Origin: Aliiroseovarius sp. Z3
Lineage (GTDB): Bacteria; Pseudomonadota; Alphaproteobacteria; Rhodobacterales; Rhodobacteraceae
Direction of reading: 5' to 3'
DNA: 64,000 bases
NCBI RefSeq assembly: GCF_029105185.1
Contig: NZ_JAFMZK010000009.1
Location: 1 to 64,000, forward strand
Shown here: positions 1 through 64,000 of the stretch, piece after piece
How positions within the stretch are numbered: the first letter of the stretch is position 1
Layout: the number at the start of each line of letters is the position of its first letter
The notes under the pieces: generated by a model
Database searches by the model: none
Told to the model about the DNA's origin: nothing
The model's input: the letters and a program-made list of their open reading frames with translations, nothing else
Made by a program: the position numbers and the translations under genes

Positions 1-47
1 GCAGCGCCCTGCGCGTGACAAAGCTTAATCTGTCCGAGAAATCCCAT

Positions 48-122
48 TGGAGCGGGCGAGGCGATTCGAACGCCCGACCCTAACCTTGGCAAGGTTATGC
101 TCTACCCCTGAGCTACGCCCGC
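48..122 (-). tRNA. tRNA-Gly (GCC anticodon)
   Basis: Read on the minus strand this is a 75-nt cloverleaf. It starts with GCGGGCG, which pairs with CGCCCGC at the 3' end, and finishes with an encoded CCA after a T discriminator. The D arm contains GTAGCTCAGGGGTAGAGC, the anticodon loop contains CTTGCCAAG (anticodon GCC), and the T arm contains GTTCGAATC. It decodes glycine GGC and GGT codons. It is identical to the copy at 170-244. Confidence 0.97.
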
Positions 123-169
123 ATCCTGATGGGTTTGTTCGACCGGGTAAGCCGAACCGGGTAACCGAT

Positions 170-244
170 TGGAGCGGGCGAGGCGATTCGAACGCCCGAC
201 CCTAACCTTGGCAAGGTTATGCTCTACCCCTGAGCTACGCCCGC
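170..244 (-). tRNA. tRNA-Gly (GCC anticodon), second identical copy
   Basis: This is a base-for-base repeat of the 75-nt tRNA-Gly at 48-122, including the encoded CCA. A 47-nt spacer separates the two. Both are on the minus strand, and this one is transcribed first, so the pair probably forms one precursor RNA. Tandem Gly-GCC genes fit a high demand for GGC codons in a GC-rich genome. No third copy is seen. Confidence 0.97.
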
Positions 245-386
245 ATCCTTCGGTGAGCCGTGAGATATGAAATCCGACGCATGGCTGCAAGGGGAAAATC
301 ACACTAAAAGGTGAAATTCGCACCTTATGGGGACCCTTGTGGTGTTTTGTTGGCAACAGGGGCACCACAACCACACGGCAACAATG

Positions 387-410
387 AAAAGGCCGCCAGT
401 GATGGCGGCC
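387..410 (-). terminator. Rho-independent terminator of pyc
   Basis: On the minus strand a GGCCGCC/GGCGGCC stem with a six-base loop is followed directly by TTTT. It begins 24 nt after the pyc stop codon. Confidence 0.8.
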
Positions 411-433
411 CCAAAACACGCATTGCGACGTGA

Positions 434-3400
434 TTATTCCAGTTCGATCATCAGATCCTTTGCGTCGATCTGTCCACCGGGTTGCACATGCACGGCTTTG
501 ACCGTGGCATCGCGCTCGGCGTGGATGCCGGTTTCCATCTTCATCGCCTCGATCGTCAACAAAAGGTCGCCTTCGTGCACTGGCTGTCCATCCACGACCG
601 CAACCGTCGCCACCACGCCGGGCATAGGTGCCCCCACATGGGCGGCATTCCCGTCCTCTGCCTTGGGGCGCTTGGTGGTCGTTGCTTTTATCAGCCGATT
701 CGCCACGCGAATGACACGCGGTTGGCCATTGAGTTCAAAGAACACTTTGACCTCGCCGTCCTCGTTGGTTTCGCCCACCGCTTGCAGACGGATTTCCAGC
801 GTCTTGCCCGGGTCGATCTCGGTCGAGATTTCCTCGCCCGGTTCCATCCCATAGAAGAACGTCTTCGTGGGTAGGGTGCGGACCGGGCCGTATTGGCGGT
901 GGCGGCCCATATAATCCAGATACACCTTGGGATACATCAGGTATCCGTTCAGATCCTCGTCATCGACGGTCAGACCCTCAAGCTCTTTCGACAGGTTTGC
1001 GCGGGTGGCTTCCAGGTCGATGGGTTTCAGGTGTTTGCCGGGGCGTTCGGTGTTGGGTTTCTCGTCCTTCAGCACTTTCTTTAGAATTGCGTTGGGAAAG
1101 CCGCCGGGCGGCTGGCCCAGATTGCCACGCATCATGTCCACGACACTGTCTGGAAACGCGACATCTGTCTTGGGGTCTTCGACTTCGGCACGGGTCAGAC
1201 CTTGGCTGACCATCATGAGAGCCATGTCGCCAACCACTTTCGAAGACGGGGTCACCTTCACGATGTCACCGAACATCCGGTTCACATCCGCATAGGTCTG
1301 CGCCACTTCATGCCAGCGTTCCTCAAGCCCCAGCGACCGTGCCTGAGCTTTCAGGTTGGTGAACTGCCCGCCGGGCATTTCGTGCAAGTAAACCTCGGAG
1401 GCGGGGGCGGCCAGACCGCTTTCAAAAGCGGTATACTGCGCCCGAACGCCTTCCCAATAGTTCGAGATTTCCCGGATCGCGCCAATATCCAGTTCGGTGT
1501 CGCGGTCGGTGTTGTCCAGCGCCTCGACGATTGAGCCCAGACAGGCTTGCGAGGTGCCGCCGCTGAACGCGTCCATCGCTGCATCCACGGCATCCACCCC
1601 GGCATCAGCTGCCGCAAGGATCGTCGCGCCCGCGATACCAGAAGTGTCATGAGTGTGGAAATGGATCGGCAACCCGACCTCGTCTTTCAACGCCTTGACC
1701 AGAACGCGGGCGGCGGCGGGTTTCAAAAGCCCCGCCATGTCTTTCAGACCCAGCACATGAGCGCCCGCGGCCTCAAGCTCTTTCGCCATACCGACATAGT
1801 ACTTCAGATCATATTTCGCACGATCAGGGTCAAGAATATCGCCAGTATAGCAGATCGTCCCTTCGCAGATCTTGTTGGCATCGATGACCGCATCCATCGC
1901 GATGCGCATGTTTTCGACCCAGTTGAGTGAGTCAAACACGCGGAATACATCAACGCCGGTCAGAGCGGCCTGCTTCACAAAGGCTTGCACGACATTGTCT
2001 GGATAGTTGGTGTAGCCCACACCGTTTGATGCCCTTAGAAGCATCTGCGTCATCACGTTGGGCATCGCCTCGCGCAGGTCGCGCAGGCGTTGCCACGGGC
2101 ATTCCTGCAAGAAGCGATAGGCCACGTCGAATGTAGCCCCGCCCCAGCATTCGACCGAGAACAGCCCGGGCAGGTTGGCGGCATAGGCGGGCGCGACCTT
2201 GATCATGTCGATCGAGCGCATCCGGGTCGCCAGAAGCGACTGATGACCGTCACGCATGGTGGTGTCCGTGATCAGCAGCTTTTTCTGCGCTTTCATCCAA
2301 TCCGCGACGGCTTGCGGCCCTTCTGACTCAAGCATTGTTCGGGTACCCGCGGCTGGATTGGCCCGCAAGGCAGGGGGTTTGGGCAGTTTAAGATCGCTGG
2401 GTGGCGCGGCGCGGCCCTGGGTTTCAGGATGGCCATTTACTGTGATGTCCGCGATATAGGTCAGCACCTTCGTGCCCCGGTCACGACGTTTCGAGAACTT
2501 GAACAGCTCGGGCGTCTCGTCGATGAACTTGGTCGTGTATTGGTTGTTCAGGAAGGTCGGGTGCTTCAGCAGGTTTTCAACAAACGCGATGTTCGTCGAC
2601 ACTCCGCGCACACGGAATTCACGCAGCGCGCGGTCCATGCGGGCGATCGCCTTCTCGGGGGTTTGCGCCCAGGCCGTCACTTTGGTCAGCAGCGAGTCGT
2701 AATACCGCGTGATGACGCCGCCCGCATAGGCCGTTCCACCATCCAGGCGAATGCCCATGCCCGTGGCCGAGCGATAGGCGGTGATGCGGCCATAGTCGGG
2801 GATGAAGTTGTTCTGCGGGTCTTCTGTGGTCACGCGGGTCTGTAGCGCGTGGCCGTTCAGACGGATATCATACTGGCTGGCTTTGCCGGTGGCTTCGGCC
2901 AGAGATTTGCCTTCGGCGATCAGGATCTGCGCTTGCACGATGTCGATGCCGGTCACTTCCTCGGTGACAGTGTGTTCGACCTGCACGCGCGGGTTCACTT
3001 CGATGAAGTAGAACTTACCGCTTTCCATATCCATCAGGAATTCGACCGTGCCCGCGCATTCATAATTCACGTGGCTACAGATCTTGCGGCCAAGCTCACA
3101 CAGCTCTTCACGCTGGGCTTCGGACAAATAGGGGGCAGGCGCACGTTCAACCACTTTTTGGTTGCGGCGCTGAACCGAGCAGTCGCGCTCGTAAAGGTGA
3201 TAGATATTGCCGTGGCTGTCGCCGAGGATCTGAACCTCGACATGGCGGGCGCGGGTGATCATCTTTTCCAGATACCCCTCGCCATTGCCGAAAGCGGCTT
3301 CGGCTTCGCGGCGACCTTCCAGAACTTTTTCTTCTACCTCATCTTCCGAGTGGATTGGACGCATGCCGCGACCACCGCCGCCCCAGCTGGCTTTCAGCAT

Positions 3401-3874
3401 AAGGGGATAGCCGATTTCCGCAGCTTCTTTCTTGATCGCCTTCATGTCATCGCCCAGCACCTCGGTGGCGGGGATGACGGGAACGCCAGCGGCGATCGCG
3501 ACCTTGCGGGCCGAGGCCTTGTCGCCAAGGGCGCGCATGGTTTCTGCCTTGGGACCGATGAAGGTGATGCCGTTGGCCGCACAAGCATCCACGAAATCCG
3601 GGTTTTCCGACAAAAGGCCATAGCCCGGGTGGATCGCGTCGGCACCGCATTCCTTGGCCACCCGGATGATCTCGTCAATCGACAGATAGGCGGCCACGGG
3701 GCCCATGCCTTCGCCGATACGATAGGCTTCATCCGCCTTGAAGCGGTGCAGGCCCAGCTTGTCTTCTTCGGCATAGACCGCGACTGTTTTCTTGCCCATC
3801 TCGTTGGCGGCGCGCATAACACGAATGGCGATCTCGCCCCGGTTGGCGATCAGGATTTTCTGGAAGTCCCTCAT
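434..3874 (-). CDS. pyc: Pyruvate carboxylase
   Basis: This cytoplasmic enzyme makes oxaloacetate from pyruvate, bicarbonate and ATP to refill the TCA cycle. At 1146 residues it is a complete single-chain pyruvate carboxylase. The biotin carboxylase domain fills about residues 1-455, with the glycine-rich ATP loop WGGGGRGM at 164-171. The carboxyltransferase domain starts near 533 (DTTMRDGHQS). The C-terminal biotinyl domain carries EAMKMET with the biotin lysine at about 1112. The ATG is preceded by a purine-rich GGGGAGAGTGA. It is a single-gene unit with its own terminator at 387-410, and a 7-bp inverted repeat at 3985-4005 could be an operator. The family assignment is certain. Confidence 0.98.
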   Translation of the reverse strand: MRDFQKILIANRGEIAIRVMRAANEMGKKTVAVYAEEDKLGLHRFKADEAYRIGEGMGPVAAYLSIDEIIRVAKECGADAIHPGYGLLSENPDFVDACAANGITFIGPKAETMRALGDKASARKVAIAAGVPVIPATEVLGDDMKAIKKEAAEIGYPLMLKASWGGGGRGMRPIHSEDEVEEKVLEGRREAEAAFGNGEGYLEKMITRARHVEVQILGDSHGNIYHLYERDCSVQRRNQKVVERAPAPYLSEAQREELCELGRKICSHVNYECAGTVEFLMDMESGKFYFIEVNPRVQVEHTVTEEVTGIDIVQAQILIAEGKSLAEATGKASQYDIRLNGHALQTRVTTEDPQNNFIPDYGRITAYRSATGMGIRLDGGTAYAGGVITRYYDSLLTKVTAWAQTPEKAIARMDRALREFRVRGVSTNIAFVENLLKHPTFLNNQYTTKFIDETPELFKFSKRRDRGTKVLTYIADITVNGHPETQGRAAPPSDLKLPKPPALRANPAAGTRTMLESEGPQAVADWMKAQKKLLITDTTMRDGHQSLLATRMRSIDMIKVAPAYAANLPGLFSVECWGGATFDVAYRFLQECPWQRLRDLREAMPNVMTQMLLRASNGVGYTNYPDNVVQAFVKQAALTGVDVFRVFDSLNWVENMRIAMDAVIDANKICEGTICYTGDILDPDRAKYDLKYYVGMAKELEAAGAHVLGLKDMAGLLKPAAARVLVKALKDEVGLPIHFHTHDTSGIAGATILAAADAGVDAVDAAMDAFSGGTSQACLGSIVEALDNTDRDTELDIGAIREISNYWEGVRAQYTAFESGLAAPASEVYLHEMPGGQFTNLKAQARSLGLEERWHEVAQTYADVNRMFGDIVKVTPSSKVVGDMALMMVSQGLTRAEVEDPKTDVAFPDSVVDMMRGNLGQPPGGFPNAILKKVLKDEKPNTERPGKHLKPIDLEATRANLSKELEGLTVDDEDLNGYLMYPKVYLDYMGRHRQYGPVRTLPTKTFFYGMEPGEEISTEIDPGKTLEIRLQAVGETNEDGEVKVFFELNGQPRVIRVANRLIKATTTKRPKAEDGNAAHVGAPMPGVVATVAVVDGQPVHEGDLLLTIEAMKMETGIHAERDATVKAVHVQPGGQIDAKDLMIELE

Positions 3875-3984
3875 TTCACTCTCCCCTTATCAGGCCCAGT
3901 ATGCCGATTTGGGTGGAAGTCGTAGGCGGTGCTGCATTGCAGCGCAATAGGGTTTGTAAGAATTTGGCAAGGTTGGTGTCAAAA

Positions 3985-4005
3985 TTGGTAAAAAAATCTT
4001 ACCAA
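3985..4005. promoter_or_regulatory. Perfect 7-bp inverted repeat upstream of pyc
   Basis: The repeat is TTGGTAA-N7-TTACCAA with an A-rich centre. It lies about 110 nt before the pyc start and 24 nt after the dprA stop, so on position it could be a regulator site for pyc. TTGGT/ACCAA half-sites resemble GntR-family operators, but those usually have a shorter spacer, so the regulator is only a guess. It has no T-tract and is too weak to be a convincing dprA terminator. Confidence 0.35.
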
Positions 4006-4028
4006 ATCTGCACAAGTGAAACGCCTGC

Positions 4029-5213
4029 TTACTGAGATCGGGATAGCAAACCGCCCGGCTGGCGTGTGATTCGGCCCTCAAGCTCCAGATTGACCAGTTC
4101 GGGCAGGATATCTCCTGACCCGGCACCGGTCTGGTCGCCCAGATCCCGGATCAACTGATCCTCGGCCAAGGGGCTTGGGCCAAGCCGGGCCAATATCTGG
4201 CTGTGCAGGTCAGCCGTTTGTGACAGGGTTCTTTTATCTTGCGGTTTGCGTTGGTTCGCTTGCGGTGTCGCGACAGGCGCGGTGGATTTTGCGTCATCTG
4301 CATGTGGGGTGGCAGCCGGGCCAATCGCGTCGATCACGTCTTGCACGCCACGCACCAGTGCAGCCCCGTCACGGATCAGAAAATTACAGCCCGACGCGCG
4401 CGCGTCGAACGGGTGGCCGGGCACGGCCAGCACATCGCGGCCCTGATCCAACGCGTTGCGTGCGGTGATCAGCGAACCCGACTTGGCCGCTGCTTCGACG
4501 ACAACGACCGCACGGGCAAGGCCCGAGATCAGACGGTTGCGGCGGGGGAAATGGCGGGCCTGCGGGGTCAGGCCGGGGGGCTGTTCGGACAGGCGCAGAC
4601 CCTTGCGGGCGATGTCTTCGGCAAGATCGGTGTTGTCTTTGGGATAAATCACATCAACACCGCCCGCCATCACGGCCACGGTGTTGCCCGCATCCAGCGC
4701 AACCTCGTGCGCCACGGTGTCCACACCGCGCGCCAACCCGGATACGATGGTAAACCCGGCTTCGCTGAGGTCGCGGGACAGTTTGCGGGCCATCCGCAAC
4801 CCGATCGACGACGCATTGCGCGCGCCGATCAGCGCCACCATCGGGCGGTGCAGCAGGGACACATCCCCCATCGCCCACAGAAAGGGCGGCGGGTCCGCGA
4901 TTTCTGACAGAAGCTCGGGATAGGCTTTCGTGCCCCATGTTACCATACTGGCCCCGGCAAACCGCGCGCGGCGGAGTTCGGCTTCTGCCACTTCGGGCGG
5001 GCAGGGGGCATAGTCCTTTACCCCCGCCTCGGCGGCGACATCCGGCAGGGCTGCAAGCGCGGCTTGCGCCGAGCCGTGTTCTGACAGCAACCGGAAGAAG
5101 GTCGCAACCCCCACGCGGCGCGAGCGCAAGAGACGGATCCACGCCAGTTCATCTTCCTCAGACTGAGGGGAGGGGGTGGGGTGAAGCAGGGAAGGTGAAA
5201 GGTCCATGGGCAT
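4029..5213 (-). CDS. dprA: DNA-processing protein DprA (Smf)
   Basis: DprA binds incoming single-stranded DNA during natural transformation and loads RecA. The 394-residue protein has the Rossmann-like DprA core with GARNASSIG near residue 130, SGLARGVDTVAH, and the GGVDVIYP motif. A C-terminal winged-helix-like DprA segment fills about 320-394. A basic, Ser/Pro-rich N terminus precedes a helix-hairpin-like region. It lies 82 nt downstream of tldD on the same strand and may be co-transcribed with it. No other competence genes are nearby. DprA is also common in bacteria not known to be transformable. Confidence 0.95.
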   Translation of the reverse strand: MPMDLSPSLLHPTPSPQSEEDELAWIRLLRSRRVGVATFFRLLSEHGSAQAALAALPDVAAEAGVKDYAPCPPEVAEAELRRARFAGASMVTWGTKAYPELLSEIADPPPFLWAMGDVSLLHRPMVALIGARNASSIGLRMARKLSRDLSEAGFTIVSGLARGVDTVAHEVALDAGNTVAVMAGGVDVIYPKDNTDLAEDIARKGLRLSEQPPGLTPQARHFPRRNRLISGLARAVVVVEAAAKSGSLITARNALDQGRDVLAVPGHPFDARASGCNFLIRDGAALVRGVQDVIDAIGPAATPHADDAKSTAPVATPQANQRKPQDKRTLSQTADLHSQILARLGPSPLAEDQLIRDLGDQTGAGSGDILPELVNLELEGRITRQPGGLLSRSQ

Positions 5214-5295
5214 GTTGATTCCGTCTCTTGCAGATCAACCTTGCACCTCATTTGGTTAATGTCGTCCTAACGCGTCTGGCCAGATTGTCCCACGT

Positions 5296-6720
5296 CTACG
5301 CCGCCGATCCCCCAACCGTCAGACCACCGATCAACAGCGACGGTTGCCCGACCCCCACTGGCACCGACTGTCCGGCCTTGCCGCAGGTGCCGATGCCGGG
5401 GTCCATGGCCATATCATTGCCGATTGCGCGGATTTGTTTCATCGCGGCGGGGCCGTCCCCGATCAGCGTGGCCCCTTTGACCGGTGCGCCGACCTTGCCG
5501 CCTTCGACGCGATAGGCTTCGGTGCATGAGAACACGAATTTTCCATTGGTGATATCAACCTGCCCGCCGCCGAAGCCGACGGCATAAATGCCGTCTTTCA
5601 GCTCACCCAGCACCTCCTCGGGGCTGGCGGTGCCGCTTTCCATGATCGTGTTGGTCATCCGCGGCATGGGGGCGTGGGCATAGCTTTGGCGCCGCCCGTT
5701 GCCGGTGGGGGCGACCCCCATCAGTCGGGCGTTCTGACGGTCCTGCATATAGCCGACCAACACGCCGTCCTCGATCAGGACGGCACGGCCCGTCGGCGTG
5801 CCCTCGTCATCGACGGACAATGACCCGCGCCGGTCGGGCAGGGTGCCGTCATCGACCACGGTCACGCCCTTTGCGGCAACCTGCGTGCCCACAAGCCCCG
5901 AAAAGGCGGACGTGCCCTTGCGGTTGAAATCACCTTCCAGCCCGTGCCCCACCGCTTCGTGCAGCAGGATGCCCGGCCAGCCATTGCCCAGAACAACGTC
6001 CATCACACCCGCAGGGGCTGGGACCGCCTCAAGGTTCACCAGCGCGATGCGCAGGGCCTCGCGGGCAGTGGCCTGCCATGTGTCGGGCGCCATCAAACCT
6101 GTCAAACCCGTGCGTCCACCACCGCCGGATGAACCACTTTCGCGCCGCCCGTCCTGTTCGACGATGACCGAGACATTCAGCCGTGTCATCGGGCGTGTGT
6201 CGGACACCAACGCGCCATCGGGGCGCAGAATGTGAACTTCTTGCAGGCTTGCGGCAATTGTGGCCGACACCTGAACCACGCGCGGGTCAAGGTCGCGGGT
6301 GAAGGCGTCAATCTCACGCAGGGTTTCGATTTTTATGCCAAAGCCAGCATCGGCCATTGGGTCGGCGTCGGTGTATAGCTTTTGATTGGTGCGTGCGGGT
6401 GCGTCGGCCCATGCGCCACCCCCTTCGCCCACCGCAAGCCGCGCGGTGCTGGCAGCACGTCGCAAGGCGGCTTCGCTGATCTCGGTTGAGTGCGCATAGC
6501 CTGTTGTGTCCCCCCGGACGGCGCGCAGCCCAAACCCTTCAGACGCGTCATAGCTCGCGGTTTTCAGGCGTCCATCGTCAAAGACCAGCGCCTCGGATCG
6601 CATCCGCTCCAGAAACAACTCGCCATCATCCGCCCCGGCCGTCACCTCCGCAAGCAGGCTTTGGGCGCTTTCTGCGTCCAGATGGGTCTCAAACGGGCGA
6701 AACGATGTGGCATCTGTCAT
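5296..6720 (-). CDS. tldD: Metalloprotease TldD
   Basis: TldD is one half of the TldD/TldE (PmbA) protease that degrades unfolded peptides and matures some modified peptides. The 474-residue protein has the zinc-binding HExxxH motif as HEAVGH near residue 255, followed by the family's GTSAFSG stretch and the C-terminal GIGTCGKAGQ block. TldE is not in this window, which is usual because the partners are often unlinked. It is divergent from the cox operon, with a 206-nt shared upstream region that includes the palindrome at 6733-6742. Confidence 0.95.
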   Translation of the reverse strand: MTDATSFRPFETHLDAESAQSLLAEVTAGADDGELFLERMRSEALVFDDGRLKTASYDASEGFGLRAVRGDTTGYAHSTEISEAALRRAASTARLAVGEGGGAWADAPARTNQKLYTDADPMADAGFGIKIETLREIDAFTRDLDPRVVQVSATIAASLQEVHILRPDGALVSDTRPMTRLNVSVIVEQDGRRESGSSGGGGRTGLTGLMAPDTWQATAREALRIALVNLEAVPAPAGVMDVVLGNGWPGILLHEAVGHGLEGDFNRKGTSAFSGLVGTQVAAKGVTVVDDGTLPDRRGSLSVDDEGTPTGRAVLIEDGVLVGYMQDRQNARLMGVAPTGNGRRQSYAHAPMPRMTNTIMESGTASPEEVLGELKDGIYAVGFGGGQVDITNGKFVFSCTEAYRVEGGKVGAPVKGATLIGDGPAAMKQIRAIGNDMAMDPGIGTCGKAGQSVPVGVGQPSLLIGGLTVGGSAA

Positions 6721-6732
6721 GGGGGCCTCGAA

Positions 6733-6742
6733 TTAGCGCTAA
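6733..6742. promoter_or_regulatory. Palindrome TTAGCGCTAA between tldD and the cox operon
   Basis: This is a perfect 10-bp palindrome 13 nt before the tldD start codon and about 185 nt before ctaC. A central CG flanked by A/T half-sites is typical of LacI-family operators, which control central carbon and respiratory genes in related bacteria. Which gene it serves is unknown, and the assignment rests on symmetry and position only. Confidence 0.3.
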
Positions 6743-6801
6743 ACGTGGGTTTTGTTGTTTAACCTGAGAAGGTTTTTCCTTGTTCCCAGCTTTCTAATAT
6801 G

Positions 6802-6889
6802 GTTTCTCGTCGAAGAGAAACAAGGAATCCCGCGCAAGCGCACGGGAGAGGTATGAGCGAGCCGCTGCCGCGCTGACCAAAGGGTCAGC
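6802..6889 (+). other. Leader of the cox operon with two hairpins and a tiny ORF
   Basis: Before ctaC there is a hairpin GTTTCTC/GAGAAAC (6802-6821). Next comes a start-to-stop ORF of seven codons (6853-6876, encoding MSEPLPR) just after GGGAGAGG. A second hairpin GCTGACC/GGTCAGC (6872-6889) overlaps the end of that ORF. The outer bases CCTTGTT (from 6778) and AACAAGG also pair around the first hairpin. This may be a structured 5' untranslated region. A regulatory role is inference. Confidence 0.3.
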
Positions 6890-6926
6890 AATCACGCCGC
6901 GCCGCCACGGGAAGAGAAAGACGAAC

Positions 6927-7787
6927 ATGATGCGTTTCAGCAGCCTTTTCGCCACTGCAACTGCTATTCTGACTGCCGGTCAGGCATTCGCGCAGGAAAA
7001 TCTGGAAATCATCGGCAAACCGGTCGATGGCGCGATGGGGTTCCAACCCTCGGCAACCAGTGTCGCACAGGCGGCGCACGGGCTGGATGGGATGATCAAC
7101 TATATCATCATCGCCATCACGATCTTCGTGACCGTTCTATTGGCCATCGTAATCGTGCGCTACAACCGGCGCGCGAACCCCGAGCCCGCAACCTTCACCC
7201 ACAACACCCCGATCGAGATCATCTGGACACTGGTGCCGGTGGTTATTCTGGTGTTCATCGGGGCGTTCTCGTTGCCCGTGCTGTTCCAGCAGCAGGTGAT
7301 CCCCAAGGGCGACGTTGTGATCAAGGCGACCGGGTATCAGTGGTACTGGGGCTATGAATATCCCGAGCATGAGTTCGGCTTTGACAGCTTCCTTCTGGCA
7401 AAGGAAGAGCTGGAAGAATATGGCTATAGCCAAAGCGAGTATCTGCTGGCCACGGACACCGCCGTCGTGGTGCCAACCGGCAAAAAGGTCGTCATTCAGG
7501 TCACCGGCGCAGACGTGATCCATTCCTGGACTATTCCGGCCTTCGGTGTGAAGCAGGATGCCGTTCCCGGACGTCTGGCCGAACTGTGGTTCGAAGTCGA
7601 CGAGGGCAAGGAAGGCATCTATTTCGGACAATGTTCCGAACTGTGCGGTAAGGATCACGCCTATATGCCGATCACCGTCAAAGCCGTGACCCAGGCAGAA
7701 TACGACGCTTGGCTGAAAGGCGCGATCGAGGAGTATGCGGGCAACATGAACTCGCTTCCCACGGTTCAGGTTGCAGCCGCCGAATAA
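6927..7787 (+). CDS. ctaC: Cytochrome c oxidase subunit II
   Basis: Subunit II carries the CuA centre that accepts electrons from cytochrome c in the aa3-type terminal oxidase. The 286-residue precursor has a signal peptide (about 1-22, ending AFA), two membrane helices (about 56-80 and 97-120), and a periplasmic cupredoxin domain. The CuA ligands H199, C236, E238, C240, H244 and M247 are all present. The ATG follows GGGAAGAGAAAG. It is the first gene of ctaC-ctaB-coxF-ctaG-ctaE-SURF1. The catalytic subunit I gene is not here, as is usual in Rhodobacterales. Confidence 0.98.
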
Positions 7788-7820
7788 TTAATGCGGGGGC
7801 AGGCGCATGTCTGCGCCCCG

Positions 7821-7846
7821 ACCGTCCCGTCCGGGGCGGTGTTTTT
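7821..7846 (+). terminator. Terminator or attenuator between ctaC and ctaB
   Basis: An 8-bp stem (ACCGTCCC/GGGGCGGT, one G-T pair) with a four-base loop is followed by GTTTTT. It sits 34 nt after ctaC and 39 nt before ctaB. It probably ends part of the transcripts, so that subunit II is made in excess over the assembly factors. Confidence 0.7.
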
Positions 7847-7884
7847 GAACTGAAAACCCTACTAGCCAGATCGCGTAGACACCC

Positions 7885-8826
7885 ATGAGCGACGCCAGCA
7901 TCCAAAGCACCACTGACAGCCGTGAAGCCGGCTTTGGCGACTATTTTGCGCTGTTAAAACCGCGTGTGATGTCGCTTGTCGTGTTCACCGCTTTGGTGGG
8001 TCTGCTGGTGGCACCGGTTGGCGTGAACCCGGTGGTTGGGCTTGCGTCAATCCTGTTCATTGCCGTGGGTGGTGGTGCATCCGGCGCGCTGAATATGTGG
8101 TGGGATGCCGATATCGACCGCAAAATGCGCCGCACCCAATCACGTCCGATCCCATCGGGAAAAGTGACCGAGGGCGAGGCCTTTGCCATCGGAATGGCGC
8201 TGTCGGCGATGGCCGTCGTCATGCTGGGCCTTGCCGCAAACCTGATGGCGGCTGCGCTGCTGGCCTTCACGATCTTCTTCTATGTCGTGATCTATACCAT
8301 GTGGCTGAAACGCTGGACGCCGCAAAACATCGTCATCGGTGGCGCCGCAGGGGCTTTCCCGCCGATGATCGGTTGGGCTGTGGCAACTGGCGGTATTTCC
8401 ATCGAAAGCGTGCTGATGTTCGCGCTGACCTTCGCCTGGACGCCGCCGCATTTCTGGGCGCTGGCCCTGTTTACCAAGGGCGATTATGCCAATGCGGGCG
8501 TGCCGATGTTGACGGTGACACACGGACGCAAGGCGACGCGCGCCCATATCCTAGGTTATTCTCTGGTCTTGGCTGTCGTTGCGATTGCGCTGGGCCTGAC
8601 CTCGATCGGGGGGCCGGTCTATATGGCCGTCGCGCTGATCCTGAACGGCATGTTCATCAAGGGCGCATGGGACGTGTTCCGCCGTGATGATGCCGCATCG
8701 GACGCGGACGCCCACAAGGCCGAACGTGGATTGTTCAAACTGTCTCTGGCGTATCTGTTCCTGCATTACGGCGCGCTTCTGATCGAAGCGTCGCTGAAAC
8801 CGTTCGGGCTTGGAGGATGGGGCTGA
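7885..8826 (+). CDS. ctaB: Protoheme IX farnesyltransferase (heme O synthase)
   Basis: CtaB adds the farnesyl tail to heme B to make heme O, the precursor of the heme A of cytochrome aa3. The 313-residue membrane protein belongs to the UbiA prenyltransferase superfamily. It has the Asp-rich substrate and Mg2+ motif with RTxxRP, seen here as DADIDRKMRRTQSRPIPSG near residues 74-92, and the second motif TPPHFWALA near 190. About eight or nine hydrophobic segments are visible. Its stop codon overlaps the start of coxF (TGATG), so the two are translationally coupled. Confidence 0.97.
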   Translation: MSDASIQSTTDSREAGFGDYFALLKPRVMSLVVFTALVGLLVAPVGVNPVVGLASILFIAVGGGASGALNMWWDADIDRKMRRTQSRPIPSGKVTEGEAFAIGMALSAMAVVMLGLAANLMAAALLAFTIFFYVVIYTMWLKRWTPQNIVIGGAAGAFPPMIGWAVATGGISIESVLMFALTFAWTPPHFWALALFTKGDYANAGVPMLTVTHGRKATRAHILGYSLVLAVVAIALGLTSIGGPVYMAVALILNGMFIKGAWDVFRRDDAASDADAHKAERGLFKLSLAYLFLHYGALLIEASLKPFGLGGWG

Positions 8827-8990
8827 TGGCGATCAAGGTCGATCATGAACTGCACAAGCGCCGCCTGAGCCGCAATATCGGTGTCGGCGTGGCCCTGATT
8901 CTGTTTGTCGGGCTGGTCTATGGCCTGACGGTGGCAAAGGTCAGCGACCTTTATAAACCCGCCCCCGCAACATCGGAGGTCAGCGAATGA
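8826..8990 (+). CDS. coxF: CoxF-type small membrane protein of the cox operon
   Basis: This 54-residue gene fills the gap between ctaB and ctaG, overlapping both (TGATG at its start, ATGA at its end). A charged N terminus (MAIKVDHELHKRRLSR) is followed by one hydrophobic helix (about residues 17-38) and a short Pro/Ala-rich tail. Position, size and topology match the small CoxF protein that sits at this place in the cox operon of Rhodobacterales. Its biochemical role is not established, though a part in oxidase assembly is assumed. Double translational coupling strongly supports that it is a real gene. Confidence 0.85.
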   Translation: MAIKVDHELHKRRLSRNIGVGVALILFVGLVYGLTVAKVSDLYKPAPATSEVSE

Positions 8991-9562
8991 GCCTGACCCG
9001 CCAGCAGAAAACAGCCGCCAAGATGGTGGGCGTCGTGATCCTGATGGGGTCGCTCAGCTGGGCCTCTGTCCCCTTCTATGACTGGTTTTGTCGTGTGACG
9101 GGGTTCGGCGGCGAAACCGCCGTGGCGCAGCGTGGGTCCGACGTGGTGCTGGACCAGAAGGTTCTGGTCCGCTTCGACGCCTCGAAAGAGCGCGGGATGC
9201 CGTGGGAATTCAAACCCGTGCAGCATGAAATGGAAATCAAGCTGGGCGAAACCGGGCTGGCCTTTTACGAGGCGTACAACCCCACAGACCGCCCCGTCGC
9301 AGGCACCGCCAGCTATAACGTCGCGCCTTTCGCGGCCGGCGGCTATTTCACCAAGATCGACTGCTTTTGCTTTGAACAGCAAGTGCTGCAACCGGGCGAA
9401 CGCGTGACCATGCCCGTCACCTTCTATGTCGACCCGGAAATCCTTGATGACCGCGAGGCGAAATACCTCAAGGCCATCACGCTGTCATACACATTCCACG
9501 AAACAGAATTGCCGGACGAGGTTGCGCAGCTTGCGCCCGACGCCCCGGCAGTGCAAAACTGA
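8987..9562 (+). CDS. ctaG: Cytochrome c oxidase assembly protein CtaG (Cox11)
   Basis: CtaG/Cox11 is a membrane-anchored periplasmic copper chaperone that delivers copper to the CuB site of subunit I. The 191-residue protein has one N-terminal membrane helix (about 12-30), a conserved Cys at 35, and the copper-binding CFCF motif at 126-129, followed by EQQVLQPGE. This is the standard Cox11 arrangement and length. It overlaps coxF by four bases and is followed after 26 nt by ctaE. Confidence 0.97.
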
Positions 9563-9588
9563 GCCAGAAGAACAGGGACTATACGCTT

Positions 9589-10389
9589 ATGGCACATGCA
9601 AAAAACCACGATTACCACATTCTGCCCCCGTCGGTGAATCCGTTCCTTGGGGCCGTTTCCGGCTTCATCATGCTGTTCGGAGCCGTCCAGTGGATGGCCA
9701 ACGGCATTCCATGGATTTTCCTTATCGGGTTGGCCGGTGTCCTTTACGTCATGTACGCGTGGTGGACGGATGTCGTGCATGAAGGCGAAACCGGTGATCA
9801 TACCTCGGTTGTGAAAATCGGTCTGCGCTATGGCGTGATCCTGTTCATCATGTCCGAGGTGATGTTCTTCGTGGCGTGGTTCTGGAGCTTCTTCAAACAC
9901 GCGCTTTATCCGATGACCGAAGGGTCGCCCGCAATCGACGGCGTATGGCCGCCTGAGGGGATCGAGACTTTCGACCCGTGGCACCTGCCGTTGATCAACA
10001 CGTTGATTCTGCTTCTGTCGGGCGCGGCCGTCACTTGGGCACACCACGCGATTGCCCATGAAAACAACCGAAAGGATCTGGTGTCGGGGCTGGCGCTGGC
10101 CGTGATTCTGGGTGTGCTTTTCACCATCTTTCAGGCGTATGAATACAGTCACGCGGCCTTTGATTTCGCGGGCAATATCTATGGCGTGAACTTCTTCATG
10201 GCGACAGGTTTCCACGGCTTCCACGTCATCGTCGGTACGATCTTCCTGTTCGTCTGTCTGCTGCGCGCGATGAAGGGGCACTTCACCCCGGAAAGCCATG
10301 TCGGTTTCGAGGCCGCGGCCTGGTACTGGCACTTCGTCGACGTTGTGTGGCTGTTCCTGTTCGCCGCCGTTTATATCTGGGGCGGTTGA
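9589..10389 (+). CDS. ctaE: Cytochrome c oxidase subunit III
   Basis: This integral membrane subunit of the aa3-type oxidase is 266 residues long with seven hydrophobic segments. Family signatures include [11 protein letters not shown], the buried acidic motif in [21 protein letters not shown]-like [12 protein letters not shown], and the C-terminal [14 protein letters not shown]. It stabilises subunit I and its proton-uptake path. A terminator-like hairpin follows at 10415-10445. Confidence 0.97.
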
Positions 10390-10414
10390 ACCCGACCCGA
10401 AAATAGTCCTATTC

Positions 10415-10446
10415 GGGGCGCGAGGGGAAACCTTCGCGCCCCTTTC
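10415..10446 (+). terminator. Terminator-like hairpin after ctaE
   Basis: A 9-bp stem (GGGGCGCGA/TCGCGCCCC) is followed by TTT. It lies 26 nt after the ctaE stop and just before the SURF1 gene, so it may limit read-through into SURF1 and thrC. Confidence 0.6.
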
Positions 10447-10471
10447 ACTTGACCCGCATCCGGACGTGTCC

Positions 10472-11170
10472 ATGAGCTTTCGCCTGATCCTGACTGCCAC
10501 GCTCAGCATCGCCATTCTGGCGGTGTTCCTGGGCCTTGGAAAATGGCAGTTGGACCGGCTTAAGTGGAAACAGGGCGTGTTGGCCGAGATCGACCGCCGC
10601 ATCGCAGCAGCCCCCGTGGGCCTGCCCGCGCAACCGGACCCGGAACGCGACAAGTATCTGCCGGTCACGGTGACGGGCATGATGGGCGCGAATACGCTTC
10701 GTGTGCTGGTCAGCAGCCGGGACGCCGGGGCGGGATATCGGCTGATCTCTCCGCTTCACACGGCCGAAGGTGCGGTGCTAGTTGACCGCGGGTTCATCCG
10801 TGTCGCTGACCCGATGCCCCCGGTGCCCGAAGGCGCGATCACCGTGGTGGGCAACTTGCATTGGCCAGATGACCGCAACAGCGCGACGCCGGAAAACGAT
10901 CTGTCCACCAACACATGGTTTGCCCGCGATATCGACCAGATGGCCGAGGTTCTGGAAACCCGCCCAATTCTGATCATCGCGCGTCAAACCACCCCGGCCG
11001 AGCAGGGTATTCTGCCGATGCCCGTCACCAGCGCGGGTATCCCGAACGACCATCTTGAATATGCCGTCACATGGTTTTTGATGGCTGCGACATGGGTGGT
11101 GATGACAGGCTTTGCGCTTTGGCGTATGAAACGCCGGACACGTGACACTCTCGCCCCAAGGAGCGACTGA
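10472..11170 (+). CDS. SURF1 family oxidase assembly protein
   Basis: SURF1 helps insert heme A into subunit I of cytochrome aa3. The 232-residue protein has the typical topology: one N-terminal membrane helix (about 5-22), directly followed by the family motif LGKWQLDRLKWK, a periplasmic domain, and a second helix near 205-222 followed by a basic tail. The ATG at 10472 gives the normal SURF1 N terminus. An upstream in-frame ATG at 10298 would overlap ctaE and run through the hairpin, so I rejected it. The thrC start lies one base after its stop codon. Confidence 0.93.
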   Translation: MSFRLILTATLSIAILAVFLGLGKWQLDRLKWKQGVLAEIDRRIAAAPVGLPAQPDPERDKYLPVTVTGMMGANTLRVLVSSRDAGAGYRLISPLHTAEGAVLVDRGFIRVADPMPPVPEGAITVVGNLHWPDDRNSATPENDLSTNTWFARDIDQMAEVLETRPILIIARQTTPAEQGILPMPVTSAGIPNDHLEYAVTWFLMAATWVVMTGFALWRMKRRTRDTLAPRSD

Positions 11171-11171
11171 A

Positions 11172-12569
11172 ATGCGCTATATCTCTACCCGTGGTGACGC
11201 CCCGGTTCTGAGCTTTGAAGATGCGATGCTGACAGGTCTGGCCCGCGACGGTGGCCTTTATGTGCCGGAAACGGTGCCGACGATGAGCGCAGGCGACATC
11301 GCCGCGTTGGCCGGGCTTTCCTATGAAGAAGTCGCGTTTCGCGTGATGCGCCCCTTCGTGGGCGACACGTTCACCGAAGACGAGTTTCGCGAGATCATCG
11401 CCAAGGCCTATGCTGACTTCAACCACGACGCCCGCGCGCCGCTGGTTCAGCTTGGCCCGAACCATTTCCTGCTGGAACTGTTCCACGGTCCAACGCTGGC
11501 GTTCAAGGACTTCGCCATGCAGCTGATCGGTCAGCTTTTTCAGGTCGCGCTTAGTCGCCGGGGCGAGAAAGTGACCATCGTCGGCGCCACGTCCGGCGAC
11601 ACCGGGTCCGCGGCGATCGAGGCGTTCAAGGGGCTGGACGCCGTCGATGTGTTCATCCTGTTTCCACATGGCCGCGTGTCCGAGGTGCAGCGCCGCCAGA
11701 TGACGACCCCGGCTGAGGCCAACGTGCACGCGCTGGCGGTTGATGGCGATTTTGATGATTGCCAAGCCCGGTTGAAAGACATGTTCAATGATTTCACCTT
11801 CCGCGACGCGGTAAAACTTGCGGGCGTGAATTCGATCAACTGGGCGCGGGTGCTGGCGCAGGTGGTATATTACTTTTCTTCGGCCGTTGCCTTGGGCGCG
11901 CCGCATCGCGCGGTCAGTTTCACGGTTCCCACTGGCAATTTTGGCGACATCTTTGCAGGCTATATCGCCAAGAAAATGGGCTTGCCGATTGACCAGCTGG
12001 TGATTGCCACGAACCAAAATGACATCCTGCATCGCACCATGGAAACAGGGGCCTATACCAAGGCAGGCGTGACGCCTTCGATCAGCCCGTCGATGGATAT
12101 TCAGGTGTCGTCAAACTTCGAACGCGTGCTGTTCGACGCCTATGGGCGCGATGGCAAGGTCGTGGCTGATCAAATGGCGGACCTGTCCGGCGGTGGTTTC
12201 AAGATCAGTCAGGGTGCGATGCAATTCCTGCGTGAAACCTTTGACAGCGGGCGCGCGTCCGAGGATGAGACGATGGCGCAGATCAAGTCTTCTTTCCTGC
12301 ATTCTGGCGAAGTGCTGTGCCCGCATTCAGCGGTCGGAGTGAAAGTCGCGAACGAACATCTGGGCGCAAGCCCGATGATTACGCTGGCAACGGCACATCC
12401 GGCGAAATTCCCGGCGGCCGTCAAAGATGCCTGTGGACAGGATGCACCGCTGCCGCCGCATATGGCGGACCTGTTTGATCGCGAAGAACGCTCGACGCGC
12501 GTGGCGAATGATCTGGAAGCACTTAAGGCGCTGATCTGCGAGCGCACCGGAAAGGTCATTCCTGCATGA
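11172..12569 (+). CDS. thrC: Threonine synthase
   Basis: Threonine synthase converts O-phosphohomoserine to threonine, using pyridoxal phosphate. The 465-residue protein is of the long class. The PLP lysine is K112 in GPTLAFKDFAMQ, with the phosphate-binding SGDTGSAA and VPTGNFGDIFAGY motifs further on. I chose ATG 11172 because AAGGAG lies nine bases upstream and the protein then begins MRYISTRGD, the usual family start; an upstream ATG at 11142 is inside the SURF1 gene. It overlaps the M16 peptidase gene by four bases. Confidence 0.97.
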   Translation: MRYISTRGDAPVLSFEDAMLTGLARDGGLYVPETVPTMSAGDIAALAGLSYEEVAFRVMRPFVGDTFTEDEFREIIAKAYADFNHDARAPLVQLGPNHFLLELFHGPTLAFKDFAMQLIGQLFQVALSRRGEKVTIVGATSGDTGSAAIEAFKGLDAVDVFILFPHGRVSEVQRRQMTTPAEANVHALAVDGDFDDCQARLKDMFNDFTFRDAVKLAGVNSINWARVLAQVVYYFSSAVALGAPHRAVSFTVPTGNFGDIFAGYIAKKMGLPIDQLVIATNQNDILHRTMETGAYTKAGVTPSISPSMDIQVSSNFERVLFDAYGRDGKVVADQMADLSGGGFKISQGAMQFLRETFDSGRASEDETMAQIKSSFLHSGEVLCPHSAVGVKVANEHLGASPMITLATAHPAKFPAAVKDACGQDAPLPPHMADLFDREERSTRVANDLEALKALICERTGKVIPA

Positions 12570-13828
12570 GCGTGCGTCTGGACCGACTTTCCAACGGCGT
12601 CAGCGTCGTGACCGAGCATATGCCGGGGCTGGAAAGCGCCTCGGTCGGGGTGTGGGTCACGGCGGGCGGTCGCCATGAAACCCCCGCTCAGAACGGCATC
12701 GCACATTTTCTGGAACACATGGCGTTCAAGGGCACCGAAAGGCGCTCAGCACTTGAGATTGCCGAAGCGATCGAGGATGTGGGTGGCTATATCAACGCCT
12801 ATACCTCGCGCGAGGTGACGGCCTATTACGTGCGGGTCCTGAAAGACGATGTGGCGCTGGGGCTTGATGTCATCTCGGACATCGTGCTGAACCCGGTGTT
12901 CGATACCAGCGAGATCGAGATCGAGCGCGGCGTGATCCTTCAGGAAATCGGTCAGGCGTTGGATACACCTGACGATGTGGTCTTTGATTGGCTGCAAGAG
13001 GCCGCGTTCCCCGATCAGCCGATGGGCCGCACCATCCTTGGTCCGGCCGAGCGGGTGCAAAGTTTTGGGCGCGATGATCTTTCGACCTTTGTCGATCAGC
13101 ACTATGGGCCGGACCAGTTGATCCTGTCAGCCGCAGGCGCTGTCGATCACGATCAGATCCTGCGTCTGGCAGAAGCCGCCTTTGGGCATCTGAAACCAAG
13201 CAGACCGCGCCTGACAGATGTCGCACGCTGGTCCAGCGGTGCACGCATCGAGGTGCGCAACGGGTTGGAACAGGTGCATTTCACGCTCGGGCTGGAGGCA
13301 CCAAGCTATCGCGATGATGCATTCTATGCCGCGCAGCTGTTCAGCTCGGCTCTGGGTGGGGGCATGTCTTCGCGCCTGTTTCAGGAGGCGCGCGAAAAGC
13401 GCGGATTGTGCTATTCGATCTTCTCGCAGCTTGGGGCCTATGACGATACGGGAATGATGACGATCTATGCCGGCACGTCGGGCGACGACATTGCCGATCT
13501 GTCCCGCCTGTGCATTGACGAGATGAAGCGGGCTGGCAGTGATATCACTGAACGCGAATTGGATCGTGCGCGTGTGCAAATGAAGGCGGGGTTGTTGATG
13601 GGGCTGGAAAGCCCGTCATCACGGGCCGAGCGGATGGCGCGTCTGGTCGCCATCTGGGGGCGTGTGCCGTCGCTTTCTGAAACGGTCGAGAAGATTGACG
13701 CAGTAACACTGGCCGATTTGCGCAGTTTCGGCGCGAGCCTGACAAAAGGTGATATGGCGATGGCGGTCTATGGACCGGCAGAAAACGCGCTGAGCCTTGA
13801 TGTCTTGAACGAAAGGCGCGTTGCCTGA
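12566..13828 (+). CDS. M16 family zinc peptidase (processing-peptidase-like)
   Basis: The 420-residue protein is related to the mitochondrial processing peptidase beta subunit. The inverted zinc motif HxxEH is present as HFLEH at residues 47-51, with the downstream glutamate region ERGVILQEI near 120. The C-terminal half has the second M16 fold, with the conserved LGGGMSSRLFQEAREKRGL block. An intact zinc site suggests an active protease. Its bacterial substrate is not known. It overlaps thrC (ATGA) and the next gene (TGATG), so all three are translationally coupled. Confidence 0.93.
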   Translation: MSVRLDRLSNGVSVVTEHMPGLESASVGVWVTAGGRHETPAQNGIAHFLEHMAFKGTERRSALEIAEAIEDVGGYINAYTSREVTAYYVRVLKDDVALGLDVISDIVLNPVFDTSEIEIERGVILQEIGQALDTPDDVVFDWLQEAAFPDQPMGRTILGPAERVQSFGRDDLSTFVDQHYGPDQLILSAAGAVDHDQILRLAEAAFGHLKPSRPRLTDVARWSSGARIEVRNGLEQVHFTLGLEAPSYRDDAFYAAQLFSSALGGGMSSRLFQEAREKRGLCYSIFSQLGAYDDTGMMTIYAGTSGDDIADLSRLCIDEMKRAGSDITERELDRARVQMKAGLLMGLESPSSRAERMARLVAIWGRVPSLSETVEKIDAVTLADLRSFGASLTKGDMAMAVYGPAENALSLDVLNERRVA

Positions 13829-14412
13829 TGCTGGGACGCTCCAAGAAGGTCAGGATCGAAACCGAACGGCTGACTCTGCGCCCACCAGCGCATGGCGACT
13901 TTCGCGGCTGGGCCGCATTGCGCACCGCCAGCCGGGAATTTCTGACGCCGTGGGAACCGATCTGGGCGCAGGACCATCTGAGCCGCAAAAGTTTCACCAA
14001 TCGCGTTTACTGGGCCAATCGGTCGATTCAGGGCGGCACGGCGCTTCCACTTTTCATGTTTCGCCGCGCTGACAATGCGTTGGTCGGGGCGGTGACGCTG
14101 GATCACATCCGACGCGGGCCATCGCAGGCCGGAACGACCGGATATTGGGTTGGCGAACGCTTTGCGCGGCAAGGCTATATGCGCGAAGGGCTTGAAGCCG
14201 TGGTCCATTACGCGTTCAACGAGCTTGATTTGTCGCGACTGGAAGCGGGATGCCTGCCTGAAAATGCCGCGTCGCGTGGGGTTCTGGAAAAGGTCGGTTA
14301 TAAATACGAGGGCGTGGCGCAAAGCTACCTGCAGATCAACGGGCGCTGGCGCAATCATGTGCTCTATGCCAACCTTCGGTCGGACCGGCGGGGACGCACG
14401 CAGGCCGGATAA
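13828..14412 (+). CDS. GNAT N-acetyltransferase, RimJ/RimL-like
   Basis: The 194-residue protein has the GNAT fold of the RimJ/RimL group, which acetylates N termini of ribosomal proteins or other small substrates. The N-terminal part reads ETERLTLRPPAHGDF. The acetyl-CoA-binding region is GYWVGERFARQGYMREGLEAV near 105-125, followed by the ENAASRGVLEKVGY motif near 150-163. The start overlaps the M16 peptidase stop by one base. RimJ is the usual annotation for this neighbour, but the true substrate cannot be read from the sequence. Confidence 0.88.
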   Translation: MLGRSKKVRIETERLTLRPPAHGDFRGWAALRTASREFLTPWEPIWAQDHLSRKSFTNRVYWANRSIQGGTALPLFMFRRADNALVGAVTLDHIRRGPSQAGTTGYWVGERFARQGYMREGLEAVVHYAFNELDLSRLEAGCLPENAASRGVLEKVGYKYEGVAQSYLQINGRWRNHVLYANLRSDRRGRTQAG

Positions 14413-14430
14413 CTCAGCAACGGGGCGATC

Positions 14431-15843
14431 ATGGGCGATCTGAAGTCAGTGGACAGTGCGTTCGAGACAAGGCTTCGCGCTTTGCTGCCCGATCAGGTGT
14501 TTCGTCCCTTGACCCCAACCTATCAGGAAGAACCACGCGGGTTGTTTCACGGTGAGGGTGGATTGGTGCTTGCGCCATCCTCGGTGGACGAGGTGTCGGC
14601 GATCGTTCGCGAATGCGCTGCGGCCCGCGTGCCGGTGGTGCCTTTCGGTGGTGGCACCGGACTGGTGGGCGGGCAGATCATGCCCGGCGGGGCGCCAGTG
14701 ATCCTGAGCCTTGAGCGGATGACCCGCATCCGCGCCGTGCACCCGTCAGAGAACGTGTTGGTGGCCGAGGCAGGGGCGATCCTCGCCGATGTTCAGGCGG
14801 CGGCTGGTGCGGCGGGACGGCTTTTCCCCCTGTCGTTGGCGTCCGAGGGATCGTGCCGCATTGGCGGGTGTCTGTCCACCAATGCAGGCGGGGTGAACGT
14901 GCTGCGCTATGGATCGGCCCGCGATCTGTGCCTTGGGGTCGAGGCCGTGTTGCCTGACGGATCGGTCCACCATGGTCTGAGGCGACTGCGCAAGGACAAT
15001 ACCGGGTTTGACCTGCGTGCGCTTTTATGCGGTGCCGAGGGAACGCTGGGTGTGATCACTGCCGCGAGCCTGCGGCTCTTTCCCAAACCAGCGCGGCAGG
15101 GCACTGCGTTCCTGAACGTCCGCGATCCGGCTGCGGCACTTGATCTGTTGGCCTTGGCACAGGATCGGTTGGGGCAGGGGATCAGCGCATTTGAACTGAT
15201 CAAGGGAACCGGGCTGGATTTTCTTGCCGCTGCGGGCATGGGCGGACCGCAACCGTTCACCGCCCGCCCCGACTGGTCGGTCCTGATCGAGTTGGGGCTG
15301 GGGCCGGGGCAAGACCCGGAAGCCGAGTTGGCGACGCTGTTCGTCGATGCCGAAAGCGCCGGGCTGACCGATGATGGCGTGATCGCCCAAAGCGACGGTC
15401 AGCGCACGGCGCTTTGGAAGCTGCGCGAGGAAATCCCGCTGGCCAACAAGGCCGTCGGCGCGATCAGCTCGCACGATATCTCTCTTCCCCTGTCGGCAAT
15501 CGCGGATTTTCTGCATAAGGCTGACGCGGATCTGGCGCGCGCTGGCACGTTTCGGGTCAACGCTTTTGGCCATCTTGGCGATGGCAATCTGCACTACAAC
15601 GTGTTTCCACCCGACGGCCAGGTGGCTGCAGATTTCATTGCGATGCGGCAGCAGATTCGCGACATCGTCTATGGTTTGGTGCAACAGTTCGACGGATCGT
15701 TCAGCGCCGAGCATGGTATCGGTCGCCTGAAGCCGGCAGAGTTAAGGCGTTATGGCGATCCCGCGCGATTGGCTGCGATGCGCAAGATCAAAGATGCGCT
15801 TGACCCAATGGAGATCATGAATCCCGGCGTGATCTTTAACTAG
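14431..15843 (+). CDS. FAD-linked oxidase of the GlcD / D-2-hydroxyacid dehydrogenase type
   Basis: This 470-residue flavoprotein oxidises a 2-hydroxy acid. The PCMH-type FAD domain fills about 40-215, with PFGGGTGLVGGQ near 68-79 and GGCLSTNAGG near 146-155. The C-terminal FAD-oxidase domain ends with EHGIGRLKPAE and MKIMNPG-like MEIMNPGVIF. D-2-hydroxyglutarate, D-lactate and glycolate are all possible substrates. No glcE or glcF partner lies beside it, which favours a stand-alone D-2-hydroxyglutarate or D-lactate dehydrogenase. Confidence 0.88.
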   Translation: MGDLKSVDSAFETRLRALLPDQVFRPLTPTYQEEPRGLFHGEGGLVLAPSSVDEVSAIVRECAAARVPVVPFGGGTGLVGGQIMPGGAPVILSLERMTRIRAVHPSENVLVAEAGAILADVQAAAGAAGRLFPLSLASEGSCRIGGCLSTNAGGVNVLRYGSARDLCLGVEAVLPDGSVHHGLRRLRKDNTGFDLRALLCGAEGTLGVITAASLRLFPKPARQGTAFLNVRDPAAALDLLALAQDRLGQGISAFELIKGTGLDFLAAAGMGGPQPFTARPDWSVLIELGLGPGQDPEAELATLFVDAESAGLTDDGVIAQSDGQRTALWKLREEIPLANKAVGAISSHDISLPLSAIADFLHKADADLARAGTFRVNAFGHLGDGNLHYNVFPPDGQVAADFIAMRQQIRDIVYGLVQQFDGSFSAEHGIGRLKPAELRRYGDPARLAAMRKIKDALDPMEIMNPGVIFN

Positions 15844-15884
15844 GCGAGCGCTTTCAAAAAGCTACCAATTTGCAGCAAAAGTAA

Positions 15885-15911
15885 ATGCCCTGCCTGGGTA
15901 GGGCAGGGCAT
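15885..15911 (+). terminator. Perfect 10-bp hairpin after the FAD oxidase gene
   Basis: ATGCCCTGCC pairs perfectly with GGCAGGGCAT across a seven-base loop. It begins 42 nt after the oxidase stop and lies between two convergent genes. There is no T-tract, so it may act as an mRNA 3' end stabiliser rather than an intrinsic terminator. Confidence 0.5.
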
Positions 15912-15937
15912 TGCACGAATTATCATGCCAGCAAGCA

Positions 15938-15959
15938 GCGCCTGAACCCTGTCAGGCGC
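15938..15959 (-). terminator. 8-bp hairpin downstream of apt
   Basis: GCGCCTGA pairs with TCAGGCGC across a six-base loop, 34 nt past the apt stop on the minus strand. It has no T-tract, so a terminator role is only suggested by position. Confidence 0.4.
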
Positions 15960-15992
15960 GGACGACACTAACGTCTGAGGGTAAACAAGAGG

Positions 15993-16532
15993 TTACACCC
16001 CCTCAAATTCGCACAGGACATGGACATCCATGCCCATGCTCTCAAGCAATTTGCGCCCGCCCAGTTCAGGCAGGTCAACGATGAAGGCGCATCCAACAAT
16101 CTCGCCGCCCAGTCGCTCGATCAGTTTGATCCCGGCTTCAGCCGTGCCCCCAGTGGCCAGAAGGTCATCGACCAGCAGAATTTTCTCACCGGGCTGGATC
16201 GCGTCGTCATGGATTTCCACGACCGCCTCGCCATATTCCAGCGTATAGGCTTGCGACAGCGTGGCGCCGGGCAATTTGCCCTTTTTGCGGATCGGCACAA
16301 AACCAAGCGTCAGTTGGTGCGCAATCGCGCCGCCCAGAATGAAGCCGCGTGCCTCAAGCCCGATCACCTTGTCGATCTGTTCGCCAGCATAGGGGTGCAG
16401 CATCTGATCGACCGCCATACGAAAGCCGCGTGGATCCGCAAACAGGGTGGTCACATCGCGAAACAGGATGCCTTCGTGCGGGAAGTCGACGATGGTGCGG
16501 ATGTAATCCTTGACGGTCTTGCCCTTGTTCAT
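15993..16532 (-). CDS. apt: Adenine phosphoribosyltransferase
   Basis: Apt salvages adenine to AMP with PRPP. The protein is 179 residues from the start I chose and has the PRPP-binding motif [17 protein letters not shown] near 120-136 and the adenine-binding region [15 protein letters not shown] 16532 has GAAGGG seven bases upstream and gives the normal family length, while an in-frame ATG ten codons earlier (16562) has no ribosome binding site. It lies downstream of mtnP on the same strand. This is logical because MtnP releases adenine, which Apt recycles. Confidence 0.95.
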
Positions 16533-16603
16533 GGGAACGCCCTTCGCTGATTTGGTCGCCATTTGTGTGGCGCAATCCGGTCAATGACGCAAGCGGCGCG
16601 TGG

Positions 16604-17473
<870 letters not shown>

Positions 17474-17631
17474 GCCTGTCTCCTTCCGCAGTTGGGGTCA
17501 CATTATCCTGCGCTTGTTCCTGTTGCCATGCGGCAAATGCAGGGCGGTTTCCCGCAAGAGGCATTGTTTACGACCCCGAATGCCTGTAGTCAGCGCGCAT
17601 CGCGAACAGATTTCCCCAAACGAGGTGACCC

Positions 17632-19266
17632 GTGGCCCGTGCCCTGCTGGCAAGATTTGCCAATCGAATTGAACGTCCCGATCTGCGCCTGTCGCAATCC
17701 GAAGACCTGACGCCCAACCGGATCAAGATCGAGGTGCTGTCGGGCCTGACCGTGGCTTTGGCCCTTGTGCCGGAAGCCGTGGCGTTTGCCTTCGTGGCTG
17801 GGGTGCATCCGCTGGTGGGGCTTTATGCGGCGTTTCTGGTCGGTCTGATCACCGCTGTGATCGGCGGGCGGCCCGGCATGATCTCGGGCGCGACGGGTGC
17901 CTTGGCCGTGGTCATGGTGGCGCTGGTGGCAAAACATGGGGTCGAATACCTGTTTGCCACGGTGATCCTGATGGGACTTCTGCAGGTGTTTGCCGGTGTC
18001 ATGCACTGGGGCAAGTTCATCCGCCTTGTGCCGCATCCGGTGATGCTGGGCTTCGTGAACGGGCTGGCGATCGTCATTTTCCTGGCCCAGCTTACCCAGT
18101 TCAAGAACCCCGACAACACCGACGAATGGCTGACCGGCCTGCCGCTTTACAGCATGTTGGGGCTTGTCGGGCTGACCATGTTGATCATCTGGGGGATGCC
18201 CAAGCTGACCAAGTTCGTTCCCGCCCCGCTGGCCGGGATCGGGATCGTTGCCGGGATCGTGATTGCCTTCGGGATCGACGTGCCCACGGTGGGCGACATG
18301 GCGTCGATCAAGGGCGGCTTGCCCAGCTTCCACATCCCGTTTGGCACCGGCGAAGGGATTTATCCGCCCGCCATGCTGGCCCCTTTCACGCTTGAGACCT
18401 TGTGGATCATCCTGCCCTATGCGGTGATTCTTGCTGCGATTGGCCTGATCGAAAGCCTGCTGACCCTGAACCTTGTGGGCGAGATGACGGGCCATCGCGG
18501 CGGGGCCTCGCAGGAATGTATCGCGCAGGGCACCGCCAATGTTGTCACCGGCTTTTTCGGCGGCATGGGCGGCTGCGCGATGATCGGGCAGTCGATGATC
18601 AACGTGAAGTCCGGCGGGCGCACGCGCATCGCGGGGATCGCGGCGGCGCTGTTCCTGTTGCTGTTCATCGTGGCGGCGTCTTCGTGGATCGAGATGATCC
18701 CGCTTGCCGCCCTTGTTGGCGTGATGTTCATGGTGGTGATCGGCACGTTTGCCTGGAACTCTCTGACCATCCTGCGCCGGGTGCCCAAGACCGACGCGTT
18801 CGTTATCCTTCTGGTCACGGCCGTAACGGTTTACGAAGACCTTGCTGTGGCCGTGGTTGTGGGCGTGATCGTGTCGGCGCTGGCTTATGCTTGGAACGCG
18901 GCAGCACGAATTCATGCCGTGACGCGCGATGAAGGCGGCAGAAAGGTCTATGAGATCGAAGGGCCGTTGTTCTTTGCTTCGTCCGACGGGTTCATCGAGC
19001 TGTTCGACGTGAAAAACGACCCCGATCTGGTGGTGATCGAGTTTGAGCGGTCGCGTGTTGTCGACCAGTCCGCGTTGCAGGCAATCGAGGCCGTGGCGCA
19101 GAAATACGAAGCGGCGGGCAAGAAGATCCAACTGCGCCACCTCAGCCGCGATTGTCACCGGTTACTGACCAAGGCGGGGCACCTGATGATCGACAGCGAC
19201 GACGACCCCGATTACGAGGTCGCCGTCGACTATTCGGTGCGCACGGGTATTCTGGGCAGCCACTAA
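17632..19266 (+). CDS. SulP family inorganic anion transporter with STAS domain
   Basis: The 544-residue protein is a SulP/SLC26 carrier in the inner membrane, probably for sulfate, bicarbonate or a dicarboxylate. About ten to twelve hydrophobic segments fill residues 30-425, with the family motif ALALVPEAVAFAF near 40-52. A cytoplasmic STAS domain fills about 440-540. The start is GTG, with GAGGTG just upstream. No carbonic anhydrase or sulfur-assimilation gene is beside it, so the substrate is open. Its last four bases overlap the convergent acyltransferase gene. Confidence 0.92.
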   Translation: MARALLARFANRIERPDLRLSQSEDLTPNRIKIEVLSGLTVALALVPEAVAFAFVAGVHPLVGLYAAFLVGLITAVIGGRPGMISGATGALAVVMVALVAKHGVEYLFATVILMGLLQVFAGVMHWGKFIRLVPHPVMLGFVNGLAIVIFLAQLTQFKNPDNTDEWLTGLPLYSMLGLVGLTMLIIWGMPKLTKFVPAPLAGIGIVAGIVIAFGIDVPTVGDMASIKGGLPSFHIPFGTGEGIYPPAMLAPFTLETLWIILPYAVILAAIGLIESLLTLNLVGEMTGHRGGASQECIAQGTANVVTGFFGGMGGCAMIGQSMINVKSGGRTRIAGIAAALFLLLFIVAASSWIEMIPLAALVGVMFMVVIGTFAWNSLTILRRVPKTDAFVILLVTAVTVYEDLAVAVVVGVIVSALAYAWNAAARIHAVTRDEGGRKVYEIEGPLFFASSDGFIELFDVKNDPDLVVIEFERSRVVDQSALQAIEAVAQKYEAAGKKIQLRHLSRDCHRLLTKAGHLMIDSDDDPDYEVAVDYSVRTGILGSH

Positions 19267-19919
19267 GGCTTCGGCGCCAGCGCCTCCAATGCGTCCAGAT
19301 CGCCCGCTTCCAGCGCATCCCGCGCGCGGGCGATCTGCTCGACCGGCCAGTCCCACCACGCAAGCCGGTTCATCCGGTCGATATCCGCAGGCGACAGGCG
19401 CATCCTGACAAGCTGAGCCGGATTGCCAGACACAATCGCATAATCGGGCACATCGTCACGCACGACAGCCCCCGTGCCGATGATGGCACCGTTGCCAATG
19501 GTGACGGCGGGGCAGACCATCGCGCCATAGCCCAGCCACACATCGTGACCGATCTTCGTGTCGCGGCTGTCGGGCTGCGCCATGATTTCCTGATCCAGTG
19601 CAAAGATGCCGAAGGGAAAGCTGGTCAGCCCGGCATAGGCGTGATTGGCCGCAGCCGTGATGAAGCGCACCCCGTGGGCGATCTGGCAGAACCTGCCGAT
19701 GATCAACCGCCCCGCGGACATCGGGAAGTGATACGGGGCCAGTCGTGCAGCCCAGCCGTCAGCCGGCGGCGGATCGAAATCCGAGGCATAGGTGAAATCG
19801 CCCACCTCAATATTGGGCCGATCTATGACGTTTGACAGGAACACCGTGCCTTCATGGATGGATCCATCGGGCAGGGTGACGGGATGGACGCGCGCGGCGT
19901 CAGGCAGAGAAAACGGCAT
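19263..19919 (-). CDS. Xenobiotic acyltransferase-type hexapeptide acetyltransferase
   Basis: The 218-residue protein has left-handed beta-helix hexapeptide repeats (for example IGHDVWLGYGAMVCPAVTIGNGAIIGTGAVV) and the CatB/VatD-type features NHAYAGLTSFPF, with the catalytic-type histidine in NH, and SGNPAQLVR. Members acetylate chloramphenicol, streptogramins or unknown hydroxyl compounds, and many chromosomal members have no known substrate. It converges with and slightly overlaps the SulP gene. Antibiotic resistance should not be assumed. Confidence 0.88.
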   Translation of the reverse strand: MPFSLPDAARVHPVTLPDGSIHEGTVFLSNVIDRPNIEVGDFTYASDFDPPPADGWAARLAPYHFPMSAGRLIIGRFCQIAHGVRFITAAANHAYAGLTSFPFGIFALDQEIMAQPDSRDTKIGHDVWLGYGAMVCPAVTIGNGAIIGTGAVVRDDVPDYAIVSGNPAQLVRMRLSPADIDRMNRLAWWDWPVEQIARARDALEAGDLDALEALAPKP

Positions 19920-20018
19920 GTGACCTCCTACAAGATAAGAAATGAAGACATCAGGCCGTTTTGTTCATGTCACCCTCCATGGTTGGAGTGTCAGCATATC
20001 AGGTGGGTGTCCCCGCGT

Positions 20019-20624
20019 CTATTCGCCTGGACGGTTCAGGGTGAACTTGTCTTCCACCACCGTGTAGTCGCGATAACCAAGCCGCGCCAATGGGCGGGCA
20101 CGTGTGATGTCAAACATCCCGTCCACCATGCAGTCGTCGCGCAGATGAATACCCGTAACCTCGCCGAAACAGACGAGGTTTTCTTCACCCGGCAGGCGGG
20201 TGATCTGGGTCAGCTTGCATTCAAGTGCAGCGGGCGCTGCGGGCAGGCGCGAGGCGGCGATCGTCGTGCATTCGACCCGTTCCAGCCCCGTCAGCGAAAT
20301 CTCGTCTGTATCGCGTGGATAGCTGCCCGAGGAGGTGTTCATCGCGTCTGTCAGATTTGCGCCAACCATGTGGACGCAGAACACACCGGTCGCATTGATA
20401 TTGTCCAACGTATCCTTGCCCAGATCGCGGTCGCCCTTGCCCGAGGTCGACGCAAACATCACTTGTGGCGGGTCATACGCGACCCCGTTGAAAAAGGAAT
20501 AGGGTGCAAGGTTCTCGGACCCATCTGCCCCGCGCGTGGATATCCACGCGATGGGACGCGGGACAATCAACGCGTTGAATGGGTTATGGGGCAGCCCGTG
20601 CCCGTTTTTCGGTTCATAGAACAC
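20019..20624 (-). CDS. Flavin reductase family protein (FMN-binding split barrel)
   Basis: The 201-residue protein belongs to the flavin-reductase-like FMN-binding group: it starts MFYEPKNGHGLPHNPFNALIVPRPIAWIST and has ENLAPYSFFNGVAYDPPQVMFAS and NINATGVFCVHMV. Such proteins bind FMN as dimers and reduce free flavin or act as oxidoreductases of unknown substrate. It is divergent from the GNAT gene (71-nt gap) and has no monooxygenase partner nearby, so no pathway can be assigned. Confidence 0.9.
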   Translation of the reverse strand: MFYEPKNGHGLPHNPFNALIVPRPIAWISTRGADGSENLAPYSFFNGVAYDPPQVMFASTSGKGDRDLGKDTLDNINATGVFCVHMVGANLTDAMNTSSGSYPRDTDEISLTGLERVECTTIAASRLPAAPAALECKLTQITRLPGEENLVCFGEVTGIHLRDDCMVDGMFDITRARPLARLGYRDYTVVEDKFTLNRPGE

Positions 20625-20695
20625 CCGCTTCTCCCTTCCTTTTCCGCGTCATGCCGTGATAGCAGCAAAGGACGACAGAAGGCGAGGGGCAGCGG

Positions 20696-21214
20696 GTGTA
20701 CCACCTGACAGAAGAAACCGACGAAGACTGGTGGGACGTCGAAGCACTTTATGATCTGTGTTTCGCACCGGGGCGTGAGGCCTTGTCATCCTATCGCCTG
20801 CGGGACGGGGTCGCCCCCGTGGCGCGTCTGTCTTTGGTTGCGCGTGATGACGCGGGAATACTGGCAGGTGCGATCCGGTATTGGCCCGTCTCGATTGTTG
20901 GAGATCACGAAGCGCATGACGCATTGTTGCTTGGGCCGGTTGCGGTTCACCCCACCCGGCAGGGTGAAGGTTTGGGGGGGCACCTGATCCGGGAAAGCCT
21001 TTTGGTGGCACAGGATCTGGGGATGGAGCGGGTGATGCTGGTGGGGGACGCACCGTATTATTCCCGGTTCGGTTTCTCGAAGCTCAGGGATGTTGAGATG
21101 CCGCCCCCGACCAACCCGGATCGCGTTTTGGCCTATCGTTTACAGAATGGCACCTGGGACGGCGTCACCGGCAAGGTCATGCGGATCACATCCGCACCTG
21201 ACGGTCCCGCTTGA
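20696..21214 (+). CDS. GNAT N-acetyltransferase (YhbS-like)
   Basis: The 172-residue protein has a GNAT fold. The acetyl-CoA loop is HPTRQGEGLGGHLIRESL near 84-101, followed by VMLVGDAPYYSRFGFSKL, the ending typical of the YhbS-like subgroup. The start is GTG with GGCGAGGGG upstream. The substrate is unknown. Its 3' end overlaps the convergent small membrane protein gene by 29 nt. Confidence 0.88.
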   Translation: MYHLTEETDEDWWDVEALYDLCFAPGREALSSYRLRDGVAPVARLSLVARDDAGILAGAIRYWPVSIVGDHEAHDALLLGPVAVHPTRQGEGLGGHLIRESLLVAQDLGMERVMLVGDAPYYSRFGFSKLRDVEMPPPTNPDRVLAYRLQNGTWDGVTGKVMRITSAPDGPA

Positions 21215-21464
21215 CGGCAGCGAACAGATCGACCTGATGAGTGCCGCCGGACTGGCTGGCCATTCGGGTCAGCCGATCATGCCAGGTTTTGCGCGGCCAG
21301 ATGTTGCGCCGAACCGACGTGATGACCGCTGCGCCCAGCACGGCAAGGGCGCCGGACAGCGCATAGGACAAAAACGCCCAGACCGCCCCTATGTCAAAGC
21401 TGAGTGCGAGCGCCGCCGCCGCGGTTCCAGTGAATATTCCGGTGATGATAAGACTGATCGGCAT
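21186..21464 (-). CDS. Small two-helix membrane protein behind a LexA-type box
   Basis: I do not recognise this 92-residue protein. It has two hydrophobic segments, about residues 3-22 (ISLIITGIFTGTAAAALAL) and 28-47 (AVWAFLSYALSGALAVLGAA), followed by a basic tail (SVRRNIWPRKTWHDRLTR) that should face the cytoplasm. I chose ATG 21464 because AAGGAG stands seven bases before it; a longer frame from 21512 would run through the regulatory box. A perfect GTTC-N7-GTTC motif lies 18 nt upstream of the start, so the gene may be repressed by LexA and induced by DNA damage. The end overlaps the convergent GNAT gene. Confidence 0.75.
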   Translation of the reverse strand: MPISLIITGIFTGTAAAALALSFDIGAVWAFLSYALSGALAVLGAAVITSVRRNIWPRKTWHDRLTRMASQSGGTHQVDLFAAVKRDRQVRM

Positions 21465-21482
21465 GAGGGTTCTCCTTGTTCT

Positions 21483-21497
21483 GTTCCAGTTTTGTTC
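21483..21497 (-). promoter_or_regulatory. LexA-type SOS box, GTTC-N7-GTTC
   Basis: Two GTTC words stand exactly seven bases apart (21483-21486 and 21494-21497). This is the alphaproteobacterial LexA operator pattern GTTC-N7-GTTC, equal to GAAC-N7-GAAC on the other strand. It lies just upstream of the ribosome binding site of the 92-residue membrane protein gene. A third GTTC at 21478 and a GAAC at 21507 add near-copies. The match is exact, but binding is inferred. Confidence 0.6.
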
Positions 21498-21543
21498 CAA
21501 ACTGGTGAACAAAGTGATAACTGCCGAAAATTTTCATCAATCC

Positions 21544-23811
21544 TTAGACGGCGACTGAAGGTCGGGCCGGTTTCTTGCGCGTCAAATGTTCCAGCACTGC
21601 CGGGCGGACAGATTGTGCCCCGGACAGGCGTGCTTCGTCGATGACATCGCGAAGCTCAAGAAGATTTGTTCGCCGTATCAAATGCTTGACCGGTCCGATC
21701 GAAGCCGGGCGCATGGACAGGTGCCGCATACCCAAAGCAGCAAAACAGACTGCTTCAATGGGACGACCTGCGTCTTCTCCGCAAAAGCTGAGCGGTGTGC
21801 GGGCGGCGTCGCATCGGGTGACAATTTCTTCGATCAGGTTCAGAAAGGACACATTCAGGGTGTCATAACGGCGGCGCACACGCTCGTTCTCGCGGTCAGC
21901 CGCGAAAAAGAACTGCTTCAGATCATTGCCGCCAACCGAGATGAAATCGGCCATCTCAAAGAACTGCTGTGGGGCAAACACCATCGAGGGGGTTTCCAGC
22001 ATGGCGCCGATCTCGATTTTTTCGGGCAGGATGTGGCCAAGCGCGCGTTCACGTTCGATCTCGGCCAGCACCATTTCACGGGCGTCACGAAACTCGTCAG
22101 TCTGGGCAATGAACGGGAACATCACGCTAAGATTGCGACCGGCAGCAGCCCGGATCAGCGCCTGCAACTGCATCCGCATGACGCCGGGCTTGTCCAGCCC
22201 GACCCGGATGGCCCGCCAGCCAAGGGCGGGGTTAGGTTCGTCCAAGGGGTTCATGTAGGGCAGCACTTTGTCCGACCCGATGTCCAGCGTGCGAAACACC
22301 ACCCGTTTGCCCTTGGCGGCGTCCAGAACACGGGCATAGGTGGCGGCCAGATCACCGCGACGGGGCACGCGATCCACGGTCAGGAACTGAAGCTCGGTTC
22401 GGAACAGGCCCACGCCGGCAGCGCCAGAGTTTTCAAGCGAGGGCAGGTCGGCCATCAACCCTGCGTTCATATGCAGTTGCACCTCGGTGCCACACAGGCC
22501 CATGGCGGGTTTGTCCCGTAGGCTGCGATAACGTTCCTGTTGCGCCGCCTCCATCGCCATCTTGTCACGGAAGGCGGTCACCACGGTCTCTTCCGGGCGC
22601 AGGTGGACGATCCCGTTTTCCCCATCCACAAGGATATGATCGCCATTCAGGGCTTCGGTCGAGATACGGCCCGCCTGCACAATCAGCGGAATTGCGAGCG
22701 CGCGGGCAACGATGGCCGCGTGGCTGGCGATCGAACCTTCCTCAAGCACGATCCCGCGTAACCCGCGCCCATATTCCAGCAACTCGCCGGGGCCGATATT
22801 GGTGGCGATCAGGATCGGGTTCTCGGGCATTTCCGCGCCGGTTTCCTTGCCTTGGCCCGTCAGGATGCGCAGCAGCCGGTTGGACAGGTCGTCCAGATCA
22901 TGCAGGCGTTCGCGCAGATAGGCGTCTGGCACCTGGCTCATCCGGGCGCGGGCGGCGGATTGCTCTTTTTCGACGGCGGCTTCGGCGGACAGGCCGCGAT
23001 CAATGTCTTCTTCCATCCGGCGTTGCCAGCCCTTCGAGTTGGCAAACATCCGATAGGCCTCAAGGACCTGCATCTGGTCTTTGTCCTTGGTCAGCGTGTT
23101 GGCCAGAAGCTCATCGACCGACACCCGCAATTGCCCAATGCCGTCGTGCAGGCGCGCCTTTTCCGCGTCCGGGTCATCGGCGACAGGGTTGGTCACGACA
23201 ACGCGCGGGTCATGCAGCCAGACATGGCCTTCGGCAGCACCTTCTTGTCCGATGCCACCGGTGAAAGTGGTGGCGCGTTGGTGCAGGGCCCCCATCGCTT
23301 CGCCTTCGCCAACAAAGGCACCCAGCTCGGTCATTTCGGCCAGCACCATGGCGACAACTTCGAGCCCGTAAAGTTCGTCCGCCGAATACTCGCGTTCGTC
23401 CTTGGACTGAATGACCAGTACGCCAAGGTTTTCGCCCAGACGCTGGATCGGCACGCCCAGGAAGCTGGAATAAATCTCTTCCCCTGTTTCAGGCATGTAT
23501 CGGAACCCACGTTCGGACGGGGCGTTCTTGGTGTTGATCGGGCGACCGCGCCGGGCGACGCGACCGACAAGACCTTCACCAACGCGCAGGCGTGTCTGGT
23601 GAACCGCTTCGGCTTTCAAACCTTCGGTGGCGCAAAGCTCCAATGTTTCACTGTCCCGGAACAGATAGATCGAGCACACCTCGACCCCAAGGCTTTCGGC
23701 AATCAACGACGTGATTCTGTCCAGACGTTCCTGACCCTGCGAGGCAGAGGCAAGGGTCTCGCGCAGCTTAACCAGAAGCTTGCGACTGTCAGTTTGCTGG
23801 CTTTCTGCCAT
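21544..23811 (-). CDS. ptsP: Phosphoenolpyruvate-protein phosphotransferase PtsP (EI-Ntr)
   Basis: PtsP is enzyme I of the nitrogen phosphotransferase system and passes phosphate from PEP to NPr and EIIA-Ntr to regulate metabolism. The 755-residue protein has an N-terminal GAF domain (about 15-165), then the HPr-binding and swivelling domain with the active histidine H364 in GSIASHAAIVARA, and the PEP-binding TIM barrel with SVGGNDLKQ and SFCGEDAG. I chose ATG 23811 (MAESQQTDS). An in-frame start at 23907 adds 32 residues that look unlike the family. NPr and EIIA-Ntr genes are not in the window. Confidence 0.95.
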   Translation of the reverse strand: MAESQQTDSRKLLVKLRETLASASQGQERLDRITSLIAESLGVEVCSIYLFRDSETLELCATEGLKAEAVHQTRLRVGEGLVGRVARRGRPINTKNAPSERGFRYMPETGEEIYSSFLGVPIQRLGENLGVLVIQSKDEREYSADELYGLEVVAMVLAEMTELGAFVGEGEAMGALHQRATTFTGGIGQEGAAEGHVWLHDPRVVVTNPVADDPDAEKARLHDGIGQLRVSVDELLANTLTKDKDQMQVLEAYRMFANSKGWQRRMEEDIDRGLSAEAAVEKEQSAARARMSQVPDAYLRERLHDLDDLSNRLLRILTGQGKETGAEMPENPILIATNIGPGELLEYGRGLRGIVLEEGSIASHAAIVARALAIPLIVQAGRISTEALNGDHILVDGENGIVHLRPEETVVTAFRDKMAMEAAQQERYRSLRDKPAMGLCGTEVQLHMNAGLMADLPSLENSGAAGVGLFRTELQFLTVDRVPRRGDLAATYARVLDAAKGKRVVFRTLDIGSDKVLPYMNPLDEPNPALGWRAIRVGLDKPGVMRMQLQALIRAAAGRNLSVMFPFIAQTDEFRDAREMVLAEIERERALGHILPEKIEIGAMLETPSMVFAPQQFFEMADFISVGGNDLKQFFFAADRENERVRRRYDTLNVSFLNLIEEIVTRCDAARTPLSFCGEDAGRPIEAVCFAALGMRHLSMRPASIGPVKHLIRRTNLLELRDVIDEARLSGAQSVRPAVLEHLTRKKPARPSVAV

Positions 23812-24360
23812 TCTCACCGTTCCCTGTTCCTGTGGGCGCTTTCGGGCACCCGCAATTGGGCAACCCGTCCAACCACTTGGACGAACCCTACCGTAATGTC
23901 TGCGCATTACATTTTCCAGAAAGTCCTTGCGCTCTTTTCACCTAAATTCGCTCAGGTGGCGACATGTCGCGCAATTGTGCGCCATTTCAGCAATTTGCCA
24001 ATGGGTTTGGCAGTTTGCACCTGTCCGCAGGCTGGATGATCTTTGGGGCGAGTGGCCGATGTGCGGACGATAGCTCCCATTCGCTGTGCAAGCTGCCAAT
24101 GGCCGCTTTACTGTCCATCGTAGCTAAAGCCTAGTGTAGATATCGTGGCTCACGCGTCGGATTGAATTTTGGCCACCTACCGAACCTATCAAACTCCTCA
24201 CTGTATCAATGGAGAAGAAGGATATTGCTTAATGTATTTCTAATGGCAATGCTTGCATTAAGCATGGTTGCAGAAGCTCCCGACTGGGCGCTGGCGCTGG
24301 TCGTGGTTGAGCATCTTGGGAGAGATGCCAAGGCCGTGCGCTTGCCAATATTGAGTTAGG
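23812..24360. other. Intergenic region upstream of ptsP, turning AT-rich
   Basis: No supported gene is seen in this stretch. From 23812 to about 24120 it keeps the local composition and should hold the ptsP promoter. From about 24120 onward it becomes A/T-rich up to the orphan gene. A 65-codon open frame on the plus strand (24162-24359) has no ribosome binding site and no recognisable product. The compositional change suggests the left edge of a transferred segment, but I see no clear terminal repeats or target duplication. Confidence 0.5.
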
Positions 24361-25335
24361 GTGGCTCGTTTATTCATATTAAGAAAGGCCATAGTTTTGA
24401 GAATATTTTCAGAGAATATGATTATTGATGGGTCAAACGCTAACCCAATATTGCCAAAAGGAGACAATGTCTTTCGCCTTGGTACGCTCTACAAGCACTG
24501 CAAATCAATTCACCTACCTGCTCAAGATACTAGTATTCGAATTGGGACACTTTCGGAATATCGCATTAACGAAAATCGTGCGGTTCGTGATGAATACGAA
24601 GGTAAATTTCGGGTGAGCTTGAAGTTCAAAGATCGTATGGAGGTTTCCAAAACCTGGCTCAACAGATTGACTTTCGGAACAATACCGTTCGGGTCAAAAG
24701 TCTCCCAGAATATCGTGACTAAAGTAGTTTCTGGTACCAGAACCGTCGGGATGGTATCATCGACAGGGCAGTTTGAATTGCAAGATGTTTTCGAAGATCG
24801 CACTCAAATAGAGGGCTGCTTGGATATACTCTTTGAAGGCGCTGACGCTTGGGTATTAAGCTTTAGCCGATCGCAAGACAGTGTGATTAACGATTCCTCA
24901 TATGACTCATGTTGGTCACTTAAACCTGAAAATATGTCTTCGTTTCTACAAGCGATCACTCGAGAATTGTGGGGTGAGGTAGTGGGTGGTAACTACATTT
25001 CCGAGGATACAGTTGGACCTACAGGATTGCCAGGATTTGGCGTACCCAAGATGCGTGGGTTAAGATTGTCGATGTTTGATGACATTCAGGATGTAAAATA
25101 TAGTGACAAAATTATTCTGCCCCAATGCGAAGATGAAGATAGTATAAGAACGACGCATTTGGCTATCGATGAGTCAGCATTCACAAAACCTTTACACTTC
25201 AAAAACGAGGAAGAGACTCGCGTAATCATTCGGCCCTGCTATTCCGTTAACGTTTCCAGTCCTCGCTACTTACTGCCAAACTATCTGCGACCAGTGCTGA
25301 TACCTGCCAGATCGATCCTAGATTTGATAAGTTAG
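24361..25335 (+). CDS. Uncharacterised AT-rich orphan protein, possibly horizontally acquired
   Basis: This is an unrecognised protein of 324 residues (GTG 24361) or 305 residues (ATG 24418, equally possible; neither start has a strong ribosome binding site). Composition is unlike its neighbours: the first 60 bases hold only 19 G or C, and ATA, AGA and TTA codons are common. Visible motifs are RIGTLSEYR followed by DEYEGKF near residues 59-82 and FKNEEETRVIIRP near 280-292. This layout loosely recalls DUF2971-type proteins, some of which occur in accessory and defence regions. No signal peptide or membrane helix is evident. It stands alone between ptsP and lysC, both conserved genes. Confidence 0.75.
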   Translation: MARLFILRKAIVLRIFSENMIIDGSNANPILPKGDNVFRLGTLYKHCKSIHLPAQDTSIRIGTLSEYRINENRAVRDEYEGKFRVSLKFKDRMEVSKTWLNRLTFGTIPFGSKVSQNIVTKVVSGTRTVGMVSSTGQFELQDVFEDRTQIEGCLDILFEGADAWVLSFSRSQDSVINDSSYDSCWSLKPENMSSFLQAITRELWGEVVGGNYISEDTVGPTGLPGFGVPKMRGLRLSMFDDIQDVKYSDKIILPQCEDEDSIRTTHLAIDESAFTKPLHFKNEEETRVIIRPCYSVNVSSPRYLLPNYLRPVLIPARSILDLIS

Positions 25336-25591
25336 GGCAGCGTATATGGTTCGCTAGTTTGAGCGGGGGCTCTATTGAAGTATCAATTCAGACTTTGCCG
25401 ACATGCGCTGCATATCAGTAAGAGCGCGCTTTGGGCTCAATCCCGACCTTCGCGGCGCATCGCGCGAAGGACCGCTGACCGTTCGCCACAAACCCCGCAG
25501 CCCCTCCATCCTGAATAAAATGGAAAATGCTACCGAAAATGGAAGTTCTATGTGTCGCGGTTCCTTTGCCTGAACGGCAAACGGTTGCGGA
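25336..25591. other. Intergenic region between the orphan gene and lysC
   Basis: No gene is seen. A hairpin CCTTCGCG/CGCGAAGG lies at 25447-25470, and a 6-bp hairpin TTTGCC/GGCAAA lies at 25565-25581, close after the lysC stop. Neither has a T-tract. Base composition returns to the local average from about 25400, marking the probable right edge of the AT-rich insertion. Confidence 0.4.
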
Positions 25592-26827
25592 TCAGGCTTT
25601 CTCTAACTCGAACGCATCATGCAGTGCCTGCACGGCCAGTTCCATGTATTTGCGGTCGATCAGCACCGAGATCTTGATCTCTGAGGTGGTGATGACCTTG
25701 ATGTTGATGCCTTCTTTCGACAGCACGTCAAACATCTTGGCCGCGATCCCGGTATGGCTGCGCATGCCGATACCCACGACCGACACCTTGGCCACGTCCT
25801 TGTCGGCCACGATGTCGTGGAAGTTGATATCACCACGTGCCTTGGCGTCTGTCATTGCCTTTTCGGCGCGGGCGACCTGATCGACGGGGCACGAGAAGGT
25901 CATGTCGGTGCGACCCTCTTCCGAGATGTTCTGAACGATCATGTCGACGTTCACGCCAGCTTCGGCCAGCGGGGTAAAGATGGCCGAGGCGATGCCGGGG
26001 CGGTCGGCCACCGAGATCAGGGTCATCTTGGCTTCGTCGCGCTGATAGGCGACGCCTGCAACAACTTTACTTTCCACGATATCCTCCTCGTCGCAGACCA
26101 GTGTGCCTGCTTCCGGGTCATATTCTTCAAAGCTCGAGAGCACCCGCAGCTTCACTTTATAACGCATTGCCAGTTCGACCGAACGGGTTTGCAGAACTTT
26201 GGCACCCAGCGACGCAAGTTCCAGCATTTCTTCGAACGCAATGCGGTCCAGCTTGCGGGCTTTATCCGAGATGCGCGGGTCAGTGGTATAGACGCCATCC
26301 ACATCGGTATAGATATCGCAGCGTTCGGCGTTGAATGCGGCGGCGAAGGCCACGGCCGTCGTATCCGATCCACCACGTCCCAGGGTGGTGATGCGTCCGT
26401 CGTCGGCAATGCCCTGAAATCCGGCCACCACAGCCACGCGCATGCCTTCACCGAACTTCGCCATGATGTTGTCGTTCGGGATGTCTCTAATGCGCGCCGC
26501 CGAATGGACGCCGGAGGTCTTGACCGGAACCTGCCATCCCTGCCAGCTGCGGGCCGGAACATCCATTTCCTGCAGGCGCAGTGCCATCAGCCCTGCGGTC
26601 ACGTTCTCGCCAGAGCTGACAACGGCGTCATATTCACGGGCGTCAAACAGCGGCGAGGTTTCTTCGACCCATCCGACCAGTTCGTTGGTGCGGCCTGACA
26701 TCGCAGACACGATGACGATCACGTCATAGCCATTCGCCACTTCACGCGCGACCCGTTTCGAGGCCCGGTGAATCCGATCCAGAGTGGCGACCGAAGTGCC
26801 GCCGAATTTCATCACCAGAATTGGCAT
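25592..26827 (-). CDS. lysC: Aspartate kinase
   Basis: Aspartate kinase makes aspartyl phosphate, the first step to lysine, methionine and threonine. The 411-residue single-function enzyme begins MPILVMKFGGTSVA, the kinase nucleotide motif. It has GRGGSDTTAVA and the DVDGVYTTDPR signature, then two C-terminal ACT domains (about 265-411, with MTLISVADRPGIAS and VSVVGIGMRSHTGIA) that bind the feedback inhibitors. With thrC in the same window it belongs to the threonine pathway, though the two are not linked in an operon. Confidence 0.97.
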   Translation of the reverse strand: MPILVMKFGGTSVATLDRIHRASKRVAREVANGYDVIVIVSAMSGRTNELVGWVEETSPLFDAREYDAVVSSGENVTAGLMALRLQEMDVPARSWQGWQVPVKTSGVHSAARIRDIPNDNIMAKFGEGMRVAVVAGFQGIADDGRITTLGRGGSDTTAVAFAAAFNAERCDIYTDVDGVYTTDPRISDKARKLDRIAFEEMLELASLGAKVLQTRSVELAMRYKVKLRVLSSFEEYDPEAGTLVCDEEDIVESKVVAGVAYQRDEAKMTLISVADRPGIASAIFTPLAEAGVNVDMIVQNISEEGRTDMTFSCPVDQVARAEKAMTDAKARGDINFHDIVADKDVAKVSVVGIGMRSHTGIAAKMFDVLSKEGINIKVITTSEIKISVLIDRKYMELAVQALHDAFELEKA

Positions 26828-26927
26828 CTTGGCCCCAAATCTCGTCCGTTTTCCTGTGTTCGCGCGTGTTTAGGGTGTGATTGGACAAAGCGCAAGACTG
26901 CGTGTGACACGTCGTGGGGTCGGTGGC

Positions 26928-27380
26928 CTAGTTCGCCTTACGCGTTGGCGTAAAGGGAAGGGGCATCACTGGCACACCATCTTCCAGCAATTCCTTGGCG
27001 TCTGCCAGTTTCGCTTCGCCATAGATGGATCGTTCGGGGGCATCGCCCAGATGCATGGCGCGCGCTTCGCGGGCAAACGATCCCCCGACATACTCACTTT
27101 CAGCTTCCACCTTGGCGCGCAGCCTGGCGATTTCAGCTTCGATTTCGGCATTGGGGGAGGCGAGCGACGCTGGTGCACCGGGTTTGGCCTGAACTGGCGC
27201 CATGGCCGCCGCCCGTGCCGGGCGCACCTTGGGGGCCATCAGGCTTTTTTCCACCTTGGCTGACCCGCAATCCGGGCAGGTGACATGCCCTGCCGCGCGC
27301 AACCCATCAAAGGCTGCGGCGTTCTGGAACCAGCTTTCAAAAGTGTGGTTCTGGTCGCATTTCAAGGCGTATCGGATCAT
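26928..27380 (-). CDS. DUF1178 family protein
   Basis: This 150-residue protein is of the DUF1178 family, whose function is unknown. It begins MIRYALKCDQNHTFESWFQ and has a CPDCGS knuckle near residues 35-40, which together with C8 could bind one zinc ion, in a zinc-ribbon-like N terminus. The middle is Ala/Pro-rich and the C-terminal third is probably helical. It is co-directional with the Nudix gene upstream (83-nt gap). Confidence 0.9.
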   Translation of the reverse strand: MIRYALKCDQNHTFESWFQNAAAFDGLRAAGHVTCPDCGSAKVEKSLMAPKVRPARAAAMAPVQAKPGAPASLASPNAEIEAEIARLRAKVEAESEYVGGSFAREARAMHLGDAPERSIYGEAKLADAKELLEDGVPVMPLPFTPTRKAN

Positions 27381-27463
27381 TATCTCTTCCGAAGTTTCCT
27401 AGCTAACTATATATGGCGATCCTGATCGATCGGTGCAAGCCACGGCAGATAATCCGGCAATCT

Positions 27464-27967
27464 TTACCGGGCTTGTTTGGCGCCCGACGGGTCGAAAGTG
27501 CGGATGATGCGGCGCAGTTCGGGTTCCCAAACCAGCTGTGCGGCTTTCTTCTGCGATACCCACTTGCGCCGCCTTTGACCCTTTTCCGGGAAGGATTTGT
27601 GCTGTTTCTTGACCTTGAGGGGAAAGACCGCGACGACGCACGGCAACCGCTCGCCTTCATGCGATTTCGAATAGGAATAGAACCCCAGCACATCGTGGCT
27701 CAGCTTCCCTTCCACTCCGGCTTCTTCGAATGCTTCCGTCGCAGCGGAGCCAGCCGGTGTTTCGCCGTCCATCGGCCAACCCTTGGGCAGAATCCAACGA
27801 CCCGACCCGCGCGTGGTGATCAACAAGATTTCGACCTTGCCGTCTTTCAGACGATAGGGAAGCGCGCCAAACTGGGTGCGCACTGACCGCTTGTCACTGA
27901 GTGAAAGCCGTATCGGCCGTGGCTTGCCCTTCGCGATCGTCAATTTCTTGCTGCCCTTGCTGCTCAT
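27464..27967 (-). CDS. Nudix hydrolase, diphosphoinositol/dinucleotide-type
   Basis: The 167-residue protein hydrolyses a nucleoside-diphosphate-linked compound, probably a dinucleoside polyphosphate. The Nudix box spans residues 63-85 (G63, E69, E78, E81, E82). The arginine of the usual REUxEE core is replaced by threonine (T77), while the metal-binding glutamates remain. The lead-in GRWILPKGWPMDGE is typical of the DIPP/Nudt4-like subgroup. The N terminus is basic (SSKGSKKLTIAKGK). The inverted repeat at 27985-28018 lies just upstream. Confidence 0.9.
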   Translation of the reverse strand: MSSKGSKKLTIAKGKPRPIRLSLSDKRSVRTQFGALPYRLKDGKVEILLITTRGSGRWILPKGWPMDGETPAGSAATEAFEEAGVEGKLSHDVLGFYSYSKSHEGERLPCVVAVFPLKVKKQHKSFPEKGQRRRKWVSQKKAAQLVWEPELRRIIRTFDPSGAKQAR

Positions 27968-27984
27968 CGTTCCGGTGCAGATAC

Positions 27985-28018
27985 CCGGTTATTGTTATGC
28001 TTTGATAAAGATAACCGG
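27985..28018. repeat. 8-bp inverted repeat CCGGTTAT...ATAACCGG upstream of the Nudix gene
   Basis: Two perfect 8-bp arms are separated by 18 A/T-rich bases. They lie 18-51 nt before the Nudix start and about 86 nt after the metG stop. This could be an operator for the Nudix gene or a loose hairpin ending metG mRNA. No T-tract follows. Confidence 0.3.
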
Positions 28019-28103
28019 TTTGGGTGGAAAAGAAAGTGAAAAGCCAGATGTAGTGCGAGCGCGCATTACGCCCGCCACATCCGGTATGCTTGGGGCAGGA
28101 CGA

Positions 28104-29822
28104 TCAATCGCGCGTGCCAGCGAAGCGTTCCTGCCAGCTTTCCCGATCCTCGTCCGAGATCTTGGCGAACACGTTCTCCGGCACGGTGAAACTGTGCCCG
28201 GCGGGCAGCGCACCAAGGGCCGCGGGCACGTCGTCGGGCCAACTGTCATCTTGGGTATTCATTGCCGCGAGCATCGTTTGGGCGGCATCCGGAATGAAGG
28301 GCGCAGACAGCACGGCGTAGAACCGGATCAGGTTCAGGGCCAGACGGATTTGAGCCGCTGCCTGATCAGGATTGGTCTTGAAAGTCGTCCACGGCGCAGC
28401 GGTCTGCAGATATTCATTGCCCGCGACCCAGATGCCGCGCAGCTCTTGCGCCGCTTTGCGCACGTCCATGGCTTCCATATGCGCTTCATATGAACGGGTT
28501 TTGGCGGTTAGATCGGCTATCAGTGCGCTTTCCAGATCACCATAGCTGCCACCTTCCGGCACCGCTTCCGAGAATTTCGAGCGGCAGAACTTGGTCACGC
28601 GGCTGACGAAATTGCCCAGCACGTCGGCTAGATCTTTGTTTACGCTGGTCTGGAAATTCTCCCACGTAAACTCGGCATCCGAGTTTTCCGGCGCGTGGCT
28701 CAAGAGCCACCAGCGCCAGTAGTCTGCGGGCAGGATCGACAGCGCCTGATCCATGAACACGCCGCGACCTTTGGAGGTCGAGAACTGCCCACCATCATAG
28801 TTCAGATAGTTGAACGATTTGATGTAATCGACCAGCTTCCACGGCTCGCCCGACCCCATGATGGTCGCGGGGAAGCTCAATGTATGGAAGGGTACGTTGT
28901 CCTTGCCCATGAACTGCACGTAGCGCACGTCGTCGGCACCCTTGTCGGTGCGCCACCAACGCTGCCAGAAATCGTCGCCTTCCCCCAGCTTGTCGGCCAG
29001 TTCGGCGGTTGCCGCGATGTATTCAATCGGGGCGTCGAACCAGACATAAAAGACCTTGCCTTCCATGCCGGGCCAATCCTCGTCCCCCTTCTTGACGGGC
29101 ACACCCCAGTCCAGATCGCGGGTGATGCCCCGGTCTTGCAGACCGTCACCATCATGCAGCCATTTCTTGGCGATGGACGTGGTCAAAACGGGCCAGTCCG
29201 TCTTGGTGTCGATCCACTGATCCAGTTTGTCCTTCAGCTTCGACTGGCGCAGATACAAATGTTTGGTCTCGCGCACTTCCAGATCGGTCGACCCTGAAAT
29301 GGCCGAGCGCGGGTTGATCAGGTCGGTCGGGTCCAGCTGTTTGGTGCAGTTCTCGCACTGGTCGCCACGCGCGCCGTCATAGCCGCAGTTGGGGCATTCG
29401 CCCTCGATATAGCGATCCGGCAGGAAACGGCCGTCGGCGTTGGAATAGACCTGTTTTTCGCTGACTTCCTCGATCAAACCATTCTCGGCCAGTTTTCCCG
29501 CGAAATGCTGGGTCAGCTTGTGGTTCCGGTCTGACGAGGATCGTCCGAAATTATCGAACGACAGGCGGAATCCATCTGCGATTTCCGATTGTACCGCGTG
29601 CATCTCGGCGCAGAACTCGGCCACCGGTTTGCCAGCCTTGGCGGCGGCCAGTTCGGCGGGGGTGCCGTGTTCGTCGGTCGCACAGATGAACATGACCTCG
29701 CGACCCCGACCACGGTTGTAGCGCGCGTAAAGGTCAGCCGGCAGTTGCGAGCCAACCAGATTGCCGAGGTGCTTGATCCCGTTGATGTATGGGATCGCCG
29801 AGGTGATAAGGACGCGGTTCAT
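28104..29822 (-). CDS. metG: Methionyl-tRNA synthetase
   Basis: MetG charges tRNA-Met for initiation and elongation. The 572-residue class I enzyme has the HIGH-equivalent HLGN at residues 18-21, a zinc-binding knuckle [17 protein letters not shown] near 140-156, and the KMSKS-equivalent FSTSKGRG near 345. It lacks the extra C-terminal tRNA-binding dimerisation domain seen in E. coli MetG. It is a single gene reading toward the Nudix gene. Confidence 0.97.
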
Positions 29823-29925
29823 GTGGGCTCCGGTTCTGCGGTGGTATCAGACGGTTTTGCGCCGTATACGCCATGGCCCCCAGCTTTGCCAGAGGGTCGG
29901 CGTTATGTGGGCCGGTTGCGTCGGG

Positions 29926-31149
29926 TCAGGTTCGGTCGCGCAGCTTTCCGAACAGCCGCCCCATGAAAAACGAGGTGCGTGGCGTATAGGTGTAGGGTGT
30001 GCGGACCTCGCGCGTTGGACGCTGACGGGTGCGGGCCAGCCCGAAGATGATCAAGCCCAGATGCCCGACAGCGATGAACGCAAACAGGGCCGGGGGGCCA
30101 AACTTGTCGATCAATCCGGACGCCATCAATGGCGAGGCGATGGCACCAACCGCATAGAAAAACATCAATGCTGCAGACAGTTCGACCCGTTGTTCGCTGG
30201 TGGCAAAGTCGTTGGCATGGGCCGCCGAGATCGAGAATATCGGGAAGGTTGTGAAGCCAAACAGCCCCGCCGTAACGAACGCGACGCTTTGCCCTATCCC
30301 GGATGCCATGACGGTGACAGCACAGCTTGCGATCGCAGCGGCGGACAGCCAAATCAGCACCCAGCGGCGGTCATAGCGGTCGGCCAGCCAGCCGATGGGA
30401 AGTTGTGCCAAGGCGCCCCCCAGAACGAAACTCGCCAGGAACCACGCCAGTTGCCCGGTCGCCAGCCCGACCTCTTGCCCATAGACCGGGCCAACCATTC
30501 GGAACGCCGCCGAGGTGATCCCTGCCACGATCACTCCGGCGACGGCCAGAGGTGAACAGATCCAGGCAAGAGCGGGTCGCAGCCGCGGCGCGCTGGGGGT
30601 TACGGGTTGTGGTGTGCGGGTGAGCGCAAGTGGCAGGATTGCCGCGCAACAGGTCAAGGCCAGCACGTTGTAGGACACGTAGTGGGCGGGCTCTAAAACA
30701 CCGATCAACAGCTGTGCGGCCAGCGATCCGCCCAGATCGACAAGGCGATAGCCGCCCATCGCGCGACCGCGGGTTTCGTTGGTGATGCGTGCATTCATCC
30801 ATGCTTCGATCACGGTATAGGCACCTGCGATGCTAAGGCCCGTGGCGATTCGCATGACCGCCCACGGCACGGGCGCAATCCACAGCATATGTGCCAGAAG
30901 GCCAATCGCGCCCATGGCGGTGAACCCGGCAAAGGCGCGCGCGTGCCCGACACTGCCCATCAGGCGCGGCGCCCACCAGCAGCCCACAAAGAAGCCGACG
31001 AAATGTGCCGAACCAAGCAAACCGATCTCGGCCTTGCTGAAGCCCAGCCCCAGCCCTGACACGGCATCCAGTGGCCCGACGCCCCCCGAACTCAACTGCA
31101 ACAGGATGACGGATAAAAGAAGCGGTGCAAAGGATATCAAAAAACGCAT
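29926..31149 (-). CDS. MFS transporter (YcaD-like)
   Basis: This 407-residue inner-membrane carrier of the major facilitator superfamily has about twelve hydrophobic segments. The loop 2-3 region reads GCWWAPRLMGSVGHARAFAG, and the matching loop 8-9 region is GWLADRYDRRWV. The similarity is to the YcaD-like group, whose substrate is unknown. I chose ATG 31149 (MRFLISFAPLLL) because GAGG lies five bases upstream and the first helix then begins at once; an in-frame ATG at 31194 adds 15 residues without a ribosome binding site. It is divergent from the ABC ATPase gene. Confidence 0.88.
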   Translation of the reverse strand: MRFLISFAPLLLSVILLQLSSGGVGPLDAVSGLGLGFSKAEIGLLGSAHFVGFFVGCWWAPRLMGSVGHARAFAGFTAMGAIGLLAHMLWIAPVPWAVMRIATGLSIAGAYTVIEAWMNARITNETRGRAMGGYRLVDLGGSLAAQLLIGVLEPAHYVSYNVLALTCCAAILPLALTRTPQPVTPSAPRLRPALAWICSPLAVAGVIVAGITSAAFRMVGPVYGQEVGLATGQLAWFLASFVLGGALAQLPIGWLADRYDRRWVLIWLSAAAIASCAVTVMASGIGQSVAFVTAGLFGFTTFPIFSISAAHANDFATSEQRVELSAALMFFYAVGAIASPLMASGLIDKFGPPALFAFIAVGHLGLIIFGLARTRQRPTREVRTPYTYTPRTSFFMGRLFGKLRDRT

Positions 31150-31365
31150 CGGAACCTCGGGGATTGAGACCAGCATCGGGAATTTGGCTGCCAACGCTAG
31201 GCCGAAAGCGACGGACTGGGGGCGGGCTGTGTCGCATCTGCGACAAAACCGGTGTTGGGCTTGCGGGTCAGAATCGGGGCTGATATGCCCTTTTTTGAAA
31301 ATCCGATGAAATTCATCGGGTATCGCCCGCCCTCGCGGGCCAAGCGAAGGACCGACCTTGCGACG

Positions 31366-32487
31366 ATGGATGGGGCCACTGTGAACAACGCGCGGTTAGA
31401 GATACGCGACCTGCACCGCGATTTCGGTGGTCGCCCCGTTGTGCGCGGTGTGTCGCTGTCCTTACAGGCTGGGCAGGTGACGGGGCTGCTTGGCCCGTCT
31501 GGATGCGGGAAATCTACGACGCTTCGGATCATTGCGGGGGTGGATCAGCAGACGTCGGGTGGAGTGTGGATCGACGGACGGCAGGTGGCGGGCCCGGGCG
31601 TGTTCCTGCCCCCTGAAAAACGCCAGATCGGCCTGATGTTTCAGGATTTCGCGCTGTTTCCTCATTTGTCAGTCGCCGACAACGTGGCGTTCGGGTTGAA
31701 AGGCTCGCGCACGGAAAAGCGTCTGCGTGTGCGTGAACTCTTGGAAAGAGTCGGCTTGGTTCGGTTCATCGACAGCTTTCCGCATGAACTGTCGGGCGGC
31801 GAACAGCAACGGGTGGCGCTGGCACGTGCGCTTGCCCCGCGCCCGTCGATCATGCTGATGGACGAGCCGTTCTCGGGCCTGGACAACCGACTGCGCGACG
31901 GCATTCGGGACGAAACGCTTGGTATCCTGAAAGACGAAGGCGCAGCCGTGCTTCTGGTGACGCATGAGCCGGAAGAAGCGATGCGCATGGCAGACGAGAT
32001 TGCCTTGATGCGGGACGGTCGGATCGTACAATGCGGCGCGCCCTACAACCTTTATAATGCGCCGGTTGATCTAAAAGCGGCGGCGTTTTTCTCGGACGTG
32101 AATGTGATCTCAGGGGTGGTTGAGGGCGCATTGACCGAAACGGCTTTCGGGCAGTTTCTGGCCCCCGGTGTGCCTGATGGTGCCAAGGTGGACATCGTGA
32201 TCCGGCCGCAGCACCTGAAGATCGACTTTGACCGTGGTGGGAAAGGGCCAAGCCCGACCCAGGACCATGGCGTCTGGGCCCGCGCGTTGGTGGACCGTGC
32301 ACGTTTCATCGGCAAGGAAAGCCTGGTGGATTTCCGGATGGAAGGCGATGGATCAATCCTGACCGCTTCGGTTCCTTCGGTGTTTCTGCCCCAACCCGGC
32401 ACGCCGCTTTGGATCGCGATTCGGCGTGACAGGTGCTTTGTCTTTCGGCACAGCGATAGGCTGGGGCCGGATGCGCCCAGCCCATAG
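31366..32487 (+). CDS. ABC transporter ATP-binding protein of the Fe/spermidine/thiamine type
   Basis: The protein is about 373 residues. The ATPase domain has Walker A GPSGCGKST, signature LSGGEQQR, Walker B ILMLMDEPF-like IMLMDEPFSGLD, and switch histidine LLVTHEPEEA. A C-terminal TOBE-like regulatory region begins near 240. It resembles FbpC/PotA-type importer ATPases. No permease or binding-protein gene lies beside it, so the partner and substrate are unknown. The start is uncertain: ATG 31366, GTG 31381 and upstream ATGs to 31252 are all in frame, and none has a strong ribosome binding site. Confidence 0.88.
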   Translation: MDGATVNNARLEIRDLHRDFGGRPVVRGVSLSLQAGQVTGLLGPSGCGKSTTLRIIAGVDQQTSGGVWIDGRQVAGPGVFLPPEKRQIGLMFQDFALFPHLSVADNVAFGLKGSRTEKRLRVRELLERVGLVRFIDSFPHELSGGEQQRVALARALAPRPSIMLMDEPFSGLDNRLRDGIRDETLGILKDEGAAVLLVTHEPEEAMRMADEIALMRDGRIVQCGAPYNLYNAPVDLKAAAFFSDVNVISGVVEGALTETAFGQFLAPGVPDGAKVDIVIRPQHLKIDFDRGGKGPSPTQDHGVWARALVDRARFIGKESLVDFRMEGDGSILTASVPSVFLPQPGTPLWIAIRRDRCFVFRHSDRLGPDAPSP

Positions 32488-32695
32488 CCAATTTGCCAGC
32501 CTTTCGCGTTGAGCGTAAAAATGCAGGAGCGTAAACGCCCCTGATGGGCAAGAAAACGCACCTGCGCGCTTGTTGCACATCATTTTCCCGCCAGTTTTTC
32601 GCTTTGGGGCTTTGAACTTGTCCCGCAAAGCAATAAATGTTTCAGGCGCTATACATGTGGGCGGGCACCTTGCCGGTCCAGTGAGGGAGAATAAC

Positions 32696-32917
32696 ATGCT
32701 CAACAATATCGGCCTTCCGGGCCTTCTTCTGATTGCCGTCGTCGTGCTGGTTCTGTTCGGTCGCGGCAAGATTTCGTCGCTGATGGGCGAAGTTGGCAAA
32801 GGCATCACTGCGTTCAAGAAAGGCGTTGATGACGGCAAGAAAGAGATCGAAGATCAGGCTGCTGACATCGCCAAGGATGTCACTCCGAAAGAAGAAAAAG
32901 ATAAGGAAAAGGCGTAA
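32696..32917 (+). CDS. tatA: Twin-arginine translocase subunit TatA
   Basis: TatA forms the pore-like oligomer that moves folded proteins with RR signal peptides across the inner membrane. The 73-residue protein has an N-terminal hydrophobic helix ([17 protein letters not shown]), then the conserved [17 protein letters not shown] hinge and amphipathic helix, and a charged Lys/Glu tail. I chose ATG 32696, which has GAGGGAGA upstream; in-frame codons further up give no TatA sequence. It is the first gene of tatABC. Confidence 0.96.
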
Positions 32918-32942
32918 GCCCGACCGCTAGGGGGCGCAGCCC

Positions 32943-33620
32943 ATGTTTGATATCGGGTTTTCCGAACTTCTCGTGATCGGGGTTGTGGCCCTGATCGTGG
33001 TTGGTCCCAAGGACCTGCCGGGTATGTTTCGCACGCTGGGCCGATTTACTGCGCGCGCGCGCCAGATGGGCCGGGAATTCAGCCAGGCGATGAACGAAGC
33101 CGCCGACGAGGCCGGCGCCAAGGATATTGCCGATACGTTCAAATCCGCGACCTCGCCCAAGGCGATGGGGTTGGATGCTCTGAACAAGGCGGCGGACGGG
33201 TTCGAAAAATGGGATCCCGCGAAATCCCTGCGCGATTCGAAAAAACCGGATGCGAAAGCAAAGACGGACGGCCAGCATAGCGACGAGAAATCGTTGGCTG
33301 ACAAGGCTGGTGATGCTGCGGGGCGAAAAATTCAAGACGCCACTGCAACGTCGGCCGCAGATCGCAAAGCCGCGGACGAGGCCCGCAAAGCCGAGATGTT
33401 GAAGGTCAAGCGACCGCCATCGAAACGTCCCTCGGAACGTAACGTTGGTGACGCGACCGACACCAAGCCCCCGGCAACGACAAAAGCAAAGTCGCCGGCT
33501 CGCAAACCTGCAGCGAAGAAATCGGCGGCAAAGAAACCTGCCAAGACGCAGGCGACGGCGTCCAAAGCAAAGCCAAAGGCCGCCCCAAAGCGCAAACCTA
33601 CGGACACATCTGACGCATGA
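32943..33620 (+). CDS. tatB: Twin-arginine translocase subunit TatB
   Basis: TatB pairs with TatC to recognise twin-arginine signals. The 225-residue protein has the short N-terminal helix [22 protein letters not shown] with the conserved Glu and GPKDLP hinge, then an amphipathic helix. The C-terminal half is long and unusual: after about residue 150 it is rich in Lys, Ala and Pro, and resembles histone H1 tails ([17 protein letters not shown]). The last bases overlap tatC (ATGA). Confidence 0.94.
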
Positions 33621-34522
33621 GCGACACTGACGAGATCGAAGACAGCTCGGCCCCGCTGATCGAGCATCTGGCCGAGCTACGCACACGGCTGATTCATTCC
33701 GCCATCGCCTTCATCATCGCCATGGTGATCTGTTTCACCGTGTGGAACCCGATCTTCAACTTTTTGACCGATCCACTTTGTTCAACCATGGCAGAGCGCG
33801 GGCAGGACCAGTGCGGCCTGATCCTGATCAAGCTGCAAGAAGGCTTCTTCGTCGCAATCTCGATCTCGCTGTTTGGTGGGTTGGTGTTGTCCTTCCCGTT
33901 CATCAGCTATCAGCTGTGGCGCTTCGTGGCGCCGGGGCTTTACAAGTCGGAAAAGAACGCGTTCCTGCCCTTCATGATTGCGTCCCCCGTGATGTTCTTC
34001 ATCGGGGCATCCTTTGCGTTCTATGTTGTGATGCCGCTGGCCTTCGACTTCTTTCTGGGCTTTCAGCAAGCGGGCGACGTGGCGGATACGGGGGTTGAAG
34101 CCTCGATTGATTTTCAGGGGTCGGTGCAGGAATATCTGCGCCTAACGATCAAGTTCATCGTCGCTTTCGGCCTGTGTTTTCAGCTTCCGGTATTGTTGAC
34201 CCTGATGGGCAAAGCCGGGTTGGTCAGCGCGCAGGGTCTGGCGGATGTGCGTAAATACGCGGTTGTGGGCATTCTGGTGCTGGCCGCCCTTGTCACGCCG
34301 CCTGACGTGATCACCCAGGTGATCCTGTTTGTCGTGGTCTACGGGCTTTATGAAATCTCGATCCAGCTTGTGAAACGGGTCGAGAAGAAGCGCGAAGCCG
34401 ATCTGCGGGCACAAGGGCTATGGTTCGAAGATGACGAAGGCGAAGCCGACGAGGACGAGTTGATGGCCGAGTTCGACGCGGATGAGGACGATGATCCCGG
34501 ACAGGTGGAGAAGGGGGAATGA
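33617..34522 (+). CDS. tatC: Twin-arginine translocase subunit TatC
   Basis: TatC is the six-helix core receptor of the Tat translocase. The 301-residue protein has the N-terminal [17 protein letters not shown] with the essential HLxELRxR motif, six hydrophobic segments, and a cytoplasmic Asp/Glu-rich C-terminal tail of about 30 residues ([11 protein letters not shown]), which is longer than in E. coli. It overlaps both tatB and the following ATPase gene by four bases, so the four genes are translationally coupled. Confidence 0.97.
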
Positions 34523-35364
34523 GCGACGCGGACGCCCTGACGCGCATCGCCGATGCGCTGGAGCGGATGTCGCCTGCGCCTTTGTCCGCCCCTGATTTCG
34601 GTGCTGCGGACGCGTTCGTCTGGCACACCGCACCTGACCGGCTGGAGCCTGTGCCGAAGGTCAATCGCGTCGCTATCGAGCTTCTGATTGGTGTCAATCG
34701 GTCCCGCGACACCTTGCTTGAGAACACGTTGCAGTTCGCGCGCGGTTTGCCCGCGAACAACGCGCTTCTGTGGGGCGCGCGCGGGATGGGGAAATCCTCG
34801 CTCGTCAAAGCGGTCCATGCCGAGGTGCTGCGCCGGGGCGAAGCATTGAAAATCGTCGAGGTGCAGCGCGAAGACTTGCCGACGATCAGTCGCTTGCTGG
34901 GGCTTCTTCGCAATTCGCCCTATCGCTTCCTGCTGTTTTGCGACGATCTGAGCTTCAGCCATGATGACGAGCATTACAAAAGCCTGAAAGCGGTGCTGGA
35001 TGGCGGGATCGAGGGGCGGCCCGAGAATGTCGTGTTCTATGCCACGTCGAACCGCCGCCACCTGATGCCGCGCGATATGATCGAGAATGAACGCTCGTCC
35101 GCGATCAACCCGTCCGAGGCGGTTGAAGAAAAAGTGTCCTTGTCGGACCGGTTCGGGCTTTGGCTGGGCTTCCACCCCTGCGATCAGGATGAATACCTCG
35201 CCATGATCCAAGGCTATTGCGATGCTTATGGTGTGACGATCGACAGCGATACGATGCGCGCAGAGGCGATTGAGTGGCAGGCCACACGCGGCGCAAGGTC
35301 AGGCCGGGTGGCTTGGCAATATTTTGTAGATTTGGCCGGACGCAAGGGTGTTGCGCTGAGCTAG
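34519..35364 (+). CDS. DUF815 family AAA ATPase
   Basis: This 281-residue P-loop ATPase is of the DUF815 group, with Walker [10 protein letters not shown] near residue 93, Walker [12 protein letters not shown] near 138, and the sensor-1-like [12 protein letters not shown] near 172. The protein is cytosolic with no membrane helix, and its biological role is not established. The start overlaps the tatC stop (ATGA). This neighbour of tatABC is conserved in related genomes, which hints at a link to export, but that is only inference. Confidence 0.9.
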
Positions 35365-35369
35365 GGGGA

Positions 35370-35485
35370 AGGGGCGTTGCCCCTCTGCGCGTGCGCAGGG
35401 CTCCGCCCGTTCTGCGGGCGAAATGGTCCACTGGACCATTTCCGGGAAGCCCTTGAACCCCCAGGATATTTTTAGCCAGAAAAAG
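35370..35485 (+). repeat. Dispersed intergenic element, copy 1 (after serS)
   Basis: The stretch between two convergent genes holds a string of hairpins. These are AGGGGC/GCCCCT (35370-35384), CTGCGC/GCGCAG, CGCCCG/CGGGCG, and AAATGGTCC/GGACCATTT (35421-35441), followed by the block CCCCAGGATATTTTT-GCCAGAAAAAG. The first hairpin and the last block recur at 51937-51998 in the same orientation, again directly after the stop codon of a minus-strand gene. The central hairpins are only in this copy. It is probably a family-specific 3' mRNA element. Confidence 0.6.
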
Positions 35486-35492
35486 CCGAGTG

Positions 35493-36785
35493 TCAGACGA
35501 GGTCGCCGTCTGCGGTGATCCGAGTCTTCCCATTCAGATACGGGTGCAGAGCTTGTGGCAGCAGGACAGAGCCATCTTCGAGCTGACCGTTCTCCAAGAC
35601 AGCAATCAGCGCGCGGCCCACGGCAAGGCCCGAGCCGTTCAGCGTATGAACGAATTGTGGCTTGCCGCCATCTGCGGGCTTATAGCGCGCATTCATGCGG
35701 CGGGCCTGAAAATCTCCGGCAACCGAAACCGAGCTGATTTCGCGATACTGGTTCTGGCCGGGCAGCCAGACCTCGATATCGTGGGTGCGTTTCATGCCGA
35801 AGCCCAGATCGCCGGTACAGAGCACCACGGTGCGATAGGGCAGACCCAGACGCTCCAGAATATCCTCGGCCAGTCGCGTCATGCGCTTATGTTCAGCCTC
35901 AGATTCTTCTGGGCGCGTGATCGACACCATTTCGACCTTTTCGAACTGGTGTTGACGCAGCATGCCGGCGGTGTCGCGTCCCGCCGAACCCGCTTCGGAC
36001 CGGAAACACTGGGTGTGCGCGACATAGCGGCGGGGCAGATAGCCGTCATCGACGGTGACGCCATTCACGATGTTGGTCAGCGTGACTTCGGCGGTCGGCA
36101 CCAGCCACCAGCCATTGGTGGTTTGATAGCTGTCCTCGCCGAATTTGGGCAGTTGCCCGGTGCCATACATCATATCTTCCTTGACCAGAACCGGGGTCCA
36201 GGTTTCGGTCAGGCCGTTTTCTTCGGTGTGCACGTCCATCATGAACTGCGCCAGCGCGCGGTGCAGGCGGGCCACGGCGCCGGACAGCAGCATGAAGCGC
36301 GAACCGGACAGCTTCGCCGCGGTTTCAAAATCCATGCCGGATTTCACCGCGGGCAGCTCGTAATGCTCAAGCGGTTTGAAGTCGAACGTGGCAGGGGTGC
36401 CCCACCGGTTGATCTCGACATTGTCGTTCTCATCCGCTCCATCGGGAACGTCGTCGCCCGGAATGTTGGGCAGCCCCATCAGAAGATCGGTCAGCTTGGC
36501 GTCAAGCGCCTTGGCGTCATCGTTCAGCTTCGCGATCTCGGCTTTCTTTTCACCAACCAGCGCGCGCAGTCGTTCAAATTCCGTTTCATCACCCGACGCC
36601 TTCGCCGCGCCGACTGCCTTGGCGGCCTTGTTGGCCTCGGCCTGTGCGGTTTCGGCGGCGAGGATCGAGGCCCGGCGGGCTTCGTCGATTGCCAGAATGT
36701 CGTCTGACATAGGCGACAGACCACGACGGGCCATTCCTGCGTCGAAGGCTTCGGGATTGTCGCGGATCAGACGAATATCATGCAT
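35493..36785 (-). CDS. serS: Seryl-tRNA synthetase
   Basis: SerS charges tRNA-Ser and tRNA-Sec with serine. The 430-residue class II enzyme has an N-terminal coiled-coil arm that grips the long variable arm of tRNA-Ser (about 25-110), then the catalytic core with motif 2 [25 protein letters not shown] and motif 3 [17 protein letters not shown] chose ATG 36785 ([15 protein letters not shown]) because GAGGA lies seven bases upstream; an in-frame ATG at 36815 has no site. Confidence 0.97.
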
Positions 36786-36940
36786 GTGGGCTTCCTCGGT
36801 TTTCTTGTCCGGCATATGCCAGAAGCGGGCGCGGGGGGGAAGGGGGAATGATGATCACCCGCTTGCTGGACAACCCCAAGACCCCCATATAGGGTGCGCC
36901 AACGTTTGGGGCCGAGGCCCGCTTGAGAAGGGATATCCAC

Positions 36941-37270
36941 ATGTTTGCCACTCCTGCATTTGCACAGGCCGCAGGCGCGCCCACCGGTGGGCTTTTGAAT
37001 TCAATGCTGGTTCCGATGTTGCTGGTATTCGCGATCATGTATTTCTTCATGATCCGCCCGCAGCAAAAGAAGATGAAAGAGCATCAGGCGATGCTGGCGG
37101 CCCTGCGCAAAGGCGATCAGGTGGTCACGCAGGGTGGCCTGATCGGCAAGGTTCTTAAGGTCAAGGATGACTCCGAGGTTGAGGTCGAGATCGCAACCGG
37201 TGTCAAAGTGCGCGTCGTGCGCGCGACCATCGTCAAGGTGATCGGCAAGACCGAGCCGGTCGAAAGCTGA
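36941..37270 (+). CDS. yajC: Preprotein translocase subunit YajC
   Basis: YajC is an accessory membrane protein of the SecDF complex. The 109-residue protein has a short N terminus, one hydrophobic helix (MLVPMLLVFAIMYFFMIRP near 21-39), the conserved RPQQKKMKEH, and a cytoplasmic beta-rich domain with GDQVVTQGGLIGKV. ATG 36941 has AAGGGA upstream, and an earlier ATG at 36923 adds six residues. It is the first gene of yajC-secDF. Confidence 0.95.
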   Translation: MFATPAFAQAAGAPTGGLLNSMLVPMLLVFAIMYFFMIRPQQKKMKEHQAMLAALRKGDQVVTQGGLIGKVLKVKDDSEVEVEIATGVKVRVVRATIVKVIGKTEPVES

Positions 37271-37330
37271 CCGGCAGGCGGTTCAACCGCCATAAAACAA
37301 CGACATCAAACGCTTATAAGGCAGGGGCTG

Positions 37331-39961
37331 ATGCTTCAAATCGCGACTTGGAAACGTCTTGTGATCTGGGGGCTGACGGCCCTTGGCTTGTATTTCGCGG
37401 CACCCAACGGGTTCTATACCCGGGTGGAGCAACACAATGATGCTGTCTCGAAGATCGAGACAACCGGGACCACCGCTGAACTAGAGGCGGATCGGTCGGC
37501 GTGGCCAGACTGGGCACCCAACTCATTGGTCAATCTGGGTCTTGATTTGCGCGGGGGCGCGCATCTTCTGGCCGAAGTTCAGGTCGAAGATGTTTATGCC
37601 GCGCGGATGGACGCTCTGTGGCCTGAAGTGCGTGATGTGTTGCGCGACGAACGTGCAACGGTCGGCACCATCCGTCGACAGGATGGGGCGGACAATGAGT
37701 TGCGCGTCAAGGTTTCCCAGCCCGAAGGGCTGCCGCGCGCAATCGAGCTGGTGCAATCGCTGGCGCAGCCTGTCGTCAGCCTGTCCGGCGTCGGATCAAC
37801 CGATATCGAAGTGAATACGGGCCGCGAAGGCGAGCTTGTCGTCACCCTGTCCGAAGCGGAACGGGTCGCCACCGATGACCGCACCATCCAACAGACGCTT
37901 GAAATCATCCGTCGTCGCGTCGACGAGGTTGGCACCCGAGAGCCAACGATCCAACGTCAGGGCGATGCGCGCATCCTGATTCAGGTGCCGGGGATCGGCA
38001 GCGCATCGGAGTTGAAAGAGATCATCGGCAAGACCGCGAAGCTGACCTTCCATCCGGTGGTCAGCCGGACGACCAATGCGGGTGCAACACCTGGCCCACG
38101 AAATGTGCTTTATCCATCCCTCGACGAGGAGGGCACTTTCTACGAGCTGGAAAAAACCCCGGTTGTGACCGGTGAAGAGCTGAACGATGCGCAACCGGCT
38201 TTCGATCAGAATGGACAGCCTGCAGTAAACTTCCGCTTCAACGTGTCCGGTGCGCGCAAGTTCTGCGACTATACCGGTGCCAATGTTGGTGCGCCGTTTG
38301 CCATCGTTCTGGATGAAGAAGTGATTTCTGCGCCGCGCATCAACGAACAGATTTGCGGTGGGTCGGGCATTATCTCGGGTAATTTCACGATCGAAGAATC
38401 GACCAATCTGGCCATTCTGCTGCGGGCGGGCGCTTTGCCGGCGGAACTGACTTATGTCGAAGAACGCACGATTGGCCCGGAACTGGGTCAGGACAGTATT
38501 GACGCGGGCAAAATCGCCTCCGTGGTCGCGTTTCTGGGCGTGCTGGTCTTTATGGTTGCTGCCTATGGCTGGTTCGGTGTGATCGCCAATGTGGCGCTTG
38601 TCTTGAACGTGGGCATGATCTTCGGGCTTTTGTCGATGATCGGGGCCACGCTGACCCTGCCGGGTATTGCGGGGATCGTCTTGACCATCGGAATGGCCGT
38701 TGACGCCAACGTGCTGGTGTTCGAGCGTATCCGGGAAGAGCTGAAATCCGGTCGCGGCCCGGCGCGTGCCATTGAGCTTGGCTATGAAAAAGCCTTGTCG
38801 GCCATTCTGGACGCCAACATCACCACCTTCATCACCGCCGTCATCCTGTTCATCATGGGGTCGGGGCCCGTGCGCGGGTTCTCGGTCACGTTGGCGCTGG
38901 GCATTCTGACCTCGGTTTTCACCGCAATATATCTTACCCGGTTGATGCTGGTCATATGGTTTGAGCGAAAACGTCCCCGGACACTTGAGGTCAAGGGTAT
39001 TCGCATCGCGCCGCAAAACCGGGTGTTCGATTTCTTCCGCAGCACCATCGTGACCCTTGGCGCATCCGGGCTGGCGATGGTCGCGTCGGTTCTTCTGTTT
39101 CTGATCGTCGGGCTGAACTTCGGCATCGATTTCCGGGGTGGCACGACGATCCGCACCGAAAGCACACAGGCCGTCGATGTGGGTGTGTATCGTGACGCGC
39201 TGGCCCCGCTTGGGCTGGGCGACATCTCGATCGCACAGGTCTATGACGTGAACTTCGCAGAAGATCAGCACGTCGCACAGATCCGCATTGAAGCCCAAGA
39301 GGGGCAGGAAGCGATTACGCCGGAAACGATACAGGTGATTGAGCAAGCGCTGACGCAGGTTGATCCTGCGATCACCTTCCCCAGTGTTGAAAGTGTCGGC
39401 CCGAAAGTGTCGGGCGAGCTGGTGACAACCGCCGTGCTGGCCGTTGTTGCGGCGATTGCAGCGGTTCTGGTCTATATCTGGCTCAGGTTTGAATGGCAGT
39501 TCAGCTTGGGCGCGGTTGCGGCCCTTGTGCATGACGTGGTGCTGACCATCGGGATTTTCAGCCTTCTGGGCATCAAGTTCGATCTGGCAATCATCGCGGC
39601 GCTTCTGACCATCGTTGGTTACTCGCTGAACGATACGGTGGTTGTCTTTGACCGCGTTCGTGAGAATCTGCGTCGCTACAAGAAGATGGATTTGAAAGAG
39701 GTGTTGAATCTTTCGATCAACGAGACCTTGTCGCGTACGATGATGACCTCACTGACCACGCTACTGGCGCTGATTGCGCTTTACGTTTTGGGTGGCGACG
39801 TGATCCGCGGGTTTGTCTTCGCAATGATCTGGGGTGTGATTGTCGGGACCTATTCGTCGATCTTTGTGGCTTCCGTGATCTTGTTGAAGTTGGGCGTGAA
39901 GCGCGACTGGTCGAAGCCGGATGCCAATGCAGGCAATCAGTTCGCCAACATAGATGCCTGA
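37331..39961 (+). CDS. secDF: Fused protein-export subunit SecDF
   Basis: SecD and SecF use the proton-motive force to pull proteins through SecYEG to the periplasm. Here one uninterrupted 876-residue frame encodes both. The SecD half (about 1-555) has GLDLRGG at 70-76, a large periplasmic domain, and six-helix RND-like membrane region with GMAVDANVLVFERIREE. The SecF half (about 557-876) has GLNFGIDFRGG and YSLNDTVVVFDRVREN. They join at RPRTLEVKGIRIAPQN without a spacer or stop codon. In E. coli and many Proteobacteria these are separate genes. Confidence 0.95.
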   Translation: MLQIATWKRLVIWGLTALGLYFAAPNGFYTRVEQHNDAVSKIETTGTTAELEADRSAWPDWAPNSLVNLGLDLRGGAHLLAEVQVEDVYAARMDALWPEVRDVLRDERATVGTIRRQDGADNELRVKVSQPEGLPRAIELVQSLAQPVVSLSGVGSTDIEVNTGREGELVVTLSEAERVATDDRTIQQTLEIIRRRVDEVGTREPTIQRQGDARILIQVPGIGSASELKEIIGKTAKLTFHPVVSRTTNAGATPGPRNVLYPSLDEEGTFYELEKTPVVTGEELNDAQPAFDQNGQPAVNFRFNVSGARKFCDYTGANVGAPFAIVLDEEVISAPRINEQICGGSGIISGNFTIEESTNLAILLRAGALPAELTYVEERTIGPELGQDSIDAGKIASVVAFLGVLVFMVAAYGWFGVIANVALVLNVGMIFGLLSMIGATLTLPGIAGIVLTIGMAVDANVLVFERIREELKSGRGPARAIELGYEKALSAILDANITTFITAVILFIMGSGPVRGFSVTLALGILTSVFTAIYLTRLMLVIWFERKRPRTLEVKGIRIAPQNRVFDFFRSTIVTLGASGLAMVASVLLFLIVGLNFGIDFRGGTTIRTESTQAVDVGVYRDALAPLGLGDISIAQVYDVNFAEDQHVAQIRIEAQEGQEAITPETIQVIEQALTQVDPAITFPSVESVGPKVSGELVTTAVLAVVAAIAAVLVYIWLRFEWQFSLGAVAALVHDVVLTIGIFSLLGIKFDLAIIAALLTIVGYSLNDTVVVFDRVRENLRRYKKMDLKEVLNLSINETLSRTMMTSLTTLLALIALYVLGGDVIRGFVFAMIWGVIVGTYSSIFVASVILLKLGVKRDWSKPDANAGNQFANIDA

Positions 39962-40709
39962 TCTGCTGGCCGATGCCCTGACGCTACCAGGGCTTGGCTG
40001 GCTTGTTATCATTGCATTTGTCGCTGGATTGGTGCGGGGATTTGCCGGGTTTGGAACGGCGCTGATCTTCCTGCCGGTGGCCGCCCAGATCATTGATCCG
40101 GTTTGGGCGGTGACGGTTCTGATCGTGATGGATCTGGCCGGACCGGCCCCGGCCATTCCCCGCGCCCTGAAAGACGGACATCCCAAAGATTTGATGCGAC
40201 TTGTCGTGGCGACAGCGCTGGCCTTGCCCTTTGGGATGGCGGCGCTGTTTACGGTCGATCCGCAGCTGTTCAAGCTGGCGGTATCTGTGATCAGCCTGAT
40301 CATGCTTGCCGCCCTGATGTCGGGAAAGCGGTATCAAGGAGAGGTCACGCCCCCCATCGTATGGACCACCGGTGGTATCGCGGGGATGCTGGGCGGCGCA
40401 GTGGGTATTCCCGGCCCGCCTGTCATATTGCTTTACATGGCGTCATCCCTTCCCGCACGGGTGATCCGTGCCAACACAACCGCCTATCTTTTTTTCTTTG
40501 ACGTGATGATGTTGATCGGTTTTGCCTTTGCCGGGCGGCTTGTCGGCCCGCCATTGATCCTTGGGCTGCTTATCATGGTGCCAAATCTGCTGGGTAATTT
40601 GGCGGGCGGCATGGTCTTTAATCCGAGATACGAATCCCTTTATCGTTACGTGGCCTATCTGATCATCGCGGCCTCCAGCCTGTCCGGGCTTTTCGCCGCG
40701 CTACATTGA
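39954..40709 (+). CDS. TauE/SafE family sulfite exporter-like permease
   Basis: The 251-residue membrane protein is of the TauE/SafE family, with about seven or eight hydrophobic segments and two copies of the glycine-rich half repeat. The first is [21 protein letters not shown] and the second GGIAGMLGGAVGIPGPPVIL. Members export sulfite, sulfoacetate or other small organic anions. The start lies eight bases inside the secDF end, so the two are coupled. The substrate is not shown by context. Confidence 0.88.
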   Translation: MPDLLADALTLPGLGWLVIIAFVAGLVRGFAGFGTALIFLPVAAQIIDPVWAVTVLIVMDLAGPAPAIPRALKDGHPKDLMRLVVATALALPFGMAALFTVDPQLFKLAVSVISLIMLAALMSGKRYQGEVTPPIVWTTGGIAGMLGGAVGIPGPPVILLYMASSLPARVIRANTTAYLFFFDVMMLIGFAFAGRLVGPPLILGLLIMVPNLLGNLAGGMVFNPRYESLYRYVAYLIIAASSLSGLFAALH

Positions 40710-40730
40710 CCAAACCCACGGGGATCCGAA

Positions 40731-41084
40731 ATGCAGTTTCACGAAGTCAGGTATGACAGTGCTCAGCCCGTTGACAGCTATGGCCCCGGTTTCTTTCGCG
40801 TGGCGGGTGAGGTGATCCACGGTGCGATCCTTGTGACCGAAGACATGGCGATCAGTTGGGATGGCCCCGACGATCCTGCGCCGCTGCTGGCGCTGGCGGG
40901 CAAGATCGACGTGCTGTTCTACGGCACGGGCGCCGAACCTGCGCATCCGCCTGCCGATTTGCGCACAGCTCTGGAGGAGGCCGGGATCGGGGTCGAGACG
41001 ATGGCCTCTGCGCCAGCCTGCCGCACCTATAATGTGCTGGTCTCGGAAGGACGGCGCATTGCGCTGGCCGCCCTTCCGGTCTAA
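40731..41084 (+). CDS. Mth938-like domain protein (DUF498 / NDUFAF3-like)
   Basis: This 117-residue protein of the Mth938 fold is related to the human complex I assembly factor NDUFAF3. Typical features are [19 protein letters not shown] near 18-36, a conserved FYGTG near 65-69, and [20 protein letters not shown] in the C-terminal half. In alphaproteobacteria this gene commonly follows secF, which agrees with a role near membrane-protein biogenesis. Its exact activity is unknown. Confidence 0.9.
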
Positions 41085-41094
41085 GGCTTCTGAC

Positions 41095-41736
41095 ATGGAA
41101 ATGAGGGTCGATAACCTGTCCGTCGCGCGCGGCGGCGTGCCAGTTCTGGAAGGTGTGAATTTCACCCTTTCTGCCGGACATGTCTTGATCCTGCGCGGGC
41201 CCAACGGGTCGGGCAAAACGACACTTTTGCGCACTTTGGCAGGTCTGCAGCCGCCGATCGCCGGTCACGTATCGGCAGATCCTGAGAACATCACCTATGG
41301 CGCCCACGCCGACGGGTTGAAAGCGACCCTGACGGTCGAGGAGAATTTGCGATTCTGGGCCTCGGTGCATGGGATCGACAGCATTGATGCGGCGGTGCAG
41401 GGGTTCAACCTGACCGGTCTGACCCATCGCCCGGCGGGCAACCTGTCGGCTGGTCAGAAACGTCGGCTGGGCCTGGCGCGTCTGTTGGTCACCGGGCGGC
41501 CGATCTGGCTGCTGGATGAACCCACGGTCTCGCTCGATACGGCATCTGTCGGGCTGTTTGCCGACGCGGTGCGTGCCCATGTGGCGGGCGGGGGGACAGC
41601 CCTGATCGCGACCCATATTGACCTTGGTTTGCAGGCAGAGACCTTTGACATCAGCCCCTACCGCGCCAATGGCGACCGCGCAACACCCAGCCCGCAACGC
41701 GACCGCTATGCCGATTTTGACGAGGCGTTTACATGA
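41095..41736 (+). CDS. ccmA: Cytochrome c biogenesis ATP-binding export protein CcmA
   Basis: CcmA is the ATPase of the CcmABCD complex, which releases heme-loaded CcmE for c-type cytochrome maturation. The 213-residue ABC protein has Walker [10 protein letters not shown] at 35-43, signature NLSAGQKRR, and Walker [11 protein letters not shown] chose ATG 41095, eleven bases after the Mth938 stop; ATG 41101 is also in frame. Longer frames extend back into the upstream gene and are not real. It overlaps ccmB by four bases. Confidence 0.95.
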
Positions 41737-42389
41737 TCGCGCTGTTGGTTCGCGACATGCGCTTGGCGATGCGCGCAGGCGGTGGATTTGGTCTGGGGTT
41801 GGCGTTCTTCCTGATCGTCTCGACCCTCGTCCCTTTTGGCGTTGGACCCGAGGCCGCGATCCTGTCGCGGATCGCGCCCGGAATCCTGTGGGTGGGCGCA
41901 CTTCTGGCCTGCCTTTTGTCGCTGGATCGCATTTTTCAGCTGGATTTCGAGGATGGATCGCTGGACCTTCTGGCCACTGCGCCGATCCCGATGGAAGGCA
42001 CAGTGGCGATCAAGGCGCTGGCGCATTGGCTTGTGACCGGGCTGCCCCTGACCTTGGCGGCACCCGCTTTCGGGGCACTGATGAACCTGCAATCGCCGGG
42101 TCATTACTGGATCTTCATCACGCTTCTGATCGGCACACCGGCTTTGTCGATGATCGGTGCCTTTGGCGCGGCGCTGACGGTTGGGCTGAAACGCGGCGGG
42201 CTTTTGCTGTCTCTGCTGGTTTTGCCGCTTTACATCCCCACGCTGATCTTCGGAGCAGAGGCCGCGACACGCGGCACCGCAGGTCTGTCTGCCCTCACAC
42301 CGCTTTTGATGATGGCGGGGATCACCGCCGGATCCATAGCCCTGCTTCCGTTCGCCGCCGCCGCCGCATTGCGTGTTAATCTGAGATAA
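41733..42389 (+). CDS. ccmB: Heme exporter protein CcmB
   Basis: CcmB is the membrane partner of CcmA in the heme-handling complex. The 218-residue protein has six hydrophobic segments and the family features [31 protein letters not shown] and [11 protein letters not shown]. Its start overlaps ccmA (ATGA). A 67-nt gap then separates it from ccmC, enough for an internal ribosome site (GAGGAAGC) but with no terminator visible. Confidence 0.95.
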
Positions 42390-42456
42390 GTCAAGTCGCC
42401 GTGAAGTTAGCCCCGCTATGCTTGCGCAAATCATAGCCACCGAATAGAGGAAGCAA

Positions 42457-43191
42457 ATGTCACTTTGGGAATTCGCAAACCCCGTCAAGTTCATGGCGCT
42501 CAGCGGCAAGGTTTTGCCCTGGGTGATCGGGCTTGCTGCGCTGACGCTGATACCGGGTCTGATCTGGGGTTTCTTCTTCACGCCAGAGGCCACGAACTTC
42601 GGCAACTCGGTCAAGATCATCTATATCCACGTGCCGTCCGCGATGATGGCGATCAACATATGGGTGATGATGCTTGTCACGTCGCTGATATGGATCGTTC
42701 GCCGTCACCATGTTTCGGTGCGGGCCGCCAAGGCGGCCGCCCTGATCGGCGTGACCATGACGGTGATCGCCCTGATCACCGGCGCGATCTGGGGTGAACC
42801 GATGTGGGGCACCTATTGGGCATGGGATCCGCGCCTGACCAGCTTCCTGATCCTGTTCCTGTTCTATCTGGGTTACATGGCCCTGTGGGCCGCGATCGAG
42901 AACCCGGATACCGCCGCCGACCTGACATCGGTCCTGTGCATCGTCGGGTCGGTGTTTGCGCTGCTCAGCCGCTATGCGGTGAATTTCTGGAATCAGGGGC
43001 TGCATCAGGGGGCGTCATTGTCCATGGATCGGGAAGAGCATGTCGCCAATGTCTATTACCTGCCGCTGCTTCTGTGCATCGCCGGCTTCATCCTGCTGTT
43101 CGTGGCCCTTGTGTTGATCCGCACCCGGACCGAGCTGCGCCTTGTGCGCCTGCACCGTCTGGAAATTCGCGAAAGGATGAAAGATGCTTGA
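42457..43191 (+). CDS. ccmC: Heme-handling protein CcmC
   Basis: CcmC binds heme and hands it to the chaperone CcmE. The 244-residue protein has six hydrophobic segments, two conserved histidines on periplasmic loops (in IIYIHVPSAMMA and LHQGASLS), and the tryptophan-rich WWD-type motif between them. That motif reads WGTYWAWDPRLTS, with Tyr in place of the first Trp of the common WGTWW. It overlaps ccmD by eight bases. Confidence 0.96.
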   Translation: MSLWEFANPVKFMALSGKVLPWVIGLAALTLIPGLIWGFFFTPEATNFGNSVKIIYIHVPSAMMAINIWVMMLVTSLIWIVRRHHVSVRAAKAAALIGVTMTVIALITGAIWGEPMWGTYWAWDPRLTSFLILFLFYLGYMALWAAIENPDTAADLTSVLCIVGSVFALLSRYAVNFWNQGLHQGASLSMDREEHVANVYYLPLLLCIAGFILLFVALVLIRTRTELRLVRLHRLEIRERMKDA

Positions 43192-43339
43192 TCTGGGCAA
43201 ATATGCCGATGCGATCCTGTCGTCGTGGGGGATCACTCTCGCGCTTTTGATCGCACTGGTCCTTGTCACCTGGCGCCGTTCGGTCCAAGTGAAGAAAGCA
43301 CTGCATGCGGCGGAAAAAAGGGCGTCCAAAGATGGCTGA
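43184..43339 (+). CDS. ccmD: Small heme exporter subunit CcmD
   Basis: This 51-residue protein has one hydrophobic helix (WGITLALLIALVLVTW, about 15-30) followed by a positively charged tail. This is the size, topology and position of CcmD, which holds holo-CcmE in the CcmABC complex. It overlaps ccmC upstream and ccmG downstream by eight bases each. Confidence 0.92.
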   Translation: MLDLGKYADAILSSWGITLALLIALVLVTWRRSVQVKKALHAAEKRASKDG

Positions 43340-43901
43340 AGATGACGTGGTCGTTGAAAAGAAAAAAGGTATCTCGTGGCTGATGATGTTGCCGCCCATC
43401 CTGTTTATCGGGCTGGCGGTCATGTTCATGTGGGGCATGAAACAGGACGACAGGAACGCCCTGCCGTCGACCCGTGAAGGTGGCATGGTGCCCGCGCTGC
43501 ACCTGACCGCGTTCGAAGGGGCCGAAGGGTTCACCCAGGACGACCTGACCTCGGGCGGTGTGAAGCTGGTGAACTTCTGGGCCAGTTGGTGCGCCCCGTG
43601 CCGTGCGGAACACCCGCAGCTTGAAACACTGGCCGAAGAAGGTGTGGTGATCAATGGGATCAACTACAAAGACGATCCGGCCAATGCGCGCCGTTTTCTT
43701 ACCCAACTGGGCGACCCGTTCGCCAAGCTGATGGCCGACGCGGACGGGCGCACCGGGCTTGAATGGGGGCTTTACGGCGTGCCGGAAACCTTCATCATTG
43801 CCGCCGACGGCACGGTCGTGAAACGCTTTGCCGGTCCAATCACCGAAAGCATTTTGGAAAGCGTGATCCGCCCCGCGATCGCAGACGCCGCCAGCCGTTA
43901 A
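43332..43901 (+). CDS. ccmG: Thiol:disulfide oxidoreductase CcmG (DsbE)
   Basis: CcmG keeps apocytochrome c heme-binding cysteines reduced in the periplasm. The 189-residue protein has a single N-terminal membrane anchor (about 14-36) and a thioredoxin fold with the active site WCAPC at 86-90 and the cis-proline region GVPETFIIAADG. I chose ATG 43332, which gives the normal short cytoplasmic N terminus. It is the last gene of the yajC-secDF-ccm run, and an extensive inverted-repeat array begins at its stop codon. Confidence 0.95.
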   Translation: MAEDDVVVEKKKGISWLMMLPPILFIGLAVMFMWGMKQDDRNALPSTREGGMVPALHLTAFEGAEGFTQDDLTSGGVKLVNFWASWCAPCRAEHPQLETLAEEGVVINGINYKDDPANARRFLTQLGDPFAKLMADADGRTGLEWGLYGVPETFIIAADGTVVKRFAGPITESILESVIRPAIADAASR

Positions 43902-44012
43902 AGCGTTTTACGAATAACCTGAATCACCGATTTCAAGAAACGCGCGCGACCTGTCAATGTTGTGCGCGTTTCGCCTTTAGCTGATGTCTCAGGTTAAAGG
44001 CGAAACGCTTTA
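43899..44012 (+). repeat. Nested inverted-repeat array at the end of the ccm operon
   Basis: Several pairings coexist. An outer TAAAGCGTTT (43899-43908) pairs with AAACGCTTTA (44003-44012). TAACCTGA (43915-43922) pairs with TCAGGTTA (43989-43996), and GAAACGCGC (43937-43945) pairs with GCGCGTTTC (43964-43972). All three can form together as one long structure. They compete with the 14-bp hairpin at 43966-44008 that looks like a terminator. The outer arm starts in the ccmG stop codon. Confidence 0.75.
43966..44012 (+). terminator. Strong hairpin ending the ccm operon
   Basis: GCGTTTCGCCTTTA pairs perfectly over 14 bp with TAAAGGCGAAACGC across a 15-base loop and is followed by TTTAT. It is the likely end of the yajC-secDF-ccm transcript. 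Confidence 0.7.
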
Positions 44013-44336
44013 TCCGGCGGCGTTCAGCAGCAGGATGAACGCGCTGAAGGCGACTGTTTCCAGAAGTGGGAGCGGGAATTGGCGCAAGAAATTATACATG
44101 AAATAGACGGGTCCAATAGCGATCTAATATACGTTTCAAACCGGTCAGAGAAATATTCCGACCGTAAGGAACTCTAGCATTTTTTGGCTGGGCGAGACAA
44201 TTCAATCTGCCGAAAAAAACCAGATGTTCTGCCATAAAACTATGTGACGTTTCTGGATCTGGATGTGTTTTCGATCACATCTATTGATGCTTTTCAGGTA
44301 ATTGCTTCGGGATGCTCACTCAGATCAAGAACCCCA
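44013..44336. other. AT-rich gene-free stretch between ccmG and acnA
   Basis: No convincing reading frame or RNA gene is seen in this 324-nt stretch between convergent genes. It is richer in A and T than its surroundings. It contains a CRP/FNR-like inverted repeat, TGTGT-N6-TCACA, at 44264-44279, with no gene near enough to be controlled by it. It could hold a small RNA or decayed sequence, but neither can be shown. Confidence 0.4.
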
Positions 44337-44366
44337 AAAAAACGCGCCCTGCAGAGGGCGCGTTTT
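44337..44366. terminator. Bidirectional terminator of acnA
   Basis: AAAACGCGCCCT pairs with AGGGCGCGTTTT across the loop GCAG, with A-runs on one side and T-runs on the other, so it can work on both strands. It begins 20 nt after the acnA stop on the minus strand. Confidence 0.85.
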
Positions 44367-44386
44367 GATTTGTTGATCAGGGTCGT

Positions 44387-47137
<2,751 letters not shown>

Positions 47138-47308
47138 GGAATGGCTCCCTTATGGATAGGATACAGGGTTGGGCTGGCTTGCATTTGCCCTAAAAACAGG
47201 GGTCGACGCAAGGAGATTCCCGCGCTTTGTATACGATTGCACACCATAAATCGACCCAAATCCCAACCTATCAGCGAAAACTGTAACAAACCCCTCGCAA
47301 AACCTTGA

Positions 47309-47338
47309 TTGGAAGCGACTTAGTGGGCGCGCTATCTA
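47309..47338 (+). promoter_or_regulatory. Possible sigma-70 promoter of the DUF1223 gene
   Basis: TTGGAA (47309-47314) and TATCTA (47333-47338) are separated by 18 bases and lie 30 nt before the ATG at 47368. This is a fair match to a housekeeping promoter; no other candidate stands out in the gap. Confidence 0.35.
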
Positions 47339-47367
47339 GAGGTTGACCCAAACGGAAAAGAAACGTG

Positions 47368-48102
47368 ATGAGAGCAGTTCTGCCCCTGATCCTGATATGC
47401 GCCACCTGGTTTGGCGCCTCCCCCGCAAACGCTCAAGAGCGTCCGGTAACGGTTGTCGAACTGTTTACATCGCAGGGATGTTCATCTTGCCCGCCCGCTG
47501 ATGCGCTGTTGGGGAAGCTGGCCGAATATGACGATATCCTGCCGTTGGCGCTGCACGTCGATTACTGGGACTACATTGGTTGGAAGGACACTTTTGCGCA
47601 GGCGGCGCATACGAAGCGGCAAAAGGCCTATGCCTATAGTTTCGGCACGCGGTCCATCTATACGCCGCAAATGGTGATCGGAGGGGTCGATCAGGCCGTG
47701 GGCAGCCATGTGGTCGAGGTGATGGACGTGATCCACCGCCATCAGGCCAAACCGCAGCAGGTGGCGTTGCAGACGATACGTGCCGATATTGCGGTTCCGC
47801 GGCTGCGGGTCGAACGTATGACTCACCGCGCGCTTCCAGCCCAGATGCTGGTCCAGATCGTGCGCTTTGTACCCAAAGCACATGTGGACATCAGCCGTGG
47901 CGAAAATGCCGGCCTGTCGATCACGTCGACCAATGTGGTCTTGGATATTCAGGGCTTTGGTGTCTGGGACGGTCAGGAAGCAGTTGAATTTGAACTTCCC
48001 AATCCCATCGCGGCGGAAGGACAATCTGCGGCGATCGTCCTGCAAGCCGCCAGAAAGGGCGGATATCCGGGCGAAATTCTGGCCGCAATCAAGCTGGATT
48101 AA
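47368..48102 (+). CDS. DUF1223 secreted thioredoxin-like protein
   Basis: This 244-residue protein of the DUF1223 family has a signal peptide (about 1-22, ending NAQ after ASPANA). The mature part begins PVTVVELFTSQGCSSCPPADALL, a thioredoxin-like fold with a CxxC pair in CSSC, and has the cis-proline-like YTPQMVIGG. A redox role in the periplasm is likely but not proven. ATG 47368 is preferred; a GTG one codon earlier is also in frame. It is divergent from acnA. Confidence 0.9.
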   Translation: MRAVLPLILICATWFGASPANAQERPVTVVELFTSQGCSSCPPADALLGKLAEYDDILPLALHVDYWDYIGWKDTFAQAAHTKRQKAYAYSFGTRSIYTPQMVIGGVDQAVGSHVVEVMDVIHRHQAKPQQVALQTIRADIAVPRLRVERMTHRALPAQMLVQIVRFVPKAHVDISRGENAGLSITSTNVVLDIQGFGVWDGQEAVEFELPNPIAAEGQSAAIVLQAARKGGYPGEILAAIKLD

Positions 48103-48129
48103 CCCGCGATAAGCGCCGACGGCGCGGAT

Positions 48130-49011
48130 CTAGTCTGCCTCGGGCAATTGCCAGCGGTTATGGATCCACAGGAACTGATCCATGTGCTGACGCACCCGGG
48201 CCTCGAACCGATCATTGAATTCCTGCATCATGGTTTTCGCATCGCTGTGGGCGATGGGGTCTTCGACGATCACATCGAAATCGACGCCGTTTTCTTTGCG
48301 AATGGCAAACATCGGAATGAACAGCGTGTCGTATTTGAGCGCCATTTCCGCGACCGCCAGTGTGGTCATAGCAGGCTGACCAAAAAAGCTGAGCTTCTCG
48401 CCCTGATCTTCGCGCTGGTCCAGAAGGATTGCCAATAGCCCGCCCTGACGCAGATGCTTGACCATCTCGGCCATGCCTCGGCGGGATTGTTCAAATGCCT
48501 TTCCTTCGAATCCCTCCATCCGTGCCTTGTAACTTTCATTGAAATAGGCGTTGGACATCGGACGATAAAGTGCGCCGGTGTTAAAGCCCGCCTGAATGGT
48601 CACGGCTCGTGCGGCATCGTAATTGCCGAAATGCCCAGAGATCGCGATGATCGGCCGGCCCTCTGCCTTTGCCTGTTCCAGAGCATCCAATCCGGGACCA
48701 GACAGCTTGGTTGAATTCAACCGATCATAGAAGGTTTTGCCCGACCACATCTCGGCAAGGAAGCGTCCCGCATTGGTCAGGACGTCGCGCACCAAGCGGT
48801 CAACCTCAGCAGGTGAAAGGTCAGGACAGGCCAGTGTCAGGTTGTTGCGAATACGCTTGTCGTATCCGGCGATCGGACCGACGACATGTGCGGCCAGCCA
48901 GCCCACCGCCGGCAGGCGCCAGCGATACGGCAAAAGACGAGGCAGATTTAGTACGGCAGACAGCGCCACATGTGTCAGATAGGGGCCGACCCCCCGCTTT
49001 TCTTGCACCAT
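48130..49011 (-). CDS. LpxL/HtrB-type lysophospholipid acyltransferase
   Basis: This membrane-bound acyltransferase probably adds a secondary acyl chain to lipid A. The protein is 293 residues from my start, with an N-terminal hydrophobic anchor and the catalytic HxxxxD motif as HFGNYD. LLAILLDQRED and FFGQPAMTT, which is the usual substrate-site region, follow. I chose ATG 49011 (MVQEKRGVGPYL), with AGGAG nine bases upstream of the start; in-frame ATGs at 49077 and 49149 would add 22 or 46 residues, and the latter would overlap fliG. Confidence 0.88.
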   Translation of the reverse strand: MVQEKRGVGPYLTHVALSAVLNLPRLLPYRWRLPAVGWLAAHVVGPIAGYDKRIRNNLTLACPDLSPAEVDRLVRDVLTNAGRFLAEMWSGKTFYDRLNSTKLSGPGLDALEQAKAEGRPIIAISGHFGNYDAARAVTIQAGFNTGALYRPMSNAYFNESYKARMEGFEGKAFEQSRRGMAEMVKHLRQGGLLAILLDQREDQGEKLSFFGQPAMTTLAVAEMALKYDTLFIPMFAIRKENGVDFDVIVEDPIAHSDAKTMMQEFNDRFEARVRQHMDQFLWIHNRWQLPEAD

Positions 49012-49126
49012 CTCGCCTGTCTCCTGTCGCGCGGCGTCGAAAATCGGCGCGCGCTGCGTCTTTCGAAGCTCAGACATACAATCGGGGGCGGGGGCTCGCA
49101 AGCTCTTGCCGCACATGGATGGCCGG

Positions 49127-50281
49127 TCACTCGTCGTTTTCGTCTGCAATCAAAGTGATTTCGCCAGCCGTCTCCAGCAGGCGAATCTGTGTGGTGATGG
49201 TGGCCATTGCCGCTTCACCATCTTTCGGCTTCACATCGCCATGCTCGACCATCTCTTCCCTGATCTGTTCGGACATACGTTTTGAGATGGCCCCAAGGAT
49301 GAATTCCGCGACCGGCTCCAGTTCACCAACGGCGGCGACCAAAGCTTTGACCAGAACGGCCTGATCCACATCCCGTGTGATTTTTGGTATGTCTGTTGGT
49401 GTGACACGAGCGGGTATGTCGGCAAAAGTGAAGATCGCCTTGCGAACGGCAGAGGCAAAGGCCGTGTCATCCTGATCCAGCCCGTCCAGCACATCGTCGC
49501 GGGTGGCGGCTGGCGAGGCATTGAGGATTGCGCCCACCCGTTCAACCGGCCCGTCATCGAAGGCTTTCGGCGCGCGCGTGCCCAGTTGATCCGCCAGTGA
49601 TCTTCCGATCCGTTCGACCACGTCGGGGGCAATGGCGCTGGTTTGTGACACGGCATAGGCCACTTTGCGCGCGCGTGGGCCGGGCAGCTGGCCCAATAGA
49701 TCCGCAGCCACCGATACTTTTAGTTTGGACAACAGAACCGCCGCAATTTCGGTGCTTTCTGTTTCAAGGATATTAAGCAGAAGGTCCGGCTCCAATCCTG
49801 CGATCATCGCCCAGGGATCACCTGTCAGCTTGACGCCCGCCATTTTTCGCATTCGGGCGGCGGTTGAGGGGCTGATCGCCCCGTCAAGGATCGACAACGT
49901 GCCTTCGATTCCACCCGGAAAAGCCAGCCCGATATCTTCGATCTCGTGCACGAACTCTTCAATGACGGATTTGAGCGTGGCGCGGTCGATATATCGCAGG
50001 TCGGACATCTGGCGGATCAATTCGGCCTGCAGCCCTTCGGGCAAATCCTGCAGCGATAACACGGCCCCTTCTGCCAGCAGCAGGCGCACGATGATCGCAG
50101 CTTTCTGTTTTCGCGATAAATACGTAGACACCGCCGATGCGTGGCCCGGCGCTGCAATCCCTTTCGAAGGGACAATTTCCTTCGGCGACACCTCGACACT
50201 TGTCGGCATGATGTCGGTATGGTCGATATCCAATGCGGTCAACGCGTGGCCTCGTTCCTCTGGTTTGTGCCAGATTGCCAC
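49127..50281 (-). CDS. fliG: Flagellar motor switch protein FliG
   Basis: FliG is the rotor protein that takes torque from MotA and sets direction with FliM. Residues 55-384 cover the N, middle and C domains. The torque helix region ISKRMSEQIREEMVEHGDVKPKD matches FliG C-terminal sequences. The EHPQ-type motif of the middle domain is replaced by ESTE (in ILETESTEIAAVLL). The first 50 residues are an unusual Pro/Ser/Ile-rich extension. The start is uncertain: GTG 50281 or ATG 50209, neither with a ribosome site. No other flagellar gene is in the window. Confidence 0.88.
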   Translation of the reverse strand: MAIWHKPEERGHALTALDIDHTDIMPTSVEVSPKEIVPSKGIAAPGHASAVSTYLSRKQKAAIIVRLLLAEGAVLSLQDLPEGLQAELIRQMSDLRYIDRATLKSVIEEFVHEIEDIGLAFPGGIEGTLSILDGAISPSTAARMRKMAGVKLTGDPWAMIAGLEPDLLLNILETESTEIAAVLLSKLKVSVAADLLGQLPGPRARKVAYAVSQTSAIAPDVVERIGRSLADQLGTRAPKAFDDGPVERVGAILNASPAATRDDVLDGLDQDDTAFASAVRKAIFTFADIPARVTPTDIPKITRDVDQAVLVKALVAAVGELEPVAEFILGAISKRMSEQIREEMVEHGDVKPKDGEAAMATITTQIRLLETAGEITLIADENDE

Positions 50282-50315
50282 GGTCGGGTTAAGGCGAGCT
50301 TACCGCCTCCGCGAT

Positions 50316-50477
50316 TTAGCTGGAAACGGCGTCAACGCAGGCTTGCGTTGCGTCGTCCCAGGTTTGGCCAGTGTCGCAGCTTGCGGCCGTGTGCTTGCCA
50401 CGTTCACAGCCCATCGCAACGGACAATGTTGGCAAAACAGTCAGCACAACTGCGCAGATTAGGGTTCTGAAGTGCAT
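50316..50477 (-). CDS. Small secreted four-cysteine protein
   Basis: This 53-residue precursor has an AAAGGAGG ribosome site directly upstream of ATG 50477. Residues 1-21 form a signal peptide (MHFRTLICAVVLTVLPTLSVA). The mature peptide has three cysteines (C24, C34, C47) in MGCERGKHTAASCDTGQTWDDATQAC, and C8 lies in the signal peptide. The spacing CxxGxxWDxxxxxC recalls small chitin-binding-like modules, but the family is unknown to me. It is co-directional with purB upstream. Confidence 0.75.
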   Translation of the reverse strand: MHFRTLICAVVLTVLPTLSVAMGCERGKHTAASCDTGQTWDDATQACVDAVSS

Positions 50478-50553
50478 TGGGGCCTCCTTTCGGACGCCCC
50501 AGCATAGCATGAAACAAAGCTATTCCCAAATCGGGAAACGCGGTGCCATCGGC

Positions 50554-51861
50554 TTAGTCTTCGCCAAAGACCCGCTTGAAGATCGTGTCGACATGCTTGG
50601 TGTGATAGCCCATGTCGAATTTCTCGTTGATCGCGTCGGCACCAAGTGCCTCGACCACGGCCTCGTCCGCCAGCAGTAATTCACGGAAATCCAGACGTTC
50701 TTCCCAGACTTTCAGCGCATTACGCTGAACCATCGAATACGCGTCTTCGCGTGAAACGCCAGCTTGCGTCAGGGCGAGCAGAACGCGCTGCGACATGACC
50801 AGACCGGGGAATTTGTTCATGTTGTCCAGCATGTTGTCGGGGAAGATCAGCATCTTGTCGACAACGCCAGCCAGACGGTGCAGGGCGAAGTCCAGCGTGA
50901 CGGTGGCGTCCGGGCCGATGCCGCGCTCGACCGAGGAATGCGAGATGTCACGTTCGTGCCAAAGCGCCACGTTTTCCATCGCGGGGATCACGGTCATGCG
51001 GACCAGACGGGCCAGACCCGTCAGGTTTTCGGTCAGAACCGGGTTCTTCTTGTGCGGCATCGCCGACGAGCCTTTCTGACCCATCGAGAAGAACTCGGCG
51101 CCTTCCAGAACCTCGGTGCGCTGCATGTGGCGGATTTCAACGGCAATGTTTTCAATCGACGAAGCGATGACGCCCAGCGTGGCGAAGAACATGGCGTGAC
51201 GGTCACGCGGGATCACCTGCGTGCTGATCGGCTCGGGGCGCAGGCCCAGCTTCTTGCAGACGTGTTCTTCAACGGCCGGGTCGATATTGGCGAAAGTGCC
51301 AACCGCGCCCGAGATTGCGCCGGTGGCGACCTCCCAGCGGGCCTTTTCCAGACGGTTCTTGTTGCGGTCCATCTCGGCATAGAAGCGCGCGAAGGTCAGG
51401 CCCATCGTGGTGGGTTCGGCGTGGATGCCGTGGCTGCGGCCGACGCGAACGGTGTCCTTGTGCTCGAACGCGCGTTTTTTCAGGGCGGCCAGAACCTTGT
51501 TCATACCCTCCAGCAGCAGGTCGGCGGCGCGAACCAGCTGCACGTTCAGGCAGGTGTCCAGCACGTCGGACGAGGTCATGCCTTGATGGACAAAACGGGC
51601 TTCTTCCGAGCCCACATGTTCGGCCAGATGGGTCAGAAAAGCGATGACGTCATGCTTGGTGATGGCTTCGATCTCGTCAATGCGGGCCACGTCGAACTCG
51701 ACGTCTTTGGCCTTCCACACGGCGTCCGCGTTTTCGCGCGGGATCACGCCCAAGTCGGCCATGGCGTCGCAGGCATGTGCCTCGATCTCGTACCAGATTT
51801 TGAACTTGGTTTCGGGCGACCAGATGGCGACCATATCGGGGCGGGCATAACGAGGGATCAT
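50554..51861 (-). CDS. purB: Adenylosuccinate lyase
   Basis: PurB acts twice in purine synthesis, splitting SAICAR and adenylosuccinate with release of fumarate. The 435-residue protein has the fumarase/aspartase-superfamily signature GSSAMPHKKNPVLTEN near residues 262-277, the catalytic histidine region TSSDVLDTC, and the RVGRSHGIHAEPTTMG segment. The length is normal for the family. It is transcribed away from the dispersed element at 51937-51998. Confidence 0.97.
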   Translation of the reverse strand: MIPRYARPDMVAIWSPETKFKIWYEIEAHACDAMADLGVIPRENADAVWKAKDVEFDVARIDEIEAITKHDVIAFLTHLAEHVGSEEARFVHQGMTSSDVLDTCLNVQLVRAADLLLEGMNKVLAALKKRAFEHKDTVRVGRSHGIHAEPTTMGLTFARFYAEMDRNKNRLEKARWEVATGAISGAVGTFANIDPAVEEHVCKKLGLRPEPISTQVIPRDRHAMFFATLGVIASSIENIAVEIRHMQRTEVLEGAEFFSMGQKGSSAMPHKKNPVLTENLTGLARLVRMTVIPAMENVALWHERDISHSSVERGIGPDATVTLDFALHRLAGVVDKMLIFPDNMLDNMNKFPGLVMSQRVLLALTQAGVSREDAYSMVQRNALKVWEERLDFRELLLADEAVVEALGADAINEKFDMGYHTKHVDTIFKRVFGED

Positions 51862-51936
51862 CGGCAGACCTTTTTCGGTTTAGAGCAGTCGCCGCTTTCA
51901 TAGACTGCCGCGTTGCAGCGAACAAGAGAAAGGGGC

Positions 51937-51998
51937 AGGGGCGTTGCCCCTCTGCGCATGCGCGCATTCACCCCAGGATATTTTTGGCCAGAAGAAGC
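51937..51998 (+). repeat. Dispersed intergenic element, copy 2 (after the fosA-like gene)
   Basis: The hairpin AGGGGCGTTGCCCCT at 51937-51951 is followed by a CTGCGCATGCGC stem and the block CCCCAGGATATTTTTGGCC-AGAAGAAG. It matches the ends of the element at 35370-35485 in sequence and orientation, and lies directly after the stop codon of the minus-strand gene at 52004. The central hairpins of the first copy are missing here. It may be a conserved 3' mRNA or termination element. Confidence 0.6.
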
Positions 51999-52003
51999 CG
52001 GGG

Positions 52004-52411
52004 TCACTCGTAAATTTGGACGCCCTTTTCTGGGTGGGCACGGTAGTGGCCAAGGCGGGCAGCGAGATCACCGTCATGCAGTTCAATTTTGTGACCGTCC
52101 GGGTCGAGGAAATAGATAGATGCGCCTTCGGACGCGTTTTCTTGCCAAAGGGTCGTTGCATCGCTGATCCGGGAGGCAAGCGCGGGAAATTGATCTGGTT
52201 CGCAGGACAGGGCGATGTGGGAATAGTCTTCGCGTGGCGCAATCGGATCGTCGGACAGGGTGAGGCAAAGCCACAATTCACCCAGTTCCAGATAAGCCCC
52301 GCCTGACCAATCGGCGCGCAGACGTCCCCTTAGAATGTCGGTATAGAATTGAACGGACTGCGAAAGGTCAGACACCGCAAGGGTGATGTGGTTCACCCCC
52401 GTGATCGCCAT
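52004..52411 (-). CDS. fosA: FosA-type glutathione transferase-like metalloenzyme
   Basis: This 135-residue VOC-fold protein is very close in pattern to fosfomycin-inactivating FosA. Mn2+ ligands H8, H65 and E110 are present (H7, H64 and E110 in Pseudomonas FosA). T10, S94, E95, S98, Y100 and R119 match the substrate and potassium-site residues, and WQENASEG and SIYFLDPDGH follow the family. Lys90 of FosA is Gln90 here. I chose ATG 52411, which overlaps the dnaB stop (TGATG), so it is translationally coupled to the helicase. An upstream in-frame ATG at 52441 lies inside dnaB. Activity is inferred from residues only. Confidence 0.85.
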   Translation of the reverse strand: MAITGVNHITLAVSDLSQSVQFYTDILRGRLRADWSGGAYLELGELWLCLTLSDDPIAPREDYSHIALSCEPDQFPALASRISDATTLWQENASEGASIYFLDPDGHKIELHDGDLAARLGHYRAHPEKGVQIYE

Positions 52412-53907
52412 CAGAACCCGCCATCTGACCCTTGTTGCCATTTCTGCACAAGGTTGCCAAAGCGGGTGAACTGGGCTTCGAAGGACAGCTCGACCGTACC
52501 GATCGGGCCGTGACGTTGCTTGCCGATGATAACCTCGGCCTTGCCGTGCAGGTTGGACATTTCGTCCTGCCAGGCGGCCATCTTGTCCAGCTCGTGATCA
52601 CCGGGTTTTTCCCGTTCTTTATAGTATTCTTCCCGGAACACGAACATGACGACGTCGGCGTCCTGCTCGATCGAGCCGGATTCGCGCAGGTCGGACAGCT
52701 GCGGGCGTTTGTCGTCGCGGCTTTCCACCTGACGCGAGAGCTGGGACAAGGCGATGACGGGGATGTTCAGCTCTTTGGCGATGGCTTTCATGCCCATCGA
52801 AATCTCGGCAATCTCGTTCACCCGGTTTTCGGCGGTGCCGCGGCAAAGTTGCAGATAGTCGATGATCAGAAGGTCCAGCCCATGGGTGCGTTTCAGGCGC
52901 CGGGCGCGGGCGGCCAATTGGCTGATCGGAAGCGCAGGCGTGTCGTCGATGAACAGCGGGCAGCTTTCCAAATCTTTTGCGGCGTCGACAAAGCGGCGAA
53001 ACTCGCCTTCGTCCATGTCGCCCTGGCGGATCTTGTGGGACGAGATTTCTGACGCTTCGGCCAGAATACGGCCAGCCAACTGTTCTGCCGACATCTCAAG
53101 CGAGAAGAACCCGACAACTCCGCCGTCGATTGCGCCTTCGCTGCCATCAGGGCGCGTGCCTTTCTTATAGGCTTTGGCGACGTTGAAGGCGATGTTGGTG
53201 GCGAGCGAGGTCTTCCCCATTGACGGGCGCCCCGCAAGGATCAGCAAGTCAGACGGGTGTAGCCCCCCCAGTTTGTTGTCGAGGTCCGCGAGCCCGGTGG
53301 ATACGCCCGCCAACCCCCCTTCACGCTGATAGGCCGCGTTGGCGACCTGCACCGCATCGGTCACGGCTTTCAGGAAACTCTGAAACCCGCTGTCGGTCTG
53401 CCCGGCTTCGCCCAGCTTATAAAGCGCCTGTTCGGCCTCGACGATCTGTTCTTTCGGCTCGGACGAGATGTCGACCTTTTGTGCCTTGGACGAAATGTCC
53501 TGACCGAGCTGGATCAACTCGCGCCGAATGGCGAGGTCGTAGATCATCTGGGCGTAGTCACGCGCAGCAAAGCTGGAAATTGCTGCCCCTGCCAGACGCG
53601 CCAAATAGGCGGGGCCGCCAAGTTCTTTCAGCCCCTCGTCATCTTCCATGAATGCTTTCAGCGTCACGGGGCTGGCCAGCGCGTTTTTCGAAATCCGGCT
53701 GGCGGCGATTTCCCAGATACGGGCGTGCACGGGTTCATAGAAATGACCCGCGTTGATGATCGAGGCGACCCGGTCATAGACGTCATTATTCGTCAGGATT
53801 GCGCCCAGAAGCTGCTGTTCGGCTTCGATGTGATGGGGCAGGGAGTCCTGCACACCTTCGGCACCGTCCGATTGTGCGCCCTGCGGAATACTGCTGATCT
53901 CGTTCAT
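52411..53907 (-). CDS. dnaB: Replicative DNA helicase DnaB
   Basis: DnaB is the hexameric helicase that opens DNA at the replication fork. The 498-residue protein has the N-terminal helical domain (about 25-130), Walker A AGRPSMGKTS, Walker B LLIIDYLQL, and the QLSRQVESRDDKRPQLSDLRESGSIEQDAD segment. I chose ATG 53907 (MNEISSIPQ) with AAGGGG upstream; an in-frame ATG at 54006 adds 33 atypical residues. A perfect DnaA box lies 77 nt upstream. The stop overlaps the FosA-like start. Confidence 0.97.
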   Translation of the reverse strand: MNEISSIPQGAQSDGAEGVQDSLPHHIEAEQQLLGAILTNNDVYDRVASIINAGHFYEPVHARIWEIAASRISKNALASPVTLKAFMEDDEGLKELGGPAYLARLAGAAISSFAARDYAQMIYDLAIRRELIQLGQDISSKAQKVDISSEPKEQIVEAEQALYKLGEAGQTDSGFQSFLKAVTDAVQVANAAYQREGGLAGVSTGLADLDNKLGGLHPSDLLILAGRPSMGKTSLATNIAFNVAKAYKKGTRPDGSEGAIDGGVVGFFSLEMSAEQLAGRILAEASEISSHKIRQGDMDEGEFRRFVDAAKDLESCPLFIDDTPALPISQLAARARRLKRTHGLDLLIIDYLQLCRGTAENRVNEIAEISMGMKAIAKELNIPVIALSQLSRQVESRDDKRPQLSDLRESGSIEQDADVVMFVFREEYYKEREKPGDHELDKMAAWQDEMSNLHGKAEVIIGKQRHGPIGTVELSFEAQFTRFGNLVQKWQQGSDGGF

Positions 53908-53983
53908 GACTGCCTGCCCCTTTTGGGGAGTGTTTAGCGCCTTGGGCGGGGCCAAGGCAAAATGTATGTTTTTGTGGCTATCG

Positions 53984-53992
53984 TGTGGATAA
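53984..53992 (-). promoter_or_regulatory. DnaA box (TTATCCACA) upstream of dnaB
   Basis: Read on the minus strand this is TTATCCACA, the consensus DnaA-binding nonamer. It lies 77 nt before the dnaB start. DnaA is known to act as a transcription factor for replication genes in Caulobacter, so it could link dnaB expression to initiation. A single 9-mer can also arise by chance. Confidence 0.5.
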
Positions 53993-54005
53993 GTCGAAGA
54001 CCACA

Positions 54006-54035
54006 CGGGATACTACCAGATTTGGTGGTATCCCG
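54006..54035 (-). terminator. 13-bp hairpin after pyrE
   Basis: CGGGATACTACCA pairs with TGGTGGTATCCCG (one G-T pair) across a four-base loop. It lies 28 nt after the pyrE stop. There is no T-tract, so it may be an mRNA stabiliser or a pause site rather than a classic terminator. Confidence 0.5.
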
Positions 54036-54063
54036 CAAAATGGTACCTATAGATGGTGGGGCG

Positions 54064-54744
54064 TCAGCCCTGCATACGCGCTTTTTGCCAGGCGCGGGGA
54101 TCCTTCAGGAAGCGTTCCACCTCGTCCAATGTTTCGGTCGAAAACGCGCCCTGAGCTTTGGCTTCGGCCAGAACATCCCACCATGTGCACAGGTGGATCA
54201 GTTGAACGCCATGATCGGACAGGGTTTTTTCGGTCTCGGGGAAGATGTCGTAATAAAAGATCACGGCGGTTGCCCCACAGGTCGCGCCGGTGTCACGAAT
54301 CGCGTCGACGAAGCTGAGCTTGGATCCGCCATCGGTGGTCAGGTCTTCGACCAGCAGCACCCGCTGGCCTTCGCTCATCGCGCCTTCGATGCGGGCATTG
54401 CGGCCATACCCCTTCGGCTTCTTGCGGACATAGGTCATGGGCAGGGCCAGACGCTCGGCGACCATGGCGGCAAAGGGGATGCCGGCCGTTTCGCCGCCCG
54501 CGATGTTGTCAAACGCCTCAAAACCCGCTTCGCGCATGATTTCGACCGCCATGAAATCCATCAGGGTCGATCGGATGCGCGGGAAGCTGATCAGCTTGCG
54601 GCAGTCGATATAGGATGGGCTGGGCAGGCCCGAGGCGAGCGTGTACGGCTCGTCCGTGTTGAAGTTCACAGCCTTGATTTCCAGAAGCATCCGCGCGGTC
54701 AGGCGGGCAATTTCATCCTTGGTGGGGAAGGTCGAAGGGATCAT
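54064..54744 (-). CDS. pyrE: Orotate phosphoribosyltransferase
   Basis: PyrE converts orotate and PRPP to OMP in pyrimidine synthesis. The 226-residue protein has the PRPP motif [15 protein letters not shown] near 135 and the region [20 protein letters not shown] that contacts orotate. The C-terminal part runs on to [29 protein letters not shown], which is longer than the E. coli enzyme. It lies 20 nt downstream of pyrC, so the two form a pyrimidine operon. Confidence 0.96.
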
Positions 54745-54764
54745 GGGCAGCGTCCTTGTTCTTG

Positions 54765-55805
54765 TTATGCGTCAACCCGCCAATGCAGCGGAAAGCCGGG
54801 GTCGAAGGTGGTGACAGTATGTTCGCCTGCCTGCAATGTCGCAGGATAGGTGATTGGGTCGCCCTTGGTGAGCGTGATCGTGTCCTGGTTCACCGGGAGG
54901 CCATAGAAAGCGGGACCGTGCAGCGAGGTGAAGCCTTCCAGCTTGTCCAGCGCGCCGTCGGCCTCGAATGTTTCGGCAAGGATCGACAGGGCGTTCGGCG
55001 CGGTGAAGCAGCCCGCCGAGCAGCATTCGCTTTCCTTGGCGTGGGTGGGGTGTGGTGCACTGTCCGTCCCAAGGAAATAGCGCGGATCGCCCGATGTGGC
55101 TGCCGCCATCAGCGCCTCGCGGTGTTCGCCGCGCTTCAGGATCGGCAGGCAATAATAATGCGGGCGCATCCCGCCGACCAGCATGTCATTGCGGTCAAGG
55201 ATCAGGTGCTGGACGGTGATGGTCGCGCCCAATTTAGTCTCGTTCGCTTTGACGTAATCGGCGCCGTCCTTGGTGGTGATGTGCTCCATCACCACACGCA
55301 GCTCGGGCGTGGCGCGGCGGATCGGGTCCAGCACGCGGTCGATGAACACAGCCTCGCGGTCGAAAATGTCGATGTCACGGTCGGTGACTTCGCCGTGGAC
55401 ACAGAGGGGGCAGCCGATCTCGGCCATCTTTTCCAGCACAGGGCGCACCTTGTCGAAATCCTGCACGCCGCTGGAAGAGTTCGTCGTGGCCCCCGCCGGA
55501 TACAGTTTCACCGAAGTGATCAGGCCCGATGCGTGGGCGGCGGCCAGATCTTCGGGGTCCGTGTCCTCGGTCAGATAGAGCGTCATCAGGGGTTGGAACG
55601 ACATGCCATCGGGCAGGGCTGCCATGATACGCTCACGATACGCCTTCGCGTCGGCACTGGTCACAACCGGGGGCACAAGGTTGGGCATGATAATGGCACG
55701 GGCAAAATGGCGCGCGGTTTCGGGCAGGACGGTTTTCAACATCTCGCCGTCGCGCAGATGAAGGTGCCAGTCGTCGGGGCGGCGGATCGTAAGTGTCTGG
55801 GTCAT
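54765..55805 (-). CDS. pyrC: Dihydroorotase (class II)
   Basis: PyrC closes carbamoyl-aspartate to dihydroorotate. The 346-residue metalloenzyme begins [20 protein letters not shown], with the HxH zinc ligands in HLHLRDG. The carbamylated lysine lies in [18 protein letters not shown], with the further ligands in CVHGEV and [10 protein letters not shown]. The catalytic aspartate lies in [10 protein letters not shown] chose ATG 55805 since it gives the normal family N terminus; a frame starting at 55889 adds 28 residues. Confidence 0.96.
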
Positions 55806-55930
55806 CGGCACAGGGCATAACGCAGCATCGGACATGGTGCCAGATGATTCGGATGAAACCTGTTCGCTAATCGACGACGCGACGCGCAAAGCTGCGCGAG
55901 AACGGCTGCACGCGGATCGCTGCGCCGTGT

Positions 55931-56881
55931 CTAGCTTGTTAACGAACCCTCAGCCAATGCTTGCTCGGCACGCTCCAGCGCTTGTTGAAACCTTGGGGCG
56001 TGTTGGCCCGAGGACACGAACGCCGCCAACCATTTGACCAACAGCGGCTTGCCCCGTGCCTCGACCGATGCCAGCAATCTGCGCAGGTAGGGGCGGTACA
56101 GCCGTCGGACCCGCAATGCGTGATAACAGCCCACCGACGTAATCGTATCCTGCGCGGCGTGCTCGATCAGGTCCTGCAGGACACCCATGTCAAACAACGC
56201 TTGCGGCAGTGTGCTGCCAAAATGACGACAGTGGATGGGGTGAATATGTGCGCCGGTGAACATCGCCGCGTGGACGGTGTCCTCGGTGATTGCTGGGTCG
56301 AAAAACAGGAATACACCGCGTGCCATTTCGACCATCTCGGGGGCGTAGTGATAGCGGTTTGTGAAGTCGCGCCGTCGCGCTTTGGGGAAACGGCGGTCAA
56401 ACTCGGCGCGGCTCGGGTCAAGGGTGGCCTGCGGTTGGACCGCGATCACCATAACCTCGGGTGCCACAACAGAAAACGCGGCCGCCGCATAGCCGCACAT
56501 GCCCGCACCGTAAAAGATCACCTTGTCGAACTCTTCAAAGAATCCATCTTCGATCAGGCGGTCGAAATATCCGTAAACGGCGCGGTCACGGAACCAGCTG
56601 TCCGTATGCGCCAGAATACACAGGTTGGACCAGCCGTTTTGCCGCACGAGCGACCAGCCCAGCGGTTCCTGCAGGGGCGAGGTGTCGCGGACATCGCGGA
56701 CCGTTTCAAACGTGACCAGAAGCGTCCGCCCCTCGTCTGTCAGGATTGCCGAGTGTTCCGCCCCGAGCGGTTCGAAATATCCCCGTTCGTCCCCAATCTC
56801 TTCAAGCTGTGAAAGCCATGCGTCATCAGGCATGCCGACACGATCGGCTTTTGAATTACCCGCTGACAGGTCATCCTGCAT
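55931..56881 (-). CDS. Uncharacterised protein, often auto-named PAPS reductase in Rhodobacteraceae
   Basis: The protein is about 316 residues. I see no zinc, heme or PAPS-reductase ECGLH motif, so the common automatic name is doubtful. [25 protein letters not shown] near residues 125-149 looks like an alpha/beta-hydrolase-type nucleophile elbow or Rossmann loop. [14 protein letters not shown] follows. ATG 56881 has GAGG eight bases upstream and is preferred over ATG 56902 or 56914. It lies 131 nt downstream of a glycosyltransferase gene on the same strand, so both may act on a surface polysaccharide. Confidence 0.7.
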
Positions 56882-57012
56882 CACACACACCTCGGTACTC
56901 ATTGCTCCATCCACTGTTGTCTTTCAGTGCGAAAGCGGGCGGATTTTGGCGCGGAATGCGGCAATAAAGGGGAGAGTGGTAAAGAGATCAGTCTATTGTT
57001 TCCGGGTGGATT

Positions 57013-58059
57013 TTAATCGTCCGCAACACGTGAGATTTGCGCGAAATTGTATATTCTTTGCGCATCATCCAAGGGGATCGGACGGGCAGGTGGGGTCATC
57101 AAAAGCCGCCCGAAAAGGGCGCGGTTTGGTTCGTCCTGCATGAGGTCACGAAAGCGCTGTTTGCGCCACTTGACCGCCGCGTAATGAAGGTCTGCCACTT
57201 TCGGGTCCGACATGAATTCCGCAATCAGGGCTTGGCGCGGGGCTTCCGTCTGCCGGATCGAAGAATCTTCGACCTCGCACCAGTTTCGCTCGCACCAGTA
57301 ATCCATTCCGATGGGGCTGTCTGACCGGTTCACGCGTCCCCGATCAGATTTCAGAATGAAGCTCTCCATCGCGCCCAGTGGATAATGGTTCAGTTGGACC
57401 AATCCATAATTTGGCTGATTGAAGGCCGAGAAGATCCGGCTGCGTTGAAATTTGTCATCCAGTTCGCGGCCGCTTCCGTCGTACCATCGCGTGGTCTCGG
57501 CGACCCCGTCGACCGGAGACCGGGGACGGTGAACCCCGAGTTTTCGATACGCCCCGCGATTGCGATAGAGCGTTTTGAACAGGAACGCCCGCCACGGCCA
57601 GGTCATCACCTCGGGCGCAGCACGGGTGAACTGCCGGGTAATGGGTTGATCGAGATAATCGGTCACTCCGTCGTTGCCGAACAGGCGCCAGGTCATGGTG
57701 ATCGCGTCGGCATCAGGCAGGGCGGTGAAAAGGGCCGGCAGCGTATTGTCCCCGGTGTGGATGTTTACGAACTCGTCCACATCCAGCGTCATCAACCAAT
57801 CCGCCTTGCGCACAAGCGGGTGTTTGTCGGCGATCTTGAACCCGGTCCATTGGATGCCGCCCTGATCATAAGGACCGTCGTTGCGCAGATGAGTCAGATG
57901 GCCCAGATCTTGCAAACGGTCGAGCATCACATCCGTCCCATCCTCGCACCCGTTTGACAGGACCAGAAAATCGGTGAAGCCAATCGCCTTGTGATGCGCG
58001 AGCCATTCCAGCAGAAAGGCGGCTTCATTTTTCACACATGTGACGGCCGTGATACGCAT
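57013..58059 (-). CDS. Glycosyltransferase family 2-type protein
   Basis: The 348-residue protein begins MRITAVTCVKNEAAFLLEWLAHHKAIG and has LMTLDVDEFVNI near 105-116. This is the DxD-type nucleotide-sugar and metal site of the glycosyltransferase 2 group found in Rhodobacteraceae. It ends in a long basic region. It probably transfers a sugar to a cell-surface glycan. I chose ATG 58059 because it gives the normal family start; an in-frame frame from 58101 adds 14 residues. Confidence 0.85.
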   Translation of the reverse strand: MRITAVTCVKNEAAFLLEWLAHHKAIGFTDFLVLSNGCEDGTDVMLDRLQDLGHLTHLRNDGPYDQGGIQWTGFKIADKHPLVRKADWLMTLDVDEFVNIHTGDNTLPALFTALPDADAITMTWRLFGNDGVTDYLDQPITRQFTRAAPEVMTWPWRAFLFKTLYRNRGAYRKLGVHRPRSPVDGVAETTRWYDGSGRELDDKFQRSRIFSAFNQPNYGLVQLNHYPLGAMESFILKSDRGRVNRSDSPIGMDYWCERNWCEVEDSSIRQTEAPRQALIAEFMSDPKVADLHYAAVKWRKQRFRDLMQDEPNRALFGRLLMTPPARPIPLDDAQRIYNFAQISRVADD

Positions 58060-58229
58060 TACGGCGTCACATCCGGGTGTGTCTGGGTGCAAAACTGGCA
58101 TGGGTTATTGTTCGGTAACATATGCTTAGCTGCTCACATTTTGTGCCATGCCGGTCTGTGGCCGACTTTGGCAGACGCGGCAAAACCCGTCAACGGCGCG
58201 CACGTTGCCGCCGGTGACACGCTATCGCG

Positions 58230-58424
58230 ATGATAGAGTTTACGTTACGACAAGCCTTATTTTCTTGCCTCCATCAAGATGCGGGTGTCATTAAACGTCG
58301 ATTCCGTTTCGTGGATCATCCAGATTCGCCGTTTTTCAAACGACGAATGGTGATGGACCCAAGTTGGGATCGGGAAGCGATGTGGCTGCTTGCGCTACGG
58401 ATGCAAACCAAAATTGTGAAGTAA
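58230..58424 (+). CDS. Candidate small ORF or small RNA unit
   Basis: This is a 64-codon frame (MIEFTLRQALFSCLHQDAG to LALRMQTKIVK). The only supporting evidence is a terminator-like hairpin that starts 18 nt after its stop, which suggests a transcript ends here. The start has no strong ribosome binding site, and the last 25 codons (from MVMDPSWDREAMWLL) could be an alternative short protein. It may instead be a non-coding RNA. No family is recognised. Confidence 0.35.
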   Translation: MIEFTLRQALFSCLHQDAGVIKRRFRFVDHPDSPFFKRRMVMDPSWDREAMWLLALRMQTKIVK

Positions 58425-58441
58425 ATGGTATACTCCATAAT

Positions 58442-58470
58442 GGGCCGCCTGATCTGTCGGGCGGCCCGTT
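58442..58470 (+). terminator. Terminator-like hairpin after the candidate small ORF
   Basis: GGGCCGCC pairs with GGCGGCCC across a ten-base loop and is followed by GTTTACGTTTT. It ends a plus-strand transcript upstream of the XdhC-like gene. Confidence 0.6.
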
Positions 58471-58544
58471 TACGTTTTGCGGTTGAAACCCTGTGACAAG
58501 CCGGTGACAGTCCACATTCGGATACAAGGAATGGATCGGCCGCA

Positions 58545-59528
58545 GTGACAGGGTTCAGAACAATCCCGATGACCGCACTGCACTGGCTGCGCGACGGCAA
58601 GCGCGTGGCAATCGCGACGGTTGTCGAGACATGGGGCAGCGCCCCAAGCCCGGCGGGCAGCCAGATGGTCGTCGCAGAGTGTGGGGCGATCGAGGGATCG
58701 GTCTCGGGCGGTTGCGTCGAAGGCGCGGTCGTGGCCGAGGCGCTTGAGGTGATCAGCACCCGCGTGCCGCGCCTATTGACCTATGGTGTGGCGGATGTGG
58801 ATGCGTTCAATGCCGGGTTGGCCTGCGGTGGCACGATCCGCATTCTGGTCGAACCGGTTGCGGTCGGGGCACATGAAGAAGCGGCCATGCCCGTCACGAT
58901 GTTGGAACAGATCATTCGAAAGCAGGCCGCGCGTGTACCGATTGCCTATCAGGTGGACCTGAACACGTGGGCGCGACACATTTTGGCGCCAGACGAAAAC
59001 CCAAAGCCGGTGAACGCGCCGAGGACCGATGTCGATGGCGATCTGTTCACGCTTCAGTTCATCCCGCCGCCCCGGGTGATCATCGTCGGCGCGGTGCATA
59101 TCGCGCAGGTGTTGGCCCCAATGGCCACTGCAACCGGGTTTGAGCCTGTTGTCACCGATCCGCGCAGCAGCTTTGCAACGCCCGCGCGGTTTCCCGGTCT
59201 GCGCGTGGTTTGCGAGGATACGGACGAAGCCCTTGCACAGATTGGGGTGGATGCCCAAACAGCGATCATAACATTGGGCCACGATCCCAAGATCGACGAC
59301 CCTGCAATCCTGGAAGGGCTGGCGAAGGGGGCGTTCTATATCGGCTGCCTTGGATCGCGCCGCACCCATGCCGCGCGGCTGGATCGGCTGCACGCCATGG
59401 GCTTGCCCCAAGAGGCATTGGCGCGTCTGCATGGCCCCGTCGGGTTGGACATCGGGGCCAAAGGTCCGGCCGAAATCGCGGTGTCGATTCTGTCGCAATT
59501 GGTTGCCGCACGTCGGGGCAGGCTTTAG
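58545..59528 (+). CDS. XdhC/CoxI family protein
   Basis: The 327-residue protein has the N-terminal XdhC/CoxI domain (ATVVETWGSAPSPAGSQM near 25-42 and SVSGGCVEGAVV near 54-65) and the C-terminal Rossmann domain (IIVGAVHIAQVLAPMA near 182-197 and IGCLGSRRTHAAR). XdhC-type proteins insert or sulfurate molybdenum cofactor in xanthine dehydrogenase-like enzymes. No molybdenum hydroxylase gene is nearby, so the client is unknown. The start is GTG 58545 or ATG 58569; neither has a strong ribosome site. Confidence 0.88.
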   Translation: MTGFRTIPMTALHWLRDGKRVAIATVVETWGSAPSPAGSQMVVAECGAIEGSVSGGCVEGAVVAEALEVISTRVPRLLTYGVADVDAFNAGLACGGTIRILVEPVAVGAHEEAAMPVTMLEQIIRKQAARVPIAYQVDLNTWARHILAPDENPKPVNAPRTDVDGDLFTLQFIPPPRVIIVGAVHIAQVLAPMATATGFEPVVTDPRSSFATPARFPGLRVVCEDTDEALAQIGVDAQTAIITLGHDPKIDDPAILEGLAKGAFYIGCLGSRRTHAARLDRLHAMGLPQEALARLHGPVGLDIGAKGPAEIAVSILSQLVAARRGRL

Positions 59529-59538
59529 CCGCGCTGGG

Positions 59539-60159
59539 CTACACGCTGTCGCGCGGTGGTTTGATGCGCAGGACCAAAAGGCGTGCGATCAGGATCGTCG
59601 CAAAGCCAAGGCCGGCTGCCAAAGTCTCGCCCAGATAGGTCAGCATCGCCAGATAAACCGCGCCGCCCACAAGGGATAGCGTGGCATAAAGATCCTCTTT
59701 CAAAAGGCTGGGGGTCATGTTGCACAGAAGATCACGGATCATGCCGCCTGCCGTTCCGGTCACGCAGCCAATCACGATCGCAAGGATTGGAGAAACCCCT
59801 GCATCCAGCGCCACCTGAACGCCGGTCAGGGTGAACAGTGCCAACCCAATCGCATCCAGCTGCATAAGCACCTTTAGCCTGCGTCCGTTGCCCGAAGACA
59901 TACGCGTCGCAAGGGCGAAACTGATCAGCGCCACCGGCACTGCAACGGCAAGATAGCGGGCATCGTTGATCCAGAACACCGGCGTTAGCCCCAGAAACAG
60001 ATCGCGTAACGTGCCGCCTCCCATAGACGTGGCGATTGCCAGAACGGTTGCACCGAAAAGGTCCATGTGAACCCGGTGCGCCTGTATCGCAGCCGACGCC
60101 GCCATGACAGCGGTCGCCAGAAGCGACAGGGGGACGAACAGAAAAGACAATGTTTCCAT
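59539..60159 (-). CDS. Trimeric intracellular cation channel family protein (UPF0126)
   Basis: This 206-residue membrane protein of the TRIC/UPF0126 (YadS-like) family has seven hydrophobic segments arranged as two three-helix repeats plus one. Each repeat has the glycine-rich bend: GGGTLRDLFLG near 48-58 and GTAGGMIRDLL near 135-145. Bacterial members are monovalent cation channels. It converges with the XdhC-like gene with only a ten-base gap. Confidence 0.93.
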   Translation of the reverse strand: METLSFLFVPLSLLATAVMAASAAIQAHRVHMDLFGATVLAIATSMGGGTLRDLFLGLTPVFWINDARYLAVAVPVALISFALATRMSSGNGRRLKVLMQLDAIGLALFTLTGVQVALDAGVSPILAIVIGCVTGTAGGMIRDLLCNMTPSLLKEDLYATLSLVGGAVYLAMLTYLGETLAAGLGFATILIARLLVLRIKPPRDSV

Positions 60160-60255
60160 GGGGGCACCACTCTGGTTCGGTAAGATCGACAGGAAATTAG
60201 GGCTATCAGCGGCGGTGTTAGGGTACTTACGCGATGTGTCGGCGGAACAAAACGA

Positions 60256-61155
60256 TCACTTGTCGGGTGGGCGGGACAAAAACGTCGCCAGCGTGTCAAA
60301 AATCAATCGAATCCGCGGGCTGGTGTGCAGGTCGCGATGGGTGATCAGCCAGACGGGAAAAACAACGGGATCCATGTGGGGCAATACCCGTTCGACCCCG
60401 GGTGTGGTGTCGCCGATGTCGGAGGACATGAAGGCGATGCCCAGTCCGTTTTGTACATATTCCCATGCAACGACGCCGCTGTTGGAGCCGATGTGAAAGT
60501 TCTGGTCCGTGACGGGGATGCCCAGCGGGCTCAGATAACTGATCATCTCGTCCGTTGATCCGAAATTTACGAAATCATGCTGCGCAAGATCGGTTTTGGA
60601 TTTGGGACGCCCGCGCCGTTTCAGATAAGAGGTAGAGGCGTAGAGATGCGCCTCGGCCTCGTCGACCAGACGAGCATAAAGCTCGGGTTGGGACGGGCGA
60701 ACATGGCGGATCGCAATATCTGCTTCGCGCCGCTGGATGTCCCGAATGTCATTTGCGGCGACAATGTCGACCTCAAGCAGCGGCGCGATGTCGCGAAGAT
60801 GTTGCAGCATTGGCGGCAGGATATACGCGGCGAACACGTCCGAGGCTGTGATACGCACCGTGCCTTCGATTGCTTGCGTTTGCCCCGCCGCGACCAGTGA
60901 AATCTTTACCGCCGCCTCGGCCATCGCGTGCACATGTTCCAGAACCGCGCGCCCTGAAGGTGTCAGCACCAATCCGCGCCCGATGCGCTCGAACAGAGCG
61001 ATGCCCAGCGTTTCCTCCAACCCCGCGACTTGTCGTCCGATGGTGGGCTGAGTGTGACCCAACACCCGGGCAGCGGCTGACAATGATCCTTCGTCCGCCG
61101 TGGCCATGAACGCCCGGACCTGGTTCCAGTCAAACGAGATTGCATCCCAATTCAT
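60256..61155 (-). CDS. LysR family transcriptional regulator
   Basis: The 299-residue protein has an N-terminal winged helix-turn-helix (about 8-66, WNQVRAFMATADEGSLSAAARVLGHTQPTIGRQVAGLE) and a LysR substrate domain starting near 95. I chose ATG 61155; a longer frame running to 61980 crosses the methyltransferase gene on the other strand and is not real. It is divergent from that methyltransferase with 84 nt between the starts, so the usual LysR logic predicts that it controls that gene and itself. Confidence 0.92.
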   Translation of the reverse strand: MNWDAISFDWNQVRAFMATADEGSLSAAARVLGHTQPTIGRQVAGLEETLGIALFERIGRGLVLTPSGRAVLEHVHAMAEAAVKISLVAAGQTQAIEGTVRITASDVFAAYILPPMLQHLRDIAPLLEVDIVAANDIRDIQRREADIAIRHVRPSQPELYARLVDEAEAHLYASTSYLKRRGRPKSKTDLAQHDFVNFGSTDEMISYLSPLGIPVTDQNFHIGSNSGVVAWEYVQNGLGIAFMSSDIGDTTPGVERVLPHMDPVVFPVWLITHRDLHTSPRIRLIFDTLATFLSRPPDK

Positions 61156-61239
61156 GCATTTATGTATAGACGTAAAGCATATTTTGGCAATTCCCCTTGC
61201 TGTTACGCATGGATAGATATGCGCCAAAGGAGATATCTC

Positions 61240-61872
61240 ATGATTCAAGCCGCGAAATTCTGGGACCGGATCGCTGACAAATACGCCACATCCAAGATAA
61301 AGGATCCCGAGGGTTACCAATTCACACTTGAGCGGACGCGGTCTTATCTGGGCCCTCAAGACAAGGTGCTTGAGATCGGGGCAGGCACAGGCACGACCGC
61401 CTTGGAGCTGGCGCCTGCCGTGGGGCACATCACGATCACCGATGTCTCGCCCGAGATGATCCGGATCGGCAAGGCCAAGGCCGATGCGCAAGGGGTCACG
61501 AATGTGGATTTTCGGGTGGCAGATGCTCAGCTGCAGGGGGTGAGCGGCCCTTTTGACGCCATCCTTGCCCACAACGTGTTGCATCTGGTGGAAGATCTGC
61601 CCGGCGCCTTGGGGCGTGTGCATGATCTTCTGGCGCCGGGTGGGGTGTTCATTTCGAAAACCTTCTGCAAACCATCGCGCGGGGGGGCGTGGATCTACTA
61701 TGTCATGCGTCTGGCGCTGCCGCTGATGCAGTTGATCGGCAAAGCGCCCTATGTCGCTGTGATGAGTATCGAGGAGCTTGAGGCGACCCTGAGCAGTCAC
61801 GGCTTCAAGATTGTTGAAAGCGGGAATTTTCCGGCTAAGGAGTTGCGGCGTTATATCGTCGCCCGTCGGTGA
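61240..61872 (+). CDS. SAM-dependent methyltransferase
   Basis: This 210-residue class I methyltransferase has motif I VLEIGAGTGTTALEL near 46-60 and the post-motif acidic loop ITDVSPEM. FDAILAHNVLHLVEDLPGAL follows. The ATG is seven bases after AAGGAG, and an earlier in-frame ATG at 61162 lacks one. Substrate unknown: it could be a small molecule such as a quinone or halide, or a toxic compound. It is probably under control of the divergent LysR regulator. Confidence 0.92.
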   Translation: MIQAAKFWDRIADKYATSKIKDPEGYQFTLERTRSYLGPQDKVLEIGAGTGTTALELAPAVGHITITDVSPEMIRIGKAKADAQGVTNVDFRVADAQLQGVSGPFDAILAHNVLHLVEDLPGALGRVHDLLAPGGVFISKTFCKPSRGGAWIYYVMRLALPLMQLIGKAPYVAVMSIEELEATLSSHGFKIVESGNFPAKELRRYIVARR

Positions 61873-61905
61873 TTGGACCGACACTTGATCGCCGGTCTGA
61901 AATGC

Positions 61906-61935
61906 AAAACGCCTCGCTGTTGCGAGGCGTTTTTC
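61906..61935. terminator. Bidirectional terminator between the methyltransferase and infC
   Basis: AAAACGCCTCGC pairs with GCGAGGCGTTTT across the loop TGTT, with A-runs and T-runs on both sides. It serves both convergent genes. Confidence 0.9.
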
Positions 61936-61960
61936 GGTGTCGGTCTGGTTGTTTGATCCG

Positions 61961-62506
61961 TTATTTGGATAGCGGGCCAATCATCATAACCATTTGACGG
62001 CCTTCCATCTTCGGCATGTTTTCAACCTTGCCGACATCCTTGGTGTCTTCTGCGACCCGCTCAAGAAGTTCGCGACCAAGATTCTGGTGCGCCATCTCGC
62101 GCCCCCGGAACCGCAGTGTCACTTTAACCTTGTCGCCGTTTTCCAGAAACTTGAACACGTTCCGCATCTTCACGTTATAGTCATGCGTGTCGGTGTTGGG
62201 GCGGAACTTGACCTCTTTCACCTCGATGGTTTTCTGCTTCTTGCGGGCTTCGCTTTCCCGCTTCTGCTGTTCATATTTGAACTTGCCGAAATCCATAATC
62301 TTACAGACGGGCGGCGATGCGTTGGGCGAAATTTCCACCAGATCAAGCCCGGCATCTTCGGCCATCAGCATAGCTTGCGCAGGCGTGACAACACCTACGT
62401 TTTCGCCATCGGCGCCAATCAGTCGAATTTCGGGGGCCTTGATGCGCTCGTTTACGCGGGGGCCGGTGTCGCGCGTGGGCGGCGCGTTGTGAGGTCTGCG
62501 GGCTAT
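61961..62506 (-). CDS. infC: Translation initiation factor IF-3, starting at an AUA codon
   Basis: IF-3 binds the 30S subunit, keeps it apart from 50S and checks start codons. The 181-residue protein is normal in length and sequence: [27 protein letters not shown] at the N terminus, then the N domain, linker and C domain with [16 protein letters not shown]. No ATG or GTG is in frame before residue 46. An in-frame TGA lies 27 nt before the ATA at 62506, and AGAAGGA stands nine bases before that ATA. AUA is therefore the start codon, as in the IF-3-sensitive AUU start of E. coli infC. Confidence 0.93.
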
Positions 62507-62806
62507 TGTGCCATTCCTTCTGACGTTTCAATATTCTTCGGATGCGGAAGTTAAGGCCCATGCAGGTGTGTTTCAACCCGATAAAACGTTTTGCGAAAGA
62601 TTGTTTCCGGTGACTGTTGATTTGACGTCAAAAGTCAACGCGTCCCACGTTTTTTGGCTGATATCTTACGATATTTCCGCTGGATTGGCGTTTTGACGCG
62701 CATTGGATGAAACTCCCCTTGCGCTTGATCGGCTTAGCCCTCACATCCCTCTTGGATGCCGTGCAGGTCTGTGCGGCGCATGTATAGACAAGTTGAGGAT
62801 GTCGAC
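62507..62806. other. Promoter and leader region of infC and the alanine-rich gene
   Basis: No gene is supported here. It holds the infC leader on the minus strand, including a three-codon ATG-GCA-CAA-TAG frame whose stop overlaps the infC AUA start, and a 12-bp palindrome at 62621-62632. On the plus strand a GAGGA ribosome site precedes the alanine-rich gene. A 62-codon plus frame at 62508-62696 is not convincing. Confidence 0.5.
62621..62632. repeat. 12-bp perfect palindrome TTTGACGTCAAA upstream of infC
   Basis: It lies about 115-126 nt before the infC start. Short flanking matches (GTTGA and GTCAAC) widen it to a looser repeat. It could be a regulator site in the infC promoter. No regulator can be named. 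Confidence 0.3.
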
Positions 62807-63511
62807 ATGAAAAACACCGTTATCGCCGCTGGAATTGTGATCGTTGCCGCCGTGGGCGGCTATATCTGGTACAACAACAACCAGGCCAAGATGATTGCTG
62901 AAGAGGCTGCAGCAGAAGCCGCCGCACAAGCAGAAGCTGCCGAGCAAGCAGCAGCTGAGGCCGCTGCAAAAGCCGAAGCAGAAGCCAAAGCGGCCGCGGA
63001 TGCTGCCGCCGAAGAAGCTGCAGCCGCTGAAGCAGCCGCCAAGGAAGCTGCCGAACAGGCCGCCGAAGAAGCCGCCACCGCCGCTGATGCTGCAGGCCAG
63101 GCTGTTCAGGATTCAGCTGATGCCGCTGGTGACGCCGTGCAGGGTGCGGCCGACGCGGTTGGCGACACGCTGAACGAGGCTGGCGAAGCCGTCACCGATG
63201 CCGTTGAAGGTGCGATCGACTCCGTCACCGGAGCCGCCAGCGACGCCGCGGAAACTGCGACACCTGAAGCTGGCACCGATGCCGCCGCCGAAGGTGCTGC
63301 AGAGGCTACGGCAGAGACATCGGCGGACGCCACGCCTGAGGCTCTGACCCAACAGGGTTTTGATGCCGCGAAGGTGAACGAGATGATTGATAACTCGTCG
63401 CTGGGCGAGGCTGAGAAGGCCGGTTTGAAAGCCGCTGTTGAAGCCGCCGCAAGCAATCCGGCCCTTCTGGAAGCTGCGATCAATCAGGTCAAAAGTGCGC
63501 TGGGCATGTAA
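62807..63511 (+). CDS. Alanine-rich, membrane-anchored LEA/TolA-like helical protein
   Basis: The protein has 234 residues with an N-terminal membrane helix (about 5-20, VIAAGIVIVAAVGGYIWY). A very Ala/Glu-rich segment follows (about 28-105) that should form a long alpha helix or coiled coil. A middle part has 11-residue-like repeats (AGDAVQGAADAVGDTLNEAGEAV) of the LEA/apolipoprotein style, and a folded-looking C terminus of about 50 residues begins near GFDAAKVNEMIDNSSL. It probably spans the periplasm as a rigid rod. The start at ATG 62807 has GAGGA upstream. I know no function for it. Confidence 0.8.
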   Translation: MKNTVIAAGIVIVAAVGGYIWYNNNQAKMIAEEAAAEAAAQAEAAEQAAAEAAAKAEAEAKAAADAAAEEAAAAEAAAKEAAEQAAEEAATAADAAGQAVQDSADAAGDAVQGAADAVGDTLNEAGEAVTDAVEGAIDSVTGAASDAAETATPEAGTDAAAEGAAEATAETSADATPEALTQQGFDAAKVNEMIDNSSLGEAEKAGLKAAVEAAASNPALLEAAINQVKSALGM

Positions 63512-63531
63512 GCCCCGGTTTTAGAACAGAG

Positions 63532-63566
63532 AAACGCCGCGCAGAATTCTGCGCGGCGTTTTTTTA
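63532..63566 (+). terminator. Rho-independent terminator of the alanine-rich gene
   Basis: The 30-base perfect palindrome AAACGCCGCGCAGAA/TTCTGCGCGGCGTTT is followed by more T bases. It is 20 nt after the stop codon. It also lies beyond the 3' end of fpr on the other strand. Confidence 0.9.
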
Positions 63567-63599
63567 TCATCCGTCGGTTCGAGGCGCGGGGGGCGATGA

Positions 63600-64000
63600 T
63601 CAGTCCAGAAACGCCTTTTCAACCACGTATTGCTTGGGTTGCGAGTTCGCCCCTTCCTCAAGGCCCGCCTCTTCCAGCAGTTCCTTGAGCTCCAGATTGA
63701 ACGGCAGGTTGCCGCAGATCATGGCGCGGTCGTTTTCGGGGCAAAGCGGTTCAACACCCAGATCCGCAAACAGCTCGCCCGAGCGGATCAGGTCGGTGAT
63801 GCGGCCCATTTTCGGGCTCTCTTCACGGGTGGTGGTCGGGTAGTATTTGATCTTCTTCCAGAAGCCTTCGCCGATCACCTCGTTTAGAAGCTCGTCGTCC
63901 TTCAACGCCTCGATCAGGTTCGCGCCATAGGTCAGTTCACCCACTTCGCGGCATGTATGGGTGATGATGATCTCGTCATAGTCTTCATAGGTCTGCGGCT
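63600..64000 (-). CDS. fpr: Ferredoxin--NADP+ reductase, 3' part (cut by the window edge)
   Basis: The 133 visible codons read without interruption from the window edge. They contain ITHTCREVGELTYGANLIE, PTTTREESPKMGRITDLI, RAMICGNLPFNLELKELLEEAGL, and the C-terminal end KQYVVEKAFLD. These are the C-terminal NADP-binding half of bacterial ferredoxin--NADP+ reductase (Fpr). The 5' part lies beyond the right end of the window, so the internal GTG at 63944 is not the true start. Fpr exchanges electrons between NADPH and ferredoxin or flavodoxin. Confidence 0.93.
   Translation of the reverse strand, partial: PQTYEDYDEIIITHTCREVGELTYGANLIEALKDDELLNEVIGEGFWKKIKYYPTTTREESPKMGRITDLIRSGELFADLGVEPLCPENDRAMICGNLPFNLELKELLEEAGLEEGANSQPKQYVVEKAFLD

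What the first reader, a model, noticed from the sequence alone, without database searches (positions are those of the whole stretch)
21186..21500. Perfect SOS-type box before an unknown small membrane protein
Seen: GTTC-N7-GTTC stands 18 nt upstream of the start of a 92-residue protein with two membrane helices and a basic tail, behind an AAGGAG site. Known: this direct repeat is the LexA operator in alphaproteobacteria. Small SOS-controlled membrane proteins in other bacteria include toxins, cell-division inhibitors and holin-like proteins. Inference: this may be a damage-induced membrane effector. The surrounding genes are not SOS genes.
Basis: partly seen in the sequence, partly recalled or inferred. 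Interest (0 to 1): 0.6.

Follow-up and report, generated by a model that had tools for sequence, protein, structure and literature searches.

The report
DNA-damage-controlled small membrane protein family
A marine bacterium and most of its close relatives carry a small, unclassified membrane protein whose gene is marked with the switch used for DNA-damage genes, which makes it a good candidate for a protein that halts cell division or growth while DNA is repaired.

Summary
In detail: GTTC-N7-GTTC at 21483-21497 stands 18 nt before a 92-aa, two-helix ORF (21464..21186, minus strand). Alone it is not significant: 2.4 are expected per window, and the genome has 133 against 125 for the reversed pattern. 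Comparison makes the case. In its genus (Aliiroseovarius by named matches), 17 of 21 genomes, its own included, have a homolog, and all 17 carry an exact box upstream, although spacer, flanks and distance to the start vary. The 17 loci hold one exact box elsewhere and no reversed control. The same box precedes recA in 21 of 21 and lexA, in tandem, in 21 of 21 genomes. The ORF is under purifying selection. The gene is lineage-restricted: four genus genomes that group together lack homolog and box, and none of the seven weak matches among 392 other-genus family genomes is boxed upstream. No known family matched. LexA control is very likely (about 0.9). Function is inferred: a damage-induced membrane effector, most likely a division or growth inhibitor that works like SidA. 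Holin-like, toxin or other roles remain possible.

The parts
21186..21464 (-). small membrane protein gene, 92 aa, two predicted membrane helices and a basic C-terminal tail; no known family
   Evidence: ORF and translation; hydropathy and dN/dS 0.06-0.22; no family at cut-off in Pfam, NCBIfam, PHROGs or PADLOC; homologs in 17 of 21 genus genomes, own included
21483..21497 (-). putative LexA operator, GAACAAAACTGGAAC on the gene's strand (GTTC-N7-GTTC on +)
   Evidence: exact motif before 17 of 17 genus homologs; same motif before recA 21/21 and lexA 21/21
21472..21477 (-). ribosome-binding site AAGGAG, 7 nt before the ATG
   Evidence: sequence
21544..23907 (-). ptsP (GAF domain plus PTS enzyme I), the gene upstream on the same strand, ending 79 nt before the small gene's ATG; context, not part of the claim
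   Evidence: in the five other gene-carrying genus genomes searched with ptsP the box lies 53-66 nt behind ptsP
20696..21214 (+). GNAT acetyltransferase gene, convergent, overlapping the small gene's 3' end by 29 bp; context

Best explanation
This is a LexA-repressed, DNA-damage-induced gene. LexA bound at 21483-21497, just before the ribosome site, keeps it off. When RecA on single-stranded DNA triggers LexA cleavage, a small N-in/C-in hairpin protein is made and inserts in the inner membrane, with its conserved basic tail (W61, R64, L65, M68, Q71, F81 invariant) in the cytoplasm. The most likely job is to pause division or growth by binding a membrane-embedded division or envelope component until repair is done: it would work like SidA of Caulobacter without evidence of being its homolog. 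Shown here: the gene, its selection, the conserved box, and an SOS system using the same box. Inferred: LexA binding, induction, topology, target and effect.
For: Exact box before 17 of 17 genus homologs, though the upstream 45 nt are only 37% identical between the two main groups (8 against 8 sequences) and the gap to the ATG ranges from 18 to 124 nt. Box orientation (GAACA or GAACG toward the gene) is the same as in recA 21/21 and lexA 21/21. The motif also lies in apparently intergenic positions next to uvrA, a pcrA/uvrD-type gene and mmcB in the same genome. Purifying selection: dN/dS 0.06-0.22 in all 31 pairs computed, from 12 of the 17 homologs (range rechecked). Seventeen residues invariant in the 13 homologs aligned. 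Two hydrophobic peaks in 17 of 17 homologs with a 17-residue window at 1.5, in 14 of 17 with 19 residues at 1.6. Among 35 other exact-box contexts in this genome no other small membrane ORF with a ribosome site was found by the criteria. Small LexA-controlled membrane division inhibitors exist: SidA, 29 aa, acts on FtsW (passages of PMC4211646; LexA control in passages of PMC12700426); YneA of Bacillus binds FtsW (search listing).
Against: No binding, induction or phenotype data. SidA is 29 aa and, as recalled, single-pass; this protein has two helices and a long tail. Four genomes of the genus lack it, and two of those showed no other exact-box small membrane ORF in 60 of 62 contexts, so the function is not indispensable. 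The exact motif is only mildly above control genome-wide (39 against 26 for GAACA-N6-GAAC), and many exact matches lie inside genes. No sigma-70-type promoter was found by pattern. AlphaFold confidence is low (pLDDT 60, pTM 0.27), with no fold match (best E 2.8).
Confidence: 0.42

Rival explanations
1. LexA-controlled, but a membrane-permeabilising (holin- or toxin-like) protein that depolarises or kills heavily damaged cells, for example to release gene transfer agents or bring on dormancy.
For: Two helices, short loop and basic C-terminal tail resemble class II holins (topology recalled). A sub-threshold Pfam LydA-holin match was seen (E 0.24, 12 bits against a cut-off of 28.4). The SOS peptide DinQ is toxic (search listing).
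Against: The holin match appears in 1 of 13 homologs. Nothing relevant in PHROGs (5 matches, best E 0.075, one member each), in viral contigs (51 pattern hits, none a relative), or in phage or plasmid records with the single protein. No lysis gene recognised beside it. A conserved cytoplasmic tail suggests a protein partner rather than a pore (inference).
Confidence: 0.2
2. LexA-controlled, but an accessory membrane protein unrelated to division: for example an adaptor for PtsP/nitrogen-PTS signalling or an envelope-stress protein made after damage.
For: Position behind ptsP. Small two-helix ORFs without a box sit behind ptsP in two other genera (L029; L101), so the membrane protein may be older than its LexA control.
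Against: A two-helix ORF behind ptsP is rare: 1 of 89 other-genus loci, plus L029 from another search. The homology of those two is weak (profile E 2e-7 and 7e-4).
Confidence: 0.2
3. The motif is a chance match, or part of another operator such as the palindrome CCAGTTT-N6-AAACTGG that overlaps it, and LexA does not control the gene.
For: The bare motif is at chance frequency in the window and genome. A perfect 7-bp palindrome overlaps it in the window. At least one exact match elsewhere, recurring in relatives, turned out to be coding sequence (L148).
Against: The palindrome is complete in only 5 of 17 homologs, while the box is exact in 17 of 17. The box before the small gene is outside its reading frame and ptsP's. 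Only one exact box lies elsewhere in the 17 loci (53,469 bases), and none of the reversed control.
Confidence: 0.08
4. The ORF is not a real protein gene; the box regulates a small RNA or nothing.
For: No database family; overlapping long ORFs on the other strand.
Against: dN/dS is 0.06-0.22 in 31 pairs, the reading frame is kept in 17 genomes, and there is no Rfam match at 20600-22200.
Confidence: 0.03

Closest known systems
SidA (Caulobacter SOS-induced division inhibitor)
   Same: Alphaproteobacterial, small inner-membrane protein in a LexA regulon whose consensus box is GTTC-N7-GTTC (passages of PMC4211646 and PMC12700426)
   Different: SidA is 29 aa; this is 92-123 aa with two predicted helices and a conserved tail. 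Judged from size and layout only; no alignment was made
DidA (Caulobacter, damage-induced, SOS-independent)
   Same: Small transmembrane protein induced by DNA damage
   Different: DidA is driven by DriD, not LexA; here a LexA-type box is present
YneA (Bacillus) and SosA (Staphylococcus)
   Same: SOS-induced division inhibitors (titles and abstract starts only)
   Different: Other phylum; single-helix layout is recalled; similarity not tested
Class II holins (S21-type)
   Same: Two membrane segments and a charged C-terminal tail (recalled)
   Different: No phage context and no profile match at cut-off
TisB / DinQ SOS membrane peptides
   Same: SOS-controlled small membrane proteins (DinQ from a listing; TisB recalled)
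   Different: Those are short single-helix peptides with antisense RNAs; here two helices and a long conserved tail

Membership tests
LexA/SOS regulon (alphaproteobacterial type) | GTTC-N7-GTTC direct repeat close upstream of the start | tested here: met
   Window 21483-21497, 18 nt from the ATG
LexA/SOS regulon (alphaproteobacterial type) | Box conserved before orthologs | tested here: met
   17 of 17 homologs in the genus. Not found upstream of the weak matches in other genera, whose orthology is uncertain
LexA/SOS regulon (alphaproteobacterial type) | The organism has LexA, with lexA and recA carrying this box | tested here: met
   lexA 21/21 with tandem boxes, recA 21/21
LexA/SOS regulon (alphaproteobacterial type) | LexA binding and RecA-dependent induction by DNA damage | not testable with these tools
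   needs gel shift/ChIP and transcript data
SidA family | About 29 aa, inner membrane | tested here: not met
   92-123 aa, two helices; SidA size from PMC4211646 passages
SidA family | Sequence similarity to SidA | not tested
   no SidA sequence was fetched
SidA family | Inhibits division through FtsW/FtsN | not testable with these tools
   needs overexpression and two-hybrid tests
Class II holins | Two membrane helices, N-in/C-in, charged tail | tested here: inconclusive
   Two hydrophobic peaks in 17 of 17 (window 17, threshold 1.5) or 14 of 17 (window 19, 1.6) homologs; basic tail in the 7 listed; orientation not testable
Class II holins | Match to a holin profile, phage or lysis-cassette context | tested here: not met
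Type I toxin (TisB/DinQ type) | Antisense RNA partner | tested here: inconclusive
   No Rfam match at 20600-22200, but an undescribed antisense RNA would not be found

The most novel reading that the evidence does not exclude
A pre-existing small two-helix membrane protein behind ptsP was captured into the SOS regulon within one Roseobacter genus by gaining a LexA box. It is now the lineage's own damage checkpoint protein, a new two-helix type of SOS division inhibitor, filling the place that SidA, SulA or YneA hold elsewhere.
Probability: 0.25. Interest if true: 0.7.

Novelty: new member of a known kind. Interest (0 to 1): 0.5.

Why it matters
SOS division inhibitors differ between lineages, and four paper searches here (judged from titles and abstract starts, open-access library only) showed none described for Rhodobacterales. 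This family gives a concrete, boxed, selected candidate found in most of one genus, with four relatives lacking it as a natural contrast. It may also show how a small membrane protein enters the SOS regulon in recent evolution.

Tried and rejected
Single-site statistics: not significant, so conservation was used instead. Palindrome operator: complete in 5 of 17 only. Phage/holin origin: no support. Defence system: no PADLOC match. Known RNA: none in Rfam. Promoter and terminator scan of 21100-21700: none found, so the promoter position is unknown. Structure: low-confidence model, best PDB match E 2.8. A PWM from 31 distinct boxes ranked the site 5th of 38, but sites inside genes also score high, and one training box (before the ImuB-like gene) proved on recheck to lie inside the preceding gene's open frame, so the PWM is not used as evidence and the ImuB-like gene is not counted as boxed. 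The 119-124 nt leader between box and ATG in 7 of 17 homologs: weak consensus fold, covariation term +0.96, so a structured leader is not claimed. The tree rests on recA alone for 8 of 21 genomes because my motif missed their lexA ORFs; it is used only for the grouping of the four genomes lacking the gene (support 0.965) and gives no firm root, so gain or loss of the gene is not decided. In the first script reading frames were taken on one strand only; one search corrected this. The first ORF scan behind ptsP asked for ATG and missed L101's GTG start; one search allowed other starts. Gene starts in the exact-box contexts are first-Met guesses.

Rows dropped: alignment A1 used 13 of 17 genus proteins (L005, L014, L018, L019 left out as close to others). 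dN/dS used 12 of 17. Behind ptsP: 29 + 60 = 89 of the 145 other-genus genomes with a match were examined, two of them on short contig ends (L091, L187). Exact-box contexts: 35 of 39 G000 sites beside recA, lexA (two) and the gene itself; 60 of 62 sites outside recA and lexA in G200 and G203. Of the seven other-genus matches, L034 is a much longer transporter-like ORF (by eye) and not counted as a homolog; L002 has no box.

Full report
What is there. On the minus strand, a 92-aa ORF (ATG at 21464, stop ending at 21186) starts 79 nt behind ptsP (21544..23907) and converges with a GNAT acetyltransferase gene (20696..21214). An AAGGAG site lies 7 nt before the ATG, and the direct repeat GTTCCAGTTTTGTTC (21483-21497) ends 18 nt before it. 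The protein has two hydrophobic segments (about 3-21 and 30-48) followed by a basic tail.

Is the box more than chance? Alone, no. The shuffled expectation is 2.36 per window, and the genome holds 133 exact matches against 125 for the reversed pattern. The narrower form GAACA-N6-GAAC is mildly enriched: 39 against 26 in the window's genome, 30 against 21 and 45 against 22 in two relatives, 31 against 22 and 37 against 21 in two more.

Conservation. In the genus, 17 of 21 genomes, the window's own included, have a homolog. All 17 homologs have an exact box upstream of the start. Eight distinct box sequences occur. Ten of 15 box columns are invariant, including all eight GAAC letters, against 6 of 75 flanking columns (Fisher p about 3e-6, not corrected for relatedness). 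Between the two main groups (8 and 8 sequences) the box letters are 100% identical, the spacer 47% and the upstream 45 nt 37%. The gap from box to ATG is 18-20 nt in ten homologs and 119-124 nt in seven. The 17 loci (53,469 bases) contain one further exact box and no reversed control. An overlapping palindrome in the window is complete in only 5 of 17.

The SOS system is there and uses this box. lexA (21 of 21, tandem boxes) and recA (21 of 21) carry it in the same orientation. In the window's genome, exact boxes also lie in apparently intergenic positions 41 nt before a pcrA/uvrD-type helicase gene and, on the opposite side of the box, 67 nt before uvrA and 11 nt before mmcB (families). A further site near an ImuB-like gene lies inside the open frame that precedes it and is not counted. 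Many of the 39 exact sites lie within long open frames. Caulobacter's published consensus is the same (passages of PMC12700426). Predicted LexA sites in Dinoroseobacter shibae were reported for lexA, recA, dprA and others; the passages I saw name no small membrane protein (PMC6473078; its supplements were not available).

The protein. NG86 dN/dS is 0.06-0.22 in all 31 pairs computed among 12 of the 17 homologs (range rechecked), so it is a real gene under purifying selection. It evolves fast: identity to the window protein falls to 35% within the genus, while the ptsP C-terminus stays at 81-91% in the nine genus genomes tested. Seventeen residues are invariant among the 13 aligned homologs, including T8, G9, T12 and G13 in the first helix and W61, R64, L65, M68, Q71 and F81 in the tail. 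Two hydrophobic peaks are seen in 17 of 17 homologs with a 17-residue window at 1.5 and in 14 of 17 with 19 residues at 1.6. AlphaFold gave helices 3-22, 27-55, 58-72 and 78-89 at low confidence and no fold match. No Pfam, NCBIfam, PHROG or PADLOC family matched at a meaningful level.

Distribution. A single-sequence search of 198 family genomes found the window's own gene and one weak match (G092). A profile search of 394 family genomes (392 outside the genus) found seven other-genus matches at E up to about 0.001. None has an exact box upstream; one locus (L032) has one 910 nt beyond the start, and one match is a transporter-like ORF. One match (L029) lies directly behind ptsP. Among 89 other-genus ptsP loci examined of 145, one (L101) has a two-helix ORF behind ptsP, without a box. 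No exact box lies within 600 nt behind ptsP in the 60 loci or within 900 nt in the 29, save one at +649 in L098; two of the 89 loci were short. The four genus genomes lacking the gene group together in a recA/lexA tree and have no exact box in the 1,400 nt behind ptsP. Three of them (G198, G200, G206) have there a different ORF with a ribosome site and one hydrophobic stretch at its start; the fourth (G203) has a frame with one hydrophobic stretch and no clear ribosome site. In two of these four, 60 of 62 further exact-box contexts showed no other small membrane ORF with a ribosome site, nor did 35 other contexts in the window's genome. So the boxed gene is a lineage-specific candidate member of the SOS regulon, and the only small membrane candidate found by these criteria; boxes that depart from the exact consensus were not scanned.

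How it works. LexA control is very likely (about 0.9). Function is inference. Several small, lineage-specific, SOS-controlled membrane proteins are division inhibitors, and the nearest by phylogeny is SidA, 29 aa, acting on FtsW (PMC4211646 passages); others are toxic membrane peptides such as DinQ (listing). A conserved cytoplasmic tail with invariant aromatic and basic positions suggests a protein partner rather than a simple pore. I therefore favour a division- or growth-pausing effector (0.42), ahead of a holin/toxin-like role (0.2) and a role unrelated to division (0.2).

Literature. Paper searches for an SOS division inhibitor or small LexA-controlled membrane protein in Rhodobacterales or alphaproteobacteria returned one, one, two and no papers, none on point by title and abstract start and none opened (open-access library only). 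Statements on TisB, SulA and holin topology are recalled.

Noticed in passing
L147 (G000:C9:145016-147030; box at C9:146016-146030): An exact LexA-type box (GAACATATATAGAAC) lies 23 nt before a gene, with a ribosome site, matching the DS32_1 anti-phage phosphoribosyltransferase-like family (NF053875, 348 bits against a cut-off of 250): a defence gene possibly under SOS control. Conservation of the box was not tested.
   Followed up: partly
L141 (G000:C6:105945-107959; box at C6:106945-106959): The box GAACAAATATAGAAC lies 44 nt before a 100-aa ORF on the opposite side with a ribosome site and no Pfam or NCBIfam match; the same 15-mer occurs in G207:C4:2169, context there not examined.
   Followed up: partly
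L148 (G000:C11:89887-91901) and L117 (G000:C1:8237-10251): The 15-mer GAACAAATCAGGAAC occurs at both places and in G207, G216 and G200. In L148 it lies inside the 3' part of an open frame just before an ImuB-like gene, so there it may be coding sequence that looks like a LexA box; in L117 it lies 153 nt before a corrinoid protein gene.
   Followed up: partly
window 24000-25500: Low-GC stretch (0.43-0.48, against 0.55-0.64 on either side) with a 324-aa ORF (24361..25335 +) without Pfam or PADLOC match and only a sub-threshold NCBIfam one: probably acquired DNA between ptsP and an aspartate-kinase-like gene (the latter named by eye).
   Followed up: partly
L011-L014, L017-L019, upstream of the homologs: Seven homologs have 119-124 nt between the LexA box and the ATG where the other ten have 18-20; weak consensus fold, origin unknown.
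   Followed up: partly
L113, L115, L116, behind ptsP: In three genus genomes lacking the boxed gene, a different ORF with a ribosome site, a hydrophobic start and many basic residues sits at the same place, without a LexA box.
   Followed up: partly
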